Shown one piece after another: positions 1 through 64,000 of a stretch of DNA of 64,000 nucleotides. The DNA comes from a virus. Each line of letters begins with the position of its first letter. The stretch's first letter is position 1. The position numbers and the translations under genes are program-made. The stretch spans positions 1 to 64,000 of IMG/VR virus record IMGVR_UViG_3300028027_000002; one strand, 5' to 3'. Below the pieces are notes generated by a model. The model made no database searches. It was given only the letters and a program-made list of their open reading frames with translations, and had not been told where the DNA came from.

Positions 1-85
1 CTGAAATAATTTCTCCCTGCAAGGTGCGTGAGAAATACATTTTTCCTACAAGTAGGTTTTCTATTGTATAGACATTTGCTGACAT
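1..85 (-). CDS. Small protein, 3' end beyond window (partial)
   Basis: An open frame runs from an ATG at 85 off the left edge of the window, giving 28 residues that begin MSANVYTIENLLVGKMYF, with no stop. An AGAGG sequence lies 11 nt upstream. The -10 hexamer of a DNA-damage-like promoter ends 33 nt before the ATG. I do not recognise the family. Position and promoter suggest it belongs to the same class of minus-strand early genes as those at 331-2045. Confidence 0.6.
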   Translation of the reverse strand, partial: MSANVYTIENLLVGKMYFSRTLQGEIIS

Positions 86-117
86 TTGCCAACCTCTTTC
101 TTTTTGTTATTAAATCT

Positions 118-140
118 ATCCTACCATGGGGGTCTGACAA
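118..140 (-). promoter_or_regulatory. DNA-damage-type (RecA-NDp/PafBC-like) promoter A
   Basis: The minus strand reads TTGTCAGAC, eight bases, then TAGGAT. This is the architecture of the mycobacterial RecA-independent damage promoter (TTGTCRGTG-N8-TAnnnT, the PafBC target). It matches TTGTCRG and the N8 spacing, but the last two bases of the upstream box differ. The same 23-bp element recurs at 978-1000 and 2099-2121, each time before a minus-strand gene. It drives the gene at 1-85. The assignment to PafBC is inference. Confidence 0.6.
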
Positions 141-282
141 ATCTTTGTTATTTATTTTTCTTACTATGTAAGTTTAGCCTATTAGCCATAAATTATCAAG
201 TTACTAGCGAGTAAATCCAAATAGTGAGACGCTCAACCTATGTGATAAAACTCACAGAGTGGCGACACGCCCGACCGCGACG

Positions 283-298
283 TCCCAAAAAATTGGGA
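283..298 (-). terminator. Possible hairpin downstream of the 331-944 operon
   Basis: TCCCAA and TTGGGA arms, six base pairs, surround a four-base A/T loop about 33 nt beyond the stop of the minus-strand gene ending at 331. There is no run of T after the second arm on the minus strand, so termination is uncertain. The rest of 86-330 shows no convincing gene. Confidence 0.25.
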
Positions 299-330
299 GC
301 AGTTTTAGATCTTGCTCAGGATTTTATTTA

Positions 331-522
331 TTATGAATTAGTATTTGCTAAATCATTTACGCCACATGCAATTTTAAAAGTCATTGGATTAAATCTTGGG
401 TTATCAGATAAAAACATGTCTGAAAAATCATAGATTAAATCTTCAAAAGTAAATTGGTCAATTAACTCTGAATAACTTTTTAGAATTTCAGCGGTAGCGA
501 CATAGTCCTTGCGTGTCATCAT
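331..522 (-). CDS. Small conserved-type phage protein, function unknown
   Basis: This 63-aa protein begins MMTRKDYVATAEILKSY and ends in a DNPRFNPMTFKIACGV-like stretch. That layout (N-terminal MTRKDYV helix, acidic middle, C-terminal DNPRF...F..ACGV) recurs in small early proteins of actinophages, whose function is unknown. The start is one of two adjacent ATGs and overlaps the stop of the upstream gene, with AAAGGTGG as ribosome site. It is probably the last gene of the operon 944 to 331. Confidence 0.75.
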   Translation of the reverse strand: MMTRKDYVATAEILKSYSELIDQFTFEDLIYDFSDMFLSDNPRFNPMTFKIACGVNDLANTNS

Positions 523-728
523 TATTCTGCCACCTTTAGAATTGCATAGGTACCACGCTCATTTAGTTCATCAAGCACTGGCTGAATTTTTGGTGTAAGT
601 AATTCTTTTAGCATTCCTTCAAGAAGTGTTATTTGCATTTCGTTTTCTAGTGCAAGAAGTTGCATACCGATTGGGTGAGTTTCATCAACCTCAGTTACGA
701 ATTTTAGATTGTGTTCGATTTTTACCAT
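522..728 (-). CDS. Small hypothetical protein
   Basis: A 68-aa protein beginning MVKIEHNLKFVTEVDETHP, predicted mostly helical with acidic and leucine-rich segments (LLALENEMQITLLEGMLKEL). It has no cysteines or membrane segment. It sits between the genes at 747-944 and 331-522, and its stop touches the next start, so the three are probably cotranscribed and translationally coupled. Function unknown. Confidence 0.7.
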   Translation of the reverse strand: MVKIEHNLKFVTEVDETHPIGMQLLALENEMQITLLEGMLKELLTPKIQPVLDELNERGTYAILKVAE

Positions 729-746
729 TGTTAGTTTTCCTATTCT

Positions 747-944
747 TTAGTTTGAGTTAGTAAGTGTACGAGTGCCACGAAGTGTGCCACTTAGACCGAG
801 AGCATCGCAAGCGATTTTTACAGATACGCCAACAGGTAATTGTGTTGGGTATTGTGATACGAATTGAGCAACCGCACCCTTAGAGGCAAGGTTGATTTTT
901 TTGACAGAACCATTAAAGGTTTCTAGTGTTAGAGTGTAAGTCAT
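747..944 (-). CDS. Small hypothetical protein
   Basis: A 65-aa protein beginning MTYTLTLETFNGSVKKINL. The ribosome site AAAGGAAG lies just upstream of the ATG, and the -10 of promoter B ends 34 nt before it, so it has a short leader. It is the first gene of the three-gene minus-strand operon. Beta-rich N-terminus, no recognisable domain, function unknown. Confidence 0.7.
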   Translation of the reverse strand: MTYTLTLETFNGSVKKINLASKGAVAQFVSQYPTQLPVGVSVKIACDALGLSGTLRGTRTLTNSN

Positions 945-977
945 TGAGAGACTTCCTTTCGTTAAGTTGATAAGACT

Positions 978-1000
978 ATCCTATCATGGGGGGCTGACAT
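978..1000 (-). promoter_or_regulatory. DNA-damage-type promoter B
   Basis: The minus strand reads ATGTCAGCC, eight bases, TAGGAT: a near copy of the element at 118-140 with identical internal spacing. It precedes the 944-331 operon. A LexA-like box lies about 175 bp farther upstream and a perfect CRP-like palindrome about 30 bp upstream. Confidence 0.6.
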
Positions 1001-1008
1001 TTTTGCCA

Positions 1009-1064
1009 CTTATTCGCTAAGGCTCATTGTGATTTACATCACACTTATTTGCTTAGGCTCATTG
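1009..1064 (-). repeat. Two copies of a CAATGAGCCT...AATAAG repeat
   Basis: Minus-strand copies at 1009-1029 and 1044-1064 read CAATGAGCCTWAGCRAATAAG. The same core, TATGAGCCTAGCAAATAAG, occurs twice on the plus strand at 2484-2502 and 2517-2535. The copies are 35 bp apart and bracket the CRP-like palindrome. Each begins with an ATG and could encode only a five-residue peptide. Confidence 0.6.
1028..1043. promoter_or_regulatory. Perfect GlxR/CRP-type palindrome
   Basis: TGTGA-TTTACA-TCACA matches the actinobacterial GlxR/CRP consensus TGTGANNTANNTCACA at every defined position. It lies 28 bp upstream of promoter B, between two copies of a 21-bp repeat (1009-1029 and 1044-1064, minus strand). 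Probably a binding site for the host cAMP-receptor regulator. Confidence 0.55.
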
Positions 1065-1140
1065 GCTAAACTGTCATTATTTAATTGTTATAGTAGAATA
1101 CTAGCAGATAAAAGTGAAAAAGTCAAGTTTAGACACGCAC

Positions 1141-1173
1141 AAATCGGACATTTTCTATGTGATTTACATCATA
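1141..1173. promoter_or_regulatory. AAATCGGACATT plus near-perfect CRP-like box
   Basis: AAATCGGACATT at 1141-1152 is followed by TGTGA-TTTACA-TCATA at 1158-1173, one base short of the GlxR/CRP consensus. The same pairing of AAATCGGACATT with a TGTGA box occurs at 2143-2169. It lies in the gene-free stretch 1001-1308. Confidence 0.45.
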
Positions 1174-1188
1174 CGAACATCTGTTCGA
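1173..1188. promoter_or_regulatory. LexA (SOS) box, actinobacterial type
   Basis: ACGAAC-ATCT-GTTCGA matches 11 of 12 defined positions of the actinobacterial SOS box TCGAAC-N4-GTTCGA. It is followed at 1188-1201 by AAACGACGTCGTTT and a T run. It stands in the same intergenic region as the damage-type promoter at 978-1000. Whether it represses that operon from this distance is uncertain. Confidence 0.5.
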
Positions 1189-1308
1189 AACGACGTCGTT
1201 TTTTTGCAGGGAATTTATTTATTCAGTTACAAATAAATAAAACCCATAACACAAACAGATCATTGAAAACCAAAAGAGTGCATTTCCATTTACAAAAAAG
1301 TCAATCAT

Positions 1309-1449
1309 TTATTCAACCTCAATTTCTCTATAGTCAATAACATGAAAGTCAAGTTGTCTTTCTAGAGGCATAGCCTTTAGCCATGATAGTGCAGACTCAA
1401 AATCTTCTGCTTCAACATCAACGAATAACTCAAAATTAAAAATAGCCAT
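1309..1449 (-). CDS. Small acidic protein
   Basis: A 46-aa protein starting MAIFNFELFVDVEAEDFESA and ending DYREIEVE. The ATG is preceded by AAAGGAGAATAAATAAA, a strong ribosome site. It is the last gene of the minus-strand operon 2045 to 1309. The alternation of strands and helices (FELFVDVE, FESALSWLK, DFHVIDYREIEV) suggests a small ferredoxin-like alpha/beta fold. Function unknown. Confidence 0.65.
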   Translation of the reverse strand: MAIFNFELFVDVEAEDFESALSWLKAMPLERQLDFHVIDYREIEVE

Positions 1450-1454
1450 TTTAT

Positions 1455-1619
1455 TTATTCTCCTTTCTTGTATAAAAAATCCCAAGCCTTACGGCATAAC
1501 ACGATAGACTTGCAGTTATCGCAACAGATAACACCATGAGGGTTTAACTCAAGGTCATACATGTCAATTGTGGTAGTTACTGCACCACATACAGATTTAA
1601 TTGGTACAAAGGTACTCAT
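1455..1619 (-). CDS. Small zinc-ribbon-like protein
   Basis: A 54-aa protein starting MSTFVPIKSVCGAV. Cysteines form C11 and a cluster CCDNC followed by LC near residues 32-42, a plausible zinc knuckle. Its ATG at 1619 overlaps the stop of the preceding gene (ATGA), which supports coupling in one operon. Function unknown; phage proteins of this size often modulate host enzymes, but nothing here says so directly. Confidence 0.65.
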   Translation of the reverse strand: MSTFVPIKSVCGAVTTTIDMYDLELNPHGVICCDNCKSIVLCRKAWDFLYKKGE

Positions 1620-1795
1620 TTAGAAACCTTCCAATCTGTCCACATAGGTAGACGCTCTGGGTCGGTATCGTTATACCAACGCTCAATGTTTTGTTCACAA
1701 TCTTGGCAGAAAGTGAATTGCTCATCTCCAATTTCTGAGATAGCAGATTTCATTGGATTGTGCTCTACGCACTTTTTATTTTCTAGTGTTATCAT
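1616..1795 (-). CDS. Small zinc-ribbon-like protein
   Basis: A 59-aa protein from ATG at 1795: MITLENKKCVEHNP, later FCQDCEQ and a Trp-rich tail (RWYNDTD, MWTDWKVSK). A C-x2-H and a C-x2-C pair could bind zinc. A TTG at 1804 would add three residues, but the AAAGG ribosome site is nine bases from the ATG, so I prefer the ATG. Second gene of the operon. Confidence 0.65.
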   Translation of the reverse strand: MITLENKKCVEHNPMKSAISEIGDEQFTFCQDCEQNIERWYNDTDPERLPMWTDWKVSK

Positions 1796-1862
1796 TTTTG
1801 ACAACCTTTCTTTTTTTTATTAGTTAATTTTTATTTATTAAGTTTTTTATTTCTCTAATTTC

Positions 1863-2045
1863 TTAGAGAGAGCGACCACATTGTGAGTGGTAGCAAGTAC
1901 GACCATAAGAGTCGCCATTTGTTGTACAAATGTCGTGAATTGTAGCGGGTGCAAGTATTACTTGACCGCATTGGCATAAATTCATCATGCCTTTAGGGTA
2001 ATCGCTAGTAGTAGCGAACCCTTGTCCAAATAGTGAATTACTCAT
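1863..2045 (-). CDS. Small cysteine-containing protein
   Basis: A 60-aa protein starting MSNSLFGQGFATTSDYPKG, with LCQCGQ, a central Cys (DICTTNG) and C-terminal TCYHSQCG. The paired CxC and CxxxxC suggest metal binding. AAAGGAG precedes the ATG, and promoter C lies about 50 bp upstream. First gene of the minus-strand operon reaching 1309. Family not recognised. Confidence 0.65.
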   Translation of the reverse strand: MSNSLFGQGFATTSDYPKGMMNLCQCGQVILAPATIHDICTTNGDSYGRTCYHSQCGRSL

Positions 2046-2098
2046 TTAGTAACTCCTTTCTGTTAAATAACCTTTATTTAACTTTCTTTATACTAGTA

Positions 2099-2121
2099 AG
2101 TATAGCAGGGGGGTCTGACAA
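2099..2121 (-). promoter_or_regulatory. DNA-damage-type promoter C
   Basis: The minus strand reads TTGTCAGAC, eight bases, TATACT. This is the third copy of the 23-bp element, here with a near-consensus -10 and an upstream TG. It drives the operon 2045 to 1309 with a leader of about 47 nt. Confidence 0.6.
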
Positions 2122-2142
2122 ATAGCAGGGTATAAAAGGTAT

Positions 2143-2185
2143 AAATCGGACATTGTGATGTAGCACACATGTGATGTACACCACA
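2143..2185. promoter_or_regulatory. AAATCGGACATT with two overlapping CRP-like half-sites
   Basis: AAATCGGACATT (2143-2154) runs into TGTGATGTAGCACACA (2154-2169) and TGTGATGTACACCACA (2170-2185). The second keeps the TGTGANNTANNNCACA frame with one mismatch to GlxR/CRP. It abuts the DnaA boxes. Confidence 0.45.
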
Positions 2186-2189
2186 TTAG

Positions 2190-2209
2190 TTATACACAGG
2201 TTATCCACA
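2190..2209 (+). promoter_or_regulatory. Two perfect DnaA boxes
   Basis: TTATACACA (2190-2198) and TTATCCACA (2201-2209) both fit the DnaA box TTATNCACA exactly, in the same orientation and two bases apart. They are followed by a CCCCTATATA-rich stretch (2217-2275) and by four iterons. This is the strongest sign of a replication origin in the window. Confidence 0.6.
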
Positions 2210-2280
2210 GGGGACGTCCCCTATATACCCCCCTATATAGGTACCCCTATATGTACCCCCCTATATAGGCGTATACGCCC

Positions 2281-2373
2281 AAGACTGGTCATGTGCATAT
2301 AGGCCTAAGACCAGTCATGTGCCTATGCACCTAAGATCAGTCATGTGTATATGCGCCTAAGACTGGTCATTTA
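2281..2373 (+). repeat. Four 26-bp iterons
   Basis: Units starting AAGACTGGTCATGTG, AAGACCAGTCATGTG, AAGATCAGTCATGTG and AAGACTGGTCATTTA begin at 2281, 2307, 2333 and 2359, an exact 26-bp period. The last unit is partial. Preceding bases CCTAAGA and following TATA/TATG are also conserved. Such arrays typically bind a replication initiator or partition protein. Confidence 0.7.
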
Positions 2374-2382
2374 GACGTCCCG

Positions 2383-2398
2383 TGTGATGCGAATCACA
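2383..2398. promoter_or_regulatory. CRP-type palindrome
   Basis: TGTGA-TGCGAA-TCACA is a perfect TGTGA-N6-TCACA palindrome. It lies 22 bp upstream of the -35 box of the plus-strand promoter at 2420-2448, a typical activator position. Confidence 0.5.
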
Positions 2399-2419
2399 TG
2401 CGACACGCCGTGTTATAAC

Positions 2420-2448
2420 TTGACTTTTGGGGGTAGATGTGTTATTAT
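2420..2448 (+). promoter_or_regulatory. SigA-type promoter for the small plus-strand genes
   Basis: TTGACT and TATTAT are separated by 17 bp. Transcription would start near 2455 and run into the genes at 2748-3661 through a leader of about 290 nt that contains the TGAGCCT repeats and another CRP-like box (AGTGA-CCTAAA-TCACA, 2534-2549). Confidence 0.6.
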
Positions 2449-2483
2449 ACTAGTATAAGAAAAATTAAATAGAGATAAAAGGT

Positions 2484-2535
2484 TATGAGCCTAGCAAATA
2501 AGATAACGAATTGTTATATGAGCCTAGCAAATAAG
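2484..2535 (+). repeat. Direct repeat TATGAGCCTAGCAAATAAG in leader
   Basis: Two exact 19-bp copies at 2484-2502 and 2517-2535, 33 bp apart. They are in frame with each other and together form a 17-codon ORF (MSLANK...MSLANK) ending in TGA, with AAAGG just before the first ATG. Further TGAGCCT motifs occur near 2648 and 2660. The function could be a leader peptide or a protein-binding site. Confidence 0.5.
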
Positions 2536-2747
2536 TGACCTAAATCACAAGCCTCACGCTCCACATAGTGAGACTACTAGTGAGTATACTAGACAGTACG
2601 GGAAATGTCTGCTAGTATTACTACTATAACAATTAAATAAAAAAGTTTGAGCCTTTAGGGTGAGCCTCTAGAAAATAGAGCAAATAAATCTAAAGCAAAT
2701 AAAACTTAGCCCCTATTAACTAATAAAAAAAGAAAGGTGGTCTATAA

Positions 2748-2954
2748 ATGACTACATTAAGTAACTACTCTAACATAGAGGTAGGCGATACCATTACCCT
2801 ACCTAATTGCATGAACCTTGTTAAATCAGGGGTAATTGTAAAAATTAGAAAATGGAATGGTAGCGCAATGCGTGTTATCTGCTCCAATGGTGCTATTTTT
2901 GAGTTAAATAAGCACAAGCGTGATTTTATCCTCACTAGAGAGGAGAATAACTAA
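2748..2954 (+). CDS. Small beta-rich protein
   Basis: A 68-aa protein starting MTTLSNYSNIEVGDTITLPN. The pattern VGDTITLPN...GVIVKIRKWNGSAMRVICSNGAIFELN resembles a small SH3/KOW-like beta barrel. AGAAAGGTGG precedes the ATG. It is the first gene of the plus-strand run and overlaps the next start (TAATG). Function unknown. Confidence 0.7.
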   Translation: MTTLSNYSNIEVGDTITLPNCMNLVKSGVIVKIRKWNGSAMRVICSNGAIFELNKHKRDFILTREENN

Positions 2955-3043
2955 TGAGCCTACCCCTTATTGTCCTAGCCTTGTCAGTGCTATCCGCTAT
3001 AATTGTGCTTATCCCTACTATGTTAGATAAGAGTGAATTCTAA
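2954..3043 (+). CDS. Tiny single-pass membrane peptide
   Basis: A 29-aa ORF starting MSLPLIVLALSVLSAIIV and ending MLDKSEF, almost wholly one hydrophobic helix. Its ATG overlaps the previous stop and its stop overlaps the next ATG (TAATG both times), with AGAGGAGAATAA upstream. The exact stop/start packing argues it is real. Possible role at the membrane; function unknown. Confidence 0.6.
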   Translation: MSLPLIVLALSVLSAIIVLIPTMLDKSEF

Positions 3044-3147
3044 TGCACTTATACTTATGCTCATCATGCAACACGCTTGCAATCGTTACCCAAAAAGGAA
3101 AACAAATAACAATCAACCCCTGCTCATGCACTAAAGAAAAGAGATAA
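3043..3147 (+). CDS. Tiny zinc-knuckle protein
   Basis: A 34-aa ORF, MHLYLCSSCNTLAIV then NPCSCTKEKR. C-x2-C and C-x-C motifs can form one zinc site. It is stop/start coupled with the preceding membrane peptide. Function unknown. Confidence 0.6.
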   Translation: MHLYLCSSCNTLAIVTQKGKQITINPCSCTKEKR

Positions 3148-3151
3148 ATAA

Positions 3152-3361
3152 ATGAACACAAATACATGCAAGGTAATTAACTGCGACTCAACAGAGTTGG
3201 TCTATAGTGGAACAGATGCCTTTATGCTAGGCATCAACACAGAAACCTATTGCTATAAGTGCGCTAATGCTTATGCACAAATAGATAGAGTTATGTCTAA
3301 GGTAAGACAAGATTACCTAGACTCGCTCACTCCTCCATCAACACTCACTACATCAGACTAA
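3152..3361 (+). CDS. Small cysteine-paired protein
   Basis: A 69-aa protein starting MNTNTCKVINCDSTELVYSG, with CYKCANAYAQ in the middle: two Cys pairs (C-x4-C and C-x2-C) compatible with one zinc ribbon. A helical C-terminal half follows. AAAGAGATAA is the ribosome site. Same operon as its neighbours. Function unknown. Confidence 0.65.
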   Translation: MNTNTCKVINCDSTELVYSGTDAFMLGINTETYCYKCANAYAQIDRVMSKVRQDYLDSLTPPSTLTTSD

Positions 3362-3370
3362 GGAGAATAA

Positions 3371-3661
3371 ATGTTCGATTTTATTTCTGCACCATTTGAG
3401 TGGTTTGCCAATGTTGTGCAATACTCGCTCATTTTTATGGCGGTAATGATGCTAGTGCTAACAATAGGCGCGGTGGTTGCAATTCCTTTAGGTCTAAAAC
3501 TTTTAGGTGTTGCATTCGCTAAAACTATTGTAGTAGAAACTAGCAAGGTACTAAGAGACATAGGTATTACTAACATAGACCTCAAGCAAGCAAAAGAAAA
3601 CGAAAAAATGAAGGCTTGGGTAGATCGCAAGGTGGTACCGATACTAAGTAAATCTGGTTAG
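3371..3661 (+). CDS. Small inner-membrane protein
   Basis: A 96-aa protein starting MFDFISAPFEWFANVVQYSL. A long hydrophobic stretch (about residues 18-52, LIFMAVMMLVLTIGAVVAIP then LGLKLLGVAF) gives one or two membrane helices, followed by a charged soluble tail. AAGGAGAATAA lies before the ATG. Last gene of the early plus-strand operon, followed by a hairpin at 3688-3720. Function unknown. Confidence 0.7.
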   Translation: MFDFISAPFEWFANVVQYSLIFMAVMMLVLTIGAVVAIPLGLKLLGVAFAKTIVVETSKVLRDIGITNIDLKQAKENEKMKAWVDRKVVPILSKSG

Positions 3662-3687
3662 CACCACCCAGTAGTATTTATTAAGTA

Positions 3688-3720
3688 GGTACCAGTAGTT
3701 AAATAAAAATTGCTGGTACC
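3688..3720 (+). terminator. Hairpin after small plus-strand operon
   Basis: GGTACCAG (3688-3695) pairs with CTGGTACC (3713-3720) around a 17-base A/T loop, followed by TCTTACT. It lies 27 bp after the stop of the membrane-protein gene. The remainder up to 3894 is A/T-rich with nothing recognisable apart from TTTTGGGACGT at 3770-3780. Confidence 0.5.
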
Positions 3721-3894
3721 TCTTACTAAATAAAATAAAAATAAATAAAAAAATAAATTAACATCAAAATTTTGGGACGTTTATGTGCTCACTATATTTT
3801 TGCCCTACTTTTTTTAAAACCCTGCATCATACATCTGGTAAAAATATTCAGATTTTGGGGTATTTGAATTTTTGAAATTTTTTCAGAATGGTGC

Positions 3895-3900
3895 TATAAT
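3895..3900 (+). promoter_or_regulatory. Extended -10 promoter, leaderless
   Basis: TGC-TATAAT ends six bases before the ATG at 3907, so the transcript probably begins at or next to the start codon. Confidence 0.5.
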
Positions 3901-3906
3901 TGGTCC

Positions 3907-3993
3907 ATGACCGAAGAAAAGTTAACCCTGTGTTGCGATGCATGCACATGCACCAACTCACACAGATCAGCACCACCAACAGACCAAGAATAG
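3907..3993 (+). CDS. Tiny Cys-rich ORF
   Basis: A 28-aa ORF starting MTEEKLTLCCDACTCTNSH. CC-x2-C-x-C is an unusual dense cysteine cluster. It begins six bases after a perfect TATAAT and could be a leaderless small protein or a leader peptide for the sulfotransferase-like gene at 4020. There is no homology I can name. Confidence 0.4.
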   Translation: MTEEKLTLCCDACTCTNSHRSAPPTDQE

Positions 3994-4019
3994 TCAAGGC
4001 TGTTTAGGGGTATCCTGAC

Positions 4020-4664
4020 ATGTACATACACATAGAATCACTTGAAAGAAGTGGCAGCACCTTCTTTGCCTATGCAATTTCTTTGGCAACTGGGATAGAC
4101 GTTAAATCAAGTCCAGATCACAAACTATACCCACTACAAACATATGACGGTATAGATCCTTTTATAATCACATTAAGAGATGCTCTTCCATCCATAGTGT
4201 CTGCAAAAATATATAGAGATTATTTTTACAACAACAAACTCTCTAACTCCTATGACATAGAAAACACACTCTTAGAGAACATAATTGCCAGGTATAAAGA
4301 GTACACCCAATACCTAATAGACAACCCTAAATTCTTTATAGCACCATTTCAAGAATTTACAAAGGATCATAACAAGGTAATAGATCTAATAGCCTACACA
4401 TATCCAAGCATAAAGAATGTAAGGCCAGTAACCTATGAAGATATTGCTGAGAGAGCAGCCCATGTAATTAAAACAGTATATCAGCCTGAAATTGGAAACC
4501 TTCCAAGAGAAAAGCATGAGAAAAAGGACGAAATAGAAAAACTTATTTTAAAAGATTATTCAGATGATATAGATTATATTCAGTCTAACATAAACAAACT
4601 ATATAATAAATATTATGCTCTAGAGTTAGAGTATAACAAAAATACGACAGGAGATAAAAAATAA
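4020..4664 (+). CDS. P-loop sulfotransferase-like protein 1
   Basis: A 214-aa protein. The N-terminal ESLERSGSTFF (residues 6-16) resembles the 5'-phosphosulfate-binding loop of sulfotransferases, and FIITLRDALPSIVSAK near residue 50 resembles the 3'-phosphate-binding R...S segment. A conserved FIAPFQEFTKDHN block follows. It is a full-length paralogue of the protein at 5447-6043 (shared LERSG, LRD-LPSI-SAK-YRDY, FTKDHN, NLPRE-H and DIDY-Q-NIN motifs). If active it would move sulfate from PAPS to a sugar or protein. No ribosome site is obvious. The assignment rests on short motifs only. Confidence 0.5.
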   Translation: MYIHIESLERSGSTFFAYAISLATGIDVKSSPDHKLYPLQTYDGIDPFIITLRDALPSIVSAKIYRDYFYNNKLSNSYDIENTLLENIIARYKEYTQYLIDNPKFFIAPFQEFTKDHNKVIDLIAYTYPSIKNVRPVTYEDIAERAAHVIKTVYQPEIGNLPREKHEKKDEIEKLILKDYSDDIDYIQSNINKLYNKYYALELEYNKNTTGDKK

Positions 4665-4874
4665 ATGGGAATACTAGAAAATTTTGAAAACGCCTGGGAC
4701 ATAGATTTCCAGGAAGAACCAAAGGCTCCTGAATTCGAATCTAAGCCTATGCCAATAACAGATAACATGGGAAGAGAATTATTTTGGGAAGATGCAGGAC
4801 GCCCAGAAGAGACATCACTGTCTGTAAAATTATTTTCAGATACTGTTTGTTCTAACTGTTCTTGTAAAGACTAA
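4665..4874 (+). CDS. Small acidic protein, unknown
   Basis: A 69-aa protein starting MGILENFENAWDIDFQEEPK. Acidic, and ends in a CSNCSCKD cluster. AGGAGATAAAAAATAA upstream is a good ribosome site inside the end of the preceding gene. It sits between the first sulfotransferase-like gene and an oxygenase gene; the Cys cluster may bind metal. Family not recognised. Confidence 0.65.
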   Translation: MGILENFENAWDIDFQEEPKAPEFESKPMPITDNMGRELFWEDAGRPEETSLSVKLFSDTVCSNCSCKD

Positions 4875-4877
4875 AGC

Positions 4878-5426
4878 ATGCAAGAACTTGCTCCAGGTAT
4901 AGTGCTATATAGTGATGTAATTAAAAATTATTCTGAAGTAAGGGATAGAATACAATCAACTGAGCCTATCTGGGAAGCAGCAAAGACAATGTCTGGTGAG
5001 GAAAAAGAATATAGAGATACCGATCTATCTGTTGTTAAATATAAAATTTCAGAAAACACTAATGATTTTGCTAAAGACATATCTAGAACCTTTTCCAATT
5101 CTTTTGAAAAAATAGAAAAAGAGTACATGGCCTCCTATAAAACCTATTGTCCAGATCACACAAACTATGCAATATTAAGATACGGCAAAGGTCAATTTTT
5201 TACAGATCACATTGATGATTTTCACGGTATAGACAGGCGCATATCTTCAGTGTATTATCTAAATGATAACTTTACTGGAGGGGTAATATCGTTTCCAAGA
5301 TTTAATATATCTTATCAGCCAGTTGCAAACGAGTTACTCTTATTTCCGTCTGCATACGTATACAATCACTCGATAAGCCCAGTAGAAGAAGGAACCCGAT
5401 ACTCTGTTGTTTCTTGGATGAAATAA
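4878..5426 (+). CDS. 2-oxoglutarate/Fe(II) dioxygenase, prolyl-hydroxylase-like
   Basis: A 182-aa double-stranded beta-helix oxygenase. Iron ligands are H111-x-D113 and H164, and the 2-oxoglutarate anchor is R174, ten residues after the second His. VYYLNDNFTGG and the FPRF...LLFPSAYVYNHS block match the prolyl-4-hydroxylase family (2OG-FeII_Oxy_3). It should couple 2-oxoglutarate decarboxylation to hydroxylation of a protein side chain, in the host cytoplasm. Flanked by sulfotransferase-like paralogues; the substrate may be a fibre protein (inference). Confidence 0.75.
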   Translation: MQELAPGIVLYSDVIKNYSEVRDRIQSTEPIWEAAKTMSGEEKEYRDTDLSVVKYKISENTNDFAKDISRTFSNSFEKIEKEYMASYKTYCPDHTNYAILRYGKGQFFTDHIDDFHGIDRRISSVYYLNDNFTGGVISFPRFNISYQPVANELLLFPSAYVYNHSISPVEEGTRYSVVSWMK

Positions 5427-5434
5427 CTTAGTGG

Positions 5435-5440
5435 TAAAAT
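5435..5440 (+). promoter_or_regulatory. Extended -10 promoter, leaderless
   Basis: TGG-TAAAAT ends six bases before the ATG at 5447. Confidence 0.45.
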
Positions 5441-5446
5441 AATAAT

Positions 5447-6043
5447 ATGAAAATATACATTGACGGTTTAGAAAGATCTGGTAACACATTTTTGGCGGGA
5501 TCAATAGGTTACACACTTGGTATACAAGCAGTACCACTATGGTCACATAAGGTTGAAACATTAGAAAACAGAGATATAGAATATCCATTTGTAGTTCCTT
5601 TGAGAGACGTGTTACCATCTATAACATCTGCAAAGTTGTACAGAGACTATGTTACTGCTAATAACATTCAGACTAACAAAAGAACTGGTGAACCAGAAGA
5701 ACTTATTGAAAGGTATTCGTCTTATATAAAATATCTTAAAAGCGACACAGATTTATTCATTGCTCCATTTTCAGAATTTACAAAAGATCATAATGCTGTA
5801 GTTAATGTTATTGCTAAAGAAAATAACTTGCCAATAAATCAAATATATACATCAGAAGAAATTATTAAGAAAATAGGAGAAAACCCAAAGTTGGATAATC
5901 CATACACTGGAAACTTCCCAAGAGAACATGCAAAAGAATACAAGGATGTAGAAAACTTGTTTCTTTCAAAATATAAATCAGATATAGACTATATGCAAAA
6001 AAATATAAATATACTATATCAAAGGTATTACGAAAAGTTATAA
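5447..6043 (+). CDS. P-loop sulfotransferase-like protein 2
   Basis: A 198-aa paralogue of 4020-4664. DGLERSGNTFLAG (residues 6-18) is the candidate PAPS-binding loop and VPLRDVLPSITSAKLYRDY the second motif; FIAPFSEFTKDHN is shared. It appears to have its own leaderless promoter. The arrangement sulfotransferase-oxygenase-sulfotransferase suggests a duplication around a shared modification task. An ordinary P-loop kinase-like fold cannot be excluded. Confidence 0.5.
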   Translation: MKIYIDGLERSGNTFLAGSIGYTLGIQAVPLWSHKVETLENRDIEYPFVVPLRDVLPSITSAKLYRDYVTANNIQTNKRTGEPEELIERYSSYIKYLKSDTDLFIAPFSEFTKDHNAVVNVIAKENNLPINQIYTSEEIIKKIGENPKLDNPYTGNFPREHAKEYKDVENLFLSKYKSDIDYMQKNINILYQRYYEKL

Positions 6044-6055
6044 AATAAACTTGGT

Positions 6056-6092
6056 TTGGTGATCGACCCTATACTCTTGATCGATCAACCAA
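6056..6092. terminator. Hairpin between convergent genes
   Basis: TTGGTGATCGA (6056-6066) pairs with TCGATCAACCAA (6081-6092) with one bulged base. It lies between the plus-strand gene ending at 6043 and the minus-strand gene ending at 6110, so it may stop both transcripts. Confidence 0.5.
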
Positions 6093-6109
6093 TCCTTGTT
6101 TGTAAGTTA

Positions 6110-6319
6110 CTACTCTTCGATGCGGTCTAATTCCCACATACGAAGATCTGTCATTCCTGATCTAATTTCTCTAGACTGCTCTGGACTGTCAGCAACAACA
6201 ATTAGTTCTGCATTAAATGCTTCTCGCTCTTCTTCTGTTTTGAAGAATTCTCTTCCTGCGTTTTGAAGATATAGATCTTCCATAGGCTGCATAGCAACCT
6301 TATATATGTACTTAGGCAA
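6110..6319 (-). CDS. Small hypothetical protein
   Basis: A 69-aa protein starting at TTG: MPKYIYKVAMQPMEDLYLQN, ending WELDRIEE. AAAGGAGG lies about ten bases before the TTG, inside the upstream gene, which decides the start. The acidic C-terminal half (TEEEREAFNAELIVVADSPEQ) looks like a compact alpha/beta domain. Last gene of the minus operon 7469-6110. Function unknown. Confidence 0.65.
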   Translation of the reverse strand: MPKYIYKVAMQPMEDLYLQNAGREFFKTEEEREAFNAELIVVADSPEQSREIRSGMTDLRMWELDRIEE

Positions 6320-6497
6320 TTACTCCAGCCTCCTTTAGTTTTTTGTATAGATTTGCTGTAATAAAAGTAAGTGCTGGCTGACTCTGATCGATCTGCTTCT
6401 TAGTCTCTTCTTCGTTTAGGCCATTGTTCTTACACATTTCTCTATTATCCGAATTGATGCTATCTAGCATGAAGTCGATAATTTCTTCTTTGTTCAT
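6312..6497 (-). CDS. Small helical protein
   Basis: A 61-aa protein starting MNKEEIIDFMLDSINSDNRE. Helical and acidic, no domain recognised. It overlaps the next gene by 8 bp and follows the zinc-ribbon gene by 4 bp, consistent with one operon. Function unknown. Confidence 0.65.
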   Translation of the reverse strand: MNKEEIIDFMLDSINSDNREMCKNNGLNEEETKKQIDQSQPALTFITANLYKKLKEAGVIA

Positions 6498-6501
6498 TTT
6501 T

Positions 6502-6702
6502 TTACCATCTCTCTATTGGACATTTTGCTTCTTGTAATGTGGTCTTTAGTTTCATAAAGCATCCACACTTCCTACACTTTTGAAGTGATTTTTTAAACCA
6601 CTCACACTCATTACATATTTTTAGGCGGGATTCAATGAGTTCACGATTTGATCTTGGTTGATTAGGATCAAACAAGTCAGTAAACTTAACATCATCACTC
6701 AT
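6502..6702 (-). CDS. DUF6171-like zinc-ribbon protein
   Basis: A 66-aa protein from ATG at 6702 (MSDDVKFTDLFDP). The core IC-x2-C...CRKCGCFMKLK...KCP is a four-cysteine zinc ribbon of the DUF6171 type, ending ERW. I chose the inner ATG because it forms an ATGA overlap with the preceding stop and lies eight bases from AGAGGTGG; the outer ATG at 6708 overlaps that ribosome site. Paralogue of 14181-14426. Role unknown. Confidence 0.7.
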   Translation of the reverse strand: MSDDVKFTDLFDPNQPRSNRELIESRLKICNECEWFKKSLQKCRKCGCFMKLKTTLQEAKCPIERW

Positions 6703-7469
6703 TTCCATTCCACCTCTTGATCATATGTAACCGAATACTCGCCTCCGAATATCTCAGCATAAGATATGATATCTCTATTATACCTTATAACGGTATTGAC
6801 ACCAACTTTATCGCACATGTACTTCATACCCTGGACTAGTGGCTCAAAAGCCATCTCCTGGCCTGCTAGGGCATTGTTTAGGGTATCTAGGTATCTTTCT
6901 TTGCCGTATCTTTTAGATACAAATGCTTGGTCTACATATTCAAATCTTGCATCCCTATCATTATCCCTTGCAATGTCCGAATTGTCTGTTATGTACTTTA
7001 CTGCAGGATGATCCATCCGTGTAGACCAGTTTCGCATGTTATCGCTGTATTTCTCCATGTTCTTTAGAGTTGAGTCAGCGAAAGCCATGCGTATAAGGTC
7101 TATATCGGAGGTTTTAACCTCTGTTGCGAAACTTATCAAAAAAGCGGTTGCATATGGAAACTTGTCAGTATATGTCGTCACGCCGAAATGAACATTAGGG
7201 TTAAACGACTCGACTGACATATTGTCGTCAAGCAAGCGCATATGATTTCCGAGAGATACATACTCTTGTCGATTCATATCGCAGTCAACGAACAAGCATT
7301 CTTCTGGATTGATTCCGTCGGCGAGACATAAAATATTTTTGTCATATGAACCAACTATTTTCGAACCGTTAAAACGCTCTAATAATTTTGCGGTCATAAA
7401 ACCATCCATGTCGGGGGATATAATTAAATTTTTAGAATACTCAAGTGTTTCGAGTATGGCTGTTTTCAT
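6699..7469 (-). CDS. Possible DHH-type phosphoesterase
   Basis: A 256-aa protein. ISPDMDGFMTAKLLERF (about residues 17-33) resembles motif I of DHH phosphoesterases (DxDGxxSA), LFVDCDMN near 60 resembles motif II, and LGNHMRLLDDN near 75 stands where the DHH signature is expected, with GNH instead of DHH. A helical second half follows. If genuine it would be a Mn-dependent phosphodiesterase acting on nucleotides or DNA ends. First gene of the minus operon. Low-certainty functional call, certain ORF. Confidence 0.5.
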   Translation of the reverse strand: MKTAILETLEYSKNLIISPDMDGFMTAKLLERFNGSKIVGSYDKNILCLADGINPEECLFVDCDMNRQEYVSLGNHMRLLDDNMSVESFNPNVHFGVTTYTDKFPYATAFLISFATEVKTSDIDLIRMAFADSTLKNMEKYSDNMRNWSTRMDHPAVKYITDNSDIARDNDRDARFEYVDQAFVSKRYGKERYLDTLNNALAGQEMAFEPLVQGMKYMCDKVGVNTVIRYNRDIISYAEIFGGEYSVTYDQEVEWK

Positions 7470-7501
7470 TTTTGTAAAATACCCCTTATAATAATCTAGT
7501 T

Positions 7502-7771
7502 ATGACAATCCAAGACTGGGCTTCGTTAATCGTCGCAATACTTACAATTGTATCATCAATCGGTCTATCTATCAAGTGGATGGTAAAACATTATTTAAGC
7601 GAACTTAAGCCGAATTCTGGATCAAGTTTAAAAGACCAGGTTTCAAGATTAGAAAGTGCTTTGGACGAACAAAGAATAGATTCTGAAAGATCAAGAGATA
7701 GACAAGAAAAGAAACTCGACGAAATGTATAGAATTTTAATTGAGCATATTGCCAAAGTCGATAAGAATTAA
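7502..7771 (+). CDS. Holin-like small membrane protein with coiled coil
   Basis: An 89-aa protein starting MTIQDWASLIVAILTIVSSI. One N-terminal membrane helix (residues 7-28), then a charged coiled coil (LKDQVSRLESALDEQRIDSERS). This matches the topology of many actinophage one-helix holins, but there is no endolysin next door, so lysis function is inference. A TATAAT-rich stretch (7487-7495) precedes the ATG. Confidence 0.6.
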   Translation: MTIQDWASLIVAILTIVSSIGLSIKWMVKHYLSELKPNSGSSLKDQVSRLESALDEQRIDSERSRDRQEKKLDEMYRILIEHIAKVDKN

Positions 7772-7959
7772 TTCTCCTATATACTATATATAAGATATCT
7801 TGTAAATACAAAACTTAAAGATAGTTCTTCTTTCTTATATATTTTAAGTATACACTATCCGACATCCTGACTATTAAGACTTATTATGACAAAACGGACA
7901 TTACCTATTATAACAATTTTATAACTTTAAATATCACTGTCCGAATTGTACTGATATGA

Positions 7960-8028
7960 TATACTTTAATCTGACTAGTACTCTGGTTTGTCTCTCATAC
8001 CCACCAGCCTGAGTACTAGTCTTTTTTT
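7960..8028 (+). ncRNA. Possible short hairpin RNA / strong terminator
   Basis: TGA-TATACT (7960-7965) would start RNA at about 7972, exactly where an 11-bp stem begins: GACTAGTACTC (7973-7983) pairs with GAGTACTAGTC (8011-8021), followed by seven T. An inner CTGGT/ACCAG pairing lies in the loop. The result is a terminator whose RNA would be about 55 nt. It separates the 7502 gene from the fibre genes. Upstream 7772-7959 contains AAAACGGACATT and A/T palindromes but no gene. Confidence 0.4.
7973..8028 (+). terminator. Strong rho-independent terminator
   Basis: An eleven-base perfect stem with a T7 tail. It ends five bases before the TATAAT of the first fibre gene, insulating the late fibre cluster. 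Confidence 0.8.
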
Positions 8029-8032
8029 ATGG

Positions 8033-8038
8033 TATAAT
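8033..8038 (+). promoter_or_regulatory. -10 promoter, leaderless
   Basis: TATAAT ends six bases before the ATG at 8045. It fixes that start over the longer frame from 7988, which would run through the terminator hairpin. Confidence 0.6.
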
Positions 8039-8044
8039 CTCAAT

Positions 8045-8425
8045 ATGAGTCTTTGTTCACCTGAGATATTTGGAGCAGATCCTGCTCGAATCAAATGGAA
8101 TATTGTTAGAGGAGATACCTCTCCGCTTCGTGTTGAGTTTTTAGAAGATGACGAAGTAACATATTTTGATACCTCTGATTGGACCTTTGAGGCTACTACA
8201 TATGATCCTCAGTCTGACTTTCTTGATTCCCTGGAGGTTTCACGTGGAACAGGATATGTAGATATTATGGCTCCAGCATCTATTACTCAATTTTGGGGTA
8301 CTGGATTTAAGTCAGTTGTAACAGAATTAACATTTGATCTTCAAGTAACTATTAATGAAGAAACAATATGGACACCTTTGATTGGAACTATCTCTGTAAT
8401 AGGAGATATTACAGGTAGCCTATAG
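8045..8425 (+). CDS. Virion fibre/baseplate protein, BppU-N-like
   Basis: A 126-aa protein starting MSLCSPEIFGADPARIKW. The N-terminal pattern IKWNIVRGDTSPLRVEFLEDD, followed by beta strands and a closing GTISVIGDITGSL, is shared with the proteins at 11047 and 17707 (RGDT/KGDT...F+V). It resembles N-terminal beta-sandwich domains of receptor-binding proteins (BppU/LtfC type). Leaderless promoter. First gene of the fibre cluster. Confidence 0.6.
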   Translation: MSLCSPEIFGADPARIKWNIVRGDTSPLRVEFLEDDEVTYFDTSDWTFEATTYDPQSDFLDSLEVSRGTGYVDIMAPASITQFWGTGFKSVVTELTFDLQVTINEETIWTPLIGTISVIGDITGSL

Positions 8426-8511
8426 TGGCAGTCATAAAAGTAACAACTCCAAGACCTGAGTTGCCACCAGTAATTAAAATTAAGAACAAAGTATTTAAAG
8501 TAAATAAGTGA
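8425..8511 (+). CDS. Tiny basic peptide
   Basis: A 28-aa ORF starting with a GTG that overlaps the preceding stop (TAGTG): MAVIKVTTPRPELPPVIKI. Its own TGA is part of the TGATATAAT promoter of the next gene. Basic and proline-containing; coding status is plausible because of the coupling. Function unknown. Confidence 0.45.
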   Translation: MAVIKVTTPRPELPPVIKIKNKVFKVNK

Positions 8512-8517
8512 TATAAT
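8512..8517 (+). promoter_or_regulatory. Extended -10 promoter, leaderless
   Basis: TGA-TATAAT, six bases before the ATG at 8524; the TGA is the stop codon of the upstream ORF. Confidence 0.6.
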
Positions 8518-8523
8518 CTAGTC

Positions 8524-8796
8524 ATGACAACTCACGCCCTTACAACTCTTAGTAGCACTTCTGCTACTCAACTAACTCCAAACGGAATGCACTCTGGAAT
8601 GGATATTACAATTCAAAATGTAGATGCTTCTGCATATGTATACCTTGGAGGAGAAGGAGTGACAGCATCTAGTTACGGATACCGTCTTGCTCCTGGATCA
8701 GCGTGGTCTGTTGAACTACCACCGCTTGATGCACTGTATGCAATCACAGATACAAACAACTCTAAGGTTGCATTATTTAAAATGGGACTTGAATAA
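8524..8796 (+). CDS. Small virion-associated beta protein
   Basis: A 90-aa protein starting MTTHALTTLSSTSATQLTPN. ITIQNVDASAYVYLGGEGVT and YRLAPGSAWSVELPP are typical of small phage decoration/fibre beta domains. Leaderless promoter. Lies between fibre genes, so probably a virion component; exact role unknown. Confidence 0.6.
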   Translation: MTTHALTTLSSTSATQLTPNGMHSGMDITIQNVDASAYVYLGGEGVTASSYGYRLAPGSAWSVELPPLDALYAITDTNNSKVALFKMGLE

Positions 8797-8798
8797 TC

Positions 8799-10289
8799 AT
8801 GGCACGTTTTAGTACAACAGGCGGTAGCGGAGACGGTACTCCAGGAGCACCTGGTGCCCCAGGAGAAGACGGAGCAGACGCTCTTTGGAATTATACTGGA
8901 GAATATAACGGTGGAGCATCATATGCCGTTGGAGATTTAGCAACATACGATGGACAACTTTGGTACCGTGCTAATGCAAACGGTGGAAACGTTGGAGACA
9001 CTCCTTCCCCAGGACTTTGGAACTTGCTTGCAGCAAAGGGTACAGATGGAACAAACGGCTCTAGTGGACTTGTATACTTAGGAAACTATATCTCAGGCAA
9101 TGGATACATTACAGATCTTGCGGTTGTAAGAGGAAGCGATAATAATTTATACATCGCAAAAGCAAATGGTGGTTTAGCAGATCCAGTTGGTAACACTGCG
9201 GAGTGGGATATATTCTCTACTAACACTGGTGGAGGAACTGCAAACATTGCAGACTTTGTTTTTACAAATGTTGATGATGGTGAAAGTTCAATAAGTCTTC
9301 CTGGCGACAAAGCAATGCGAATTGAAGCAGGAGTAGATAGCGATCTATTTTTAACTGCTGGAGATGATCTTTATATCCAAACTCTTGGCGCAGGAGATGA
9401 CATTCAAATCCAAGCAGCAGATGATATTCGTTTTACAACAAATAACGAAGATTCTGAGATTGGCATAGTTCCACAATGGACTATGAATTCAGAAGGCGAG
9501 TTCCACTTACCTGGAAATGGTATTATCTGGAATCCAGCAAACTCATCTGGTGATGGATATGGTAACGATACAATCCACCTTGTCCCAAACGATGTAGATA
9601 ATGAAACAGAACAAAGAATTATTATTGATCCAACTGCACCAAACCACATTCATATTCGTGCTGGCGGAGTACAAGATTATTCTTCTGCAGAACTTATTCT
9701 TGGTGGAGAACGTGCAGGAGTTAGAGTTTCTGACGCAACTGGAACCACCGTTGTTCAGTCAAAACAAGAAGACTACAGTTGGTCATATCAGAATGTAAAT
9801 AGCGAAGGTGGTCAGATTTATGTAGTAGCGACTGCAGATGCTGAACCAGATTATAATGACTTTACAATCATTAGTGGCCAGAAGTATGTAATTACTGACG
9901 TAGTTAGAGATGTACCAAATGGAACTACATCTTACGAAACTACGCCAAGTTTTGGCTTTATGCCATTTGATAACTATACTTTTATAAGAGATAGAGGAAA
10001 CCATGTCTGGAACTTTAACAGAGCAGGATACCTAAATGGACCTACAGAAACAGGTCATCTACGTGTCACAGGTATTATAAATGATGACGGTAATTTAGAA
10101 GTTTGGGCAGACCAAAATCTTATTATTAGTGGTGGAGAAAGTAATGGAGAGTACTTGCATGACTCATCTAACCCAGCAAACCAGATTGCAACTGTTGGCG
10201 ATTTACCAACGGGAGCAACAGGAACATTTACTTCTCAAGATAACAAAATAGTAACAGTAACTAACGGAATTATTACAAGCATAGTTTAA
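8799..10289 (+). CDS. Tail fibre with collagen-like and CBM-like N-terminus
   Basis: A 496-aa protein. Residues 13-27 are a short Gly-X-Y stretch (GTPGAPGAPGEDG). Residues 29-75 (W-Y-GEYNGGASYAVGDLATYDGQLWYRA) look like a CBM5/12-type carbohydrate-binding module, repeated more weakly near 95-140. A long beta-rich shaft with AGDDLYIQTLGAGDDIQIQA follows. The C-terminus ends TGTFTSQDNKIVTVTNGIITSIV. Probably a host-glycan-binding fibre. No ribosome site; it follows the previous stop by two bases. Confidence 0.7.
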   Translation: MARFSTTGGSGDGTPGAPGAPGEDGADALWNYTGEYNGGASYAVGDLATYDGQLWYRANANGGNVGDTPSPGLWNLLAAKGTDGTNGSSGLVYLGNYISGNGYITDLAVVRGSDNNLYIAKANGGLADPVGNTAEWDIFSTNTGGGTANIADFVFTNVDDGESSISLPGDKAMRIEAGVDSDLFLTAGDDLYIQTLGAGDDIQIQAADDIRFTTNNEDSEIGIVPQWTMNSEGEFHLPGNGIIWNPANSSGDGYGNDTIHLVPNDVDNETEQRIIIDPTAPNHIHIRAGGVQDYSSAELILGGERAGVRVSDATGTTVVQSKQEDYSWSYQNVNSEGGQIYVVATADAEPDYNDFTIISGQKYVITDVVRDVPNGTTSYETTPSFGFMPFDNYTFIRDRGNHVWNFNRAGYLNGPTETGHLRVTGIINDDGNLEVWADQNLIISGGESNGEYLHDSSNPANQIATVGDLPTGATGTFTSQDNKIVTVTNGIITSIV

Positions 10290-10298
10290 AAGCCGTGA

Positions 10299-10304
10299 GA
10301 TAAT
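10299..10304 (+). promoter_or_regulatory. Extended -10 promoter, leaderless
   Basis: TGA-GATAAT, six bases before the ATG at 10311. Confidence 0.5.
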
Positions 10305-10310
10305 CTAATT

Positions 10311-11039
10311 ATGGCTGCTTCTAAATCTATGGACTTTCCAGGTGCAAAAAAATCAAGTTATGCTGCACAAGTAGAACAAAGTCAAGCATCTCCATATCAA
10401 GAAAATACTCTTTCCTTCCTTCCTGTCCCTGGACCAGTAGGGCCACAGGGACCCGCAGGTAGAGACGGTAAAGATGGAAAGCAAGGACCTGAAGGACAAG
10501 AAGGAAAGCCAGGTCCAAAAGGATTACAGGGTCCATCAGGCAAAGATGGCCTAAGTTCTTTATCTTCTTCAGGTCAGCAAGCAGGATGGGCTTCATACCA
10601 TAACAAACTAGAAAAACCTTTCAAACTTGGTATTTCTGAAGGAGAAGATGGTTGGGTAACAACTTTTGTTTTATCTGAAGAACTGTCAAACGAGAAATAT
10701 CTTCCAAAAGGCTGCACACCTCTTTGGAATGACCATGCCAGAGCATTTAGTTTTAGGGGATTAAAAGAAGGCGCTCAAGTATTTATAACATACAGTTTTG
10801 AACTAACAACATATAGTAGCAATACTGAGGCATGGATTAGAACCTATTCCCAAAACAGTGATTTAGATATCTCTCAGTTTATAGGATCAATGAAATACCA
10901 GCACACATATCCAATAACTGTAACACAACAGGTATTTATTGAAAACCAGAAAATCTGGGGTAACGGAGCAGTCCCTCAAATTAGAACCGACTATGATGCA
11001 TCAGTAATTCTCAAATCTATATATGTCAGCGTGGTATAA
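10311..11039 (+). CDS. Collagen-like tail fibre protein
   Basis: A 242-aa protein. Residues 41-80 form about 14 uninterrupted Gly-X-Y triplets (GPVGPQGPAGRDGKDG and on), rich in Pro at X and Lys/Asp pairs that favour triple helix. A beta-rich C-terminal domain (about 90-242) would act as the trimerisation or binding head. Pro residues in the Y position (VGP, QGP, EGP frames vary) make it a candidate substrate of the phage prolyl-hydroxylase-like enzymes. The stop codon is built into the next promoter (GTGGTATAAT). Confidence 0.8.
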   Translation: MAASKSMDFPGAKKSSYAAQVEQSQASPYQENTLSFLPVPGPVGPQGPAGRDGKDGKQGPEGQEGKPGPKGLQGPSGKDGLSSLSSSGQQAGWASYHNKLEKPFKLGISEGEDGWVTTFVLSEELSNEKYLPKGCTPLWNDHARAFSFRGLKEGAQVFITYSFELTTYSSNTEAWIRTYSQNSDLDISQFIGSMKYQHTYPITVTQQVFIENQKIWGNGAVPQIRTDYDASVILKSIYVSVV

Positions 11040-11040
11040 T
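11035..11040 (+). promoter_or_regulatory. Extended -10 promoter, leaderless
   Basis: TGG-TATAAT, six bases before the ATG at 11047; it overlaps the last codons and TAA stop of the upstream gene. Confidence 0.6.
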
Positions 11041-11046
11041 AAAACT

Positions 11047-11931
11047 ATGGCATTTCCAGGAGAACTCAATATAAATTACTACAAGGGCGATACCCATGAA
11101 TTTAAGGTATACCCTCAAAAAACTGATGGGTCTATTTTTTATCTAGACGACTACAGTAATGCTACTTTTACAATTGCTACAGAGCGTGGATCTTCTCCAA
11201 CTCCAAATACATTGATGCCAGAAGGCAGAATATTTGGAAGTGCAAGAATTTCATTAGATGGAACAAATATAACCTGTGCAATCACTCCTGAAAATGGAGC
11301 AAAGATGGAATCTGACAAAACATATTTTTATGATGTTCAGGTTTATAAGCAGGGTTCAAATACTTATGACTATGTATTTACTATCTTGACTGGATCTATA
11401 TCGGTAACAGACGATGTTACTCAAAATATTGGAAATCCTAACAGAGCAATTCCTACATATAGGGTTATTTATCACAATACAGACGCAACAAGTGGAGAAG
11501 TTCCAGTAGATACAAACGAATATCGTCCAAACCAAAATGTTGTTGTTGCAAACAATGGAACACTTGCAAGAGTTGGATATACTTTTGCTGGATGGACAAA
11601 GTTTGCAGATAATACGGGTACTGTTTATACTTCAGGGTCTTCCATACCTATTTCAACATCAGACATAAAACTTTATCCTAAGTGGCTACCACCAACAGTT
11701 ACCTATGACAATCAAAGCGCAACAACAAGTCAAGTTGGAGGATCAACATCTTATATTCCACAATCAGCAATTTTATCAATTCCAACAACAGCACCAATTA
11801 GAACAGGTTATGTATTTGGTGGATGGTTTACTGGACCAGCAGGTTCTGGAGTACAGGTTACAAATAATTCTTATACCCCTTTATCTCCATATGATCCAGT
11901 TACACTTTATGCTAAGTGGACGGTAGCATGA
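11047..11931 (+). CDS. Fibre protein with two InlB-type B-repeats
   Basis: A 294-aa protein starting MAFPGELNINYYKGDTHEF. The N-terminal 130 residues are the same beta-sandwich type as the 8045 protein. Two Listeria-Bacteroides (InlB B/Flg_new) repeats follow: one ends VGYTFAGWTKF...LYPKW (about residues 140-218), the other TGYVFGGWFTG...LYAKW (about 219-292). Such repeats occur in bacterial surface adhesins. The start at 11047 is chosen because the -10 lies six bases before it; the frame is open from 11023. Confidence 0.75.
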   Translation: MAFPGELNINYYKGDTHEFKVYPQKTDGSIFYLDDYSNATFTIATERGSSPTPNTLMPEGRIFGSARISLDGTNITCAITPENGAKMESDKTYFYDVQVYKQGSNTYDYVFTILTGSISVTDDVTQNIGNPNRAIPTYRVIYHNTDATSGEVPVDTNEYRPNQNVVVANNGTLARVGYTFAGWTKFADNTGTVYTSGSSIPISTSDIKLYPKWLPPTVTYDNQSATTSQVGGSTSYIPQSAILSIPTTAPIRTGYVFGGWFTGPAGSGVQVTNNSYTPLSPYDPVTLYAKWTVA

Positions 11932-12515
11932 CAGAAGTATTTGTATCAACTGACGATGTAAAAGTTATTGGTGGCACAGCCAATGTAAATGTTGAAGTTG
12001 ATTTTGGTCCGCAGGGAGATAGAGGAAATTTATTTTTAGTGGGCTATGGAGATCCAAACGGTATAACCCATTCTACAGAGGTGCAAGTTTTAGATTTATA
12101 CATAAATATAGAAACAACCGATGAAAAATATTTGATGATCTATCAACTACAAAATGTCAACGATACAGAGCAATGGGAAGAAGTTTCTAAATTAACTACA
12201 GATAAATATAGTACGATAAGAGATGTTGCATTTTTAAACGGAGTATCAGAAGATAGTGAAGATTTTAAAGTTTCAAACATAATCCCAGCAAGCCTTTTTA
12301 GCACTGTCTCTGAATCAACATTTAATATTCAGTGTACATTTTCAAATCCTACAAAGCCAATTGCCCACTCTATAGTTGTTAAGCCAATAACCACAGAGCC
12401 AGTAAGTGGTGATATTGTGTTGCCAGTAAGCATAAATGCTGCTGAATTTTCAGGAAGTAGTTGGTCTGGACTAAGTGGAACCCATAAAGTGCATTTCCTA
12501 ATTACGGTGGTATAA
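11928..12515 (+). CDS. Virion-associated protein, short collagen-like motif
   Basis: A 195-aa protein starting MTEVFVSTDDVKVIGG. The ATG overlaps the previous stop (ATGA); a GTG at 11916 is less likely. FGPQGDRGN near residue 28 is a vestigial Gly-X-Y stretch. The remainder is beta-rich and ends LITVV, the last codons being part of the next promoter. Probably a minor fibre or adaptor; not recognised. Confidence 0.65.
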   Translation: MTEVFVSTDDVKVIGGTANVNVEVDFGPQGDRGNLFLVGYGDPNGITHSTEVQVLDLYINIETTDEKYLMIYQLQNVNDTEQWEEVSKLTTDKYSTIRDVAFLNGVSEDSEDFKVSNIIPASLFSTVSESTFNIQCTFSNPTKPIAHSIVVKPITTEPVSGDIVLPVSINAAEFSGSSWSGLSGTHKVHFLITVV

Positions 12516-12516
12516 T
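12511..12516 (+). promoter_or_regulatory. Extended -10 promoter
   Basis: TGG-TATAAT, overlapping the upstream TAA. An ATG lies five bases later (12522) but opens only a seven-codon frame, MVICNGC; the fibre gene itself begins at 12535, 13 nt farther. Confidence 0.55.
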
Positions 12517-12534
12517 CTAAGATGGTGATATGTA

Positions 12535-14154
12535 ATGGCTGCTGAATATATTGATGGTCCTCTAGATGGCAATGGGCAATACCCAACCCTTATTCCTGGC
12601 TATGAAGATGCGGCCGATATACAAGAGGCTTTAAGACTTTACCATTATGGATCAACAACCATTCCTACAGATAATACCCTTGGAACAGCAAATGGTATAA
12701 ATACAAAGTCTATAGCAGGACACCTACAGTCCTTGTCAAACAGAATTTCAACAGAAGTAACTGATAGGACTAATGCTGACACAAACATTCAAAATCAAAT
12801 TAACAAAATGTCATCAGTCATTACAAAAGGTACAGATTTTACTTTACAGATTGAGGATATATCAAAAACAATTTTATTATCAACAGCAGGAAGCATAAGC
12901 CTAACAGTTCCCGTAAATTCATCTGTAGCAATTCCAGTAGGATCTAGATATATTTTAATTGAAATGGGCTCAGGAATAACAACTTTTACACCTGCAGTAG
13001 GAGTAACAATTAATAGCAAAAATTCACAACTATTTATTGATGAACAGTATGGCCAAGTAACTTTGTTAAAGGTTGCAGAAAATTCTTGGGTTGCTTATGG
13101 AGACATATATGAAGGAGGGCCAGCACCTACACCAGTTGCCCCAACACCTGTTGCTCCTACTCCAACCGCTCCGACACCTACAGCACCTACTCCAACGGCT
13201 CCTACTCCAACCGCTCCGACACCTACAGCACCTACACCAACAGCACCTACACCAACGGCTCCAACACCAACGGCTCCAACACCAACGGCTCCAACACCTG
13301 TTGTAGTTACTTGTGGAGACTGTGAGTCTTATACAACAACTTCTTCAACTTGTAATGGAGAAGATAGTTATGTAGGTATTTATACTGGAACTAGAAGAAC
13401 ATGTAGCGATGGATCTTATCAAATTTGTACAGAGCCAACCTTTACTTCATTTGGTGATTGTATTGCAGTTAATGTTGGTGCTTGCGGAGGTTCTGGTGGA
13501 GCGGGAACATCCTGTACAGCACCAACACCCACCGCTCCTACCCCTGTAGCATTGACATATTGCCCTTCACTTGGTTACAATGTTCCAACAAGTGGTTACC
13601 CAGGAAACTGTCCTGGAGCATCTCCTACACCAACTGCTCCTACACCAACTGCGCCAACACCAACTGCGCCAACACCAACTGCGCCAACACCAACAGCGCC
13701 TACACCAACTGAAGGTGGACCATATTGTAGAAATGAAGTAAGAATAGTTCCTCAGTCACAGTGTATAGCATATCAAGGAAACTTTACAGTTTGCTACTCT
13801 GACCCAGCGTATGTAAATCAAACATCTGCAACCTTTGAAAGTTGTGTTGGCAGCACTCCAACACCTGTAGCGCCTACACCAACCGCTCCAACACCAACAG
13901 CACCTACACCAACCGCTCCAACACCAACAGCACCTACACCAACCACATATACCTGTGCTGAACTTGGCGAACAAGGAACATGGCCTGATTGTTATCCAAT
14001 AGGAACACCAACACCAACACCAACAGCACCTACACCAACAGCACCTACACCAACGGCGCCAACACCTACAGAGCCTACACCAACTGCGCCAACACCTGTT
14101 TCACCAGACTTCTCTCCATTCTTCCCATCCTTTACAGTACCAGGGGCAGTATAA
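12535..14154 (+). CDS. APTPT-repeat fibre protein with Cys modules
   Basis: A 539-aa protein. Residues 1-190 are a structured N-terminal part ending in a beta domain ([20 protein letters not shown]...NSWVAYGD) also found at the C-terminus of the 21154 protein. From about residue 196 five arrays of the pentapeptide APTPT alternate with Cys-containing modules ([65 protein letters not shown]). The C-terminus is [13 protein letters not shown], identical in its last 12 residues to the 23293 protein. Extended, Pro/Thr-rich linkers are ideal hydroxylation and O-glycosylation substrates. Confidence 0.8.
13120..14100 (+). repeat. 15-bp coding repeat arrays (APTPT)
   Basis: Tandem 15-bp units such as GCTCCAACACCAACG occupy about 13120-13305, 13518-13551, 13620-13713, 13855-13947 and 14005-14100. 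Units differ at third positions (ACA/ACG/ACC, GCT/GCG/GCA), and near-identical neighbours are clustered, indicating recent local expansion on top of older copies. Likely to vary in number between relatives. Confidence 0.85.
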
Positions 14155-14168
14155 AGCGGGAGTTGGTG

Positions 14169-14174
14169 TATAAT
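14169..14174 (+). promoter_or_regulatory. -10 promoter, leaderless
   Basis: TATAAT preceded by GTG, six bases before the ATG at 14181. Confidence 0.5.
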
Positions 14175-14180
14175 TAAAGT

Positions 14181-14426
14181 ATGACAAGCAGAATAGAAAA
14201 AATAAAAGAAATAATTGAAAACAACAAAGCCTCTGAAGTAAGTCCTATGGACTTGTTTCGATCCGACACTGTTTGGGCTGATGAGTCTAAGGCCTCTGAA
14301 AGATATGATATTTGCAAATCTTGTCCAGAATTAATAAAATTAACAAAACAATGTAAAAAATGTGGTTGCCTTATGAATAAAAAAACAAAGTTGGAATTAG
14401 CAACTTGTCCTCTAGGCAAGTGGTAA
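14181..14426 (+). CDS. DUF6171-like zinc-ribbon protein
   Basis: An 81-aa protein starting MTSRIEKIKEIIENNKAS. The C-terminal half, YDICKSCPELIKLTKQCKKC then GCLMNKKTKLELATCPLGKW, is a four-Cys zinc ribbon closely matching the protein at 6502-6702. N-terminal helix, leaderless start. It leads a small gene set (oxygenase, glycosyltransferase, nucleotidyltransferase). A role in recruiting or binding a partner is conceivable but unsupported. Confidence 0.7.
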   Translation: MTSRIEKIKEIIENNKASEVSPMDLFRSDTVWADESKASERYDICKSCPELIKLTKQCKKCGCLMNKKTKLELATCPLGKW

Positions 14427-14427
14427 T

Positions 14428-15009
14428 ATGAAGGCTCCATATTTATTAAAAAATGTTTTGCCACCAGCAGAACATAAAGAGTTACAAAACCTAACAATGA
14501 GTCTTTGGTCAACAGATAAAACTACTTTTGATGAAGGATTTGGAAGACATCAATGGGCAGTTTGGGATGATACTCATAAAGAAAACATAGAACCACTCAG
14601 AAGGTTTCATAAAATGTTATTACCACTAGCAAGAGAAGAGTTTGAGTCAGAAACCCTTTTACCATCTTGGTGTCTTATAAGCATTTACGAAGGGGATAAA
14701 GCCAGACTGTGGAAGCACAAAGACGACAATGCTTGTACATATCACATGAACTATACTATTTTCCATAAAACCCCTTGGGATTTTTATGTCGAAGGAGAAA
14801 AGTTTCAGCCAGAAGAAAATGACATGGTTATTTCTTATGGAAACGATCAAGAACACTGGAGAGAAGAATTTCCAAACCCAGAAACAAACCTTGTTGCAAA
14901 TGCTTTTTTCTTTTACGTAGAGCCAGACCATTGGTTTTTTACAGAAGGACCAAATTATCTTTACACAAATATACGTGCAAAGAAAGATGCAGAAACTAGT
15001 GTAATGTAG
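14428..15009 (+). CDS. Divergent 2-oxoglutarate/Fe(II) oxygenase-like protein
   Basis: A 193-aa protein. H97-x-D99 (WKHKDD) and H143 (NDQEHW) fit an HxD...H iron site within a beta-helix pattern (YHMNYTIF...DMVISYGNDQEHW). The usual Arg/Lys ten residues after the second His is missing, so cofactor binding is probably altered or uses another residue. It lies directly upstream of the glycosyltransferase and nucleotidyltransferase genes, one base after the zinc-ribbon stop. Moderate confidence in family. Confidence 0.55.
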   Translation: MKAPYLLKNVLPPAEHKELQNLTMSLWSTDKTTFDEGFGRHQWAVWDDTHKENIEPLRRFHKMLLPLAREEFESETLLPSWCLISIYEGDKARLWKHKDDNACTYHMNYTIFHKTPWDFYVEGEKFQPEENDMVISYGNDQEHWREEFPNPETNLVANAFFFYVEPDHWFFTEGPNYLYTNIRAKKDAETSVM

Positions 15010-15011
15010 TT

Positions 15012-15791
15012 ATGAATAATGGACTGGTCTATTCTATAGTAATTGATGAAAAATATGATATCGAGCAACATAATTTGTACAGACAACTGTCTCACTCATT
15101 GAATACTTTGAGAAAAGTAAATAAAGATATAGGCGTAAAAGTTTACTATTCTTATAAAAAGGGATTGCCAGAAAACCACGACATCTATTTTCCAGAAGAC
15201 CTAAATACAGAGTTCATACCTTTTGAAAATAGCGTAAGCCCATCTTGGCATCCATCATTTTGGAGCGTAGACATAGTTGAGCATAGATGGGTTAATGCTT
15301 TTAAAGGATTGGAAGATTTTAATTTCGACAACATCCTTACTATGGATACAGATACTGAGTTTTTTAGAGATCCAGAAGAACTTTTTAAAAAATATGGGAA
15401 CACAGAATTTCTTTGGAGCAGAGAAGACAACTGTGATGATTTAACAAAAACATTAAGAATATATCCTGCTATAAATGATGGGGTAAGCCTTATTAGCAAA
15501 AATATTTTAAAACATAGATACCCCTGTTTGTTAGCAATGAAACAATATATTAACTATACTTTAGAAAAATATAAAACACTTCTTTCTGAAAAAGATTACC
15601 GTCAGTTGCCATGGGTAATAATTCCGTATTCAGTATATGACTACTTTCATCAAAGAGACATCAATAGATATTTTGATAAAGATGATGTATTAATGCATAT
15701 TGAAGATAGAAAAGACACGCATGTTGTTCGTCATTATTTTTCTTCAAATGCTTCAAAGTTTCTTCCAAAATGGTTAGGTGGTACACAGTAA
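15012..15791 (+). CDS. GT-A type glycosyltransferase
   Basis: A 259-aa protein. ILTMDTDTEFFRD contains a D112-x-D114 motif that binds the metal and sugar nucleotide. The N-terminal SIVIDEKYDIEQHNLYRQL and the SLNTLRKVNKDIGVKVYY segment are Rossmann-like, as in GT8/GT-A enzymes. A C-terminal His/Arg-rich segment (THVVRHYFSSN) closes the active site in such folds. It probably transfers a sugar to a phage or host acceptor; the neighbouring nucleotidyltransferase may supply the donor. Confidence 0.7.
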   Translation: MNNGLVYSIVIDEKYDIEQHNLYRQLSHSLNTLRKVNKDIGVKVYYSYKKGLPENHDIYFPEDLNTEFIPFENSVSPSWHPSFWSVDIVEHRWVNAFKGLEDFNFDNILTMDTDTEFFRDPEELFKKYGNTEFLWSREDNCDDLTKTLRIYPAINDGVSLISKNILKHRYPCLLAMKQYINYTLEKYKTLLSEKDYRQLPWVIIPYSVYDYFHQRDINRYFDKDDVLMHIEDRKDTHVVRHYFSSNASKFLPKWLGGTQ

Positions 15792-16460
15792 ATGGCAACT
15801 ATAGGCATACTTCCAGCAAGTGGAAGAGCCTCAAGAATTGGTGGTATTCCAAAATTTTGTTTACCAATTTCAGATGAAAGATCATTGCTACAATGGCATG
15901 TAGAACAAATGCTTGAGGTTTGCGATGAGATTAGAGTATCTACAAAAGCCGAATGGGTTCCAATTATTAAAAACATGGATATGAATATTAAACTTATTGT
16001 TAAAGAACCATCTACAATGTCGGACGCAATTAATTTTATGGTGGGAGAATATAATGATACTGTTATTGTTGGAATGCCAGACACATATGTTTTAGATGCT
16101 CCAGGAAACATATATAAGGAAATGCTTAAAGAAACAAATGCTGACTTGGTTTTAGGGGTTTGGGAGTGCAACGATGAACTAAAAGGTCGTGTAGGACAGG
16201 TACTGTTATCTGAAGATAAAGTTATTGCTTCTGAAGACAAATCAGATAACTGTGATTATCTGGATATGTGGGGCATTATGATGTTTAGAAAGAATATGAT
16301 TAGATATTTAGACTCAAGTTTAGAACACCCTGGAAAACAAATAAAAGACTGGATATCAGAGGGCAAAAATATAAGGGCAGTAAGACCAGGTGGCAAGTAT
16401 ATGGATATTGGAACTTTAAAGGGTCTTAAGAATTTATATAAAGAAATGGATTTAAAATAA
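15792..16460 (+). CDS. Sugar-1-phosphate nucleotidylyltransferase
   Basis: A 222-aa protein. ILPASGRASRIGGIPKFCLP (residues 6-25) is the signature NTP-binding loop with catalytic Lys of RmlA/GlmU-like enzymes. VGMPDTYV holds the metal Asp and the C-terminal YMDIGTLKGLKNLYKEM is typical of the family. It should make an NDP-sugar from NTP and sugar-1-phosphate. It starts right after the glycosyltransferase stop (TAAATG), so the two are cotranscribed and probably act in sequence. Confidence 0.85.
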   Translation: MATIGILPASGRASRIGGIPKFCLPISDERSLLQWHVEQMLEVCDEIRVSTKAEWVPIIKNMDMNIKLIVKEPSTMSDAINFMVGEYNDTVIVGMPDTYVLDAPGNIYKEMLKETNADLVLGVWECNDELKGRVGQVLLSEDKVIASEDKSDNCDYLDMWGIMMFRKNMIRYLDSSLEHPGKQIKDWISEGKNIRAVRPGGKYMDIGTLKGLKNLYKEMDLK

Positions 16461-16463
16461 AAA

Positions 16464-16491
16464 TACCCCCAAGGATTTCTCCAAGGGGGTA
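16464..16491. terminator. Bidirectional terminator
   Basis: TACCCCC (16464-16470) pairs with GGGGGTA (16485-16491), with an inner GGA/TCC pairing. A-rich upstream and T-rich downstream flanks let it work on both strands, between the convergent genes ending at 16460 and 16505. Confidence 0.85.
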
Positions 16492-16504
16492 ATTTATTTA
16501 TAAA

Positions 16505-17068
16505 CTACTTAGGAAATTTGCTCATCCAAAATTTGGTTCTTGGAGTGATACCCTTCCATGAGGACCAATCTTCTCCACCATTTGTCATGTAGTATGCAAT
16601 CTCTGCATTCTTGACGGGATTGAATAGTTCAGCGTTAGAGTCAAGATCAAACTTGGTTCTACGATCAGGACCAAGAGCATCAATCATGTTTATTTGGAAC
16701 ATTCCATAAGATGAGTCACCAGTCTTGTGGTTGCCATTAAAAGCCAATGGACGGCCATTAGACTCCTTTTTAGCCACCGCCCAAGCAACAACAAGGTCTT
16801 TGCCCTTGAAGCCTACTAGGGAAAGCAGTTCCTTTAGTTCTAGATCAGTCAGAGAAACCTTGTTCTCAAAACTCTCTAGTTTTTTTGCCTTAGAAACCAA
16901 AAAAACCTCTTTCGAGGTGGTTTTCGATGTCTGAGCCTGTTCCAGGCTAAGGTTGTTCTTTGTATCAAGATCTGAAATAGCATTAGCAGAGTTAGACATA
17001 ACCGTTACTAATGCTACGATACTGAGTGTGCTAATGATCTCTTTGTTTCTTTCGATAAATTTAATCAT
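16505..17068 (-). CDS. Secreted lytic transglycosylase-like protein
   Basis: A 187-aa protein from ATG at 17068 (MIKFIERNKEIISTLSIVAL), with a signal peptide ending near SNSANA. The C-terminal domain, VAWAVAKKESNGRPLAFN, SYGMFQINM and NPVKNAEIAYYMTNGGEDW, is the goose-lysozyme/SLT fold with catalytic Glu in KKESNG. AAGGAGGAAACT before this ATG decides the start over one at 17095. It should cut peptidoglycan, for entry or release. Its own minus-strand promoter lies at 17116-17145, so it is expressed apart from the fibres. Confidence 0.8.
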   Translation of the reverse strand: MIKFIERNKEIISTLSIVALVTVMSNSANAISDLDTKNNLSLEQAQTSKTTSKEVFLVSKAKKLESFENKVSLTDLELKELLSLVGFKGKDLVVAWAVAKKESNGRPLAFNGNHKTGDSSYGMFQINMIDALGPDRRTKFDLDSNAELFNPVKNAEIAYYMTNGGEDWSSWKGITPRTKFWMSKFPK

Positions 17069-17115
17069 AGTTTCCTCCTTAGAAAACAATAACACCCTGG
17101 TAGGTGTCTATACCA

Positions 17116-17145
17116 AGTATAACATAATTTTGAGTCAAAAGTCAA
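17116..17145 (-). promoter_or_regulatory. SigA-type promoter of the transglycosylase gene
   Basis: On the minus strand, TTGACT (17140-17145) and TATACT (17116-17121) are separated by 18 bp, with TGT before the -10. The leader contains a small CTTGGTA/TACCAGG hairpin and a strong AAGGAGG site. It is divergent from the fibre-gene promoter at 17155. Confidence 0.65.
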
Positions 17146-17154
17146 ATCTGGGTG

Positions 17155-17160
17155 TATAAT
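17155..17160 (+). promoter_or_regulatory. -10 promoter of 17170 gene
   Basis: TATAAT preceded by GTG ends nine bases before the ATG at 17170. It is back to back with the transglycosylase promoter. Confidence 0.5.
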
Positions 17161-17169
17161 TATTTTATT

Positions 17170-17694
17170 ATGAGCACATACGATTTTTCAGCCACGGGAA
17201 TTAAATATCCTCTTGAGACATCCCCAGTAAATGTACATGGAGACTTCAAGAAATTGGCAGAATCTCTTGACGCAATCCTTCCAGCATATGGCGTATCATA
17301 TTTTCAAATTGATGTTCACAACAATAGTGGTGGACCAATAGGTGCTGGAGTACCAGTTTATGCAACAAATGGCAAAGTAAATGACAAAGTTACAATAGCA
17401 AAAGCAGTTCCATCAACAACATCTCCAATACTTGGTTTGTTGAAAAATCTTAAAAATAATGGAGAGGATGGAGTTGTTGTTGTTGCTGGAGTGATGGAGG
17501 GGCTAAACACTTCTAGTTTTCTTGCAGGACAAACATTATATGTTGGTCCATCTGGAGGTTTAACAAATGTTAGACCAGAAGGAGGCTCTGCAGCAGTTGG
17601 AATTTGTGCAGTTGCAGATAATGTTAATGGAATAGTTATAGTAGAGGCAAAAGGAAACGGTACCTGGGGAGCACTCAGAGACGGTTTGTCGTGA
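17170..17694 (+). CDS. Virion protein, possible head/tail fibre
   Basis: A 174-aa protein starting MSTYDFSATGIKYPLETSPV. The part from about residue 45 (VHNNSGGPIGAGVPVYATN ... VAGVMEGLNTSSFLAGQTLYVGPSGG) looks like phage decoration/fibre domains of the DUF2190 sort, where glycine-rich turns alternate with strands. I chose the start after the -10 box rather than the upstream 17152 ATG that lies inside the promoter. Probably structural. Confidence 0.6.
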   Translation: MSTYDFSATGIKYPLETSPVNVHGDFKKLAESLDAILPAYGVSYFQIDVHNNSGGPIGAGVPVYATNGKVNDKVTIAKAVPSTTSPILGLLKNLKNNGEDGVVVVAGVMEGLNTSSFLAGQTLYVGPSGGLTNVRPEGGSAAVGICAVADNVNGIVIVEAKGNGTWGALRDGLS

Positions 17695-17700
17695 TATAAT
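17695..17700 (+). promoter_or_regulatory. Extended -10 promoter, leaderless
   Basis: TGA-TATAAT, six bases before the ATG at 17707; the TGA is the stop of the 17170 gene. Confidence 0.6.
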
Positions 17701-17706
17701 AAACAA

Positions 17707-18123
17707 ATGGCAACTTTAAGAGGATCTCAATCACTATACGATATTGGTAATAAACCACCTACAGTTATTTGGACTGTTGTTCGTGGAGATACTTCTGGTT
17801 TTAAGGTTTATGTAACAGACGATGCTAAAGAACCTTTGATCCTAAAGGGTGAAGGATCTGAATGGGATATTGCTATGAAGATTAAAAGACCCAACAATAC
17901 TTCTGATCTTGGAGTAATTACAGATGATGCAACAGTTGTTATGTCTTTATATCCCGTCGCAGATGAAGATGATCTTGTCGGAGAGTTTACAGTTTGGCTT
18001 ACAGCAGAAGAATCAGTGCAACTTGAAACAGGAGACATCTTTGATATTCAGGTATCAGACCCAACAAGAGTTTGGACAGTTGCTCAGGGCAGCATGAGAA
18101 TTCTTGAAGATGTAACAGATTAA
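17707..18123 (+). CDS. Virion fibre/baseplate protein, BppU-N-like
   Basis: A 138-aa protein starting MATLRGSQSLYDIGNKPPTV. IWTVVRGDTSGFKVYVTDD matches the motif near the start of the 8045 protein, and it ends QGSMRILEDVTD as that one ends GTISVIGDITG. A single beta-sandwich domain, likely an adaptor or fibre anchor. Overlaps the next start by one base. Confidence 0.6.
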   Translation: MATLRGSQSLYDIGNKPPTVIWTVVRGDTSGFKVYVTDDAKEPLILKGEGSEWDIAMKIKRPNNTSDLGVITDDATVVMSLYPVADEDDLVGEFTVWLTAEESVQLETGDIFDIQVSDPTRVWTVAQGSMRILEDVTD

Positions 18124-18347
18124 TGGCAACAGCAGTAATCCTTGATGACCTGCAAAACAAAACAGAACGAATCTTTCCAATAGATTATGCAGTAGTACAA
18201 TTAGAAGACTTTACAAGAAAAACAGTTATAACTGAGGTTTTACCCTTTAGAGTTAAGTTCACAGCGATTCAAATTCAGGCTATTGGTTTGGGAAATACCC
18301 CAGCAATTCCTTTGCAGGTTATTGGTTATAGCAACTATATTCTCTAA
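18123..18347 (+). CDS. Small virion-associated protein
   Basis: A 74-aa protein starting MATAVILDDLQNKTERIFPI, beta-rich, ending PLQVIGYSNYIL. It starts at the last base of the preceding stop (TAATG). The layout AVV-LEDFTRKTVITEVLPFRVKFTAIQIQAIG suggests a small sandwich domain. Function unknown. Confidence 0.55.
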   Translation: MATAVILDDLQNKTERIFPIDYAVVQLEDFTRKTVITEVLPFRVKFTAIQIQAIGLGNTPAIPLQVIGYSNYIL

Positions 18348-18368
18348 TTATCTTATTTAAATGGGTGA

Positions 18369-18374
18369 TATAAT
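18369..18374 (+). promoter_or_regulatory. Extended -10 promoter, leaderless
   Basis: TGA-TATAAT, six bases before the ATG at 18381. Confidence 0.6.
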
Positions 18375-18380
18375 TACGAC

Positions 18381-18827
18381 ATGGCTAAAATATCAATTGC
18401 ATCAGTTAAAAGTCTATTCCAAACTGGAGATAGACCTACTCAAGAAAATTATGTAGATTTAATCGATACCCTATCTGCTCAGTCAACCGAGTTAGGATCA
18501 GCGGGTAACAATGAAAACACAATCACTGGCATTGAGAACGTAACTGTTATTGATAACTTTGATGCTACAGTTTGGCGTATGGTGAAGTATATTATTTCAA
18601 TATCAAAGACTTCAGCAGGTGACAATAAGTTCTACGCAACTGAAATGACAATTCTTGTTGACGGTGCAAATGTATCTGTCAGCGAGTATGGAACAATCGA
18701 CAATGATGGGAATATTGGCACCATTAATGTCTCTCGCACTGGAAATACCGTGGCTATATCAGTCACTCCAGATTCTGCGATCAAGCCAGTCACAGTACGA
18801 TATGCTCGTATTGGACTTAAGGCATAA
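18381..18827 (+). CDS. Tail fibre-associated protein
   Basis: A 148-aa protein. The N-terminal SVKSLFQTGDRPTQENYVDLIDTL is a common phage fibre-attachment pattern. The C-terminal domain (VWRMVKYIISISKTSAGDNKFYATEMTIL...) shares layout with the end of the 18844 protein (AEFLVKVAYGANTEISKVLLTL...), suggesting a recurrent terminal beta domain. Leaderless. Likely a short fibre. Confidence 0.6.
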   Translation: MAKISIASVKSLFQTGDRPTQENYVDLIDTLSAQSTELGSAGNNENTITGIENVTVIDNFDATVWRMVKYIISISKTSAGDNKFYATEMTILVDGANVSVSEYGTIDNDGNIGTINVSRTGNTVAISVTPDSAIKPVTVRYARIGLKA

Positions 18828-18843
18828 CTAAGGAGATATAAAA

Positions 18844-20610
18844 ATGGCAACAAACAATAAAGACTTTAAAGTAAAGCATGGGTTAGTCGTTGAAGGACTA
18901 CAAGGTACTATCAACGGAGAAACAATCCTTACAGAAAACGCAGGAGATCAATACATCCTTGACCTCATTAGCGGAGAAACACTAGTCAAGTCAGTATCAA
19001 ATGAATTTGATGTTTCAGCAGGTGGAGAACTTTCACTTGATCGTACAGTAGTAGATGCTTACTATGATGCAGCAGGATCTGCAGGGGATGTAGCATCAGA
19101 TCTTACAGATCACGAAAATGCTACAGCAGCACACGGTGTAACAGGTGCGGTAGTTGGAACAACTAATACACAGACACTAACTAACAAGACAATTTCTTAT
19201 GCAGACAACACAATCACAGTTCAGGTTGCAAATGTTTCAGATCTAACAGCATCTGCAGCAGAACTTAATACTCTTGATGGAATTACTGCAAGCACATCAG
19301 AACTTAACCTTCTTGATGGCGTAACAGCAACAACAGCAGAATTAAACATTCTTGATGGTGTGACTGCTACTGCAGTAGAGTTAAACATTCTTGATGGAGC
19401 GACTGTTTCAACAGCAGAACTCAATCTTCTTGATGGAGTAACTGCAACAACTGCTGAATTGAACTATGTGGACGGAGTAACATCTGGCATTCAGGGTCAA
19501 CTTGACGATAAGGCACCACTTGCATCACCAGCACTTACTGGTGTACCAACTGCCCCAACAGCAACAGCAGGAACAAACACTACACAGGTAGCAACAACAG
19601 CATTCGTAGGAACAGCAGTAGCAAACCTTGTTAATGGTGCTCCAGACCTTCTTAATACTCTAGATGAGTTGGCTTTGGCACTTCAGGACAATCCAGATAT
19701 TATTGGAGATCTTCAGGATATTGCAGCAGGAAAGCAAGATACGCTAACTGCAGGAGCAAATATTGACATTACAGGAGCAACAATTTCTGTAACTGGTCTA
19801 GATGCAGCAGATATTTCAGATTTCTCATCTGCAGCACTTGCAGCAACTGCAGCAGCATACGATGTTGCAGGAGCAGCAGCGCAGGCTCTTGAAGATGCAG
19901 AAGCATACGCAGATGGACTTACAACATCTGACATTGCAGAAGGCACAAACCTTTACTTCACAAACCAGCGAGCAATTGCCGCTGTTGGTGGAACAATTGA
20001 AGATCAGATTAATCTTCTTGATACAGATGACATTGAAGAGGGTGCAATAAACCTTTACTTCTCAGACTCTCGTGCAAAGGATTCAGCAGGAGATCTTCTT
20101 GCAGGAGCAACAAAGGAAAACATTCAAATCAGTTACATTGGTGGAGTTCTAAGCATCTCTGCAGAAAACGGTGTAGCAGACTCTGACACTGATGACCTTG
20201 ATGAAGGTACAACAAATAAGTACTTCACAGATGTTCGTGCAGTAGATGCTCTTGAAGCAGTCGTTCCAAACTTTACAGCAGTTGAGGTTAATTCGGTTGC
20301 TAAGCAAGTTGCTTCGACTATGTCAGCAGCAAGCGCAGGCACACATGTTGGACACGCATTTGCTAAGGCAGATTACCGTTCAGCAGAGTTCCTTGTAAAG
20401 GTTGCATACGGTGCAAACACTGAAATTTCAAAGGTCCTTTTGACACTTGACTCTTCAGACAACATTTCAATTACTGAATACGCAATGGTTGGAACTAATA
20501 CTTCTACATCAACAATTTCAGCAAATGTTAATGGAGCAAATGTACAACTTCTAGTAACAACCGCTAACAATACCTCAGAGGTAACTGTTGTCGGAACATT
20601 ACTTAAGTAA
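18844..20610 (+). CDS. Tail fibre with AELN-LDG repeats
   Basis: A 588-aa protein starting MATNNKDFKVKHGLVVEG. Six tandem copies of TA(T/S)-ELN-LDGV (about residues 135-220) are a widespread phage fibre shaft repeat. TNLYFTNQRA and INLYFSDSRA motifs follow (about residues 365-405), also common in fibres. The C-terminal 95 residues form a beta head. AAGGAGATATAAAAATG gives a strong ribosome site. N-terminus shared with the next gene (KDFKVKNGLVV), so both may dock on the same site. Confidence 0.8.
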   Translation: MATNNKDFKVKHGLVVEGLQGTINGETILTENAGDQYILDLISGETLVKSVSNEFDVSAGGELSLDRTVVDAYYDAAGSAGDVASDLTDHENATAAHGVTGAVVGTTNTQTLTNKTISYADNTITVQVANVSDLTASAAELNTLDGITASTSELNLLDGVTATTAELNILDGVTATAVELNILDGATVSTAELNLLDGVTATTAELNYVDGVTSGIQGQLDDKAPLASPALTGVPTAPTATAGTNTTQVATTAFVGTAVANLVNGAPDLLNTLDELALALQDNPDIIGDLQDIAAGKQDTLTAGANIDITGATISVTGLDAADISDFSSAALAATAAAYDVAGAAAQALEDAEAYADGLTTSDIAEGTNLYFTNQRAIAAVGGTIEDQINLLDTDDIEEGAINLYFSDSRAKDSAGDLLAGATKENIQISYIGGVLSISAENGVADSDTDDLDEGTTNKYFTDVRAVDALEAVVPNFTAVEVNSVAKQVASTMSAASAGTHVGHAFAKADYRSAEFLVKVAYGANTEISKVLLTLDSSDNISITEYAMVGTNTSTSTISANVNGANVQLLVTTANNTSEVTVVGTLLK

Positions 20611-20645
20611 TAAAAAATAAAAATAGTTGGAAGAAGGAGTAGTAA

Positions 20646-21095
20646 ATGGCAACAGTCGATAAAGACTTCAAGGTCAAGAATGGATTAGTCGTAGCAAACG
20701 GCGGTACATTCGGAGATGCAGTAACAGTAGGAGCACCAACTCTTGCTAACCATGCAACAACCAAGGAGTATGTCGATAGTCGCTCAATGGCCGTAGGCTC
20801 TACTGCTCCTTCTTCACCAACTAACGGAACACAGTGGTTAGACACTATAACAAATAGAGTCAACTTCTATTATGAAGGTTCTTGGTATACCCAAGCAACT
20901 ATTGATGATACGAACAACTTACCACAGCACATTCACGATACCGCAATTGATGGAACTGGTTTCATAGTATCTCAGTTCTATGAAGGTGGATCATTCAACA
21001 GCCCATTGGGTGTAGGTTTGGATGCTGGAGGACCAGGTACAGAAACTTGGACTGTAGTATTCGATGGCGGTAGTGTAGTAGATAACTTCAATTAA
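20646..21095 (+). CDS. Short tail fibre sharing the KDFKVK N-terminus
   Basis: A 149-aa protein starting MATVDKDFKVKNGLVVANGG, a match to the N-terminal docking motif of the 18844 protein. ATTKEYVDSR is a fibre motif, and GSTAPSSPTNGTQWLDTITNRVNFYYEGSWY is a common tail-fibre beta module. AGAAGGAGTAGTAA precedes the ATG. Probably a second fibre that competes for or shares the same attachment site. Confidence 0.7.
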   Translation: MATVDKDFKVKNGLVVANGGTFGDAVTVGAPTLANHATTKEYVDSRSMAVGSTAPSSPTNGTQWLDTITNRVNFYYEGSWYTQATIDDTNNLPQHIHDTAIDGTGFIVSQFYEGGSFNSPLGVGLDAGGPGTETWTVVFDGGSVVDNFN

Positions 21096-21105
21096 AAACT
21101 GATGT

Positions 21106-21111
21106 TATAAT
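21106..21111 (+). promoter_or_regulatory. Extended -10 promoter with short leader
   Basis: TGT-TATAAT is followed by a leader with a small ATGGG/CCCAT hairpin (21123-21137) and AAGGAG before the ATG at 21154. This is one of the few leadered fibre genes. Confidence 0.5.
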
Positions 21112-21153
21112 AAGATAAGTTAATGGGCAGCCCCCATAAGGAGAAATAAAAAT

Positions 21154-23262
21154 ATGGCAACAAGAATGCAACAGCGCAGAGGAACTGCAGCACAATGGAC
21201 GGCTGCAAACCCAGTTTTAGCAGCAGGTGAAATCGGATTTGAAACCGACACAAACAAATTTAAGATTGGTAATGGAGCAACCGCATGGTCGGCACTTGAT
21301 TACTTTGCTAACTCATCAGCACTAACAGCGCTCCTTAATGGAGCACCTGGCACACTAGATACTCTTAATGAACTAGCAGCAGCAATTAACGATGATCCAA
21401 ACTTCTTCTCAAGCGTTGCAGACCAGATTGCAGATGCAATCGCTGGCGCTGAAGTAGATCAGGCAGCCCTTGCTGGCGCAGGAATCGACTGGAATGCTGG
21501 AACTAACGCATTTGATATAGATTCAACAGTTGCCACAAAGACATATGCAGATAACGCTGTAACTGTCCACAACCAGGATTCAACTGGTGTTCATGGAATT
21601 ACTGACACAGCAGCCCTTGTAACATTGTCAGGTACACAGCAATTAGCAAACAAGACATTGATGAGCCCACTTATCAATACTCCTTCAGGCTTAACAAAAA
21701 CAGATGTTGGCCTTGCAAACGTAGATAACACTTCAGATGCCAGCAAGCCAGTCTCAAGCGCCGCACAGACAGCCCTTGACTTAAAGGCACCAATTGCTGA
21801 CCCAACATTTACTGGTACAGTATCTGGCATTACAAAGGCTATGGTAGGACTTGGACAGGTAGATAACATCTCAGATTTAAATAAGCCAATTTCAACTCTT
21901 GCACAGGCAGCACTTGATGCAAAGGCTCCACTAGCAAACCCTGAATTTACAGGTGTTGTATATGGTATTACAAAGGCAATGGTTGGATTAGATCAGGCAA
22001 ACAATACAGCAGATCTAGACAAGCCAGTATCAAATGCTACACAGGTAGCACTAGATAACAAACTTGCACTATCTGGAGGAACTCTTGTTGGATATTTGAC
22101 AACACACGCAAATCCAACAGACTCTATGCATGTAGCAAATAAGAGATATGTAGATGCTATTGCAGAAGGACTTCACATTCACGCAGCAGTTGTCGCAGCA
22201 ACAACTGCAAATGTCACACTTGCCTCAGCAGTAGATAATGGTAAGACACTTGATGGTGTTACATTGGCAACTGGAAATCGTATTTTAGTTAAGAACCAAA
22301 CAACTGAATCAGAAAATGGTATTTACATCGTAAGTGCTTCTGGTGCACCAACTAGAGCAGCCGACTTTAACTCTGCAGCAGAAATTCATGGTGGAGACTT
22401 TGTTTTCGTAACAGGTGGAACTCAGTACAATAACACTGGCTGGGTACAAACAGAAACTGTAACAACAGTTGGTACAGATGCTATAGGATTCACACAGTTC
22501 TCAGGCGCAGGAACATACTTAGCAGGAAATGGTTTGTCTCTAACTGGATCAACATTCTCTGCTGATCTAACAGTTCTTGCACCAAAGGACAGTCCAGCAT
22601 TTACAGGAACAGTTACAGGTGTTACAAAGGCAATGGTTGGATTACAGAATGCTGACAATACATCTGATGCAGCAAAGCCAGTTTCAACTGCTACTCAGAC
22701 AGCACTTGACCTAAAGGCTAACCTAAATGCACCAACATTTACTGGCACTGTTGCTGGTATTTCAAAGAGCATGGTTGGCTTGGGCAATGTTGATAACACA
22801 ACAGATGCAGGAAAGCCAGTTTCAACTGCTACTCAAACAGCACTTGATCTAAAGGCCCCAATTGCAAACCCAACATTTACTGGAACAGTAACAGTCGGTG
22901 CACCTGGAGTAGCATTTTCAGACGGAACACAGACAAAGGAAGGCGTTCCATCTAGAACAACAATTATACAAAGAACAGACTCTTACACACTGGCTTCACT
23001 GACAGAAAGAGATTCTTTGATAGAAATAAATAAGGCAACAGCATCAACCTTGACTATTCCAACTAATGCAACAGTTGCATGGCCAATTGGAACATCAATT
23101 GATATCCTTCAGACTGGAGCAGGACAGGTTACAATTGCTGGCGCAGCAGGAGTAACTGTAAATGCAACACCAGGATTAAAACTACGCACACAGTGGTCAT
23201 CAGCCTCGCTTTTGAAGCGAGGAACTGATTCATGGGTAGTCGTAGGCGATCTAACAGCATAA
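21154..23262 (+). CDS. Large tail fibre (Mtd-N-like, KPVST repeats)
   Basis: A 702-aa protein. MATRMQQRRGTAAQWTAAN and AAGEIGFETDTNKFKIGNG form the fibre-docking domain seen at the N-terminus of the major tropism determinant. The shaft has at least six copies of the TGTVxGITKAMVGLxxVDNTSDxxKPVS-ATQ-ALDxK pattern, typical of T4-like long fibres. The C-terminal domain (SYTLASLTERDSLIEINKAT...DSWVVVGDLTA) is related to the beta domain in the 12535 protein. Probably a main receptor-binding fibre. Confidence 0.8.
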   Translation: MATRMQQRRGTAAQWTAANPVLAAGEIGFETDTNKFKIGNGATAWSALDYFANSSALTALLNGAPGTLDTLNELAAAINDDPNFFSSVADQIADAIAGAEVDQAALAGAGIDWNAGTNAFDIDSTVATKTYADNAVTVHNQDSTGVHGITDTAALVTLSGTQQLANKTLMSPLINTPSGLTKTDVGLANVDNTSDASKPVSSAAQTALDLKAPIADPTFTGTVSGITKAMVGLGQVDNISDLNKPISTLAQAALDAKAPLANPEFTGVVYGITKAMVGLDQANNTADLDKPVSNATQVALDNKLALSGGTLVGYLTTHANPTDSMHVANKRYVDAIAEGLHIHAAVVAATTANVTLASAVDNGKTLDGVTLATGNRILVKNQTTESENGIYIVSASGAPTRAADFNSAAEIHGGDFVFVTGGTQYNNTGWVQTETVTTVGTDAIGFTQFSGAGTYLAGNGLSLTGSTFSADLTVLAPKDSPAFTGTVTGVTKAMVGLQNADNTSDAAKPVSTATQTALDLKANLNAPTFTGTVAGISKSMVGLGNVDNTTDAGKPVSTATQTALDLKAPIANPTFTGTVTVGAPGVAFSDGTQTKEGVPSRTTIIQRTDSYTLASLTERDSLIEINKATASTLTIPTNATVAWPIGTSIDILQTGAGQVTIAGAAGVTVNATPGLKLRTQWSSASLLKRGTDSWVVVGDLTA

Positions 23263-23292
23263 AAAATAAATAAGTAAATTGGAGAAATATAA

Positions 23293-24150
23293 ATGGCAAA
23301 GAAAGAATTAGGATCGAAGTCTTTACAACAAAACGACTTCCTAGAACCAAAGGCACCAGTTAGCGTTGTAGCGACAGATGTTGGAACAAATAGAGCGTTC
23401 TCAAGCGCAGCAGCATCTGTTTCATTTTCTTTGCCAGGAGACTCTCCAGCAGCGACATCATATACAGTAACTTCTTCACCAGGAGGGTTTACTGGTACAG
23501 GCTCAGGATCACCTATAACAGTTGCAGGATTGAGTCCTGCCACATCTTATACATTTACAGTAACAGCAACTAATGCTTCAGGAACTTCTCCTGCATCAGC
23601 AGCATCATCTGCAGTAACAGTAACAACTGTTCCAAACTCTGTCTCTGTTACAGCAACAACAGGTGTTAACCAAGATACAATTTCCTGGCTCGCACCAGCA
23701 ACGGGTGGAAAGGCAATCATTGATTACTCTTGGGTATCTTCTGATGGAAAGTCTGGAACAACAGCATCAACATCCGTTAATGTTGTACAAGAAGGAAGCA
23801 CCGCTCAGACATATACAGTAACAGTAAGAAATGCAAATGGTTCTTCTCTTGTATCTGCACCATCAAACAGCGTTACTACTACACCACCATTCTTCCCACC
23901 ATCATTCCCATTCTTCCCACCAGCATTTTGTCCGTTCTTCCCGAACTTCTGTCCGTTCTTCCCGAACTTCTGTCCAACGTTCTGTCCGTTCTTCCCGAAC
24001 TTCTGTCCATCATTCTGTCCGTTCTTCCCGAACTTCTGTCCAGCATTTTGTCCAGCATTTTGTCCAGCATTCTGTCCAGCATTCTGTCCAGCATTCTGTC
24101 CATCATTCGCTCCATTCTTCCCATCCTTTACGGTACCAGGAGCAGTATAA
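23293..24150 (+). CDS. FN3 protein with Phe/Pro/Cys repeat tail
   Basis: A 285-aa protein starting MAKKELGSKSLQQND. Two fibronectin type III-like domains (residues about 35-115 and 116-195; GLSPATSYTFTVTATNASG is diagnostic) precede a striking tail: FFPPSFPFFPPAF, then repeated CPFFPNF and CPAF units with 18 or so cysteines spaced four or seven apart, and [15 protein letters not shown] at the end. The last 12 residues equal those of the 12535 protein. The tail may stack through aromatic residues, cross-link by disulfides or bind metal. GGAGAAATATAA precedes the ATG. Confidence 0.75.
   Translation: MAKKELGSKSLQQNDFLEPKAPVSVVATDVGTNRAFSSAAASVSFSLPGDSPAATSYTVTSSPGGFTGTGSGSPITVAGLSPATSYTFTVTATNASGTSPASAASSAVTVTTVPNSVSVTATTGVNQDTISWLAPATGGKAIIDYSWVSSDGKSGTTASTSVNVVQEGSTAQTYTVTVRNANGSSLVSAPSNSVTTTPPFFPPSFPFFPPAFCPFFPNFCPFFPNFCPTFCPFFPNFCPSFCPFFPNFCPAFCPAFCPAFCPAFCPAFCPSFAPFFPSFTVPGAV
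23881..24120 (+). repeat. Coding repeats for CPFFPNF and CPAF units
   Basis: Units of 12, 21 and 33 bp such as TTCTGTCCGTTCTTCCCGAAC and TGTCCAGCATTC are tandemly repeated with nearly identical codons, the last five 12-bp units being almost exact. This suggests recent slippage expansion. Confidence 0.8.
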
Positions 24151-24166
24151 TAAAATAATAAATAGG

Positions 24167-24207
24167 GTATACCACGCTTATTAACTAGGTGTGGTATACT
24201 TTATTTT
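24167..24207 (+). terminator. Terminator whose right arm is a promoter
   Basis: GTATACCAC (24167-24175) pairs with GTGGTATAC (24191-24199), followed by TTTATTTT. The right arm also contains TGG-TATACT (24192-24200), an extended -10 ending seven bases before the ATG at 24208. The same bases would end the fibre transcript and start the oxygenase transcript. Confidence 0.65.
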
Positions 24208-24903
24208 ATGGAAAAAAGATATGAGTGGTATGACGCTCCAAGACTAGAAAATACAAAAACTAGGCTTGAAAAGCGTACAATTGCAAACGATGTTGAAGTT
24301 TTAAACCTAGAGTATGGAATCAATCTATATAGAAATGCTATACCTAAAGATCAATGCTTAAGCATAATAAATAGACTTGAAGATGCTTCAGAAAAAAACT
24401 CACCCCATCTTTCTTGGAGGGGCGCACAGATTAATGACAAAGAGGATTCTGACCATGTTAGAAATTGCCTAGATATTAAATACAAAAGAGAACATCTTGG
24501 AAAATTCTTACCATTTGATCAGGACATGTTTGATATACATAAAGAAGTAGAAGATTATTTGGATAATTGTTTAAGAGATTACGAATCCTTATGGCACTTT
24601 CAAATGGCATACAAAGAAGCATTTAACTTCGTAAAGTATCTGCCTGGAAAATATTTTAAACTTCATGGCGACCACGGACCATACTATACGTGTACAGTCT
24701 CTGCCGTTATTTATTTAAACGATGACTATACTGGAGGAGAAATAGAGTTTCCAAGACAAGGCCTTAAAATAAAGCCAGAAGCAGGAGACATTGTTGTTTT
24801 TCCATCAAACTTTGTTTACGAGCATGCATCTTGTGAAATTTTTGAGGGAACAAAATATTCAGTAGTAATAATGACAGATTACAACGACTTACACCACAAG
24901 TAA
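24208..24903 (+). CDS. Prolyl-4-hydroxylase-like dioxygenase (Lys type)
   Basis: A 231-aa protein. Iron ligands H153-x-D155 and H206, and K216 ten residues after the second His. Collagen prolyl-4-hydroxylases use His-x-Asp, His and Lys at the same spacing. VIYLNDDYTGGEIEFPRQGL, KPEAGDIVVFPSNFVYEHA and GTKYSVV complete the P4H beta-helix. Leaderless. First of five oxygenases in a row, just after the fibre genes. Expected reaction: hydroxylation of prolyl or another side chain with 2-oxoglutarate and O2. Confidence 0.8.
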   Translation: MEKRYEWYDAPRLENTKTRLEKRTIANDVEVLNLEYGINLYRNAIPKDQCLSIINRLEDASEKNSPHLSWRGAQINDKEDSDHVRNCLDIKYKREHLGKFLPFDQDMFDIHKEVEDYLDNCLRDYESLWHFQMAYKEAFNFVKYLPGKYFKLHGDHGPYYTCTVSAVIYLNDDYTGGEIEFPRQGLKIKPEAGDIVVFPSNFVYEHASCEIFEGTKYSVVIMTDYNDLHHK

Positions 24904-24940
24904 AAATAGTGATAGAATATATATAGAAAGAAGGTAAAAA

Positions 24941-25639
24941 ATGGATAAGGTAATTAATACAAGTTCTGATGAAACAAAAGACTATGAAACACCAACGTGG
25001 TCTTCATTTGAAAATTTGGGAAGTGGAATTTTTGTTTACAGAGATGTTCTTCCAAAAGAACTAGATATAATCAAAAGGCTTGAAGACAATCTTAGCGACG
25101 ACCATCCTAGATATAAGTGGACGGAAGCATTTGTTGGATATTTTCAGAGCATGCCAGAGTACAGAGACTGTGTTGATTTTAAGTTTAAGAAATCAGATAT
25201 CGCACTAGACACAAGTGAGACATCCCTAAATCTTCAAGCATTATGGCAAGACTGCTACGACAGACAAAAAGCAGCGGTAAACCATTATCAGAAAATGTTT
25301 AATCTTGGAGAACTAAGATATTGGGAGGCAATGAACTTTGTTAAGTACAATAAGGGTCAGCATTTCCAATACCACCATGATCACGGATTTTCTTACAACT
25401 GTACAGTATCTTTAGTTGCTTATCCTAATGATGACTATACTGGAGGAGAGTTGTCCTTTCAGCATCAAGGATTAATGATAACTCCGAAGGCTGGAGATCT
25501 ATATATTTTCCCATCAACATATATGTACAGCCACAGAGCAATGCCAGTTCATTCTGGAACAAAATACTCTATTGTCACAATGCTAGACTATAGCGCTAAG
25601 TTTCATACACCAGAAATGTATAGAGAAACTGGCGACTAG
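24941..25639 (+). CDS. Prolyl-4-hydroxylase-like dioxygenase (Lys type)
   Basis: A 232-aa protein, paralogue of the preceding gene. H145-x-D147, H198 and K208 form the iron and 2-oxoglutarate site. MNFVKYNKGQHFQYHHDHG and NDDYTGGELSFQHQGL match it closely. GAAAGAAGG before the ATG gives a leadered start. Tandem duplication of a Lys-type P4H suggests different substrates or positions rather than dosage. Confidence 0.8.
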   Translation: MDKVINTSSDETKDYETPTWSSFENLGSGIFVYRDVLPKELDIIKRLEDNLSDDHPRYKWTEAFVGYFQSMPEYRDCVDFKFKKSDIALDTSETSLNLQALWQDCYDRQKAAVNHYQKMFNLGELRYWEAMNFVKYNKGQHFQYHHDHGFSYNCTVSLVAYPNDDYTGGELSFQHQGLMITPKAGDLYIFPSTYMYSHRAMPVHSGTKYSIVTMLDYSAKFHTPEMYRETGD

Positions 25640-25640
25640 T

Positions 25641-26348
25641 TTGAAGATTGACGTTTATAGAAAAAGAGATTTTGATTCAGATTTCTATCCTTTGCCACCA
25701 AAAAGAGACTGGATGGATGACACATTTGATAAACACGCATATAGATGCTTTCCAGTAAATATTGCAAATACATTAGGGTGGACATTCTCTTTTCCAAAAG
25801 ACATATCTTTTATTTGGGACGGAAACTCAACATCAGAAGATGGACACGTAAAGGTTCTTTCTGGAGAAGAATATGTCTTTACTAACAGGGCAAATGCAAC
25901 AATAAGTTTTAACAGTGGTTTAACTTTTATGACAGAGGAAAATGTTAGTTTACTTATGATGCCTGTTCCAAATCAGTTTATTGATGGTGTTCAGGGTTTT
26001 ACAACAATGATAAGTACTTCTGTACTAACAACTCCAATTCCATATGCTTGGAAAATAACAAAGGCTAATGAAGTAATAACTATTCCAGCAAATACGCCTA
26101 TTGTTTCAATAATTCCAATAAGTTTAACAGATGTCCAAAACACTGAAGTTCACCTTTATGTAGAAAATTTTCCATATGAGCATTTTAAAAAAATCTCTGA
26201 TTATGCAAATGCTTCTCATGAAATATCTAAAAAACAATCCTGGACAAACTTCTATAGGGATGCAGTAGACCATGAAGGAAATCAACAGGGTAACCATGAA
26301 CTAAAGAGTTTAAAGTTAAAGATTACAGATCATAGAGATAGCAATTAG
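25641..26348 (+). CDS. DUF6065-like protein
   Basis: A 235-aa protein read from TTG at 25641 (the ribosome site is not obvious, so the exact start is uncertain). YPLPPKRDWMDDTFDKHAY, RCFPVNIANTLGWTFSFPKD and IPANTPIVSIIPISL recall the DUF6065 family, found in phages and bacteria near 2OG oxygenase genes; no activity is established. Shares general plan with the next protein. Family call is from memory of the pattern. Confidence 0.55.
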   Translation: MKIDVYRKRDFDSDFYPLPPKRDWMDDTFDKHAYRCFPVNIANTLGWTFSFPKDISFIWDGNSTSEDGHVKVLSGEEYVFTNRANATISFNSGLTFMTEENVSLLMMPVPNQFIDGVQGFTTMISTSVLTTPIPYAWKITKANEVITIPANTPIVSIIPISLTDVQNTEVHLYVENFPYEHFKKISDYANASHEISKKQSWTNFYRDAVDHEGNQQGNHELKSLKLKITDHRDSN

Positions 26349-27079
26349 TGAATACAGAAAATATTAAGTTTATAGCAAATAAAACATGGCTATCAAAAGA
26401 AAGTAACTCTGCTCCAAAACCAATAATAAGAACAATTCCAGACTGGTTTAGAAAAGCAGACAGGTTTGCTAAAAGACCAGACGGAGAATTCTGGATAGGT
26501 CCAGATAAAGGTAAAGTTCCTACGTGGAAAGCGTGTCCTGCAATTTTTGACATTATGGGTACTGGATATTCGTTAAATCTGCCATGTGATATTGAGTTTT
26601 ATATGACTGAGTCTGGACTTAAGCACAAAGTTTTAAGCAATAAATATCAAGACTTTATACAGGTAAGAGATGAGATGCCACAGTTTGAGCATCCACGTGG
26701 ATATTACAAAAATCATTTCGCATTGACTCCAGACTGGCAAATAAAAACTCCTTCAGGATATAGTGTTTTGTATACTCAGCCATTTAATAGATTTGAATTA
26801 CCATTTTTACTAACTACGGGAATTGTAGATAACGATAAAGTCCACATGCCTGGATCTTTTCCATTTTTTATTGTTGAGGGATTTGAGGGTATTATTCCAG
26901 CAGGAACTCCATATGCACAGTTAATTCCATTTAAAAGAGAAAACTGGACATCTGAAATTATTGAGCAGGATGATGCCTCAGAGTTAATGAGACAGGCAAT
27001 GGACAATGCAAGTATTTATAGAAAGCCAGATGGTGGAATATATAAAAATGAAATATGGGAACAAAGAAAATATGAATAA
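26348..27079 (+). CDS. DUF6065-related protein
   Basis: A 243-aa protein read from a GTG overlapping the previous stop (TAGTG). WLSKESNSAPKPIIRTIPDWF, GYSVLYTQPFNRFELPFLL and VEGFEGIIPAGTPYAQLIPF form a beta-helix-like pattern with a conserved PAGTPYAQLIPF element resembling that of the preceding gene. It occurs in phage genomes with oxygenases. The all-beta, cupin-like plan could itself be an enzyme, but no complete metal site is visible. Confidence 0.55.
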   Translation: MNTENIKFIANKTWLSKESNSAPKPIIRTIPDWFRKADRFAKRPDGEFWIGPDKGKVPTWKACPAIFDIMGTGYSLNLPCDIEFYMTESGLKHKVLSNKYQDFIQVRDEMPQFEHPRGYYKNHFALTPDWQIKTPSGYSVLYTQPFNRFELPFLLTTGIVDNDKVHMPGSFPFFIVEGFEGIIPAGTPYAQLIPFKRENWTSEIIEQDDASELMRQAMDNASIYRKPDGGIYKNEIWEQRKYE

Positions 27080-27087
27080 AAAAATGG

Positions 27088-27093
27088 TACAAT
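27088..27093 (+). promoter_or_regulatory. Extended -10 promoter, leaderless
   Basis: TGG-TACAAT, six bases before the ATG at 27100. Confidence 0.5.
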
Positions 27094-27099
27094 GTTAAT

Positions 27100-27774
27100 A
27101 TGGACAACGTAGAATATTCAAATAACTTCGTTACTGATAGAGTATCAATAACACCCTCTGGTTATTTTGGTAAAGATAAGTCAAACATCCAATCTAGAGA
27201 AAATTTTATTAGTAAAGAAGATTTAAAGTTTTTAGAAAATGCTGCAAAGAATATAAAAATTTGGGATGTCACAGAAACCCACTATGACGAGAATGGAACA
27301 ATGATTTATGATTCATCTTACTGGGCAGATCGTGTTGCTACATCAAGATCTCTAAACCTTAACGATGAAAAAATTAATCCAGTTATTGAAAAACTACAAC
27401 AAGCCCTTAAAAAAGAGGTAGATTTATTTTTTGGTGTCGATGCTTGGCCAACAAGCCCAGCAATAGTTAGATGGCTTCCAGGGCAGTTTCAACAACCACA
27501 TGCAGACAAAGAGTTGCATGAAGGAGAAAATGCAGGAAAGCCAAACGACTTCCCATATTATGATATCGCAGGATTGTTTTATTTGAACGACGATTATGAA
27601 GGTGGAGAGTTATATTTTCCAAATCAAAAAATACAGTTCAAGCCTAAATCAGGTGCAGCATATTTTTTCCCAGGGGACCTAAATTATATACATGGAGTAA
27701 CCCAGATCACAGAAGGCATAAGATATGTTGTTCCATTTTTCTTTACTATTTTGTCTCATAAGGAGGGCCAATAA
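27100..27774 (+). CDS. 2-oxoglutarate/Fe(II) dioxygenase (Arg type)
   Basis: A 224-aa protein. H134-x-D136, H198 and R208 form the site. RWLPGQFQQPHADKELH and FYLNDDYEGGELYFPNQKI followed by FPGDLNYIHGV and GIRYVVPFFF are typical P4H-like sequences. Arg in place of Lys sets it apart from the two preceding enzymes. Leaderless promoter. Substrate unknown; the context suggests virion or host-surface proteins. Confidence 0.8.
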   Translation: MDNVEYSNNFVTDRVSITPSGYFGKDKSNIQSRENFISKEDLKFLENAAKNIKIWDVTETHYDENGTMIYDSSYWADRVATSRSLNLNDEKINPVIEKLQQALKKEVDLFFGVDAWPTSPAIVRWLPGQFQQPHADKELHEGENAGKPNDFPYYDIAGLFYLNDDYEGGELYFPNQKIQFKPKSGAAYFFPGDLNYIHGVTQITEGIRYVVPFFFTILSHKEGQ

Positions 27775-28580
27775 TGCAAGAAGATATAGTTTTAAATTTT
27801 AACAAAATAGAAGATAAAATTTTTGTTTACAAAAATCCATTTAACGATTTAGAAAAAATAATTTCATCCCTTGATGATAGAAAGTGGGATCAGTGGTACA
27901 CCTTTGGAAATATTCATCACATACCCCTTCCTGGGAGTGTCGAGTCAGATTCTTTCCCAAGCACCGTTGATTGGGAATCTTACACCAACAAGATTCAGGA
28001 TAAGGACAAAGACCTAGACATCGTTAATGTTTTTTATAATACTACCAAGCACTACATTGAAGAAATCAACCTGACTTCAAATAACTGGATGCTTGGAAAA
28101 ATAGATATAGCAAAGTACCCAGATGCAAAAAATATAACTGATCCAAATGCAAAGCCATTTTTTAATGAAATTGGCAAAAATTACACAATGTCTTTTCACA
28201 CTGACTATCCACAAGAAAGTACAAACTCTCCAGGAGCAAAACAAATAGTTACCTGCAATATGTACCTAAATGATAATTATGAAGGAGGGGAGATAGAGTT
28301 TAAAGTCTTTTCAGAAGATGGCTCTTATGAGAGAATAACTTATAAGCCAGAGGCAGGAGATGTTGTTATATTTCCATCTACTCCACCCTATTGGCATGGA
28401 GTAAGAGAAACAACAAATGGAGATAAGTATTTTGTTAGATCATTTTGGTATGTAATTGATGGACCATCAGAAGAGTGGATTGAAAATGAAAAGAAGTATG
28501 GCAAAGAGGTTTGGCATGAGATGGAAGAAACAAGAAAACAAGAAGAAAGAATTTCTGGGTTGTACATAAGAAATGGTTAA
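27774..28580 (+). CDS. 2-oxoglutarate/Fe(II) dioxygenase (Lys type)
   Basis: A 268-aa protein. H142-x-D144, H208 and K218 make the site (MSFHTDYPQ, PYWHGVRETTNGDKY). MYLNDNYEGGEIEFKVF and KPEAGDVVIFPS are the family core. GGAGGG before the ATG and a start inside the upstream stop show coupling. Longer than its neighbours, with an extra N-terminal segment that may hold the substrate. Confidence 0.8.
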   Translation: MQEDIVLNFNKIEDKIFVYKNPFNDLEKIISSLDDRKWDQWYTFGNIHHIPLPGSVESDSFPSTVDWESYTNKIQDKDKDLDIVNVFYNTTKHYIEEINLTSNNWMLGKIDIAKYPDAKNITDPNAKPFFNEIGKNYTMSFHTDYPQESTNSPGAKQIVTCNMYLNDNYEGGEIEFKVFSEDGSYERITYKPEAGDVVIFPSTPPYWHGVRETTNGDKYFVRSFWYVIDGPSEEWIENEKKYGKEVWHEMEETRKQEERISGLYIRNG

Positions 28581-29352
28581 CAAGTCAAACTTTAATTATT
28601 TAAAAGATGAAAAAAATAACAAAGGAGTTTTGGGAATAACTCATAACCGTATTGTAGAAATTCCTAACTTCGTTGATGAAAAAACAGCAAGCAGTATGAT
28701 AGCCTATGTTGAGTCAAAAGGAGAAAACTGGGGAGACATAGCGTTTTATGGTTCACTAGGCATGGGTCTTGCTCCAAACGATCCAGGACTTGCTGAGCAT
28801 GGATTAAGTCTTACATTTTTTGATGATCTTAGAGATAAATTTAAGGAAGCCGTTGAGTTAGTTTTTGAAAGAAAGGTAAGACCTAATACCTCTCATGCCC
28901 AAAAATGGGATGTAGGTGGATATGCTTCACCACATTCGGACAACTCTGATTTTGATGGAAACCCTAATGCTTTTGAAATAAACAAGTATGTTGGAATTTT
29001 GTATTTAAACAACGACTATGAGGGTGGAGAGTTATTCTTTGTTGAGCCATCAGACAAGAAATCAGAAGGATCTGATATGTCTGGAAATGCAGTTCCAGTT
29101 TGGAAAGATCCATATCTTTCTTTTAAGCCAAATGCTTATTCTTATTATGTGTTTCCAGGAGGAGTAGAAAATATCCATGGAGTAACTGAAATACTTGCTG
29201 GAACAAGATACACAATGGTTTCTTTTTGGGACTACGAAGAAATAGAATATAGTCAAGAAACCATTGATAAATGGAAAGAAGAAGAAAAAGAAATTAGAAG
29301 ATTACAGTCTATTCAAAAAGAAGAGTGGACAAAAGGAAATAAATACGCATAG
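28573..29352 (+). CDS. 2-oxoglutarate/Fe(II) dioxygenase (Arg type)
   Basis: A 259-aa protein overlapping the previous gene by 8 bp. H121-x-D123, H202 and R212 form the site (YASPHSDNS, NIHGVTEILAGTRY). LYLNNDYEGGELFFVEPSDK has an insertion of about 20 residues before the FKPNAYSYYVFPGG strand. A C-terminal Glu/Lys-rich helix is extra. Last oxygenase of the series. Confidence 0.8.
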   Translation: MVNKSNFNYLKDEKNNKGVLGITHNRIVEIPNFVDEKTASSMIAYVESKGENWGDIAFYGSLGMGLAPNDPGLAEHGLSLTFFDDLRDKFKEAVELVFERKVRPNTSHAQKWDVGGYASPHSDNSDFDGNPNAFEINKYVGILYLNNDYEGGELFFVEPSDKKSEGSDMSGNAVPVWKDPYLSFKPNAYSYYVFPGGVENIHGVTEILAGTRYTMVSFWDYEEIEYSQETIDKWKEEEKEIRRLQSIQKEEWTKGNKYA

Positions 29353-29382
29353 GGCATAACCCTAAAGTATAAGAAAAGGTAG

Positions 29383-29415
29383 AGAGTTTTGCTTTTTCAA
29401 AAACTCTGCTATACT
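29383..29415 (+). promoter_or_regulatory. Hairpin overlapping the ribonucleotide reductase promoter
   Basis: AGAGTTTT (29383-29390) pairs with AAAACTCT (29400-29407), and the -10 TGC-TATACT (29408-29415) follows at once. The hairpin could terminate the oxygenase transcript or shape the promoter. TTAGAAAGGACG then forms the leader and ribosome site of the 29449 gene. Confidence 0.45.
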
Positions 29416-29448
29416 TAACACTATTCCGTTTTAGAAAGGACGAAACAC

Positions 29449-31482
29449 ATGTCAGATTTTTTTAGTTTTAAACTTCCAGAGGACTTCGTAGAAAAGTACA
29501 AAGCACAAGAGAGCCCGTTTGGTTTTAAAGATGCAGCAGAAAACTCACTTGGAGAAATTACTTTTATTCGTACATACTCCCGCATGAAGGAAGATGGGAC
29601 TAAAGAACGCTGGCATGAAGTTTGTCGTCGAGTAATCGAGGGTATGTATTCAGTACAGAAGAATCATGCTAAAGAAAACCGTTTGCCTTGGAATGACTAC
29701 AAGGCTCAGAAGTCAGCACAAGAAGCATTCCAAAGAATGTTTGAATTAAAGTGGACACCTCCAGGTCGCGGTATGTGGGCATTTGGAACCCCTATGACTA
29801 TGGAGAAGAAGAACTCGGCAGCACTACAAAACTGTGCGATGGTATCTACAAAGGACCTTGATAAGAATGATCCAGGAGCATTGTTTGCTTGGGTTATGGA
29901 TGCATTGATGCTTGGCATTGGTGTAGGGTTTGATACAGTGGGACAGGATAAGAATTTTTCAATCTATACCCCAACAGAACCAGAACAGGTGTTCGAAATC
30001 CCAGACACTCGTGAAGGCTGGGTAGAGTCTGTAAGACTTCTAATCAACTCCTATCTCAGAGCCAACCAGAGTATTCAGAAGTTTAACTACGACTTGATCA
30101 GACCTCTTGGAGCACCCATTAAGGGCTTTGGAGGCGTTGCTTCAGGGCCTGCACCTCTTATCAAGTTGCACGACCAGATAGACCGTGTAATCGGCTCCAG
30201 AGGCGGAGAAACACTAGATTCTCGTGCTATCGTAGACCTGGTAAACCTTATTGGTACCTGTGTAGTGTCTGGCAATGTTCGCAGATCAGCAACCCTTGCT
30301 TTGGGTACTGCAGGAGATGATACATTCATGAATCTAAAGAATTCAGAGATTTTCCCAGAACGTAACTCATTTGATCCAGAAAATCCAGGATGGGCTTGGA
30401 TGTCTAATAATTCTATTTCAGCAGAGGTAGGAACAAAGTACGAAGACTATGTAGATTTAATTACAGAAAACGGAGAACCAGGTTTTATCTGGCTTGATGT
30501 TGCTCGTAATTATGGACGACTAAAGGATGCGCCAGACGGTAAGGATTATCGTGTGATGGGATTTAACCCATGTGCGGAGCAGCCATTGGAATCATACGAA
30601 CTATGTACACTTGTAGAAGTGCACTTGAATCGTCATGAATCTAAGGAGGACTTCCTGCGTACCCTGAAGTTTGCATACCTTTATGGAAAGACTGTAACAC
30701 TTGTTCCAACACACTGGCCACAAACAAACGGTATCATGCAACGCAACCGTCGTATTGGTACATCACTTACTGGCATTGCATCATTTGCAGATCAAAAAGG
30801 CTTGCCAACCGTTCGTGAATGGATGGATGAAGGATACAACAAGATCCGTCACTATGATCACCAGTATTCTGAATGGCTATGTGTTCGTGAATCAATTCGT
30901 GTAACTACAGTTAAGCCATCAGGATCAGTTTCAATTCTTTCTGGTGCAACTCCTGGAGTTCACTGGGGACCTGGAGGAAACTTCTTCCTTCGTGCAGTTA
31001 GATTTGGAAATACAGATCCAATGATACACCTATTCAAAGCAGCGGGGTACACAATTGAAGATGACGTAGTATCAGCAAACACATCAGTAGTTTACTTCCC
31101 AATCAAGTCAGGTCATCCACGATCTGAAAAGGATGTAACATTGTTTGAAAAGATTGCTCTTGCTGCAACTGCTCAAAAGTATTGGTCCGATAATGGTGTT
31201 TCCGTAACGCTATCCTTTGATAAGGAAACAGAATCAAAGCATGTTGTTCCAGCACTTCATATGTACGAGGGACAACTAAAGGCAGTCTCATTCCTACCAA
31301 TGGGAAATACTGTTTATCCACAACAGCCATACACTCAGATCACTGAAGAAGAATATGAGTCATATATTGGTAAGTTGAAGCATATTGATTTTGCTGCAAT
31401 TTATGATGGAGCAGAAAACCTTGAGGCACAGGGCGAAATGTACTGCACCACAGATTATTGTGAAATTAAAATAAACAAGTAG
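29449..31482 (+). CDS. nrdJ: Adenosylcobalamin-dependent (class II) ribonucleotide reductase
   Basis: A 677-aa monomeric class II enzyme of the Lactobacillus RTPR type. N373-P-C375-A-E377 is the thiyl-radical site, C129 (LQNCAMVS) and C386 (YELCTLVEV) are the redox pair, and C666/C671 (YCTTDYC) are the C-terminal reducing pair. SGNVRRSATLALG and TTVKPSGSVSILSGATPGVHWGPG are family blocks. It makes deoxynucleotides from ribonucleotides without oxygen dependence, using host B12. Unusually placed among virion genes; it has its own promoter and strong ribosome site. Confidence 0.92.
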   Translation: MSDFFSFKLPEDFVEKYKAQESPFGFKDAAENSLGEITFIRTYSRMKEDGTKERWHEVCRRVIEGMYSVQKNHAKENRLPWNDYKAQKSAQEAFQRMFELKWTPPGRGMWAFGTPMTMEKKNSAALQNCAMVSTKDLDKNDPGALFAWVMDALMLGIGVGFDTVGQDKNFSIYTPTEPEQVFEIPDTREGWVESVRLLINSYLRANQSIQKFNYDLIRPLGAPIKGFGGVASGPAPLIKLHDQIDRVIGSRGGETLDSRAIVDLVNLIGTCVVSGNVRRSATLALGTAGDDTFMNLKNSEIFPERNSFDPENPGWAWMSNNSISAEVGTKYEDYVDLITENGEPGFIWLDVARNYGRLKDAPDGKDYRVMGFNPCAEQPLESYELCTLVEVHLNRHESKEDFLRTLKFAYLYGKTVTLVPTHWPQTNGIMQRNRRIGTSLTGIASFADQKGLPTVREWMDEGYNKIRHYDHQYSEWLCVRESIRVTTVKPSGSVSILSGATPGVHWGPGGNFFLRAVRFGNTDPMIHLFKAAGYTIEDDVVSANTSVVYFPIKSGHPRSEKDVTLFEKIALAATAQKYWSDNGVSVTLSFDKETESKHVVPALHMYEGQLKAVSFLPMGNTVYPQQPYTQITEEEYESYIGKLKHIDFAAIYDGAENLEAQGEMYCTTDYCEIKINK

Positions 31483-31492
31483 TCTTCTGTGG

Positions 31493-31498
31493 TAAAAT
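31493..31498 (+). promoter_or_regulatory. Extended -10 promoter
   Basis: TGG-TAAAAT ends nine bases before the ATG at 31508, which has no ribosome site. Confidence 0.45.
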
Positions 31499-31507
31499 AG
31501 ACTTATA

Positions 31508-34500
31508 ATGTCTACTCCATCAAACCTGTACGCAGAAAAAATATATGCAGAGCATCCAATGGCCTTTTGGTCATTAGACGATAAAGCAGACTATATTAGT
31601 TTAATTACTGAAAGCCAGAGATGTGTAGGAAATCCAGAGTACTGGGATATATCTGATGAGGCATCTGCAGAAGTTTTTGCTAGTAGTTCTATTGCTTCGG
31701 GCACACCTTTTCCAGAAAGTTTTGTAACAAAACTAATAGGAAGTTTAGGTCAGAATGATTTTGGTCAAGTAGTTTGCATAAGCAAAGATATAGAAAACTT
31801 TAGTTCTCTAAACAAAGAACTATCAACTTTTTCAATAGGTGCCTTTATTAATTCTTTAAGCGTATATTCTTACAGTTTTGAGATAGGTTATGAATATGAC
31901 GATACAACAAGCGGTAGCACAATCCAAAGATTAAAAACATATGTTTCATCAGTTCAAGACAGGTGGATATTTGTTTCAGAAACATTTGACACTCCAGATG
32001 AAAATACAAGTTTTAGAATTGTTATTAAAATTAATTACATAGACCAGGGAAGCAATGCAGATGACTACGAATTTTTAATTAATGGTGTCACCGCTGGTCA
32101 GTGGTCAGAAGAATTTAACTCGTCTTCGCTTGGAGTCGATGGATATTTTGTTCCAAACAATATAGCAATAGAACCCACTTACGGAATTAACGCCAATGCT
32201 TATGGACTACAAGACAAAAAAGGATATTATCTTATGTCAAATAAAAGTCTTATGGCAAAAAATACTGGAATCCCTTTAGTGTATGGTGCTTCGAACCTTA
32301 CAAAACTTTTACCAAATTCAAACTCTTATGGAATGGTACATGAGGTTCGTAGAGATCCTGACGCCTACCTATTTGCTGGTACATCTAATCCAATAGTTAC
32401 AGTTACCCGTGGATCAACTTATACTTTTAGCATGAAGACTCCTGGATACCCACTTGCGATACAAACAGTATCTGGAGAGTACAACTCTGCTAGTGAATAT
32501 AATAATGGAATAAATAATTCTGGAGCAGATGTTGGAGATATTACTTGGGTTGTTCAGGAAGACTCTCCAGACAACCTTTATTATGTTTGCAAAAATAATC
32601 CAGAGATGAGCGGAATAATAAATGTTGTAGATCCAGCCCCGAAACCTTCACTGATTATTCCAGGGCAAGGGTTTTTGGGTGCTGACGGACAATACAAACA
32701 ATACACTTTAGAGGCTTGGGTAAGAATTAACTCAGACTCACAAACATTGAAAAGAATTATTGGGCCAATAGGATCAGATGATGGAGTTTATGTTGAAGGC
32801 CCATTCTTGATTTTAAAAATAGGATCAAACTTTGGTTCCTATTATGTTGGAGAATGGTATCGCCCCATGCTTATGCATATTCGAGTTGGAGAAAATAATT
32901 CTTCTTTGCTTATTAATGGAGAAGAAGTAATATCATTAAGGTATTTAACCGAAGAGTTGAACTTGCCGACCACAATGGATTCCAATAGAAAAAATCAAGA
33001 TTGGATTGGTTTTTATGCATACGAAGATGTATCCCCAATAGAAATTGACTGTGTTGCATTGTATACTTATAATGTTCCTTTGGTCTTGGCTAAGAAAAGA
33101 TTTGTTTATGGACAGGGAGTTGAGTTTCCAGAGGGAATTAATCAAGCCTATAGTGGTTCATCTATTTATATAGATTATCCATTTGCAGAGTATGCAAATA
33201 ATTATTCATACCCCAACATAGGAAACTGGTCTCAAGGAATAGTTGATAATTTAAAAACAGATAGTGGGCTTTTATCTACTCCAGATTATAAGTTGCCAGA
33301 CATTGTTCTGTCAGGGTTTTCTGTAGAAAATCTTTCTTCTAGTTTTTATCCACAAGACGAAGATGGTTTATCTTTTTCTTTTGGAGAACTTCAAGGATCA
33401 TATATGTATTTTGACAACTTAAACTTTTTAAAAGAAAAGGTTAAGTCTTTTTATGGGTCTTTTAAATTTACCTCTGTTCCAGAAACAAAGCAGGTATTGT
33501 TCAGGGCTGAGTCAAAAACATCAACAAACTATTTTGAAATATCTTGTACAGGAACATCAATAGTTTATACCTTAAACTATAATCAAATAGAAGAGGTTCT
33601 GCTAACCTTATCTCCTGTAGCGCTTGAAGAAATATTCTCTGTAGGTGTAGATGTAGAAACTATCTCTAAGTATTTTGGAGGAAATGTTGCATCTTTCTTT
33701 GGTAACTTTAGCAGTCTTGGCTTTTATATTGCAGGAAGTTCAAATCCATCAGAAACATTTTCTGGTAAAGCATACAGGGTGGGTTTTTGTACTTCTAGAA
33801 ATCACAGATACATTAAAGATTTTTTTAATGAAAAGGGTATTGTTATAGAAAATGATAGCGTGTTCTTGGAGTATATTCAAACTCCAGACGTAGAGTACAA
33901 CTCTACAGAAGATTACTTTGGTAATAATCCTGCAGAGTGGGATTCAATTGTCGATTCAGGAATGTTAACTGATGTGTCCGCAAATACCCTTCAATCACAC
34001 ACAGCAAGTTATACCCTGTCTCCAATAATTAATTTTGGATCTTACTCCCTAGACATTGATGTCCAAGGATATTGGGAGGACTATGTCCCACTTACTTATT
34101 TTGCTAAGTATATAACCGATAGTAAAAATAAACCGTACTATGACTTAGATTTTATTCAGTTTAACATAAACTATCCAGCACCATCTGTTTTTATAGAAGA
34201 AGAGCAGTTTGGGTCTTGGACATATGAAGAACTATATGATGAATACAGCGTTCCAGTGCAAAGAGACTATGCTTCATTAGACAATCAACTTTTTAACGGA
34301 TATCTAGATTATACAGACCTAAGAGATAGAGCCTTTAGAAACTATAAGTATGACACATCAAACTCTTTAGTAAAATCTTACATTACATTTCAATATATCA
34401 AGAATGGTGCAAACCTTTCGTCAGAAAATTTTATAAATATTCAAAAACCGTCTAATGATTCTTTTGTTATTCCAGGTGAAGACTGGAGAACAACAAAGTA

Positions 34501-35548
34501 TGAGGTTGTAGATAACATGGTTATATATACTCCAAAAGATGTCAGCAATCTAGATATTGCAATAGTTACACATCTTGAGTTTAATGTAAAGGGTATACTA
34601 AAGAACAAGGTTGCTCTTAGAACGCTAGAGTATTGCTCTCAAGCATTTAACAATACATCTACAAATCCTGTTGGTACCAGGTTTGGTCATAATCTTTATC
34701 CTTATAAAAAATCTGGATTCTACTACGACTACAAGTCTGAAAATCCTTTTACAATTTATAAAGGAACTTCTCCGTATTTATATTTAACAAGATATAGCGG
34801 TATAGGAATAAAGGGAGTAATAGATCCAAAGGTTAACAGAGGACTATCTGTTTCAATTAATAAAGAAAAATCAGACAACTTTAAAGTTATGGCTATGCAA
34901 ATGGCAGTTAGATATGACAAAGACTCTTTCCCATATGGATCTGTAGAGGTGTTCGAAATTAAGTCAAAAGACAGACATATAAAGTTTTACATGTCAGCAA
35001 TTCATCCAACTGGTCAAAGAGCAAAAATCTACGCAGTAGATGTAAATACTGGAAGAATAGAAAACAAGGTCAGGTTTTATCTTAATGGCAGTCCAGTTAA
35101 AGACCCAGTTTTAACAGTCAAAGAGTGGGCCTTTTTGGGAATATCTTTTTCAAAAGTTTTAGATTTCAAGAATAGGGTTGGAACTATTAATTTAAATGGT
35201 CCACTCACATTTAACACAATCTCCTACTATGAATCAACCAACCTTCAAGATGTTCAAGAGACAGAGTTTAGAAAGTGGTTTGGTGTAAAGTATATTGCCC
35301 CAGAAAATATAGAGTGGAATTACTGGCTAACAGGCGGTTCTGACTGGGACGGAGTTGCAGTACTATCTAAAACTAATTATTATGGGGTTGATCCTTCAAC
35401 AATTTATAAGAGTTATACTGGAACAAATAAGATTATTATAGATAGTGAGGCCTCTTTGGTCATTAATAATGAAAGATCTCTAACAGACTATGAGTATAGG
35501 CTCTATTCTGGTATAAAGTCGAAGACAATAACCGTTACTGCTATCTAA
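31508..35548 (+). CDS. Giant tail/fibre protein with LamG-like domains
   Basis: A 1346-aa protein beginning MSTPSNLYAEKIYAEHPMAF then WSLDDKADY, a start seen in actinophage minor tail proteins. At least two concanavalin/LamG-like segments are suggested (YTLEAWVRINSDSQTLKRIIG near 400; VAMQMAVRYDKD-type strands near 1130). Residues about 285-374 form a cupredoxin-like module (VTVTRGSTYTFSMKTPGYPLA ... LYYVCKNNPEMSGIINVVD) that keeps Cys and Met but lacks His ligands. Probably binds glycans. Function inferred from architecture. Confidence 0.65.
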   Translation: MSTPSNLYAEKIYAEHPMAFWSLDDKADYISLITESQRCVGNPEYWDISDEASAEVFASSSIASGTPFPESFVTKLIGSLGQNDFGQVVCISKDIENFSSLNKELSTFSIGAFINSLSVYSYSFEIGYEYDDTTSGSTIQRLKTYVSSVQDRWIFVSETFDTPDENTSFRIVIKINYIDQGSNADDYEFLINGVTAGQWSEEFNSSSLGVDGYFVPNNIAIEPTYGINANAYGLQDKKGYYLMSNKSLMAKNTGIPLVYGASNLTKLLPNSNSYGMVHEVRRDPDAYLFAGTSNPIVTVTRGSTYTFSMKTPGYPLAIQTVSGEYNSASEYNNGINNSGADVGDITWVVQEDSPDNLYYVCKNNPEMSGIINVVDPAPKPSLIIPGQGFLGADGQYKQYTLEAWVRINSDSQTLKRIIGPIGSDDGVYVEGPFLILKIGSNFGSYYVGEWYRPMLMHIRVGENNSSLLINGEEVISLRYLTEELNLPTTMDSNRKNQDWIGFYAYEDVSPIEIDCVALYTYNVPLVLAKKRFVYGQGVEFPEGINQAYSGSSIYIDYPFAEYANNYSYPNIGNWSQGIVDNLKTDSGLLSTPDYKLPDIVLSGFSVENLSSSFYPQDEDGLSFSFGELQGSYMYFDNLNFLKEKVKSFYGSFKFTSVPETKQVLFRAESKTSTNYFEISCTGTSIVYTLNYNQIEEVLLTLSPVALEEIFSVGVDVETISKYFGGNVASFFGNFSSLGFYIAGSSNPSETFSGKAYRVGFCTSRNHRYIKDFFNEKGIVIENDSVFLEYIQTPDVEYNSTEDYFGNNPAEWDSIVDSGMLTDVSANTLQSHTASYTLSPIINFGSYSLDIDVQGYWEDYVPLTYFAKYITDSKNKPYYDLDFIQFNINYPAPSVFIEEEQFGSWTYEELYDEYSVPVQRDYASLDNQLFNGYLDYTDLRDRAFRNYKYDTSNSLVKSYITFQYIKNGANLSSENFINIQKPSNDSFVIPGEDWRTTKYEVVDNMVIYTPKDVSNLDIAIVTHLEFNVKGILKNKVALRTLEYCSQAFNNTSTNPVGTRFGHNLYPYKKSGFYYDYKSENPFTIYKGTSPYLYLTRYSGIGIKGVIDPKVNRGLSVSINKEKSDNFKVMAMQMAVRYDKDSFPYGSVEVFEIKSKDRHIKFYMSAIHPTGQRAKIYAVDVNTGRIENKVRFYLNGSPVKDPVLTVKEWAFLGISFSKVLDFKNRVGTINLNGPLTFNTISYYESTNLQDVQETEFRKWFGVKYIAPENIEWNYWLTGGSDWDGVAVLSKTNYYGVDPSTIYKSYTGTNKIIIDSEASLVINNERSLTDYEYRLYSGIKSKTITVTAI

Positions 35549-35553
35549 TATGG

Positions 35554-35559
35554 TATACT
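35554..35559 (+). promoter_or_regulatory. Extended -10 promoter, leaderless
   Basis: TGG-TATACT, seven bases before the ATG at 35567. Confidence 0.5.
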
Positions 35560-35566
35560 TTAGTAT

Positions 35567-35971
35567 ATGAATATGGAAAATCCACGTAAAAAGAAAAAGG
35601 CATTGCCTAAAATGAAGGGGCAAGTGGGTGAGTCCCGTGCAAAAATTATTGAAAAGCACTACGACTGGGGCCTTTATGTATACAAAAAAGCAAATGGCAA
35701 GTGGTTTACTGATGGAAATGGTTCTGTATTAAACATTGAGTCTATGAAGGGTGATATTCTGCAGATATCAAAACTCAAAGATGCTGCTAAATATTACGGG
35801 GATGAAGGAGATGGCGAGTGCATCTTCGTGCCAGGACTAACAAGAATCTCAGAAGAAGAATACTCTGAGCAGAAACAAAGACTTTCAGAAGGCCTGATTC
35901 CTTCTATGAATGACCTTGGAGCAGTACAAGCAGCCAAGGATACTATTGCAAAATATGGAAGTGATGACTAA
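35567..35971 (+). CDS. Conserved head-region protein, unknown
   Basis: A 134-aa protein with a Lys-rich start (NPRKKKKALPKMKGQ), then HYDWGLYVYKKANGKWFTDG, and an acidic helical tail. It precedes the portal gene with a one-base overlap (TAATG), where many actinophages keep a small conserved gene. The basic N-terminus could bind DNA or RNA. It is not a terminase: too short and lacking Walker motifs. Confidence 0.65.
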   Translation: MNMENPRKKKKALPKMKGQVGESRAKIIEKHYDWGLYVYKKANGKWFTDGNGSVLNIESMKGDILQISKLKDAAKYYGDEGDGECIFVPGLTRISEEEYSEQKQRLSEGLIPSMNDLGAVQAAKDTIAKYGSDD

Positions 35972-37578
35972 TGAGTGAAGACAAAGAATTTTTTATTAGA
36001 GCAAAGACAGATACCCCACTTCCAGAGGATGATACTTTTACAAAGCAGGATCCATTTAATCAGTCTTGGGATGTAATAAAAGATTTGCAGGGACTTGACA
36101 GTAACTTTAAAAGAAGAACTTCTCGAATCATTAAAGGAGAAGCAACTCAGGCATACATGGACAGTTCAAGAGCAGACAGCGTTGGAATCAATGGAGCAAG
36201 ATCTAAAGAGATAAACTCAGGAACTGTATTTAGAAATGCTTATGGTTTGTTTGATGTTATTACCCCACCATGGAACTTGTATGAACTTGCAAGTTTCTAC
36301 GATACATCATTTGCTAACCATGCTGCAATTGATGCTAAAGTAGAGAACATTGTTGGACTTGGGTATGAGTTTAAAATTTCAAAAAGAACTATGCTTAAGT
36401 TAGAGGCATCTGAACCAAAGACTTCAGAAAATGCAAGAAAAAGAATTGAAAGAGCAAAGATTGAAATGACTGATTGGCTTGAGTCACTAAACGACGAAGA
36501 CTCATTTACAACAACCATGGAAAAGGTCTTTACTGATCTTCAGTCAACTGGTAACGCTTACCTTGAAATTGGCAGAACCACTCGTGGAGATATTGGATAT
36601 GTTGGTCATATCCCATCTACAACAATGCGTGTTCGTAGACTTCGTGATGGTTTTGTTCAGGTTATTGCAAACAAGGTTGTTTATTTCCGTAACTTTGGTG
36701 CAACGAATCCCAACCCGCTTGGAACAGATCCAAGACCAAACGAAATCATTCATTTTAAAGAATACTCACCTCTAAATACTTTTTATGGAGTTCCAGACAT
36801 CATGTCTGCAATTGGATCATTGCACGGAGATCAACTTGCGTCACAGTACAACATTGATTATTTCCAAAACAAAGCAACTCCAAGATATGTTGTAACTCTC
36901 AAGGGTGCAAAGTTATCTGCCGAAGCAGAGGACAAGATGTTTAGATTTTTGCAGACAGGGCTTAAGGGTCAAAATCACAGAACTCTTTATATCCCACTGC
37001 CAGGAGACTCTGATACCAACAAGGTAGAGTTTAAGATGGACCCTGTAGAAAATGGCGTTCAGGAAGCATCATTTAGAGAATATAGAAAGCAGAATAGAGA
37101 CGACATTCTTGTTGCTCACCAAGTTCCTCTTTCTAAGATTGGTGGATCTGACTCTTCAGCAATTGCTGCTGCGCTCTCACAAGACCGCACATTTAAAGAG
37201 CAGGTTGCAAGACCAGCACAGAGAAACCTTGAAAAGATGATCAATAAGATCATAAAAGAAAAAACAGATATTCTTGAGTTTAAGTTTAATGAACTTACAC
37301 TTACAGATGAAATTGCTCAATCACAGATTATCGAAAGACTTGTAAAGACTCAGGTAATGCTTCCAAATGAAGGTCGAGAACTTCTTGGTCTTCCGCAGAT
37401 AGAAGGTGGCAACGAGCCTTTTGATCCAAAGCCAGAACAAGCAGCAAACGATAATGCGGACAGAGCAAGGGATACTGAAAGAACTAACAACCAGTCTGAT
37501 GGACCAGCCACAGTAAGTGGAAGAAATCCAAAAGGTGAAGGTCGTAAAGTTGATGATGTGCCCGAAATGTCCAAATAG
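35971..37578 (+). CDS. Portal protein
   Basis: A 535-aa protein. YELASFYDTSFANHAAIDAKVENIVGLGYEF, STTMRVRRLRDGFVQV, FQNKATPRYVVTLKGAKLS and AHQVPLSKIGGSDSSAIAAAL are the hallmarks of phage portals, with the HQVP loop at about residue 377. C-terminal 60 residues are polar and disordered. Twelve copies should form the DNA channel at one capsid vertex. Followed by protease/scaffold and capsid genes in the standard order. Confidence 0.85.
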   Translation: MSEDKEFFIRAKTDTPLPEDDTFTKQDPFNQSWDVIKDLQGLDSNFKRRTSRIIKGEATQAYMDSSRADSVGINGARSKEINSGTVFRNAYGLFDVITPPWNLYELASFYDTSFANHAAIDAKVENIVGLGYEFKISKRTMLKLEASEPKTSENARKRIERAKIEMTDWLESLNDEDSFTTTMEKVFTDLQSTGNAYLEIGRTTRGDIGYVGHIPSTTMRVRRLRDGFVQVIANKVVYFRNFGATNPNPLGTDPRPNEIIHFKEYSPLNTFYGVPDIMSAIGSLHGDQLASQYNIDYFQNKATPRYVVTLKGAKLSAEAEDKMFRFLQTGLKGQNHRTLYIPLPGDSDTNKVEFKMDPVENGVQEASFREYRKQNRDDILVAHQVPLSKIGGSDSSAIAAALSQDRTFKEQVARPAQRNLEKMINKIIKEKTDILEFKFNELTLTDEIAQSQIIERLVKTQVMLPNEGRELLGLPQIEGGNEPFDPKPEQAANDNADRARDTERTNNQSDGPATVSGRNPKGEGRKVDDVPEMSK

Positions 37579-37601
37579 TGATACTTTAGCAAAAAAGGGT
37601 A

Positions 37602-37607
37602 TATAAT
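37602..37607 (+). promoter_or_regulatory. -10 promoter of the protease gene
   Basis: TATAAT ends nine bases before the ATG at 37617; no ribosome site is seen. Confidence 0.45.
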
Positions 37608-37616
37608 ATAATAACC

Positions 37617-38975
37617 ATGATTATCTCTAAAGCCAATTGGAATACAGATGGAGACAACCTCCGCCTATCTATGCCACTTACTAAGGTGGATAAAGAGCGT
37701 CGAATCGTTTCAGGATTTGCATCTCTAGACAATATTGATAAGCAAGATGATATTGTAACAGCAGAAGCATCAATGGATGCATTTGCAAAATTCCGTGGGA
37801 ACATTAGAGAAATGCACCAGCCATTAGCAGTAGGCAAGATGGTAGACTTTAAAGCAGAAAAGTATTTCGATCCAGAATCAAAGAAGTTTTATAACGGAGT
37901 ATTCGTATCCGCATATGTTTCAAAAGGTGCACAAGATACTTGGGAAAAAGTTCTAGACGGAACACTTGCTGGTTTTTCTATTGGCGGAAGAATGAACAAG
38001 TGGGATGATGCTTATGACGAGAAGTCAGATAAGTCAATCCGTGTTATTAAGCAGTATGATTTAGTTGAGTTGAGTCTTGTAGATTCCCCAGCAAATCAAT
38101 TTGCAAACATCGTATCTGTTGAAAAGGTAGATGGCGTAGATGTAATTAAGGCTGATGAAACAGTTTTAGAAAATGTATTTTATGATAAGGAAAATGGAAT
38201 AGTCCTTGCATCTGAAAATGAATCAGAGTTAAGCCCAATAACTGGTGAGCAAATGGAAAACATAGGTTTCGTTGAAAAAACGGATAACGAAAAACTAAAT
38301 ATGATAAAATTCTTAGTCGATAGTGCTAAAGGCATTAATACTTCTAAGATTAACAAGGAGGAAAACCTTATGGCAAAATCAACAAAAAACACAGTTGAAG
38401 AGATCGTTGAGAAATCTGATATTGCAGTTGAAGTAACAGAGGTCGCTCCAGAGGCAGATGCGAAAGCAGATGTAGTAGAGACTCCAGCAGAAGAAGTTTC
38501 AACAGAGAAGGCTGCGAAAGCACCATCTTCTGGCGAAGAAGATGCTGAAGAAGATGCTGCGGAAACTCCAGCAGATGAAGAGGCAGAGGCTAAGAAGCCA
38601 ATGGCTCCTAAGTCAGATGAAGTAGTTGTAGAAGCACCAGTTGCAGAAACAGTTACAGAAACAACTGATGGTCTTGAAAAAGCCTTTAGCGATCTAGTAG
38701 AAGTTGTCAAATCATTACAAACAGAGGTAGAACTTTTGAAGTCTACCAAGGTTGATATTGAAGTGGCACAAACATCATTTGAAGCAGTTGCAAAAGATAT
38801 TGCATCAGCAACAAGTGTATTTAATGAATTTGGTAAGCGTGTGGAACTTGTAGAGCAAGACACTGCTTTCCGAAAGTCTGGCGATCTCGGCGAGATAGTA
38901 CAGAATCAGCCTGAAACGGTTGAAAAATCCCTATGGGGCGGTAGTTTCCTCAAAACAGCCGACTTATTCAATTAA
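37617..38975 (+). CDS. Prohead protease fused to scaffold
   Basis: A 452-aa protein. Residues 15-160 are an HK97-type (S78) prohead protease: H67 in REMHQPLAVG and S121 in LAGFSIGGR sit close to His65 and Ser114 of HK97 protease, and VELSLVDSPANQFA is the third motif. The rest is an Ala/Glu/Pro-rich scaffold with a coiled coil (DLVEVVKSLQTEVELLKS). A second, strong start lies inside at 38370. It should cleave scaffold and capsid N-termini during maturation. Confidence 0.85.
   Translation: MIISKANWNTDGDNLRLSMPLTKVDKERRIVSGFASLDNIDKQDDIVTAEASMDAFAKFRGNIREMHQPLAVGKMVDFKAEKYFDPESKKFYNGVFVSAYVSKGAQDTWEKVLDGTLAGFSIGGRMNKWDDAYDEKSDKSIRVIKQYDLVELSLVDSPANQFANIVSVEKVDGVDVIKADETVLENVFYDKENGIVLASENESELSPITGEQMENIGFVEKTDNEKLNMIKFLVDSAKGINTSKINKEENLMAKSTKNTVEEIVEKSDIAVEVTEVAPEADAKADVVETPAEEVSTEKAAKAPSSGEEDAEEDAAETPADEEAEAKKPMAPKSDEVVVEAPVAETVTETTDGLEKAFSDLVEVVKSLQTEVELLKSTKVDIEVAQTSFEAVAKDIASATSVFNEFGKRVELVEQDTAFRKSGDLGEIVQNQPETVEKSLWGGSFLKTADLFN
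38370..38975 (+). CDS. Nested scaffold protein from internal start
   Basis: A 201-aa in-frame product (MAKSTKNTVEEIVEKSD onward) of the 37617 gene. AAGGAGG lies eight bases before the internal ATG, codon 252, and is far stronger than anything upstream of 37617, which looks leaderless. This is the arrangement of lambda C/Nu3: a protease-scaffold fusion plus abundant free scaffold. Acidic linker, coiled coil near residues 100-150. Confidence 0.7.
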   Translation: MAKSTKNTVEEIVEKSDIAVEVTEVAPEADAKADVVETPAEEVSTEKAAKAPSSGEEDAEEDAAETPADEEAEAKKPMAPKSDEVVVEAPVAETVTETTDGLEKAFSDLVEVVKSLQTEVELLKSTKVDIEVAQTSFEAVAKDIASATSVFNEFGKRVELVEQDTAFRKSGDLGEIVQNQPETVEKSLWGGSFLKTADLFN

Positions 38976-39011
38976 AAAACAAATAAGTAAAAAATCACAG
39001 GAGGTGACAAT

Positions 39012-40160
39012 ATGTCGGAACAAAATATAGAAAAGAACCAGCCTGGAACATCAGGTAATCTTGGTGGAACAGCACCAGGACTGTATCAGGGACAAGGTGC
39101 ATTCGCATCAGGCTCAGACGCAGGTTCAAACGTACCAGGTAATTACACCGATGGTGGCGTGTTAGGAAATATCCCAACAGCACTATCAGGCGTTACATCT
39201 GGACCAAATGCAGTTAACCCTTCAGGTGAGGCTGGATCAGGTATCCTACGCCCAGAGCAAGCACGTCGTTTTATTGACTACGTGTGGGATGCAACCATTC
39301 TCGCCCAAGATGGCCGTCGCGTTACAATGAGAGCCAACACAATGGAACTCGAAAAGGTAAACGTCGGAGAGCGTGTAATTCGTGCAGCAGCGCAAGCAGT
39401 TGGCGACTACACAAACGCAGGTGCAACATTCTCAAAGGTTGAATTGACTACAAAGAAGATTCGTCTTGACTGGGAAGTATCTGCAGAAGCACTAGAAGAT
39501 AATATCGAAGGAGCAGCACTAGAAGATCACATTGTCCGTTTGATGACAAATGCTTTTGGTAACGATATCGAAGACCTTGCTATTAATGGTACAGGTTCAG
39601 GTAGCGATGCATTCCTTGGAATTATGAACGGTTTCGTAAACCGTGTTAAGACTGATGGAGATGCACATGAGTCTGTTGTAACAGTCGCTAATAACGCCTG
39701 GACACCAGAAGTTATGCAGAACATCATTCTAGCAATGCCACGTAAGTATCGTGCAATCAAGAACAATCTAAAGTTCTATGCTGGTACAGATGTATTCCAG
39801 GGAATCGTTAAGAATAACGGTACTTTGGCAGACGCAGTTGCTGAAGCATTTGCTTCACGTGCTGGTGGTACTCCAGGAAATCGTCAAGCATACCTTGATG
39901 GTGGAGCACAGACATTCGGTGGAGCACGTACAACACGTGTTCTCGGAGTAGACGTACAAGAAGTTCCTTACTACCCTGCAGGATATGTCGACTTGACATT
40001 CCCACAGAACCGTGTATGGGGATTCCAGCGTGACATCACTGTAAACCGTGAATACAAGCCAAAGAAGGATACTGTAGAATACACAGTCTTCGTTCGCTTC
40101 GGTCTTCAGTGGGAAGAGCAAGATGCAATCGCATTCGCTGACGCTGCATCAGATGCATAA
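39012..40160 (+). CDS. Major capsid protein (HK97 fold)
   Basis: A 382-aa protein. A glycine-rich N-terminus (about residues 1-70) is probably removed by the protease. LRPEQARRFIDYVWDATILAQ, KIRLDWEVSAEALEDNIEG, GNDIEDLAINGTGSGSDAFLG and RVWGFQRDITVNREYKPKKDTVEYTVFVRFG are the HK97 E-loop, spine and A-domain type sequences. AGGAGGTGACAAT precedes the ATG. Followed by a strong terminator, as expected for the most abundant product. Confidence 0.88.
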   Translation: MSEQNIEKNQPGTSGNLGGTAPGLYQGQGAFASGSDAGSNVPGNYTDGGVLGNIPTALSGVTSGPNAVNPSGEAGSGILRPEQARRFIDYVWDATILAQDGRRVTMRANTMELEKVNVGERVIRAAAQAVGDYTNAGATFSKVELTTKKIRLDWEVSAEALEDNIEGAALEDHIVRLMTNAFGNDIEDLAINGTGSGSDAFLGIMNGFVNRVKTDGDAHESVVTVANNAWTPEVMQNIILAMPRKYRAIKNNLKFYAGTDVFQGIVKNNGTLADAVAEAFASRAGGTPGNRQAYLDGGAQTFGGARTTRVLGVDVQEVPYYPAGYVDLTFPQNRVWGFQRDITVNREYKPKKDTVEYTVFVRFGLQWEEQDAIAFADAASDA

Positions 40161-40181
40161 TCTGTAAACAGTACAATTTAG

Positions 40182-40217
40182 GGGGAGTAGGAGTTAGTTC
40201 TCCTGCTCCCCTTATTA
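40182..40217 (+). terminator. Strong terminator after capsid gene
   Basis: GGGGAGTAGGAG (40182-40193) pairs with CTCCTGCTCCCC (40200-40211) through 11 Watson-Crick pairs and one U-G, with a six-base loop, then TTATTA. Confidence 0.85.
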
Positions 40218-40227
40218 CTTATAATGA

Positions 40228-40233
40228 TATAAT
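40228..40233 (+). promoter_or_regulatory. Extended -10 promoter with leader
   Basis: TGA-TATAAT directly after the capsid terminator; AAGGAGGAATT leads to the ATG at 40251. It restarts transcription for the connector genes. Confidence 0.6.
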
Positions 40234-40250
40234 ACTAACAAGGAGGAATT

Positions 40251-40700
40251 ATGGAAAACATTAATGAAAATCCAATTGTAGAAGAAACAACATACGAATC
40301 ACCAGTTTTTGAAGCACCCGTTGTAGAAGAACCTGTTGTAGAAGCCCCAGTGGTTGAGCATGTAGAAGAAACTCCAATTGTAGAAGAGGCTGCTCAAGAA
40401 GTAGTTGAAGCACCTGCATACCAGGCACCTGAAGAAGTTCAGGCACTTGGATCAGTAGCAGCAGGAGTCATTGGAGCAACAACAGCACCAAAGGCAACTG
40501 AAAGAAAGAAGAGCGCAAAGGTTGCAGAGCCTAAAGAAACTGTAGCACTTTACTCAACAAAGAATGTAACATGGTCAGAGGTGGGTAAGGTCTATCGTGG
40601 CTATAACATTGTTAGCAAGGATGCTGCTGAAAAGTGGCTTACTCGTTCACACATTCGCATAGCAACCCCAGAAGAAGTTGCCAAGGAATTCGGTAAGTAA
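40251..40700 (+). CDS. PVVE-repeat head protein
   Basis: A 149-aa protein. Residues 15-70 are degenerate repeats of (E/A)-PVVEE and PVVEAP, Glu/Val/Pro-rich. A basic linker (TERKKSAKVAEPK) follows, then a compact C-terminal domain (VTWSEVGKVYRGYNIVSKDAAEKWLTRSHIRIATPEEVAKEFG) that looks like a small alpha/beta binding module. It may be a head-associated or decoration protein. Strong ribosome site. Confidence 0.6.
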   Translation: MENINENPIVEETTYESPVFEAPVVEEPVVEAPVVEHVEETPIVEEAAQEVVEAPAYQAPEEVQALGSVAAGVIGATTAPKATERKKSAKVAEPKETVALYSTKNVTWSEVGKVYRGYNIVSKDAAEKWLTRSHIRIATPEEVAKEFGK

Positions 40701-40703
40701 TTC

Positions 40704-41624
40704 ATGGAGATATTGAGAGTTCCGCCATACGATGACATTGTTGTAAATTTTGTTGTACCTTCAGGGTACGAAGATGCAGATATTTACGCAAGGGTAACAG
40801 ATATGGCGGACCTTTCAGTACAAACTTTAGATTTTAATGGTTGGTCAACAGGTGATAACATAAACATATATCTTCCTGGAAGGTATGATAATAACTACAG
40901 AGTAGAGATTTTTACAATTGGCGAGGGTGAAGAATTAATTCACGAAGAGTACTACGAACTAGTTCGACCATATGTAGATCCAAACACATTAGGAACAACT
41001 GCATCAGAGATTGCAGAATATAAAATTTTAGAATTAGTAGCAAGATCCATGATAGACACATTTGTGCCAGAAGGATTTTATAACAAAAAGATAACAATAG
41101 TTGGAACTGGTAACGGATCAGATTACTTTTCTTTATGGGAAAAGGTTTACAGAATATTTAAGGTTTATGAGAACAATGTTTTAGTTTATGATAGATCAAA
41201 TCCAGACTTAGGTGACTATCAATATGCAATAACACCAGATAAGACTGCTATACAAAGAGTTCGTGCAGATGTGCTTGAGTTAAATAGGTATGAGTCAACA
41301 GCACAAAATCTACCAGTAGCAAGTGGAGACCTTGGCTACTATGGATACGAAGGAATATCTTTCCCGTCAGGATATGACTACACATTTGTTGTAGACCATG
41401 GATATTTGAATGTTCCTGACGATGTTGTGCATGCAGCCAAGTTATTAATTGAAGATCTTAAGTGTGGAAAGTTAGATTATTACAAGAGATACATAACAGC
41501 ATATAATACAGATCAGTTTAGAATTCAGTTTGATAAGGCAATGCTTGGCGGTACTGGTAACTTCTTAGTTGATAAGATACTTGACAAATATGTTAAGACC
41601 ATTGTCAAGCCAGGGATAATTTAA
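40704..41624 (+). CDS. Head-tail connector protein
   Basis: A 306-aa protein. The N-terminal third is beta-rich (DIYARVTDMADLSVQTLDFNG), the middle GYEGISFPSGYDYTFVVDHG, and the C-terminal helices (DDVVHAAKLLIEDLKCGKLDYYKRYITAYNTDQFR) resemble the helical bundle of head-tail adaptors (gp6/gp15 type). Gene order capsid, connector, stopper, completion, terminator supports the role. The start overlaps a short spacer after 40700. Confidence 0.6.
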   Translation: MEILRVPPYDDIVVNFVVPSGYEDADIYARVTDMADLSVQTLDFNGWSTGDNINIYLPGRYDNNYRVEIFTIGEGEELIHEEYYELVRPYVDPNTLGTTASEIAEYKILELVARSMIDTFVPEGFYNKKITIVGTGNGSDYFSLWEKVYRIFKVYENNVLVYDRSNPDLGDYQYAITPDKTAIQRVRADVLELNRYESTAQNLPVASGDLGYYGYEGISFPSGYDYTFVVDHGYLNVPDDVVHAAKLLIEDLKCGKLDYYKRYITAYNTDQFRIQFDKAMLGGTGNFLVDKILDKYVKTIVKPGII

Positions 41625-42070
41625 TGATATGCGAAGAGCCAGACTTTATATTCCCAATGCTTGCAGATGTCTATCATCCAATAGTTGAGCAGGGAGTTTA
41701 CGGTAACGTAGAAAAGACATGGATTCTAGATAGAACAATTGCCTGTTCTTTCGCACCAGCAGGCGGAGCATTTAAAGAAGAAGTAACTCCCAATGTAAAT
41801 ATAACACAAGATAAAATTCTTATTGGCAGAGCAAAGACAGACATAAGAATGTCAAGCCTTGAAGCAAAAAACTCAATTACAAATGTTATAGTTACAAACC
41901 TTAGAGACAAAAACTGTAACGAAATACACTTAGAAACATCTGGTCCCCGTGCAGGCAAGTCTACTATCTTTGAGATTGCAACACAAGATCCTTTCGTAGG
42001 TCCATTCGGTTCAACAGAGTATTACAAGTTAATCATAAGAAGGTCTGAGAATCAGGCGGTAGATGTATGA
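41624..42070 (+). CDS. Head-tail stopper-like protein
   Basis: A 148-aa protein, start overlapping the previous stop. DVYHPIVEQGVYGNVEKTWI and EIATQDPFVGPFGSTEYYKLIIRR give a small beta-barrel pattern like head-tail stoppers (gp16/FII type). Follows the connector gene directly and overlaps the next gene by four bases. Confidence 0.55.
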   Translation: MICEEPDFIFPMLADVYHPIVEQGVYGNVEKTWILDRTIACSFAPAGGAFKEEVTPNVNITQDKILIGRAKTDIRMSSLEAKNSITNVIVTNLRDKNCNEIHLETSGPRAGKSTIFEIATQDPFVGPFGSTEYYKLIIRRSENQAVDV

Positions 42071-42741
42071 TTAAAGTAAAGTTTAACAATAGACAGTTTA
42101 ATAAAGATATGAAAAACATTATTGATTACTCAACTGGTTTTGCCGAAGGGATACAAAAAGGTAAAAAAGATTTTCTTAATAATCTAGGTGCTGACGTATC
42201 AGAAATAGCCTCACAGTTCATTGATACAAATGCTAGAGTGTCTCCAGATACCCTGCATCACGTATACGAGTGGTATAAAAACGGTAGCCCAGAAGCAAGA
42301 CTATTTGACATACAGTATACAGTTAGCAACATAGGGCTTTCTTTTATATCACAGTTTAAACAATCTAACTCAGTTAAAGAAGGGTCTAATGAACCTTTTC
42401 GTGATAAGGCTATAATCATGGAAACTGGTACTTCTGTCGTAATAAGGCCACGTAATGCAGAGGCTTTAAGGTTTGAAGTTGATGGACAAATAGTTTATAC
42501 AAAGAACCCAGTTGTTGTTCAGAATCCAGGTGGAAACACTCAGGGAGAGTTTGAAAAAGCATTTGATATGTTCTTTAGTAGATATTTTACTCAAGCATTT
42601 TTAAATAGTGGGAATCTTAAACAGTACTTTGAGAACCCATCAGTATACAAGAAAAACTTAGGAAAGGGCAAGCGTGGCGGAAGATCAACTGGTATTTCTA
42701 CAGGGTATCGTTGGGTCGCTAATGCTTCGGTGGCATCATAA
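42067..42741 (+). CDS. Tail-completion (HK97 gp10-like) protein
   Basis: A 224-aa protein. IKVKFNNRQFNKDMKNIIDY, a helical central part with RVSPDTLHHVYEWYKNG, and FMFFSRYFTQAF-type helices resemble neck/tail-completion proteins in this location (HK97 gp10 family). The ATG overlaps the previous stop. Basic C-terminus (KGKRGGRS). Inferred mostly from gene order. Confidence 0.5.
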   Translation: MIKVKFNNRQFNKDMKNIIDYSTGFAEGIQKGKKDFLNNLGADVSEIASQFIDTNARVSPDTLHHVYEWYKNGSPEARLFDIQYTVSNIGLSFISQFKQSNSVKEGSNEPFRDKAIIMETGTSVVIRPRNAEALRFEVDGQIVYTKNPVVVQNPGGNTQGEFEKAFDMFFSRYFTQAFLNSGNLKQYFENPSVYKKNLGKGKRGGRSTGISTGYRWVANASVAS

Positions 42742-43280
42742 TGACAGAGCCTTTATCAACTTTAAATACACCAGTTTTATGGATTAATAAATACCTTCAA
42801 GAAAAGATTGAAGAATTTGCATCTAATGGGGATCCAATAGCATTTTTCCCAACGTCCCCGTCAACAATAGATCAGTTGACACAAAGTTTTCCAGATGGGG
42901 GAGGAGCCTTTTGTGTATATGACAGAATGTTTAGAATGCGTAGAGGACCCTTTCCTCATATCAAATGTGAGCAAATATTGTATTATTTTTATGCACAGGG
43001 TAGTGCCCCAACAGTACAAATGCTTAAGATACAGGAGTCAGTTCTTAGATTGATGGACCGTGGAGATGAAACTGCTGAAGACATAAATGCCTGGGCCAGG
43101 GATAAGACTTTTGACGGTATGACATGCAAGTTCTATTTTCACAACTTTAAGATTTACCAACTAGAAGAAGCAAGAGACATAGTCGATTTTGGAACAGCCC
43201 GAACATATGCGGGTAACAAAATAATTATTGACTACGACTATCATCAAAGACAAGATATTATAGACTCAGTAAACGCTTAA
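42741..43280 (+). CDS. Tail terminator-like protein
   Basis: A 179-aa protein. WINKYLQEKIEEFASNGDPI, the SFPDGGGAFCVYDRMF strand and LKIQESVLRLMDRGDETAED helix fit the alpha/beta fold of tail terminators (gpU type), which cap the tail tube. Gene order, directly before the tube protein, agrees. Starts at the stop of the preceding gene (TAATG). Confidence 0.55.
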   Translation: MTEPLSTLNTPVLWINKYLQEKIEEFASNGDPIAFFPTSPSTIDQLTQSFPDGGGAFCVYDRMFRMRRGPFPHIKCEQILYYFYAQGSAPTVQMLKIQESVLRLMDRGDETAEDINAWARDKTFDGMTCKFYFHNFKIYQLEEARDIVDFGTARTYAGNKIIIDYDYHQRQDIIDSVNA

Positions 43281-43320
43281 AAAAGGGCTGTATAATTAAC
43301 TTGAGGAAACAAGCCCTTTT
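43281..43320 (+). terminator. Hairpin with promoter in its loop
   Basis: AAAAGGGCT (43281-43289) pairs with AGCCCTTTT (43312-43320). The 22-base loop contains TATAAT (43291-43296), preceded by GCTG. Upstream transcripts would stop and a new one start for the tail-tube gene. GAGGTGAAAAAT precedes its ATG. Confidence 0.55.
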
Positions 43321-43350
43321 AATCCAAAAGAAAAAAAAGAGGTGAAAAAT

Positions 43351-43995
43351 ATGGCATATACACGTGGTAGCAGCAACAATATTATTGTTGGAGCAGCAGC
43401 CCTCTTCACACATGAAGACGGCGTACTAACAGAAGCAGCCCTTCCAGGTTACGTAGCAGGAGACTCTTTCAAGGATACCCTTGAAGCAGATGCTGATTTC
43501 CGTAACATTGGTTACACAATGAATGGTTTGGAAATTCAATTCCAGCCAGACTTTGGTGAGGTTGCAGTAGATCAGGTTCTTGACGTTGCTAAGTTGTTCA
43601 AGCAAGGCATGCAGGTAAACCTAAATACTACATTCGCAGAATCAACACTAGAGAATCTTCTATTTGCATTAGCAGGTAAGGATTCAGATCTAGGTGCAGT
43701 ATCAGGAACAGGACTAGGTGCAGGCTCTGCATCACTTAACCTTTCAGCAGGAGACATTGGCGAATGCCCAGTCGAACGTGGTTTGGTTGCAGTTGGTCCA
43801 GGAACTGGAGATTGCGAAGCAGGATCTTCAATCGAAAGAATCTATGTAGCATACCGTGCACTTTCAATCGAAAGCGTATCAGTATCTGCAAAGAGAGACG
43901 AAGCGACAATGTTCGAAGTATCATTCCGTCTTCTTCCAAACGATAACGCATCATACGGTAAGATCGTAGATCGCACTATCCCAGCAGGCGCATAA
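43351..43995 (+). CDS. Major tail (tube) protein
   Basis: A 214-aa protein starting MAYTRGSSNNIIVGAAALFT. YTMNGLEIQFQPDFGEVAVDQV, NLNTTFAESTLENLLFALAG and ISVSAKRDEATMFEVSFRLLPND-like strands give the tail-tube beta-barrel pattern. Start at the ATG five bases after GAGGTG; a GTG at 43342 falls inside that site. Placed before the chaperones and tape measure, with its own terminators on both sides, as expected for a highly made protein. Confidence 0.8.
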   Translation: MAYTRGSSNNIIVGAAALFTHEDGVLTEAALPGYVAGDSFKDTLEADADFRNIGYTMNGLEIQFQPDFGEVAVDQVLDVAKLFKQGMQVNLNTTFAESTLENLLFALAGKDSDLGAVSGTGLGAGSASLNLSAGDIGECPVERGLVAVGPGTGDCEAGSSIERIYVAYRALSIESVSVSAKRDEATMFEVSFRLLPNDNASYGKIVDRTIPAGA

Positions 43996-44017
43996 TACAA
44001 CTTAATATATACAGTTT

Positions 44018-44046
44018 AGCCCAGGCCCTAAAAAGTCTGGGCTTTT
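44018..44046 (+). terminator. Rho-independent terminator after tail-tube gene
   Basis: AGCCCAG (44018-44024) pairs with CTGGGCT (44037-44043), followed by TTT. The next promoter, TGT-TATACT, begins four bases later. Confidence 0.75.
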
Positions 44047-44050
44047 CTGT

Positions 44051-44056
44051 TATACT
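44051..44056 (+). promoter_or_regulatory. Extended -10 promoter, leaderless
   Basis: TGT-TATACT, six bases before the ATG at 44063. Confidence 0.55.
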
Positions 44057-44062
44057 ATATAT

Positions 44063-44746
44063 ATGGCAACAACTGTATATAATACAAAAAATATTGTTCT
44101 ACAAGACGGGGTAGAGATAGAACTGTCTCCATTAAAAATAAAATATCTTAGACAACTAATGGATAACTTTGATGAGGTTAGAAATGCACAAGGAGATCTT
44201 GAGGCAATCGTAGCCCTATCAAAGTGTGCAAGAATTTGTATGAAGCAATTTAGACCAGAGATTACTCAAACACAAGAGATGCTAGAAGAATATGTTAACT
44301 TACAGGACATCTATGACATTCTAGACATAACTGCTGGTATTAAGATTAATGATAAATCAGAAGAGCCAGTAAAAAAACAAGCAGTTGATAGTGGTTCATC
44401 TTGGGAAGAACTTGACCTTGCAAAGTTAGAGTCTGAAGTATTTTTGCTGGGGATTTGGAAAGACTACGAAGAACTAGAAACATCACTATCCATGCCAGAG
44501 TTAATGATAACCCTATCTATTAGCAGAGAGTTAAACTACGATGAAAAGAAATTCCTTGCAGCGATGCAGGGTGTAGACCTAGACAAAAATGCTGAAAAAT
44601 CCAATGCCTGGGAAGAAATGAAAGCCAGAGTGTTTAGTGGTGGTCAAGCATCTAACTCAAAAGACATTGTTGCACTGCAAGGATATAACGCAACAAGGGC
44701 TGGATTTGGAATTGGAATGGGCTTAGACTACGAAAAAGTAGACTAA
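44063..44746 (+). CDS. Tail assembly chaperone, long form
   Basis: A 227-aa protein. Residues 1-100 (VLQDGVEIELSPLKIKYLRQ, MKQFRPEITQ, YVNLQDIYDILDITAGI) resemble the chaperone N-domain and are paralogous to the 44795 protein. A C-terminal extension (WEELDLAKLESEVFLLGIWK...) matches the T-like extension usually made by -1 frameshift. Here it is continuous, so no slippage is needed. Should coat the tape measure during tail assembly. Confidence 0.65.
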   Translation: MATTVYNTKNIVLQDGVEIELSPLKIKYLRQLMDNFDEVRNAQGDLEAIVALSKCARICMKQFRPEITQTQEMLEEYVNLQDIYDILDITAGIKINDKSEEPVKKQAVDSGSSWEELDLAKLESEVFLLGIWKDYEELETSLSMPELMITLSISRELNYDEKKFLAAMQGVDLDKNAEKSNAWEEMKARVFSGGQASNSKDIVALQGYNATRAGFGIGMGLDYEKVD

Positions 44747-44764
44747 AAACACGCCTGTTTATGG

Positions 44765-44770
44765 TATAAT
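44765..44770 (+). promoter_or_regulatory. Extended -10 promoter
   Basis: TGG-TATAAT, followed by GGAGGA and the ATG at 44795. A small AAACA/TGTTT hairpin lies just upstream. Confidence 0.5.
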
Positions 44771-44794
44771 TAAACAACTACAATGGAGGAAATC

Positions 44795-45118
44795 ATGGTT
44801 AAAGAAGTAGAAAACAAGAATCAACTGTCCCTTATAGACGGAACAAAGTTTGAGATTAAGCCACTAAAGATATCTCTACTTAAGCCTTTTATGGAGAACT
44901 TTGCTAAACTGCAAGAAGTTGCAGATGATAATAGCAAGTCAATGGATGTTCTTATTGATTGCGTACAAATTGCATTTAAACAATACTTGCCTGCAATTGC
45001 AGACAACAGAGAGGCGATTGAGGAAAATCTAGATCTTCCTACAGTCTACAAGATCATTGATGCTGCTTCAGGAATGCAACTTTCTGATGCAACAGGTCTT
45101 CTAAACTCAATCAAGTAA
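44795..45118 (+). CDS. Tail assembly chaperone, short form
   Basis: A 107-aa protein starting MVKEVENKNQLSLIDGTKFE. IKPLKISLLKPFMENF, FKQYLPAIADN and LDLPTVYKIIDAASGMQL match the N-domain of the 44063 protein, without its C-terminal extension. I chose the ATG at 44795 because GGAGGA sits six bases upstream; the ATG at 44783 overlaps that site. Acts with the long form on the tape measure. Confidence 0.65.
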   Translation: MVKEVENKNQLSLIDGTKFEIKPLKISLLKPFMENFAKLQEVADDNSKSMDVLIDCVQIAFKQYLPAIADNREAIEENLDLPTVYKIIDAASGMQLSDATGLLNSIK

Positions 45119-45131
45119 AGAGGTGTGCTGA

Positions 45132-48100
45132 TTGGCTGACGTAAATGCAAATATTGGTATTAATTTTGATACCAGTCAAGCCTTAGCACAATTACGTCAG
45201 TTACAGGCTGGTCTCAGCCGTTTTAATCAAACCCTAACTCAGGGTAATGTTGCAGCAATGAATGCACAAAAGGCTCTTAACAGCCAGTTGATGCAGGCCA
45301 TTAATGCAACTGGAAAATTTGTTGCAACTCAGAAAGATGTAGCCACAAGCACATCTTCTTTTACGCAGGCACTTGAAAAAAATCAATTGTCGATGCGACA
45401 ATACTTTAGATACACCGCTGCTGCAGCAACTCAAAATACAAAAGTATTTAAGGGTATGTTTGCACAAGAGCGTGAGACTTTAACACGTGCTAGTAAAGAT
45501 AGAGTAAAACTCCTACAGTCTCAGTATATCCAGATGCAGGCTGCAAATGGAAATATGATCAAGGTTCTTCAGGTTATTCCAAAGCACCTAAAGATGGTCA
45601 ATGGACAGTATGCAGATTATGCAACACGAATGCAAATGGCTGCACAAAGACAGCAATTTTTAAATAAACTATTAAGTCAAGGCTCAACCCAACTCCTGAA
45701 TTTTGGTAAGAATACTCAGTGGGCAGGTCGCCAGTTAATGGTTGGTTTAACTATTCCTCTTACGATTCTAGGATCAACTGCAGCAAAAACATTTATGGAA
45801 ATGGAGCAGGCAGTAACCAAGTTCTCCAGAGTATATGGAGATATGACAACTGGAAATGATGCGACAAACAGAGCAATTGCAGACATTCAACTACTTGCAA
45901 AAGAATTTACAAAGTATGGCATTGCAGTAAAAGATACTGTAGAGATGGCTGCAACAGCAGCAGCAATGGGTTTAACTGGAGGGGCTTTAAATGCACAAGT
46001 AATTCAAGCAACTAGGCTTGCAGTACTTGGACAGGTAGAACAGCAGCAAGCGCTAGAGACAACAATCTCTCTTACAAATGCTTTTGGAATTGCTTCTGAA
46101 GATCTAGCAAAAAAGATTAACTTTCTTAACGCAGTAGAAAACCAGACTGTTCTTTCTATTGAAGACTTAACAATAGCAGTTCCAAAGGCTGGTCCAGTTA
46201 TTAGGCAACTTGGAGGATCTGTAGAAGACCTAGCATTCTTTATGACTGCAATGAAGGAAGGTGGAATTAACGCATCAGAAGGTGCTAACGCACTTAAGTC
46301 TGGTCTTGCTTCTATGATTAACCCTTCTAAGAAGGCTAGTGAATTTCTTGCTGAACTTGGAATTAATATTACAGGAATTGTTAACGCAAATGCTGGAGAC
46401 TTAAAGGGAACTGTTATAGGATTTGCTAGAGCCTTAGATACACTAGATCCCCTTAACCGTGCCCGTGCAATTGAGCAAATGTTTGGTAAGTTCCAGTTTG
46501 CACGTCTTTCAACACTATTCCAAAATATAACAAAAGATGGAAGTCAGGCTTCTAGAGCACTTGGACTTGCTGGTGCATCAGTTGAAGAGTTAGCAATCTT
46601 GTCTGAACGAGAACTTGGCAAGGTTGAAGATATGACTGGTGCTAAGTTTAAGAAGTCTATGGAAAATCTTAAACTTCAGTTAATCCCAATAGGTAAAGCA
46701 TTTTTGCAAGCAGTAACTCCTATAGTTAATTTTGTTGGAAGAATTCTAGAAAAGTTTAATACTTTAAGTGATGGAACTAAAAAAGTTGTAACAGTTATCA
46801 TTGGAGTTATTGGCGGTCTTGCACCAGTTGCGTTGATGACTTTTGGTGTTCTGATGAACGCAGTTGCAAATGGAATTAAATTATTTGCAAAACTTCGTGG
46901 AGGAATTGCTCAACTTAATGGATCAAACAATGTTCTTGGTGGAGGGTTTGAATATTTAACTAACGAGCAAACTGAAAACGTTGCACAGGCTAATGCTTTA
47001 CACACATCTCATAGTCAACTAATTTCTACATTTAATGTTGAAGCAGCATCAGTTCAAGCATTAGCAGCAGCATATCAAACTGCAGCATCTCAGGCAAGAG
47101 CCCTTGCTCAATCATCTCCAGGATTATTTAACACGGTACCAGGACCAACAGGAGCAGTAGCAGGACTACCAAAGAAGTTTGCAAGAGGTGGAGTTGTTCC
47201 AGGTACAGGAAATAAAGATACTGTGCCAGCAATGCTTACTCCAGGAGAAGTTGTTCTATCAAAAGATATGGTCAAAAATAATCCAGAACTTATTGCTGGA
47301 ATTATGAATGGCAGTGTTAAAAAGTATTCACAATCAACAAACGTAGAGGGTGGTGGATTTTCTGCAGAGGGTCTAGCAATACGAGCAGCACAGATGAAGG
47401 AAGTTTACCTTGGCACTGGTAGCGAAGGGTTTGACAAGAGAGTCAAAGGACTTATAGATGGGGCAATTTCTGTTGGAGAGGCAGGAGTTAAAAGAATAAT
47501 TGAGTTTGCTAGAGCATCTGGAGAAGAGATTGTAGCGTCACAAACAGAGGCTATGAATCGTTGGCGAAGCGCAATGCTTGATGAAGCAGATGCAGCCCTT
47601 GCTGCTGTACCAGATAGATCTGCTTCAAAGGATGAAATAAAAGAGTTTTTAAAGACTAGAGCGCTTGGCTCATCAAATGCTTTTGATACGCTGGATACTC
47701 ATGGAGGACAAAACAAAGCAAAAACTTTTGCACATACAGAACTATCAACGCCAGTTTCTTATGAAGAAGCATTGCGTGTGTCTAGCCAAAGTAAAAGAGT
47801 TTCTGACAGAATTAAGTTAATACAAGGGGGGGCAGACTGGGCCAATAATCTTCCAGATAGCGATCCAAGAAAACCTAAAACTCCAATTACACCAGAGTTT
47901 AGAGCAGTTTCTGCTGCAGGTTTTGAGGGAATTACACAAGAAACAAATAAAGAACTAGACCTAGGCACAGCAAGTGTTACTAAGTTTGTTGATGAATTTA
48001 CTAATTTAGATCCAATTGAAAAGTGGGGGACAAGTCTTAGAAATGCTGGACTTGATATTGATGCTCATGCAGAAGATATCAGGCAACTCGATGCAATTTA

Positions 48101-51100
48101 TCAAGAGCACCTAAGAACTTTTGCTGAGAGTAACACCTCTGGTGTAATGAGTGACTCAGACCTAGCAACAATTAGAGAGCAAGCACTAAATGATCCTAGG
48201 TCAAATCCAACTGTAGTCGCAGCAGCAAGAAGATCTTCTAATAATGTTTCAGGAATAAGATCAAGCGGTGTTGGACAAGAGCAAGAAGATATGATTATGG
48301 AGGCATACGCAAATGGAGAGATCCCTCTTCCAGAAGGTGTAGACTCTGTACCTGAAAAATTATTTCCAAAATCAGGCTCAGCAATTGGTGGAGAAGCAGG
48401 AAGAAAGAAAAGACTTGGAGTATTTGATCAAGAAGTAGAAGATCAGTTAGCCCCACTTGTTGTTGCTACTCCAGAAGCAGAAGCAAATGCTGAAGCAGAA
48501 GGTGAAAAGATTGGTAAAGCGGCGACAAGAGGTGTAAAGAAGGGTGCAAAAACAGAATCTCCTTCTACAGATGGAATTGAAGTTGGTAAGGATATTGCAG
48601 AAGGGGTTGTCATTGGTTTGCAAGAAGGAGAGGCTTCAGTTGCTTCTCAGGGTGCACAACTTGGTTCTTCTGCTGTACCTAAAAAACCAAGAACTGCAGC
48701 AGAAACACAAGCAAGAGTTGATAAGATGGATCTTGACAACAAGGCTTTCTACGATGACCTTGATACTCCAGAATTTCGTGATGAAAGACAAGTTCTTAAG
48801 TCTTTAGATAGACAAAGAAGAAAGCGTGGCGCTACGGGAACCGTAGGCAGTGGTCCAGCAACACCACCAGTCCCAGGACCATCTTCTTTAACTGTTGCCT
48901 CAACAGCAAGAACTGAAGCAGCAGCAGAAGATTTAGCGGTAAGTACAGAGCAGGCTGCAACAGCGCAAGCACAAGTTGTGCAGCAAATTAATGATGAAAG
49001 TAGATCAAGAGTTACTATCAAGGGTAATACTGTTAACATTCAAAAGGCTCGTGAAGAAGCAGACAAGGCTGAAAACGAAGCAGCAATTACAAGAGCACGT
49101 GCCCATGCACTTGAAAGTGAGCAGTTAAAGCAAAAGAAGTCTAATTCACCAACCACCATCACTGATGAACAAGTCCTGGCTGCTAAAGAAAAGGCTAATG
49201 CTGCAGAACTAGAGTATGCAAGAATAAGACAAGAACTAGCAGAGCAAGGAATCACTGCAGCACAACCAGGAGAGATGCAAGAAGTTGCTATACAGGATCC
49301 AGTTAAGACTCCAGCAAAGGTTAAAAAAGCAGAAGATATTATTTCTAACGGAACAGTCGAGCAAGGAGATGGCCTAAGACGAATTGTTGATGGCACAGAG
49401 GACACAGCAGATTCAACTCTGCTAGTTGCAGAACAAACAGATGAGATTGCAACAGTAACTGGAGATATTATTCCAGCACAGACAGATAACTTAGATAATG
49501 TGATAACAACAGCATCACTAAACGATGCAATTGTAAACACTACTGGAGATATTCACGGATCAACAATAGAAACAGCAATGTCTCAAGAAGAAATAGTTGC
49601 ACTACAAGAACAAGAACAGGTTTTAAGAGAGCAATTAAATGCAAATCTTAGACGACAAAGTGATGCTGTTTTATCAGGTAGTGACCTTAGCCCAACAGGT
49701 AAAAGGAGACTAACCGAGCAGGAAGCACTAGACGAAGCATTTGGAAGAGATCCAGGAACAAATGGACCAGACGACTTAGGTCAAAAGGGGTACACAAGAA
49801 ATAAAAAGGGAGAAATATTATTTGATCCAGAAACTGGTCAGCCAACAACTATGGATGAAAAACAAATAACTAAAAAGAAACGTGGTATGCGTAAAGAGAA
49901 GGTTGGAAAGTTTTCTGGTAAAGCAGCAGGTGCTTTGGGTATGGCAACAATGGTTGCTGGAGCAGTTGGTGCACCACCACAAGTTACAGCAGCATTAGGA
50001 ACAGCAGCGACAGTTGCACAATTTGCCCCAATGATTGCTGGAATGGGTCCAGTAGGTCTAGCAGTTACTGCAATCGCAGCAGTTGGTGTTGGTCTGATGG
50101 CATTGAATAAGAGACTTCAAGCGTCCTATGATGCTCAAGCAAAGTTTGTTCGTGAAACATCTGCATCAACAAAGAAGATGGCAGAAATCGGAGCAATCAC
50201 TGGTAAAGTTGGTGCTTCTGAAATTATGGCCAAAAAGAGGGCAACTGGAACCACAAGAGACTATATTGTTAGAGAAAGAGCGGGATCTTCATTTGGAGAC
50301 ACCTTTATGCAATCTGATACTGGTAAAGCAATGTCAAAAACTCTTCAGGCAAATATTACAAAGTCTGGAGCAAAAGAAGCAGCAGAAACATTTGCAACTG
50401 AGATCGCAGCATATGTTCAAGATGGAGTTTTAACTGCAGAGCAGGCTCAGGACATTGCATATCAAATTGGTGTTAACTTTAAAGATACATCTCTTGGAAT
50501 TAAAGTTGATGCAAACCTTTCAGCATTAATCGGACCAAATGGAGAAGATCTTGCAAAAGATCCTATGGTTGTCGGAATGAGGCTTGTACAGTCTGCAGAA
50601 AGAGGCTCTTTAAATTCAGTTAAAAGTATTGATGAAGCAAAAAGCCATGGTCTATCTGGAGCAACAGAAGCAGCAGATCTTGGTGCAAGAGAGGCCGTTG
50701 CTATGCAGATGGCTCAGATGCAAGCAGACGCAGTTGCCAGAAGGTACGATGATGAAATCAGAGCATTAGAAGCACAAGTTGCACAAACTAAAAATAAACA
50801 AGAACAGATAAAACTTGAAGATAAACTAACTGCTCTAAAAGAAAAAGCATATGATGCAGAATCTCAGATGAACAACATAGTTGCTAATCAAACAGATATG
50901 GCAATGCAAAGATTTACTGAAGAAATTCAGCACCAAAGTGTAGTTTGGGATGCTGTAACACTTGGACTGTATAAACTTTGGGGAGCAGGAAACCAAAGAG
51001 AAGCAGCATATACTCGAGCACTTAATGGGGCAATAACTGATAAGTATGCAAATACAGAACAAGCAACTGAAGCAGCAACAGTTTCGGACAGACTTGCAAA

Positions 51101-54100
51101 GTTTGCTGATGGTAAGACTCTTGGTTTTGGTACAAATAATTATGAAGACGCAGGGTTTGCAGGGGGCAAAGAGGCTCAGCAGTTTGAAGTAAAGATGAAA
51201 CTATTGATGGCAAATGGAACGCTTACTCCAAACCAAACAACAGCGATGCTTGACTTATTTGAAGGTAACCTTCCAAGACTTGAAACAGTGTTAGATATTG
51301 GAACAAGAATGCACGGAGCATCTGCAACAGCAGAAATTATAATGCTATTGACAAACTTCCAAGATAAAGAGTATGCACAAAAAATAGCCTTAGAAGTAAC
51401 TACACAAGACAATGAGTCATTTAAAAAGTTGTCAGATATTTTTGGACTTGCAGCCCAACTTGATGGTAAAGAAATTAACATGGAAGTTGTTGTTACAGAA
51501 GTGGGTGGGGTTGCTGGATTAGAATACTATATTGAAAGACTTGACGAACTTGAAACAAAAATAAAGGGACTTAAAGGTAAGTCTATAACACAAGAAGATG
51601 TTGCTCAATTTACAAAAGATACAAATGTAAAGGTAGACGACGGTTTCCTTGACTATATAAATACAGAGTTTAAAGGTGATGGAAAGAAGCAAGCAGATGC
51701 AATAAGAGCCTATACCCTTGTATACAAGCAAATTATGTCAATGGACTATGCAAGTGAAGAAGCAAGAGACTACTTTAGATCACAAGCAGGTCAGATGGCA
51801 GTTGATAAATTAAATGAACTTAGAAAAGCAGGAAATGCTCCAGCAGATATTGAGACATATATAAAGAACCAAACAGAAATTGAGATTGATGCTTTAATTA
51901 CAAAAGTAAAGGTCGATCCAACAGCAGTTACAGGTGACAAAGTTGAGACTTATCTAGGAACCAAACCAGTAGTTGATAGCAATACTGGACCTGGCGGTAA
52001 TAAAGATGGAGGAACAAAGAAAGAAGATCCTCTAGCATTCTTAGAATCTCTTGCTATGCGTATCAAGATGGTTAGAGATCAGGCATTTAACGCAAAGAAG
52101 CCAATTGAGTCAATGCTTGCAGCATTCAATAGTCCTGCTGCAAAGAAAAATGTTGCAAACATGTTTACACTATTTGACGGGTTACAACAAAAACTTATTG
52201 CTCTAAAGGTTCCAGAAGAATTTAGAGACTATATTGCAGGATTAGATGCCCAGCAACTTGAGGATTTGAAAAAGGCTGACCTTGACAAAAAGAAAAAGGG
52301 ACAGCAAGGAATATTCCTTTATGGTGAAAAGAAAGACAAAGATGGAAAAACTGTAAAGGATAAAAAGGGTAATGTTGTTTATGATACTTCAAGAATTGTT
52401 GGAATATCAAAAGAAGGTAAGGCTATTATGGCAGCCTATAACGAAGCCCCACTGGACAAATTTAATATTGCACAGCGCAAGGTAGTAACTGACACTGACA
52501 TGCAGTTTAAGGCTTTTAATAAATTAAAGGCAGCAGGAATAGATACAGGAGTTGCTCTAGAAACTGTCTCAGACTCAGTTCTTGCAGCATCCATTGCTTC
52601 AAGTGCTCTACAGGGAACTGACCTAAAAATATTCATTGATGATTTAAAGAAATCTGCATCTGCAGCAGAAAAGGCTGCTGTCATGGCAGACTTACTAAAA
52701 AAGAACGCAGACTTTAAATTTAAGAACGAGACATTCCCTAAACTTGCTTCTTCATTAAAGATTGCAGGGCTTTCTGCTGAAAACATTGCAACAGTACTTC
52801 AAGATCCAGCATTAGCAAAGCAGTTAATGGCAGACCTAGAAGATGGAAAGATAGACTCTAAGGCAATTGCTGATTACTTAAATAGTATAAAAGAAGAAAA
52901 AATTGTTGAGATTCGTGGTAAGTTTAATGCTGGAGATTTTGCTGCAGCAGCAGCACCAGGCATGGAACTTGTTAACAAGATGTTTGCAACGCAGGAAGCA
53001 TTGATTAGAACTGGTATTGATGGTAGATCTAAAGCCATGGTTGCAAGACTTAAGGATTTAAAGGAAGTTAACGAAAACCTACAACTTGATATACAAAAAA
53101 TAACTTTTAATCTAATACGACCACTAGAAAAGGCTATTGAGAAGGCAACTAGAGATCTTGAAATAAAGGTTACTCGGAAGATCGAGGCTTATCAAGAAGA
53201 AGTAAGTGACCTTCAAAGAATTATTGAAATTGCTTTTGAAAGACCAATAGCAGCGATCAATGCAGAAAATACAATCATGTCTAATGACATGGAAATAATG
53301 AACAAGGCTGCAGAAGAAATCAACAAGAGATATGACGAACAGGCAGAAGCGTTGTCTAAGGTTGCAGCAATTAATGCTGAAATTGTTGCCCAAGAAAAGG
53401 AACAACTCGATCTAGCAGACGCACTGTCTAAGGGTGATATAGCAGCAGCAGCAAGAGCAGTTCAGTCTATACGAGCATCACAGGCTGCAAAAAATGCAGA
53501 CAATGCGTCAAAGGCTTTAGAGCAATCACGTAAAAATGAAGTTGATAGTCTTAGAGGTCGTGACTCTGGCCTAAGCAAAGACGAGATTACTGAAAGACAA
53601 TATCAGAATGCTCAGGCAATTTATGATCTAGAAAACAGAGCGACAACAGATGTCAACGGCAAGTTGATGACAAGGCTTCAAATACTAGATGATATTCAAA
53701 AGAAGAATGATGAAATTTATAAACTTGAAGAAGATCGTGAGGCAAGACAACTTGCTATCCGTGCACTTGAAGATAAGATTTACGATATAAATGAACAACA
53801 AATTAAGCCAAAGCAAGATATAATTGACGCCAATGCTCTTCAGATTGCTATAGATGAAGATGCACTACAAGACCTTGTAGACAACATTACAGTACTTGGA
53901 AAAACAAGAGATGTTTGGGATGGCATATCTGCAAAGATTGAAGCGTCATCTCTTGCTGGACAAGACTTTGATGGATTAATGGGTGGAATGCTTGCGTCTG
54001 TTGATCAAATCGATAAGGGCTGGAAGAGCATAGAAAACACACTAAGTAAGTATTCTTCAGAATCCGCTGCAGCAGAAGGCTCAGCAATGGATGCAATGAG

Positions 54101-55607
54101 AGATAGACTCAACGAAGAACTTGCCTTAAATGAAAAAATTGCAAAAGAAAGAGCAGATGCTGCAAAGGCTGCACAACTTGCAGCAGAACAAAAATACGCA
54201 ACTGACAAGGCTGCATACGATGCAGAAGTTGCTAACATCAAAAAACTAAGGGGTTATGGGGTTCCAAGTTTTATTACGGACTCAATGGAGGCAGCACTAA
54301 AGGCACCAGTTGCTCCAGGCCCAACTTCAGCAGCCGATAATCCGAATGTAGACTACAACGACCCTACAAAAAATGCTGCAAATGATATTTATAAAACTGG
54401 ATTATTTGATGGTAAAACAACAAGTAGTGCTGGAGGAAAATCTAGTACTACTGGTGGTGGAACTACTGGTGGTGGAACTACTGGTGGTGGAACAACTGGT
54501 GGTGGAACAACTGGTGGAACAACTGACCCAGTTCCAAGTCCTGGGCAAAAGACTCCTCCAGGAGGGGTAAAGAAAAATACTAATGCTGATACTGCTGCAG
54601 GTACAGCAATGACCCAAGAAGAAAAAGCAATTTTGCAAATGGCATCCACAAAACGAATGGATCAACTAAAAAATATAGCAATTAACAGACCAAAGTTTGC
54701 TCTTAGCAACATGAAAATAAAGTATGGAACTAATACTAAAGATAGTGATATATACAAAAACTTAACTGGAGAAAAAAGAGTATCCTTTGACAAAGACTAC
54801 GCAGCGTATGAGGCTCTTAAAGAAGAGGCCACTAAATGGACAACAACCGATGATGGAGTTACTACTAGTTATGCTTATTCTTCTGCAGCAGGTGAGGCTG
54901 AAGAAGCAAGACTTCTTAAACTTTTACCCGATTGGGTGCAAAAAGCGGTAGAGTTAGTAGACAAAAGAACTGATCTAGCGAATACAGATTTTGCAAAGTT
55001 TAAAGAAGTAAGAGATAGATACTACGATGCAAAAGATGAAATGAAGATTGGGCCCAACTGGTCATTTAAAGACATTGAAGCATACGAACCATTTATGAAG
55101 AAGTATGGAAGTCTATATAGAGAGTATAGAGCAATCCATTCAAAACTACAAGATACAAACAACGCCACGGACTTGGCCAGAGAGAACCTACTTAAGGCTG
55201 GATACAATGACCAAAACTTAGGCTGGGCTTTTAAGAGTGCTACAAGTGCTTACCGATTTACTAATCAAACACCAAAAGGCTTTGTGCCATCTACTAGTTT
55301 TAATTATTATTCTAAGGGTGGGTCTGTTGCTTCTAGATTTGCACAAAGTGGATTAAGTATAGGAACAGACACGGTTCCAGCCATGCTTACTCCTGGTGAG
55401 TTTGTCATGAGTAAGTTTGCTGTACAATCACATGGCACAGAAAAAATGAAGGCAATAAATAATGGCTCATCAGTAGGTGACGCAGTGTATAATTATAGTA
55501 TTAGCGTAAATGTTAAGTCTGAGTCAAACCCAGATGAGATAGCAAGAACAGTCATTGCCCAGATAAAGAGCGTTGACGCACAGAAGATTAGAGGAGTTAG
55601 AATATAA
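45132..55607 (+). CDS. Tape-measure protein (3491 aa)
   Basis: Starts at TTG, with AGAGGTG upstream: MADVNANIGINFDTSQALAQ. Residues about 220-430 are the PhageMin_Tail domain (TFMEMEQAVTKFSRVYGD, IEDLTIAVPKAGPVIRQLG). Hydrophobic segments near 555-580 and 1602-1655 may insert in the host membrane. KDTVPAMLTPGEVV near 695 and TDTVPAMLTPGEFV near 3412 repeat a motif typical of actinophage tape measures. GGTT repeats lie near 3107-3132, and long coiled coils near 2650-2950. At about 0.15 nm per residue the tail would be about 520 nm. Confidence 0.92.
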   Translation: MADVNANIGINFDTSQALAQLRQLQAGLSRFNQTLTQGNVAAMNAQKALNSQLMQAINATGKFVATQKDVATSTSSFTQALEKNQLSMRQYFRYTAAAATQNTKVFKGMFAQERETLTRASKDRVKLLQSQYIQMQAANGNMIKVLQVIPKHLKMVNGQYADYATRMQMAAQRQQFLNKLLSQGSTQLLNFGKNTQWAGRQLMVGLTIPLTILGSTAAKTFMEMEQAVTKFSRVYGDMTTGNDATNRAIADIQLLAKEFTKYGIAVKDTVEMAATAAAMGLTGGALNAQVIQATRLAVLGQVEQQQALETTISLTNAFGIASEDLAKKINFLNAVENQTVLSIEDLTIAVPKAGPVIRQLGGSVEDLAFFMTAMKEGGINASEGANALKSGLASMINPSKKASEFLAELGINITGIVNANAGDLKGTVIGFARALDTLDPLNRARAIEQMFGKFQFARLSTLFQNITKDGSQASRALGLAGASVEELAILSERELGKVEDMTGAKFKKSMENLKLQLIPIGKAFLQAVTPIVNFVGRILEKFNTLSDGTKKVVTVIIGVIGGLAPVALMTFGVLMNAVANGIKLFAKLRGGIAQLNGSNNVLGGGFEYLTNEQTENVAQANALHTSHSQLISTFNVEAASVQALAAAYQTAASQARALAQSSPGLFNTVPGPTGAVAGLPKKFARGGVVPGTGNKDTVPAMLTPGEVVLSKDMVKNNPELIAGIMNGSVKKYSQSTNVEGGGFSAEGLAIRAAQMKEVYLGTGSEGFDKRVKGLIDGAISVGEAGVKRIIEFARASGEEIVASQTEAMNRWRSAMLDEADAALAAVPDRSASKDEIKEFLKTRALGSSNAFDTLDTHGGQNKAKTFAHTELSTPVSYEEALRVSSQSKRVSDRIKLIQGGADWANNLPDSDPRKPKTPITPEFRAVSAAGFEGITQETNKELDLGTASVTKFVDEFTNLDPIEKWGTSLRNAGLDIDAHAEDIRQLDAIYQEHLRTFAESNTSGVMSDSDLATIREQALNDPRSNPTVVAAARRSSNNVSGIRSSGVGQEQEDMIMEAYANGEIPLPEGVDSVPEKLFPKSGSAIGGEAGRKKRLGVFDQEVEDQLAPLVVATPEAEANAEAEGEKIGKAATRGVKKGAKTESPSTDGIEVGKDIAEGVVIGLQEGEASVASQGAQLGSSAVPKKPRTAAETQARVDKMDLDNKAFYDDLDTPEFRDERQVLKSLDRQRRKRGATGTVGSGPATPPVPGPSSLTVASTARTEAAAEDLAVSTEQAATAQAQVVQQINDESRSRVTIKGNTVNIQKAREEADKAENEAAITRARAHALESEQLKQKKSNSPTTITDEQVLAAKEKANAAELEYARIRQELAEQGITAAQPGEMQEVAIQDPVKTPAKVKKAEDIISNGTVEQGDGLRRIVDGTEDTADSTLLVAEQTDEIATVTGDIIPAQTDNLDNVITTASLNDAIVNTTGDIHGSTIETAMSQEEIVALQEQEQVLREQLNANLRRQSDAVLSGSDLSPTGKRRLTEQEALDEAFGRDPGTNGPDDLGQKGYTRNKKGEILFDPETGQPTTMDEKQITKKKRGMRKEKVGKFSGKAAGALGMATMVAGAVGAPPQVTAALGTAATVAQFAPMIAGMGPVGLAVTAIAAVGVGLMALNKRLQASYDAQAKFVRETSASTKKMAEIGAITGKVGASEIMAKKRATGTTRDYIVRERAGSSFGDTFMQSDTGKAMSKTLQANITKSGAKEAAETFATEIAAYVQDGVLTAEQAQDIAYQIGVNFKDTSLGIKVDANLSALIGPNGEDLAKDPMVVGMRLVQSAERGSLNSVKSIDEAKSHGLSGATEAADLGAREAVAMQMAQMQADAVARRYDDEIRALEAQVAQTKNKQEQIKLEDKLTALKEKAYDAESQMNNIVANQTDMAMQRFTEEIQHQSVVWDAVTLGLYKLWGAGNQREAAYTRALNGAITDKYANTEQATEAATVSDRLAKFADGKTLGFGTNNYEDAGFAGGKEAQQFEVKMKLLMANGTLTPNQTTAMLDLFEGNLPRLETVLDIGTRMHGASATAEIIMLLTNFQDKEYAQKIALEVTTQDNESFKKLSDIFGLAAQLDGKEINMEVVVTEVGGVAGLEYYIERLDELETKIKGLKGKSITQEDVAQFTKDTNVKVDDGFLDYINTEFKGDGKKQADAIRAYTLVYKQIMSMDYASEEARDYFRSQAGQMAVDKLNELRKAGNAPADIETYIKNQTEIEIDALITKVKVDPTAVTGDKVETYLGTKPVVDSNTGPGGNKDGGTKKEDPLAFLESLAMRIKMVRDQAFNAKKPIESMLAAFNSPAAKKNVANMFTLFDGLQQKLIALKVPEEFRDYIAGLDAQQLEDLKKADLDKKKKGQQGIFLYGEKKDKDGKTVKDKKGNVVYDTSRIVGISKEGKAIMAAYNEAPLDKFNIAQRKVVTDTDMQFKAFNKLKAAGIDTGVALETVSDSVLAASIASSALQGTDLKIFIDDLKKSASAAEKAAVMADLLKKNADFKFKNETFPKLASSLKIAGLSAENIATVLQDPALAKQLMADLEDGKIDSKAIADYLNSIKEEKIVEIRGKFNAGDFAAAAAPGMELVNKMFATQEALIRTGIDGRSKAMVARLKDLKEVNENLQLDIQKITFNLIRPLEKAIEKATRDLEIKVTRKIEAYQEEVSDLQRIIEIAFERPIAAINAENTIMSNDMEIMNKAAEEINKRYDEQAEALSKVAAINAEIVAQEKEQLDLADALSKGDIAAAARAVQSIRASQAAKNADNASKALEQSRKNEVDSLRGRDSGLSKDEITERQYQNAQAIYDLENRATTDVNGKLMTRLQILDDIQKKNDEIYKLEEDREARQLAIRALEDKIYDINEQQIKPKQDIIDANALQIAIDEDALQDLVDNITVLGKTRDVWDGISAKIEASSLAGQDFDGLMGGMLASVDQIDKGWKSIENTLSKYSSESAAAEGSAMDAMRDRLNEELALNEKIAKERADAAKAAQLAAEQKYATDKAAYDAEVANIKKLRGYGVPSFITDSMEAALKAPVAPGPTSAADNPNVDYNDPTKNAANDIYKTGLFDGKTTSSAGGKSSTTGGGTTGGGTTGGGTTGGGTTGGTTDPVPSPGQKTPPGGVKKNTNADTAAGTAMTQEEKAILQMASTKRMDQLKNIAINRPKFALSNMKIKYGTNTKDSDIYKNLTGEKRVSFDKDYAAYEALKEEATKWTTTDDGVTTSYAYSSAAGEAEEARLLKLLPDWVQKAVELVDKRTDLANTDFAKFKEVRDRYYDAKDEMKIGPNWSFKDIEAYEPFMKKYGSLYREYRAIHSKLQDTNNATDLARENLLKAGYNDQNLGWAFKSATSAYRFTNQTPKGFVPSTSFNYYSKGGSVASRFAQSGLSIGTDTVPAMLTPGEFVMSKFAVQSHGTEKMKAINNGSSVGDAVYNYSISVNVKSESNPDEIARTVIAQIKSVDAQKIRGVRI

Positions 55608-56266
55608 TGGCAACTAATGCATATATGGCAGGTCGTAAAAAATATCAAAGACCTCAAGGACTTCTCTTTGCAGATAACCAGGGTATCAAGGTAGACGGAT
55701 TTCATATCCCAGAGGGAGACGAGATAGGGTCATTAGCAGCCTCTACAGACGGATATGGAGAGTTCTTAATACTTTCCGATAATAATAGGTCACCCATAGA
55801 CTTTAAGACCACTAGAATTGAAAAAAGAGAAAGAATGATTAATGGTCGTATGAGGTCTTACCATACTGCTGACAAACTAACTATTACAGTATCCTGGGAT
55901 ATGCTCCCATCAAGAGCCTATGATACATACGCAGGGTTTAATTCTAATGGAGATCCAAACCTAGTAAAAAATATAAATACCAGACCAAACCCATTAGAGT
56001 TTACTACAGATGGTGGAGCAGGTGGAGTAGAACTGCTTGACTGGTATAAAAATCATAGCGGATCATTTTGGGTTTATCTTGCTTACGACAAATACACTAA
56101 CTTTAAAGACACGTACGAGACTGCACCAGATGAAAGATTTAATAATATAAACAAATATAATGAAGTTATAGAAGTATTTTTTTCAGACTTTAACTATTCA
56201 GTTCAAAAAAGAAGCGGATTAAACTTTGATTTCTGGAATGTATCTTTAACTTTGGAAGAAGTATAA
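55607..56266 (+). CDS. Distal tail protein-like
   Basis: A 219-aa protein starting MATNAYMAGRKKYQRPQGLL. GIKVDGFHIPEGDEIGSLA and DKLTITVSWDMLPSRAYDTY, with YSVQKRSGLNFDFWNVSLTLEEV at the end, form the beta-rich plan of distal tail (Dit-like) or minor tail proteins immediately downstream of the tape measure. The ATG overlaps the tape-measure stop (TAATG). Confidence 0.6.
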   Translation: MATNAYMAGRKKYQRPQGLLFADNQGIKVDGFHIPEGDEIGSLAASTDGYGEFLILSDNNRSPIDFKTTRIEKRERMINGRMRSYHTADKLTITVSWDMLPSRAYDTYAGFNSNGDPNLVKNINTRPNPLEFTTDGGAGGVELLDWYKNHSGSFWVYLAYDKYTNFKDTYETAPDERFNNINKYNEVIEVFFSDFNYSVQKRSGLNFDFWNVSLTLEEV

Positions 56267-59200
56267 TGTTTCAAGACAAAGATTTACTAAATCATATAGA
56301 GACAAGTTCGTCTATTAAGACACAGTCTGCAGTTATTGCTGAATGGAATATGAATATACATACAAATATTCTAGCAGTTGGAAATTATAGGTACCGTCCA
56401 AACCAATCATCTTCTATTTATAGAACAATTCCAAATACTTTTGCTTTAGAAAATAAAAATACTACTACAGCATTCTACTACGGTGCAACTGATGCAGATG
56501 TAGTTGTTGACGCAGGGTTTGAAAACAATGACTTACCAATGAGACTTGTTCCTAAAAAAGATAAACTAAAAATGCTTTACTCTTTAGAAGATTGCTTAAA
56601 GTCATTTAGACCAAGGTCTGGAATCAATAAGGCAATGTTTTTGGACGGAAGATTTCTTCACAATCCAGATATAAACATGGCTAGAAAACCAAGATATTAT
56701 ATGCCAGACAAAAATGATCCATTTAAATATTGGACATCATATAGAACTGAAAATGGAACTGAATATGGCATATCTAATAAGACAATCAATGGAAGACATG
56801 CAATTGAAGATGCTGCTCCATTTGTTGTTTATAAAGAAAAGATTCCAGCAAATAGAATTGTCGTAAAGATGCAAACAAACACAGGAGATATTAATTCTGG
56901 AGTATACACAAAAAAGTCTGGGTCTTTTTCAGATCCCTATTTTGGAGAACTAAATCAAACCACTCCAAGTGTTTGGAAAATTCAAGTATTAAAAAATAAT
57001 AGTTGGGTCGATGCATTATCATTCTCTGATCAAACCAGAAGAAAAGATGGAACACCAATAATACAGTCAGATGGATATGTTGAAATATCTTATGGTCTTG
57101 TAGTACCAAAAATCTATTCAGAAGTTTTTACTTATCGTGGAGAACTTTCATCAGTATCTCTTAAGCCAATTGTTGGAACAAGAGAAGGTGATGCCTTCCT
57201 AGTTATTGAAAATTCTGGGGATATTGGAGAGTATCATATTTGGTATAAGGATGAGTGGAAGATATTCGTTCCAACCTATGGCTGGAAGTTTCAAGAGCCA
57301 GAAGTTGATAGTTTTACAAATTTTGTTACTGAGTTGTCAGATCCTACAAAGTATATAGTAAGCGGAGAAACAAAATATAAAGAGTTTGAATATATTTCTG
57401 GAATAAGAGTTGTTGTTGATAGCATGAAGAAGTTTGACTCATCTTTTGACCTTATCGAACTTTCTCCAAGACTGACTGCAGACCTTTCAGACAGGGTAAC
57501 ATCTTTTAATATTAATAAAAGTGCTTCAGATTTAGGTGTAAGCGGTATGCCAGTAGGACAACTTCTTGCTTCTACTGGTAGCATTTCTTTTTTTGATTTT
57601 GATGATTCATTTAACGATAACAACATAAAAAGCATTGTTGCTAATAAAAAAATAAAAAATGTTCAAATTAAAATATATGAAGTTTTAACAGACGCCATTG
57701 GTATAAGTTACTATGTTCCAGTCAAGACAATGTATTCCGATGGATTTCCAAAAACAAACAATCAGTCAAAAGAGGTTTCTTTAGATTTAAGAGATCTGTA
57801 TTTTTATTTTGAGTCGCAAACTGCTCCAGAAATATTATCTACAAGCACATCCGTAAGTGCTGCAGTGTCATTACTTCTTGACTCTATTGGGTTTTCTAAT
57901 TACATATTTAAAAGGGTAGAGGGAGAATCTGAAATGGTAATTCCATATTTTTTCATTCCTCCAGACAAAAGCGTTGCAGAAGTCCTAGAGTCATTAGCCA
58001 TTTCTACCCAGACAGCAATGTTCTTTGATGAGTATAACAATTTTGTAATGATGAGCAAAGATTATATAATGCCAACAGAAGCACAAAGACCTACGGACCT
58101 AACATTTTACGGTTCATCAGACTCTGACGATGTCGAAGTTATAAAAAATAAAACAATCAAACCTAAACTTTCAAACATTATTGAGTTAACTAGTCAAAAC
58201 AATCAGGTTTATAATGGCGGGCAAATATCCTACACCACAAGGCATATACAAAGATCAGTTGGAACTATTAAAGAAGCCCTTATGGTTGACAGAGAAAGAT
58301 CTTATACATATAAACCAGTTCCTCTTTGGGAAGTCTCTGGGACAGAGTTTACAAAATCAATAAACCAAGAAGTTGGAAACATGTCTAGTTATTCTCTTAG
58401 CGCAATACCTTTAAACTCTTCACTCTCTTCTCTGGTTCCAACAGTTTCTAGCGGTAGGATTATTAACAATACTATCGATCTAGGGGAAGCAATATATTAT
58501 ATATCAAGATACAATGGATATTTTTACGCAAATGCAGAAATTATAAAGTATGATGCAGTTCAGTATAATGTTTCAGGTTCTGGAGATGTATGGATTAACA
58601 GTGTTGAGGAATACAGCAAGTACTTTGCGTCACTGCCTTTTAATGGGAAAATATATCCAACAGGTCTTATAAGAATATACTCTGAGCCAAACTATGAAGA
58701 AGTTAATGGTTTTTCTAGATTAAAAAATGGCGAGGTTGCAAAGCATGGAAGAGGACAGTTTGGAACTCCTGTTGTAGAGCATACGGCTGGACTAAGTGAT
58801 CACTGGTCAAACAATGATAACGTAAGAGGATGTAATATGGAATCTAAGTATTTGTTTAGGTTTAATCAGACTCTTCCAGCAACGACTCAAGATGTCTCAG
58901 CGGGAATCAACAATACTCTTGCTACAAAAACGACTAGAAACGGAATTATTAAAAATTTTTATTCTTCCAAATATATTGCAGAGTCTGAGATTAACAAAAT
59001 GCTTTCAGTTCAGGCAGGCACTGTACAGTCCTCAGCCCTAGTAATGAATGGTGCAGGATTCAAAACAACAGAATCCCCTACAGACTTTATCTCTTATGTA
59101 TACAAACCCCTAGACAACAACTATAAGCATTTTGGAACAAGGCTTAGAGTGATAGGAAGAATTAATGATAATGAAAAAAACGGTCAAACCCCAGTAGGAC

Positions 59201-60564
59201 TGGCAGAACTATACACTGTACCAGGTAAGACAGCGGATGAAAAAATAACTATATCTGGTGGTGGTGGAGGCCTTGGAATCATGGTTGATCCAAAAACAAA
59301 CGCTGGATACTTTTTTGAGATAATTGCTCTTGATGCAACTAAATTAACAGACAAACAAAGACAAAATGTTCATAACATTATTTTTTATAAAACTGCTCGT
59401 AAAGCAACAGAAACTGATCCAACCAAGCCAGCAATTCCAATTAAACTATATGAGGGTCTTGCAAACATATCTGTAGATGGAGGAGATTTTGCAGGACAGT
59501 ATAGGCTATCTGCTGAGCAAGATCCAACTGTGTATGACCTATCAGTAGAGTATCAGGATATTGGGTCAAGAAGAAAGTTTTTCTTATATTTAAATAATAA
59601 TCTTATTGCTACAGTATTTGATGATTCGCCACTAAAGGTATATAACAATGTTGCTCTTTTTGTTAGAGGGTCATCCAGAGTTATGTTTGAAAATGTATAT
59701 GCATTAGCAAATAACTACTCTCAAAATACTTCATTCGAACTAAACACTCCAATATCAAGTGTATTCGGTGACTCGAATGTAAATGCACACGACTCATTTA
59801 GAAAATATTCGATGAGCGGAATGGTTCAGGCATCCTATCTTTCTGGCATAGGTTCTTCACAGCCACCAAAGTTTAGCATGTACTTTGATGAGTTCGGAAC
59901 TATAATGAGAGAAGCCTCATCATTTAATTTTAAATATGATTTGGCATATCCAGCACTTTATGCAGAACTATCTCCGACTTTTAACAAACTAAAAGGATAT
60001 GTAGTTTCTGGATTTAGGGCAAGATCTTATGGAGCAGAGTTTTTAGTTTTCAATACAACAGATACTGCTTTAAATTTAGACGAAACAAGTCAAAACTATT
60101 TGAGAGTTCAGGGAGTTGCTTTTACTAATCAATCTCCAAACAACTTTACTGTTGACGAATACTTTTTAAAAAATAGTGACATGTCAGACCCACAGTTTGA
60201 CTCAACTGGTTTAATAACATCGGTAGGCAAAATAGCAAAGAACTATCAAGACATAAAGGCAAGCAGAATGCTATACGGAAGAAAAGATTTTTCTTTAGAT
60301 GTCCCATATGTTCAATCCAAAGACGATGCTGAATCATTAATGTCTTGGCTTGTACAGAAAATAACAAAGCCAAGAAAGTCTATAGGTCTTAAAATATTTG
60401 CAAACCCTATGATACAACTTGGGGATATTGTAAAGGTAGACTATGTAGAAAAGGGTATAAACAAAATTGACGAGGATGACTCTAGGTTTGTAGTGTACAA
60501 TATAGAGTATTCAAAAACAAAAGATGGCCCAGAAATGTCTATATTCTTAAGTGAGGTATTGTAA
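56266..60564 (+). CDS. Tail tip / baseplate hub protein
   Basis: A 1432-aa protein starting MFQDKDLLNHIETSSSIKTQ. Positions 430-640 look like hub domains (SLDLRDLYFYFESQTAPEILS, DKSVAEVLESLAISTQTAMFFDEYNNFVMM). Its last 90 residues (VQSKDDAESLMSWLVQKITK, GLKIFANPMIQLGDIVKVDY) resemble hub C-termini. A LamG-like insertion is possible between about 950 and 1200 (FGTRLRVIGRINDNEKNG...). Coupled to its neighbours by TAATG overlaps. Confidence 0.65.
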   Translation: MFQDKDLLNHIETSSSIKTQSAVIAEWNMNIHTNILAVGNYRYRPNQSSSIYRTIPNTFALENKNTTTAFYYGATDADVVVDAGFENNDLPMRLVPKKDKLKMLYSLEDCLKSFRPRSGINKAMFLDGRFLHNPDINMARKPRYYMPDKNDPFKYWTSYRTENGTEYGISNKTINGRHAIEDAAPFVVYKEKIPANRIVVKMQTNTGDINSGVYTKKSGSFSDPYFGELNQTTPSVWKIQVLKNNSWVDALSFSDQTRRKDGTPIIQSDGYVEISYGLVVPKIYSEVFTYRGELSSVSLKPIVGTREGDAFLVIENSGDIGEYHIWYKDEWKIFVPTYGWKFQEPEVDSFTNFVTELSDPTKYIVSGETKYKEFEYISGIRVVVDSMKKFDSSFDLIELSPRLTADLSDRVTSFNINKSASDLGVSGMPVGQLLASTGSISFFDFDDSFNDNNIKSIVANKKIKNVQIKIYEVLTDAIGISYYVPVKTMYSDGFPKTNNQSKEVSLDLRDLYFYFESQTAPEILSTSTSVSAAVSLLLDSIGFSNYIFKRVEGESEMVIPYFFIPPDKSVAEVLESLAISTQTAMFFDEYNNFVMMSKDYIMPTEAQRPTDLTFYGSSDSDDVEVIKNKTIKPKLSNIIELTSQNNQVYNGGQISYTTRHIQRSVGTIKEALMVDRERSYTYKPVPLWEVSGTEFTKSINQEVGNMSSYSLSAIPLNSSLSSLVPTVSSGRIINNTIDLGEAIYYISRYNGYFYANAEIIKYDAVQYNVSGSGDVWINSVEEYSKYFASLPFNGKIYPTGLIRIYSEPNYEEVNGFSRLKNGEVAKHGRGQFGTPVVEHTAGLSDHWSNNDNVRGCNMESKYLFRFNQTLPATTQDVSAGINNTLATKTTRNGIIKNFYSSKYIAESEINKMLSVQAGTVQSSALVMNGAGFKTTESPTDFISYVYKPLDNNYKHFGTRLRVIGRINDNEKNGQTPVGLAELYTVPGKTADEKITISGGGGGLGIMVDPKTNAGYFFEIIALDATKLTDKQRQNVHNIIFYKTARKATETDPTKPAIPIKLYEGLANISVDGGDFAGQYRLSAEQDPTVYDLSVEYQDIGSRRKFFLYLNNNLIATVFDDSPLKVYNNVALFVRGSSRVMFENVYALANNYSQNTSFELNTPISSVFGDSNVNAHDSFRKYSMSGMVQASYLSGIGSSQPPKFSMYFDEFGTIMREASSFNFKYDLAYPALYAELSPTFNKLKGYVVSGFRARSYGAEFLVFNTTDTALNLDETSQNYLRVQGVAFTNQSPNNFTVDEYFLKNSDMSDPQFDSTGLITSVGKIAKNYQDIKASRMLYGRKDFSLDVPYVQSKDDAESLMSWLVQKITKPRKSIGLKIFANPMIQLGDIVKVDYVEKGINKIDEDDSRFVVYNIEYSKTKDGPEMSIFLSEVL

Positions 60565-61073
60565 TGGCAGTAGATGCAACAGCAAATCAGGCAACAACAA
60601 CTTGGGTATCTGACTTTGGTCGCAGTTCTGTAAAGGATCCAATTAAAGTAGCAACCCCAAATTTGGTAGAAATATTAAATCCACCACTTGACTACAATAC
60701 CATGACAGAACTTATATTTCAGGATATAGGTGGGCAAGAAATGATTAATATTTCTAGGTCTGATGCAATTAATGGACAAAATATTATGTATAGCATTATA
60801 AAAAATTTAAAAAATATAATGCTTGACTATAATTCTAATAATATAATCAAACTTCAGGGCACCTCCGATGTATATTTTAAGAACTTTGCAATAAGGCTTG
60901 AGGACAAACTGCCTATTCAGGCCTCATCAGAGCAGACACCAAACGTATATATTGAAAACAGCACTAACAATATAGTGGTTGAGTTAGTTAATCTTGAAGA
61001 AGATGAGCAGGTAGAGATCGAGATAATAAGCCAAGGATCTTACTTTGATGATATAATTGAGGATGGGGAATAA
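60564..61073 (+). CDS. Minor tail protein
   Basis: A 169-aa protein starting MAVDATANQATTTWVSDFGR. Central NIMYSIIKNLKNIMLDYNSN and a beta-rich, acidic C-terminus (VELVNLEEDEQVEIEIISQG). Start overlaps the hub stop. Likely a tail-tip accessory; not recognised further. Confidence 0.55.
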   Translation: MAVDATANQATTTWVSDFGRSSVKDPIKVATPNLVEILNPPLDYNTMTELIFQDIGGQEMINISRSDAINGQNIMYSIIKNLKNIMLDYNSNNIIKLQGTSDVYFKNFAIRLEDKLPIQASSEQTPNVYIENSTNNIVVELVNLEEDEQVEIEIISQGSYFDDIIEDGE

Positions 61074-61076
61074 TAG

Positions 61077-62240
61077 ATGATAACTAATGAAGGTAAAGGT
61101 ATTTTAGCAAAATATCTTGTAGGTCAGGCTCCAGCATTTGCTTCTTTTATTGCTATTGGTTGTGGAGCAACGCCAGTCTCTTCCTCCCACATTTTTTCAA
61201 ATTCTGAATTAAATGAAATAAAAAATAAAAAATCTTTAGACTTTGAGATGTTTCGTGTACCAGTAACCTCTAGAGGATATGTTACTGAAAACGGTGTAGA
61301 CAAGATTGTCTTTACTGGAGAACTCCCTACACTAGAAAGATATGAAATAACAGAAGTTGGACTTTGGTCAGCAGGATCTAATCCTAGCGCAAACTTTAAT
61401 GACAGTCGACCAATATTTTTGTTTAATGAGAATGAGTCTTGGCAAAATGTTAACACTCCTGGATCAGTAGTTGAACTAACACCATATACTGACAGACTAG
61501 ACTTAGATGGTGTACTAATCCCTACTGAAAAATCATTTATAACAAATTCAGACAACCCAACCTTCTTAAGACCAAAACGCTCTGGTAAGTATGAAGGATC
61601 TAGATTTTTAAATAATGTTATAGTTCTTAGAGGAGACCTATCAAAGATAGATACAGATCCAGATACTGGAATTTTGGAAATAAATCCAACCTCACCTAGC
61701 CATTTAAGACTAACGGCAGCGACACTAGATTTTGACAAGTCATCTCCAAAAGATGAGTTCAGATTGGCATTTTCTGTAATAAACAAAGATGAAGACAGGG
61801 ATAATATACAGCCTGAGAATGTAAAAATTGTTATAGAGTTTTCAGATAAGGATGTATTAGATGATAGTGAAAAAGAATATGCAAGGTTTGAAACAGTTCT
61901 TAATAAAGATGATGTTGACTTTGCAAATCAAAGATACTTTGTTTCTGTTACAAAATTTGAAGATCTATCTAGGAGTCCTGGTTTTACATGGAAGATAGCA
62001 AATTTGGTAAAAATTTATGTAACGATAGAGGAAAAAAATCCAAACACAAATATTGTTGCTATATCTGATCAATACTATGTTTGTCTTGACGCACTAAGAC
62101 TAGAAAATACAACGAACCTTAATCCTATATATGGATTAACAGGGTATTCAATTATAAAGACTGTAGACTCAAAACCTATTGTAAAAATTTCTAACAGTTC
62201 AAACCACATTGAATTTAGATTTGGTCTGGATGTTTTGTAG
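61077..62240 (+). CDS. Tail tip/baseplate protein
   Basis: A 387-aa protein. The start MITNEGKGILAKYLVGQAPA, with FASFIAIGCG, is a well-known phage fibre-connector opening (similar to the tail-fibre N-terminal domain of the phage_tail_fib family). The rest consists of beta modules (LPTLERYEITEVGLWSAGSN; LEINPTSPSHLRLTAATLDF). It likely links fibres to the tip. Ends in TAGTG overlap with the next start. Confidence 0.65.
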   Translation: MITNEGKGILAKYLVGQAPAFASFIAIGCGATPVSSSHIFSNSELNEIKNKKSLDFEMFRVPVTSRGYVTENGVDKIVFTGELPTLERYEITEVGLWSAGSNPSANFNDSRPIFLFNENESWQNVNTPGSVVELTPYTDRLDLDGVLIPTEKSFITNSDNPTFLRPKRSGKYEGSRFLNNVIVLRGDLSKIDTDPDTGILEINPTSPSHLRLTAATLDFDKSSPKDEFRLAFSVINKDEDRDNIQPENVKIVIEFSDKDVLDDSEKEYARFETVLNKDDVDFANQRYFVSVTKFEDLSRSPGFTWKIANLVKIYVTIEEKNPNTNIVAISDQYYVCLDALRLENTTNLNPIYGLTGYSIIKTVDSKPIVKISNSSNHIEFRFGLDVL

Positions 62241-62740
62241 TGCTAGATCAAGGAATAAAAAAGGCGACAGTGTCAGAAGAAGACTTACCTTCTTTTAATG
62301 CAAGCAACTTGGGATATTTTGTTAGGTATAGAATTATCTCTAGTGATAAAAATAGATATTCACACTGGTCTCCATACTATTTTTTGCTTAAAGGGATAGT
62401 TCCAAAAGTTCCTTGCTCTGTTAGTGTTACAGGCACCTCTCTAAAGGTTATTAATATGGTTTGGCAACATCCAAAAATTTCAGATGATGCCGAAGAAACT
62501 GAAATATCGATATTTAAAGAATATGACATATACATAAGGACAAATCTTACATTTGACCCACTAGATCTTGACGATCCTTTGAATGGTTTTATTAGTATTG
62601 GAAGTTCTTCATCAACTCAGTTTTCAACTCTAGCACCTTCTGGCATATCTTGGTTTCAGGTTGCAATCCAGGTTCCTGTCTATCCAAAAGCCTATTCTTC
62701 AAATGCTGCAATTTTTACTTCAGCACAGACAAGCCTTTAG
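62240..62740 (+). CDS. Minor tail protein, FN3-like
   Basis: A 166-aa protein from a GTG overlapping the previous stop. LGYFVRYRIISSDKNRYSHW and VPCSVSVTGTSLKVINMVWQ are arranged like fibronectin III strands (W...P...Y), which are common in actinophage tail tips. Function inferred from place and pattern. Confidence 0.55.
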   Translation: MLDQGIKKATVSEEDLPSFNASNLGYFVRYRIISSDKNRYSHWSPYYFLLKGIVPKVPCSVSVTGTSLKVINMVWQHPKISDDAEETEISIFKEYDIYIRTNLTFDPLDLDDPLNGFISIGSSSSTQFSTLAPSGISWFQVAIQVPVYPKAYSSNAAIFTSAQTSL

Positions 62741-62743
62741 TGG

Positions 62744-62749
62744 TATAAT
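62744..62749 (+). promoter_or_regulatory. Extended -10 promoter, leaderless
   Basis: TGG-TATAAT, six bases before the ATG at 62756. Confidence 0.6.
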
Positions 62750-62755
62750 TATAGT

Positions 62756-63199
62756 ATGGCAAAAATACCCTTACCTGAGCGTGGTCAACCACTAGACGTT
62801 ACATATATCTATGAAATGGCACAAGCAATAAATGATTTGTCTAAAGAAGTATCTCCAGCCACCTATGACTATGTGACTGTTCAAACAGCAGACAATGGCC
62901 CACAAAACAGAAAGATTACAGAAGTCAGAATGCTTGGGGCATTGGCCAAGGTTGCAAGCAGCAGATCCGTTCTTGCTGGGGATCAATTGCCATTCAGTGT
63001 TTCTTTTGCTGGAGAGTTTAGGTTTCCACCAATTGTTACTGCAACTGCAGTCAATGCTGGTCAAACCCCAGCAGGTGCAAATGTCACATTAATTTTAAAT
63101 GATCCTTCAACATCTTCTGTTAATGGATTTGTTAAGTTTAACACTTCTGGTCTAGTGTCAGTCAATGTTAACTTAATGATTATGGGAATACCAAATTAA
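62756..63199 (+). CDS. Small tail-tip/fibre protein
   Basis: A 147-aa protein starting MAKIPLPERGQPLDVTYIYE. The N-terminal helix (EMAQAINDLSKEVS) is followed by a beta domain (FAGEFRFPPIVTATAVNAGQ ... GLVSVNVNLMIMGIPN) like the H-type fibre tip domain (gp53-like). Leaderless. The last structural gene before the zinc-ribbon and HTH genes. Confidence 0.6.
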   Translation: MAKIPLPERGQPLDVTYIYEMAQAINDLSKEVSPATYDYVTVQTADNGPQNRKITEVRMLGALAKVASSRSVLAGDQLPFSVSFAGEFRFPPIVTATAVNAGQTPAGANVTLILNDPSTSSVNGFVKFNTSGLVSVNVNLMIMGIPN

Positions 63200-63390
63200 T
63201 GCTTAAGTGTACAAAGTGCAAAGGAAGAATGTTTCTTGACAGACAGTACAGCACCATTGGTCACCTTGAAACATATTGCATGTCTTGTGGGAACAGAATT
63301 TTTTTTAATCCACCAACAAGTTCTGCGGAGGGTTTATGGCTATTAAAAAGGGAAGTATCGAGAGCGAAGGCTACAATGTCCTCCCTGTAA
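63199..63390 (+). CDS. Small zinc-ribbon protein
   Basis: A 63-aa protein starting MLKCTKCKGRMFLDRQYSTI. C-x2-C and CMSCG form a zinc ribbon (CKC...C-x2-C), with a helical basic tail. The start overlaps the preceding stop; the last 55 bases overlap the next gene in another frame. Probably a nucleic-acid-binding or regulatory protein. Confidence 0.65.
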   Translation: MLKCTKCKGRMFLDRQYSTIGHLETYCMSCGNRIFFNPPTSSAEGLWLLKREVSRAKATMSSL

Positions 63391-63878
63391 TTCCAGGGAA
63401 TCAAAAAGTTTGGTTTCTTAATGGAGACCTTGTAAGAGTTTACCATCTAAACAAGTCTAATGGAATAATGTCTGTTTACAATATCACAAAAGATCAGATT
63501 GAAAGTTGTTTAATTTCTGATTTTAAAAAGAATCGTGAAAGAGCATACACTGTTAGAGAGACTGCTGATTTAGTTAATCGTCACAAAAAATATATGCCAT
63601 CATTAATGAAACGAGGAGTCATTCCGTTTCCAATGGGGTCTCAAAAGGGTGGTGCAAGAGGATTTCAGGTAAGATCATATTACTCAGAATCGCAAGTAAG
63701 AGAGATACGTGATATACTTGCTACATACCATATTGGTAGACCAAGAAAAGATAATTTAATAACAAATGATATCACCCCAAGCAAGCAAGAGTTGACACGA
63801 AGAATGGGCGATGGTATACTTACATATACAAGAACTGAAGATGGTCGATTCATTCCAATCTGGTCTGAATCTATTTAA
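63336..63878 (+). CDS. MerR/excisionase-like HTH protein
   Basis: A 180-aa protein starting MAIKKGSIESEGYNVLPV. AYTVRETADLVNRHKKYMPS then LMKRGVIPFPMGSQKGGARG, RSYYSESQVREIRDILATYH, is the helix-turn-helix and wing of MerR-type DNA-binding domains, in the middle of the protein. GGAGGG four bases before the ATG supports the start. It may regulate late genes or act in DNA transactions. Confidence 0.7.
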   Translation: MAIKKGSIESEGYNVLPVIPGNQKVWFLNGDLVRVYHLNKSNGIMSVYNITKDQIESCLISDFKKNRERAYTVRETADLVNRHKKYMPSLMKRGVIPFPMGSQKGGARGFQVRSYYSESQVREIRDILATYHIGRPRKDNLITNDITPSKQELTRRMGDGILTYTRTEDGRFIPIWSESI

Positions 63879-63891
63879 CGAAGGGTATGAA

Positions 63892-64000
63892 ATGGAAAAC
63901 GAAGACACAAAGGTATCTGTTACACTTGGATACACACTTAACCTTGGCAACTTTCAATCGCTAAGACTTGATCTTGGAATTGTTGACTCAAGACGTAATG
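63892..64000 (+). CDS. Protein of unknown function, truncated at window end
   Basis: A frame from ATG at 63892 is open to the last base: MENEDTKVSVTLGYTLNLGN and further to residue 36. GAAGGG lies upstream. No stop is reached, so the true length is unknown. The start pattern (VSVTLGYTLNLGNF) suggests a beta-rich phage protein, but I cannot name it. Confidence 0.6.
   Translation, partial: MENEDTKVSVTLGYTLNLGNFQSLRLDLGIVDSRRN

Follow-up and report, generated by a model that had tools for sequence, protein, structure and literature searches.

A putative divergent early-promoter control region with DnaA boxes and an optional 26-bp repeat array in a freshwater actinophage

The stretch at 2.2 kb of this phage genome, originally predicted to be a plasmid-type replication origin, is best explained as a divergent early-promoter control region which receives DnaA and CRP-family input and carries an optional, lineage-specific array of dyad operators, a reading to which we assign a probability of roughly 55%. 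Two outward promoters, recognized as consensus matches, are kept in relatives, the CRP-like sites are helically phased, and the module as a whole recurs. On infection, the outward-facing promoters would read the small early genes to the left and the genes to the right, with a CRP-like activator site, the tandem DnaA boxes and TCGGACAT sites placed upstream of them. A CRP-family protein and the DnaA of the host are predicted to bind there and to tune early transcription, both the binding proteins and the direction of the regulation being deduced from sequence. The 26-bp repeats, in turn, would be lineage-specific dyad operators for a candidate dimeric DNA-binding protein, inserted between GACGTC borders. 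They are probably not the obligatory origin of the phage, which is more likely to be a single-copy block at 101.33-101.56 kb.

The phage and the anatomy of the locus

The window, that is, the whole 64,000-nucleotide stretch of DNA that was analysed, comprises the first 64 kb of an IMG/VR record of 111,870 bp, the remainder of which was read in stretches. Since the two ends of the record share an exact 99-bp repeat (window 1-99 and G000:C1:111772-111870), likely an assembly overlap, the record closes to about 111.77 kb (the 111.8-kb genome). The gene set includes a DnaB-like helicase, a DnaG-like primase, a DnaE-type polymerase, a RecA/UvsX-type recombinase and a terminase, together with a WhiB protein encoded at 89750, WhiB serving as a marker of actinophages in lakes (PMC10202952; PMC10914622). 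The closest cultured matches of the polymerase belong to Streptomyces phages of the Stanwilliamsviridae (51-55% identity) and, because its relatives are encoded on at least about 600 IMG/VR stretches (the best 80 of these being 83-98% identical), the phage is a member of a common actinophage group. It is a freshwater actinobacterial phage, probably of the lytic type. One relative was placed in a Flavobacteriia bin; given the WhiB protein and a polymerase nearest to those of Streptomyces phages, this relative was judged misbinned and a Flavobacteriia host was rejected. DNA searches found no DNA-level similarity to known phages, and neither an integrase nor a partition gene was seen among the proteins covered by a non-systematic scan. 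The possibility of an extrachromosomal prophage, raised together with the origin, finds no sign in the window of a prophage or plasmid state. On the early arm, Rfam returned tRNA only. Two early-arm proteins (L005:803-1579 and L005:2462-2692, both on the minus strand) gave weak, below-cut-off matches to a luciferase-like monooxygenase and an NMN transporter domain, and in an early intergenic region, at window 1172-1187, the LexA-box-like palindrome ACGAACATCTGTTCGA adjoins GACGTC.

The region of interest lies between two outward promoters, with the leftward one at its left end and the rightward TTGACT-N17-TATTAT at its right end. Its features, with the strand where assigned, and the block further away are the following:

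2099..2121 (-), leftward early promoter (consensus match), with the extended -10 TGCTATACT (TATACT at 2099-2104) and, upstream of it, a TTGTCA-GACCCCCC element (also given as TTGTCAGACCCCCC; TTGTCA at 2116-2121)
2146..2153, TCGGACAT motif, which recurs upstream of early promoters
2154..2185, two imperfect tandem CRP-like 16-mers, TGTGATGTAGCACACA and TGTGATGTACACCACA
2190..2211 (+), tandem DnaA boxes TTATACACAGG / TTATCCACAGG at an 11-bp period, as a whole TTATACACAGGTTATCCACAGG
2213..2218, GACGTC, left border of the variable cassette
2217..2270 (+), CCCC/CCCCCC-TATATA repeats, part of the variable cassette, replaced in relatives
2281..2292 (+), repeat core 1, AAGACTGGTCAT
2307..2318 (+), repeat core 2, AAGACCAGTCAT
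2333..2344 (+), repeat core 3, AAGATCAGTCAT
2359..2370 (+), repeat core 4, AAGACTGGTCAT
2374..2379, GACGTC, right border of the variable cassette
2383..2398, clean CRP-like site TGTGATGCGAATCACA, 21 nt upstream of the rightward -35
2420..2448 (+), rightward early promoter (consensus match), TTGACT-N17-TATTAT
G000:C1:101330-101560 (L005:5330-5560), minus strand, outside the window, single-copy noncoding block

The letters bear out the elements on which the original prediction was built. The two DnaA boxes lie two bases apart, TTATACACA at 2190-2198 and TTATCCACA at 2201-2209, forming one tandem TTATNCACAGG pair; CCCCTATATA-type DNA follows them in the form of the CCCC/CCCCCC-TATATA repeats; and the four units keep an exact 26-bp period (core starts at 2281, 2307, 2333 and 2359), the array spanning 2281-2370. 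Single TTATNCACA matches are at chance level in the window (6 found against 4.3 expected). In contrast, the tandem pair and its setting exceed chance, and a chance origin of the pair was rejected. The same holds for the array, where nine of the 12 core columns are identical across the four copies, against a maximum of four in 2000 Markov-sampled sequences.

Each repeat core is an imperfect dyad, GAC-YR-GTC, and since a second, GTGCATATGCAC-like dyad (perfect in the relative L112) is centred 13 bp from the core, the array alternates two dyads. The period of 26 bp corresponds to 2.48 helical turns instead of an integral number, a comparison which the alternate dyads at 13 bp complicate. On the complement of 2217-2270 (minus strand), four runs of 4-6 G are found 6-10 nt apart (TATATAGGGGGG repeats, also in L494), which could form a G-quadruplex; the orientation of the G-runs varies among relatives. 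Beyond the rightward promoter, a leader at window 2484-2535 contains the repeat ATGAGCCTAGCAAATAAG around a palindrome and has equivalents in L207, L208 and L209. In relatives this palindrome reads CGAACAAATGTTCG or similar, resembling an SOS (LexA) box, and the leader may encode a short leader peptide.

The same locus in relatives and the position of the origin

The divergent locus of the window was aligned with those of L112, L508, L494 and L512. The alignment matches up the two promoters, the pair of DnaA boxes and the CRP-like site on the right, and shows the stretch between the GACGTC-like borders to be replaced. The leftward -10 region and TGACA are conserved in 5/5 of these sequences and the C-run in 4/5, the rightward -35 is invariant in relatives, and the DnaA pair is invariant in all five, four of which had been fetched by the box motif or the repeat. 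As for the repeat cassette, it is replaced in L508, L494 and L512 and cleanly absent from close relatives. A second, commoner subtype of the locus has each DnaA box joined to a CRP-like sequence (TGTGANNTNNNTCATGTGGATAAC), with a spacing of exactly 41 or 42 bp between two TCATGTGGATAAC boxes; a search allowing 13 gap lengths found it on 90 contigs, in 70 distinct contexts. Among the 64 distinct second-subtype loci with full flanks, 55 show a match to the rightward promoter and three contain repeats. The 26-bp repeats are therefore optional, being absent in close relatives and from nearly all loci of this subtype. Repeat-core pairs at the spacing seen here were found on 12 IMG/VR contigs; almost all of these share the divergent layout and have 3-6 units (two in L206). 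Repeats kept only as operators, an outcome which the original prediction had itself set against an origin, are largely what this comparison shows.

A gene tracking the repeats was also sought among five complete or near-complete genomes, with no good candidate. A 229-aa protein (74179-74868), with no Pfam match, is shared only with the repeat-bearing G011 among these genomes; it was not accepted as repeat-tracking, five genomes being too small a sample for such a conclusion.

At the divergent locus DnaA boxes are usual, not universal, as the divergent region of G007 (L275) is without them; part of the box sets was obtained by searching for the boxes themselves. Moreover, TTATNCACAGGTTATCC pairs are present in at least 119 IMG/VR stretches, mostly without the other elements of this phage family, so that the pair alone does not define the family. 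The boxes at the divergent locus are nevertheless genuine and conserved in a large phage family, so that it is reasonable to infer a dependence on host DnaA, and to this extent the original prediction is partly supported; its other part, a plasmid-type origin made of iterons and boxes, is weakened by the evidence that follows.

An origin of the lambda or iteron-plasmid type at 2.2 kb seems to us rather unlikely. In such an origin, a phage initiator would occupy the four dyads and DnaA the boxes, opening near 2430-2480 would be aided by flanking transcription, and the DnaB-like helicase and the primase that the phage encodes would be brought in. Several facts fit it: the tandem DnaA boxes (2190-2209) adjoin an array of dyad iterons in noncoding DNA, direct repeats to which an initiator would putatively bind; the phage encodes its own helicase, primase and polymerase; and the DnaA pair is very conserved, as an origin element would be. 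In addition, the least stable 50 bp of the locus start at 2430 (2430-2480), at the rightward promoter, which puts them about 60 bp past the right end of the array, and in cultured relatives a gene desert of 1.5 kb contains DnaA boxes. The combination of divergent promoters and a DnaA pair would likewise be in keeping with a transcription-activated origin such as that of lambda, a precedent for dimer-bound iterons with DnaA acting at nearby promoters (PMC3985674). Nevertheless, the array is missing at the same locus in close relatives, which could replicate from another origin. The stretch has 47% GC (95th percentile of the genome), its least stable internal 50 bp are at the 62nd percentile, and the stability profile reveals no AT-rich unwinding or melting element within it or between the boxes and the repeats. 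The period of about 2.5 turns is also unfavourable, as half-turn offsets between plasmid iterons abolish Rep cooperativity (PMC4980987).

Two of the checks proposed with the original prediction gave no support either. The search for a RepA-like initiator elsewhere, which covered the Rep_3 and DnaA_C families, found no match to either in the whole genome. The cumulative GC skew of the full genome does not single out 2.2 kb: it has its maximum at a convergent gene boundary (about 95 kb), and it is uninformative, as it stays flat between about 2 and 25 kb and elsewhere tracks gene orientation. Thus, the boxes and direct repeats of the predicted plasmid-type layout are present, but the reading of them as an origin is weakened by the absence of the cassette in relatives, its GC content, its period, the lack of Rep_3 and DnaA_C matches and the repetition of the module at several early promoters, and also by the existence of a more conserved and more origin-like block at 101 kb.

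This block comprises a sigma70-type promoter (TTGACA-N17-TATAAT), GGTTTGG repeats, ATTACGA...TTAAAA, three TCCAC units at a 10-bp period and an AT-rich stretch containing ATCAGTAA, followed by two or three DnaA boxes at fixed offsets of 38, 49/50 and often 83. It was found on 89 further contigs, one copy per contig, and in 5/5 genomes at one locus each. The promoter is present in 59/60, at about -154, and GGTTTGG reaches 4.4 per 300 bp in the block against 0.47 over whole loci. The DnaA boxes are missing from it in 5/91 contigs, and G011, in which the box positions were compared with the position of the block, also lacks them there. As the downstream sequences differ between contigs, the block is not tied to one gene. 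A structured RNA was considered and rejected, there being no covariation and five weak pairs. For the family, this block is the more likely origin candidate, stronger than the array at 2.2 kb.

Recurrence of the module and its meaning

The elements of the divergent locus are not confined to it. Outside the window, leftward early genes are preceded at 106.5, 109.6 and 110.5 kb by tandem or single boxes with the same neighbours, and the same module stands upstream of other early promoters both in this genome and in five genomes. Across five complete or long genomes, boxes are found at a distance of at most 60 bp from CRP-like sites more frequently than after random shifts, with p values (0.0005-0.032) which are optimistic, since related contigs are not independent. 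Early DNA from relatives, 1.26 Mb in all, was also scanned, and the resulting counts are inflated to the extent that some loci had been fetched by boxes or repeats. There, 323 distinct DnaA boxes were found against 20 for a permuted word (about 16-fold), 83% of them noncoding and 35% within 200 bp upstream of a promoter match, a range covering 16% of the sequence. CRP-like sites numbered 166 against 0 for a control dyad, and TCGGACAT gave 164 distinct matches (72% noncoding) against 20 for a control word. Of the 51 repeat cores, 36 were located in those same 200 bp upstream of a promoter match (again, 16% of the sequence). Repeat cores were also seen away from the arrays: G011, G019 and G027 each have a pair of them at about 1 kb from the main array (adjoining a CRP-like site in G011), and this genome has a single core beside GACGTC at 108.27 kb.

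The gaps between the CRP-like site and the -35 are dominated by 10, 21 and 31 nt (R=0.50, p=0.0002, for sequences that are related and not independent), some of the scanned TTGTCA matches possibly being elements beside extended -10 promoters instead of true -35 boxes. An activator bound to one helical face would require such phasing. From site to site, the preferred helical phases are 11, 22, 33 and 41-42 bp.

This phasing bears directly on a second explanation, in which the DnaA boxes and host-factor sites would be decoys, here and elsewhere in the early arm, titrating host DnaA and CRP off their host targets in a datA-like manner. The boxes do exceed expectation (TTAT[CA]CACA is found 15 times genome-wide, where base composition predicts 3.5), and several early loci carry them, yet titration needs no helical phasing, either between sites or from CRP-like sites to promoters, and as each infecting genome brings in about a dozen sites, they would titrate only once replication had taken place; we therefore regard decoys as improbable. 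An operator role of the 26-bp array, serving a phage repressor or an immunity switch of a phage that is temperate or pseudolysogenic, is very improbable, for although the cores are dyads, the array lies between divergent promoters and extra cores stand upstream of other early promoters, the array is missing in most relatives and a non-exhaustive scan of the proteins met no repressor-like or integrase gene.

It is possible, and we propose it tentatively, that this freshwater actinophage family gates divergent early transcription, and possibly replication, by host DnaA and a CRP-family protein at composite sites (two boxes 11 or 41-42 bp apart), the separate, near-universal block with its promoter, TCCAC repeats, AT-rich stretch and DnaA boxes acting as a DnaA-assisted origin. 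Such phages would then sense the replication and carbon state of the host before committing. The group has hundreds of relatives in lake metagenomes, and no described origin or early-control logic was found for it. Host-initiator input into infection is known mainly from lambda, and the constrained DnaA boxes at early promoters point to such an input here; moreover, the conserved 101-kb block offers a concrete, testable origin candidate for the group.

Comparison with known systems

The iterons of lambda are essential and are contained in the O gene, next to an AT-rich element. The array described here differs from them in that it is flanked by divergent promoters, can be dispensed with across the family, and has neither an adjacent AT-rich element nor a known initiator. 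The likeness to the lambda early region and ori-lambda (pR/pO, O iterons) resides in the dyad iterons, bound in lambda by O dimers, in the DnaA boxes near early promoters, and in the input of host DnaA into transcription that also serves replication, DnaA and promoter activity both mattering for the lambda origin (PMC3985674); for the present phage that input is a prediction from its DNA. Iteron plasmid origins (RK2, P1, F, pSC101) share with the locus the direct repeats beside DnaA boxes, but their iterons are mostly of 17-22 bp and come with an AT-rich unwinding element and a Rep protein (PMC4980987), whereas the array here has a 26-bp period, no unwinding element inside, and no Rep_3 protein found in the genome. 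With CRP-family sites at bacterial promoters, the putative sites have in common the TGTGA-N6-TCACA form and the helical phasing upstream of the -35; the difference is that they are carried by a phage and are fused to, or adjoin, DnaA boxes.

The nearest cultured polymerases belong to the Stanwilliamsviridae, whose early arm also contains a gene desert with TTATCCACA boxes. BillNye has three of them at 119,428-119,460 and one at 119,707, with ATGTCCG motifs adjoining the boxes, and Blueeyedbeauty has two with the same 255-bp spacing, within a desert of 1.5 kb. Both gene-poor stretches (NC_042105.1:119199-120559 and NC_048720.1:123070-124574) combine conserved DnaA boxes 255 bp apart with clustered palindromic repeats, and 35 Streptomyces phage records show matches to parts of the gene-desert block. 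Searched at the DNA level, this desert matched neither the window nor the 101-kb block; unlike the locus at 2.2 kb, the desert does not lie between clearly divergent early operons, and the parts of it that were examined are without CRP-like sites. These cultured Streptomyces phage relatives open an equivalent test to laboratory work.
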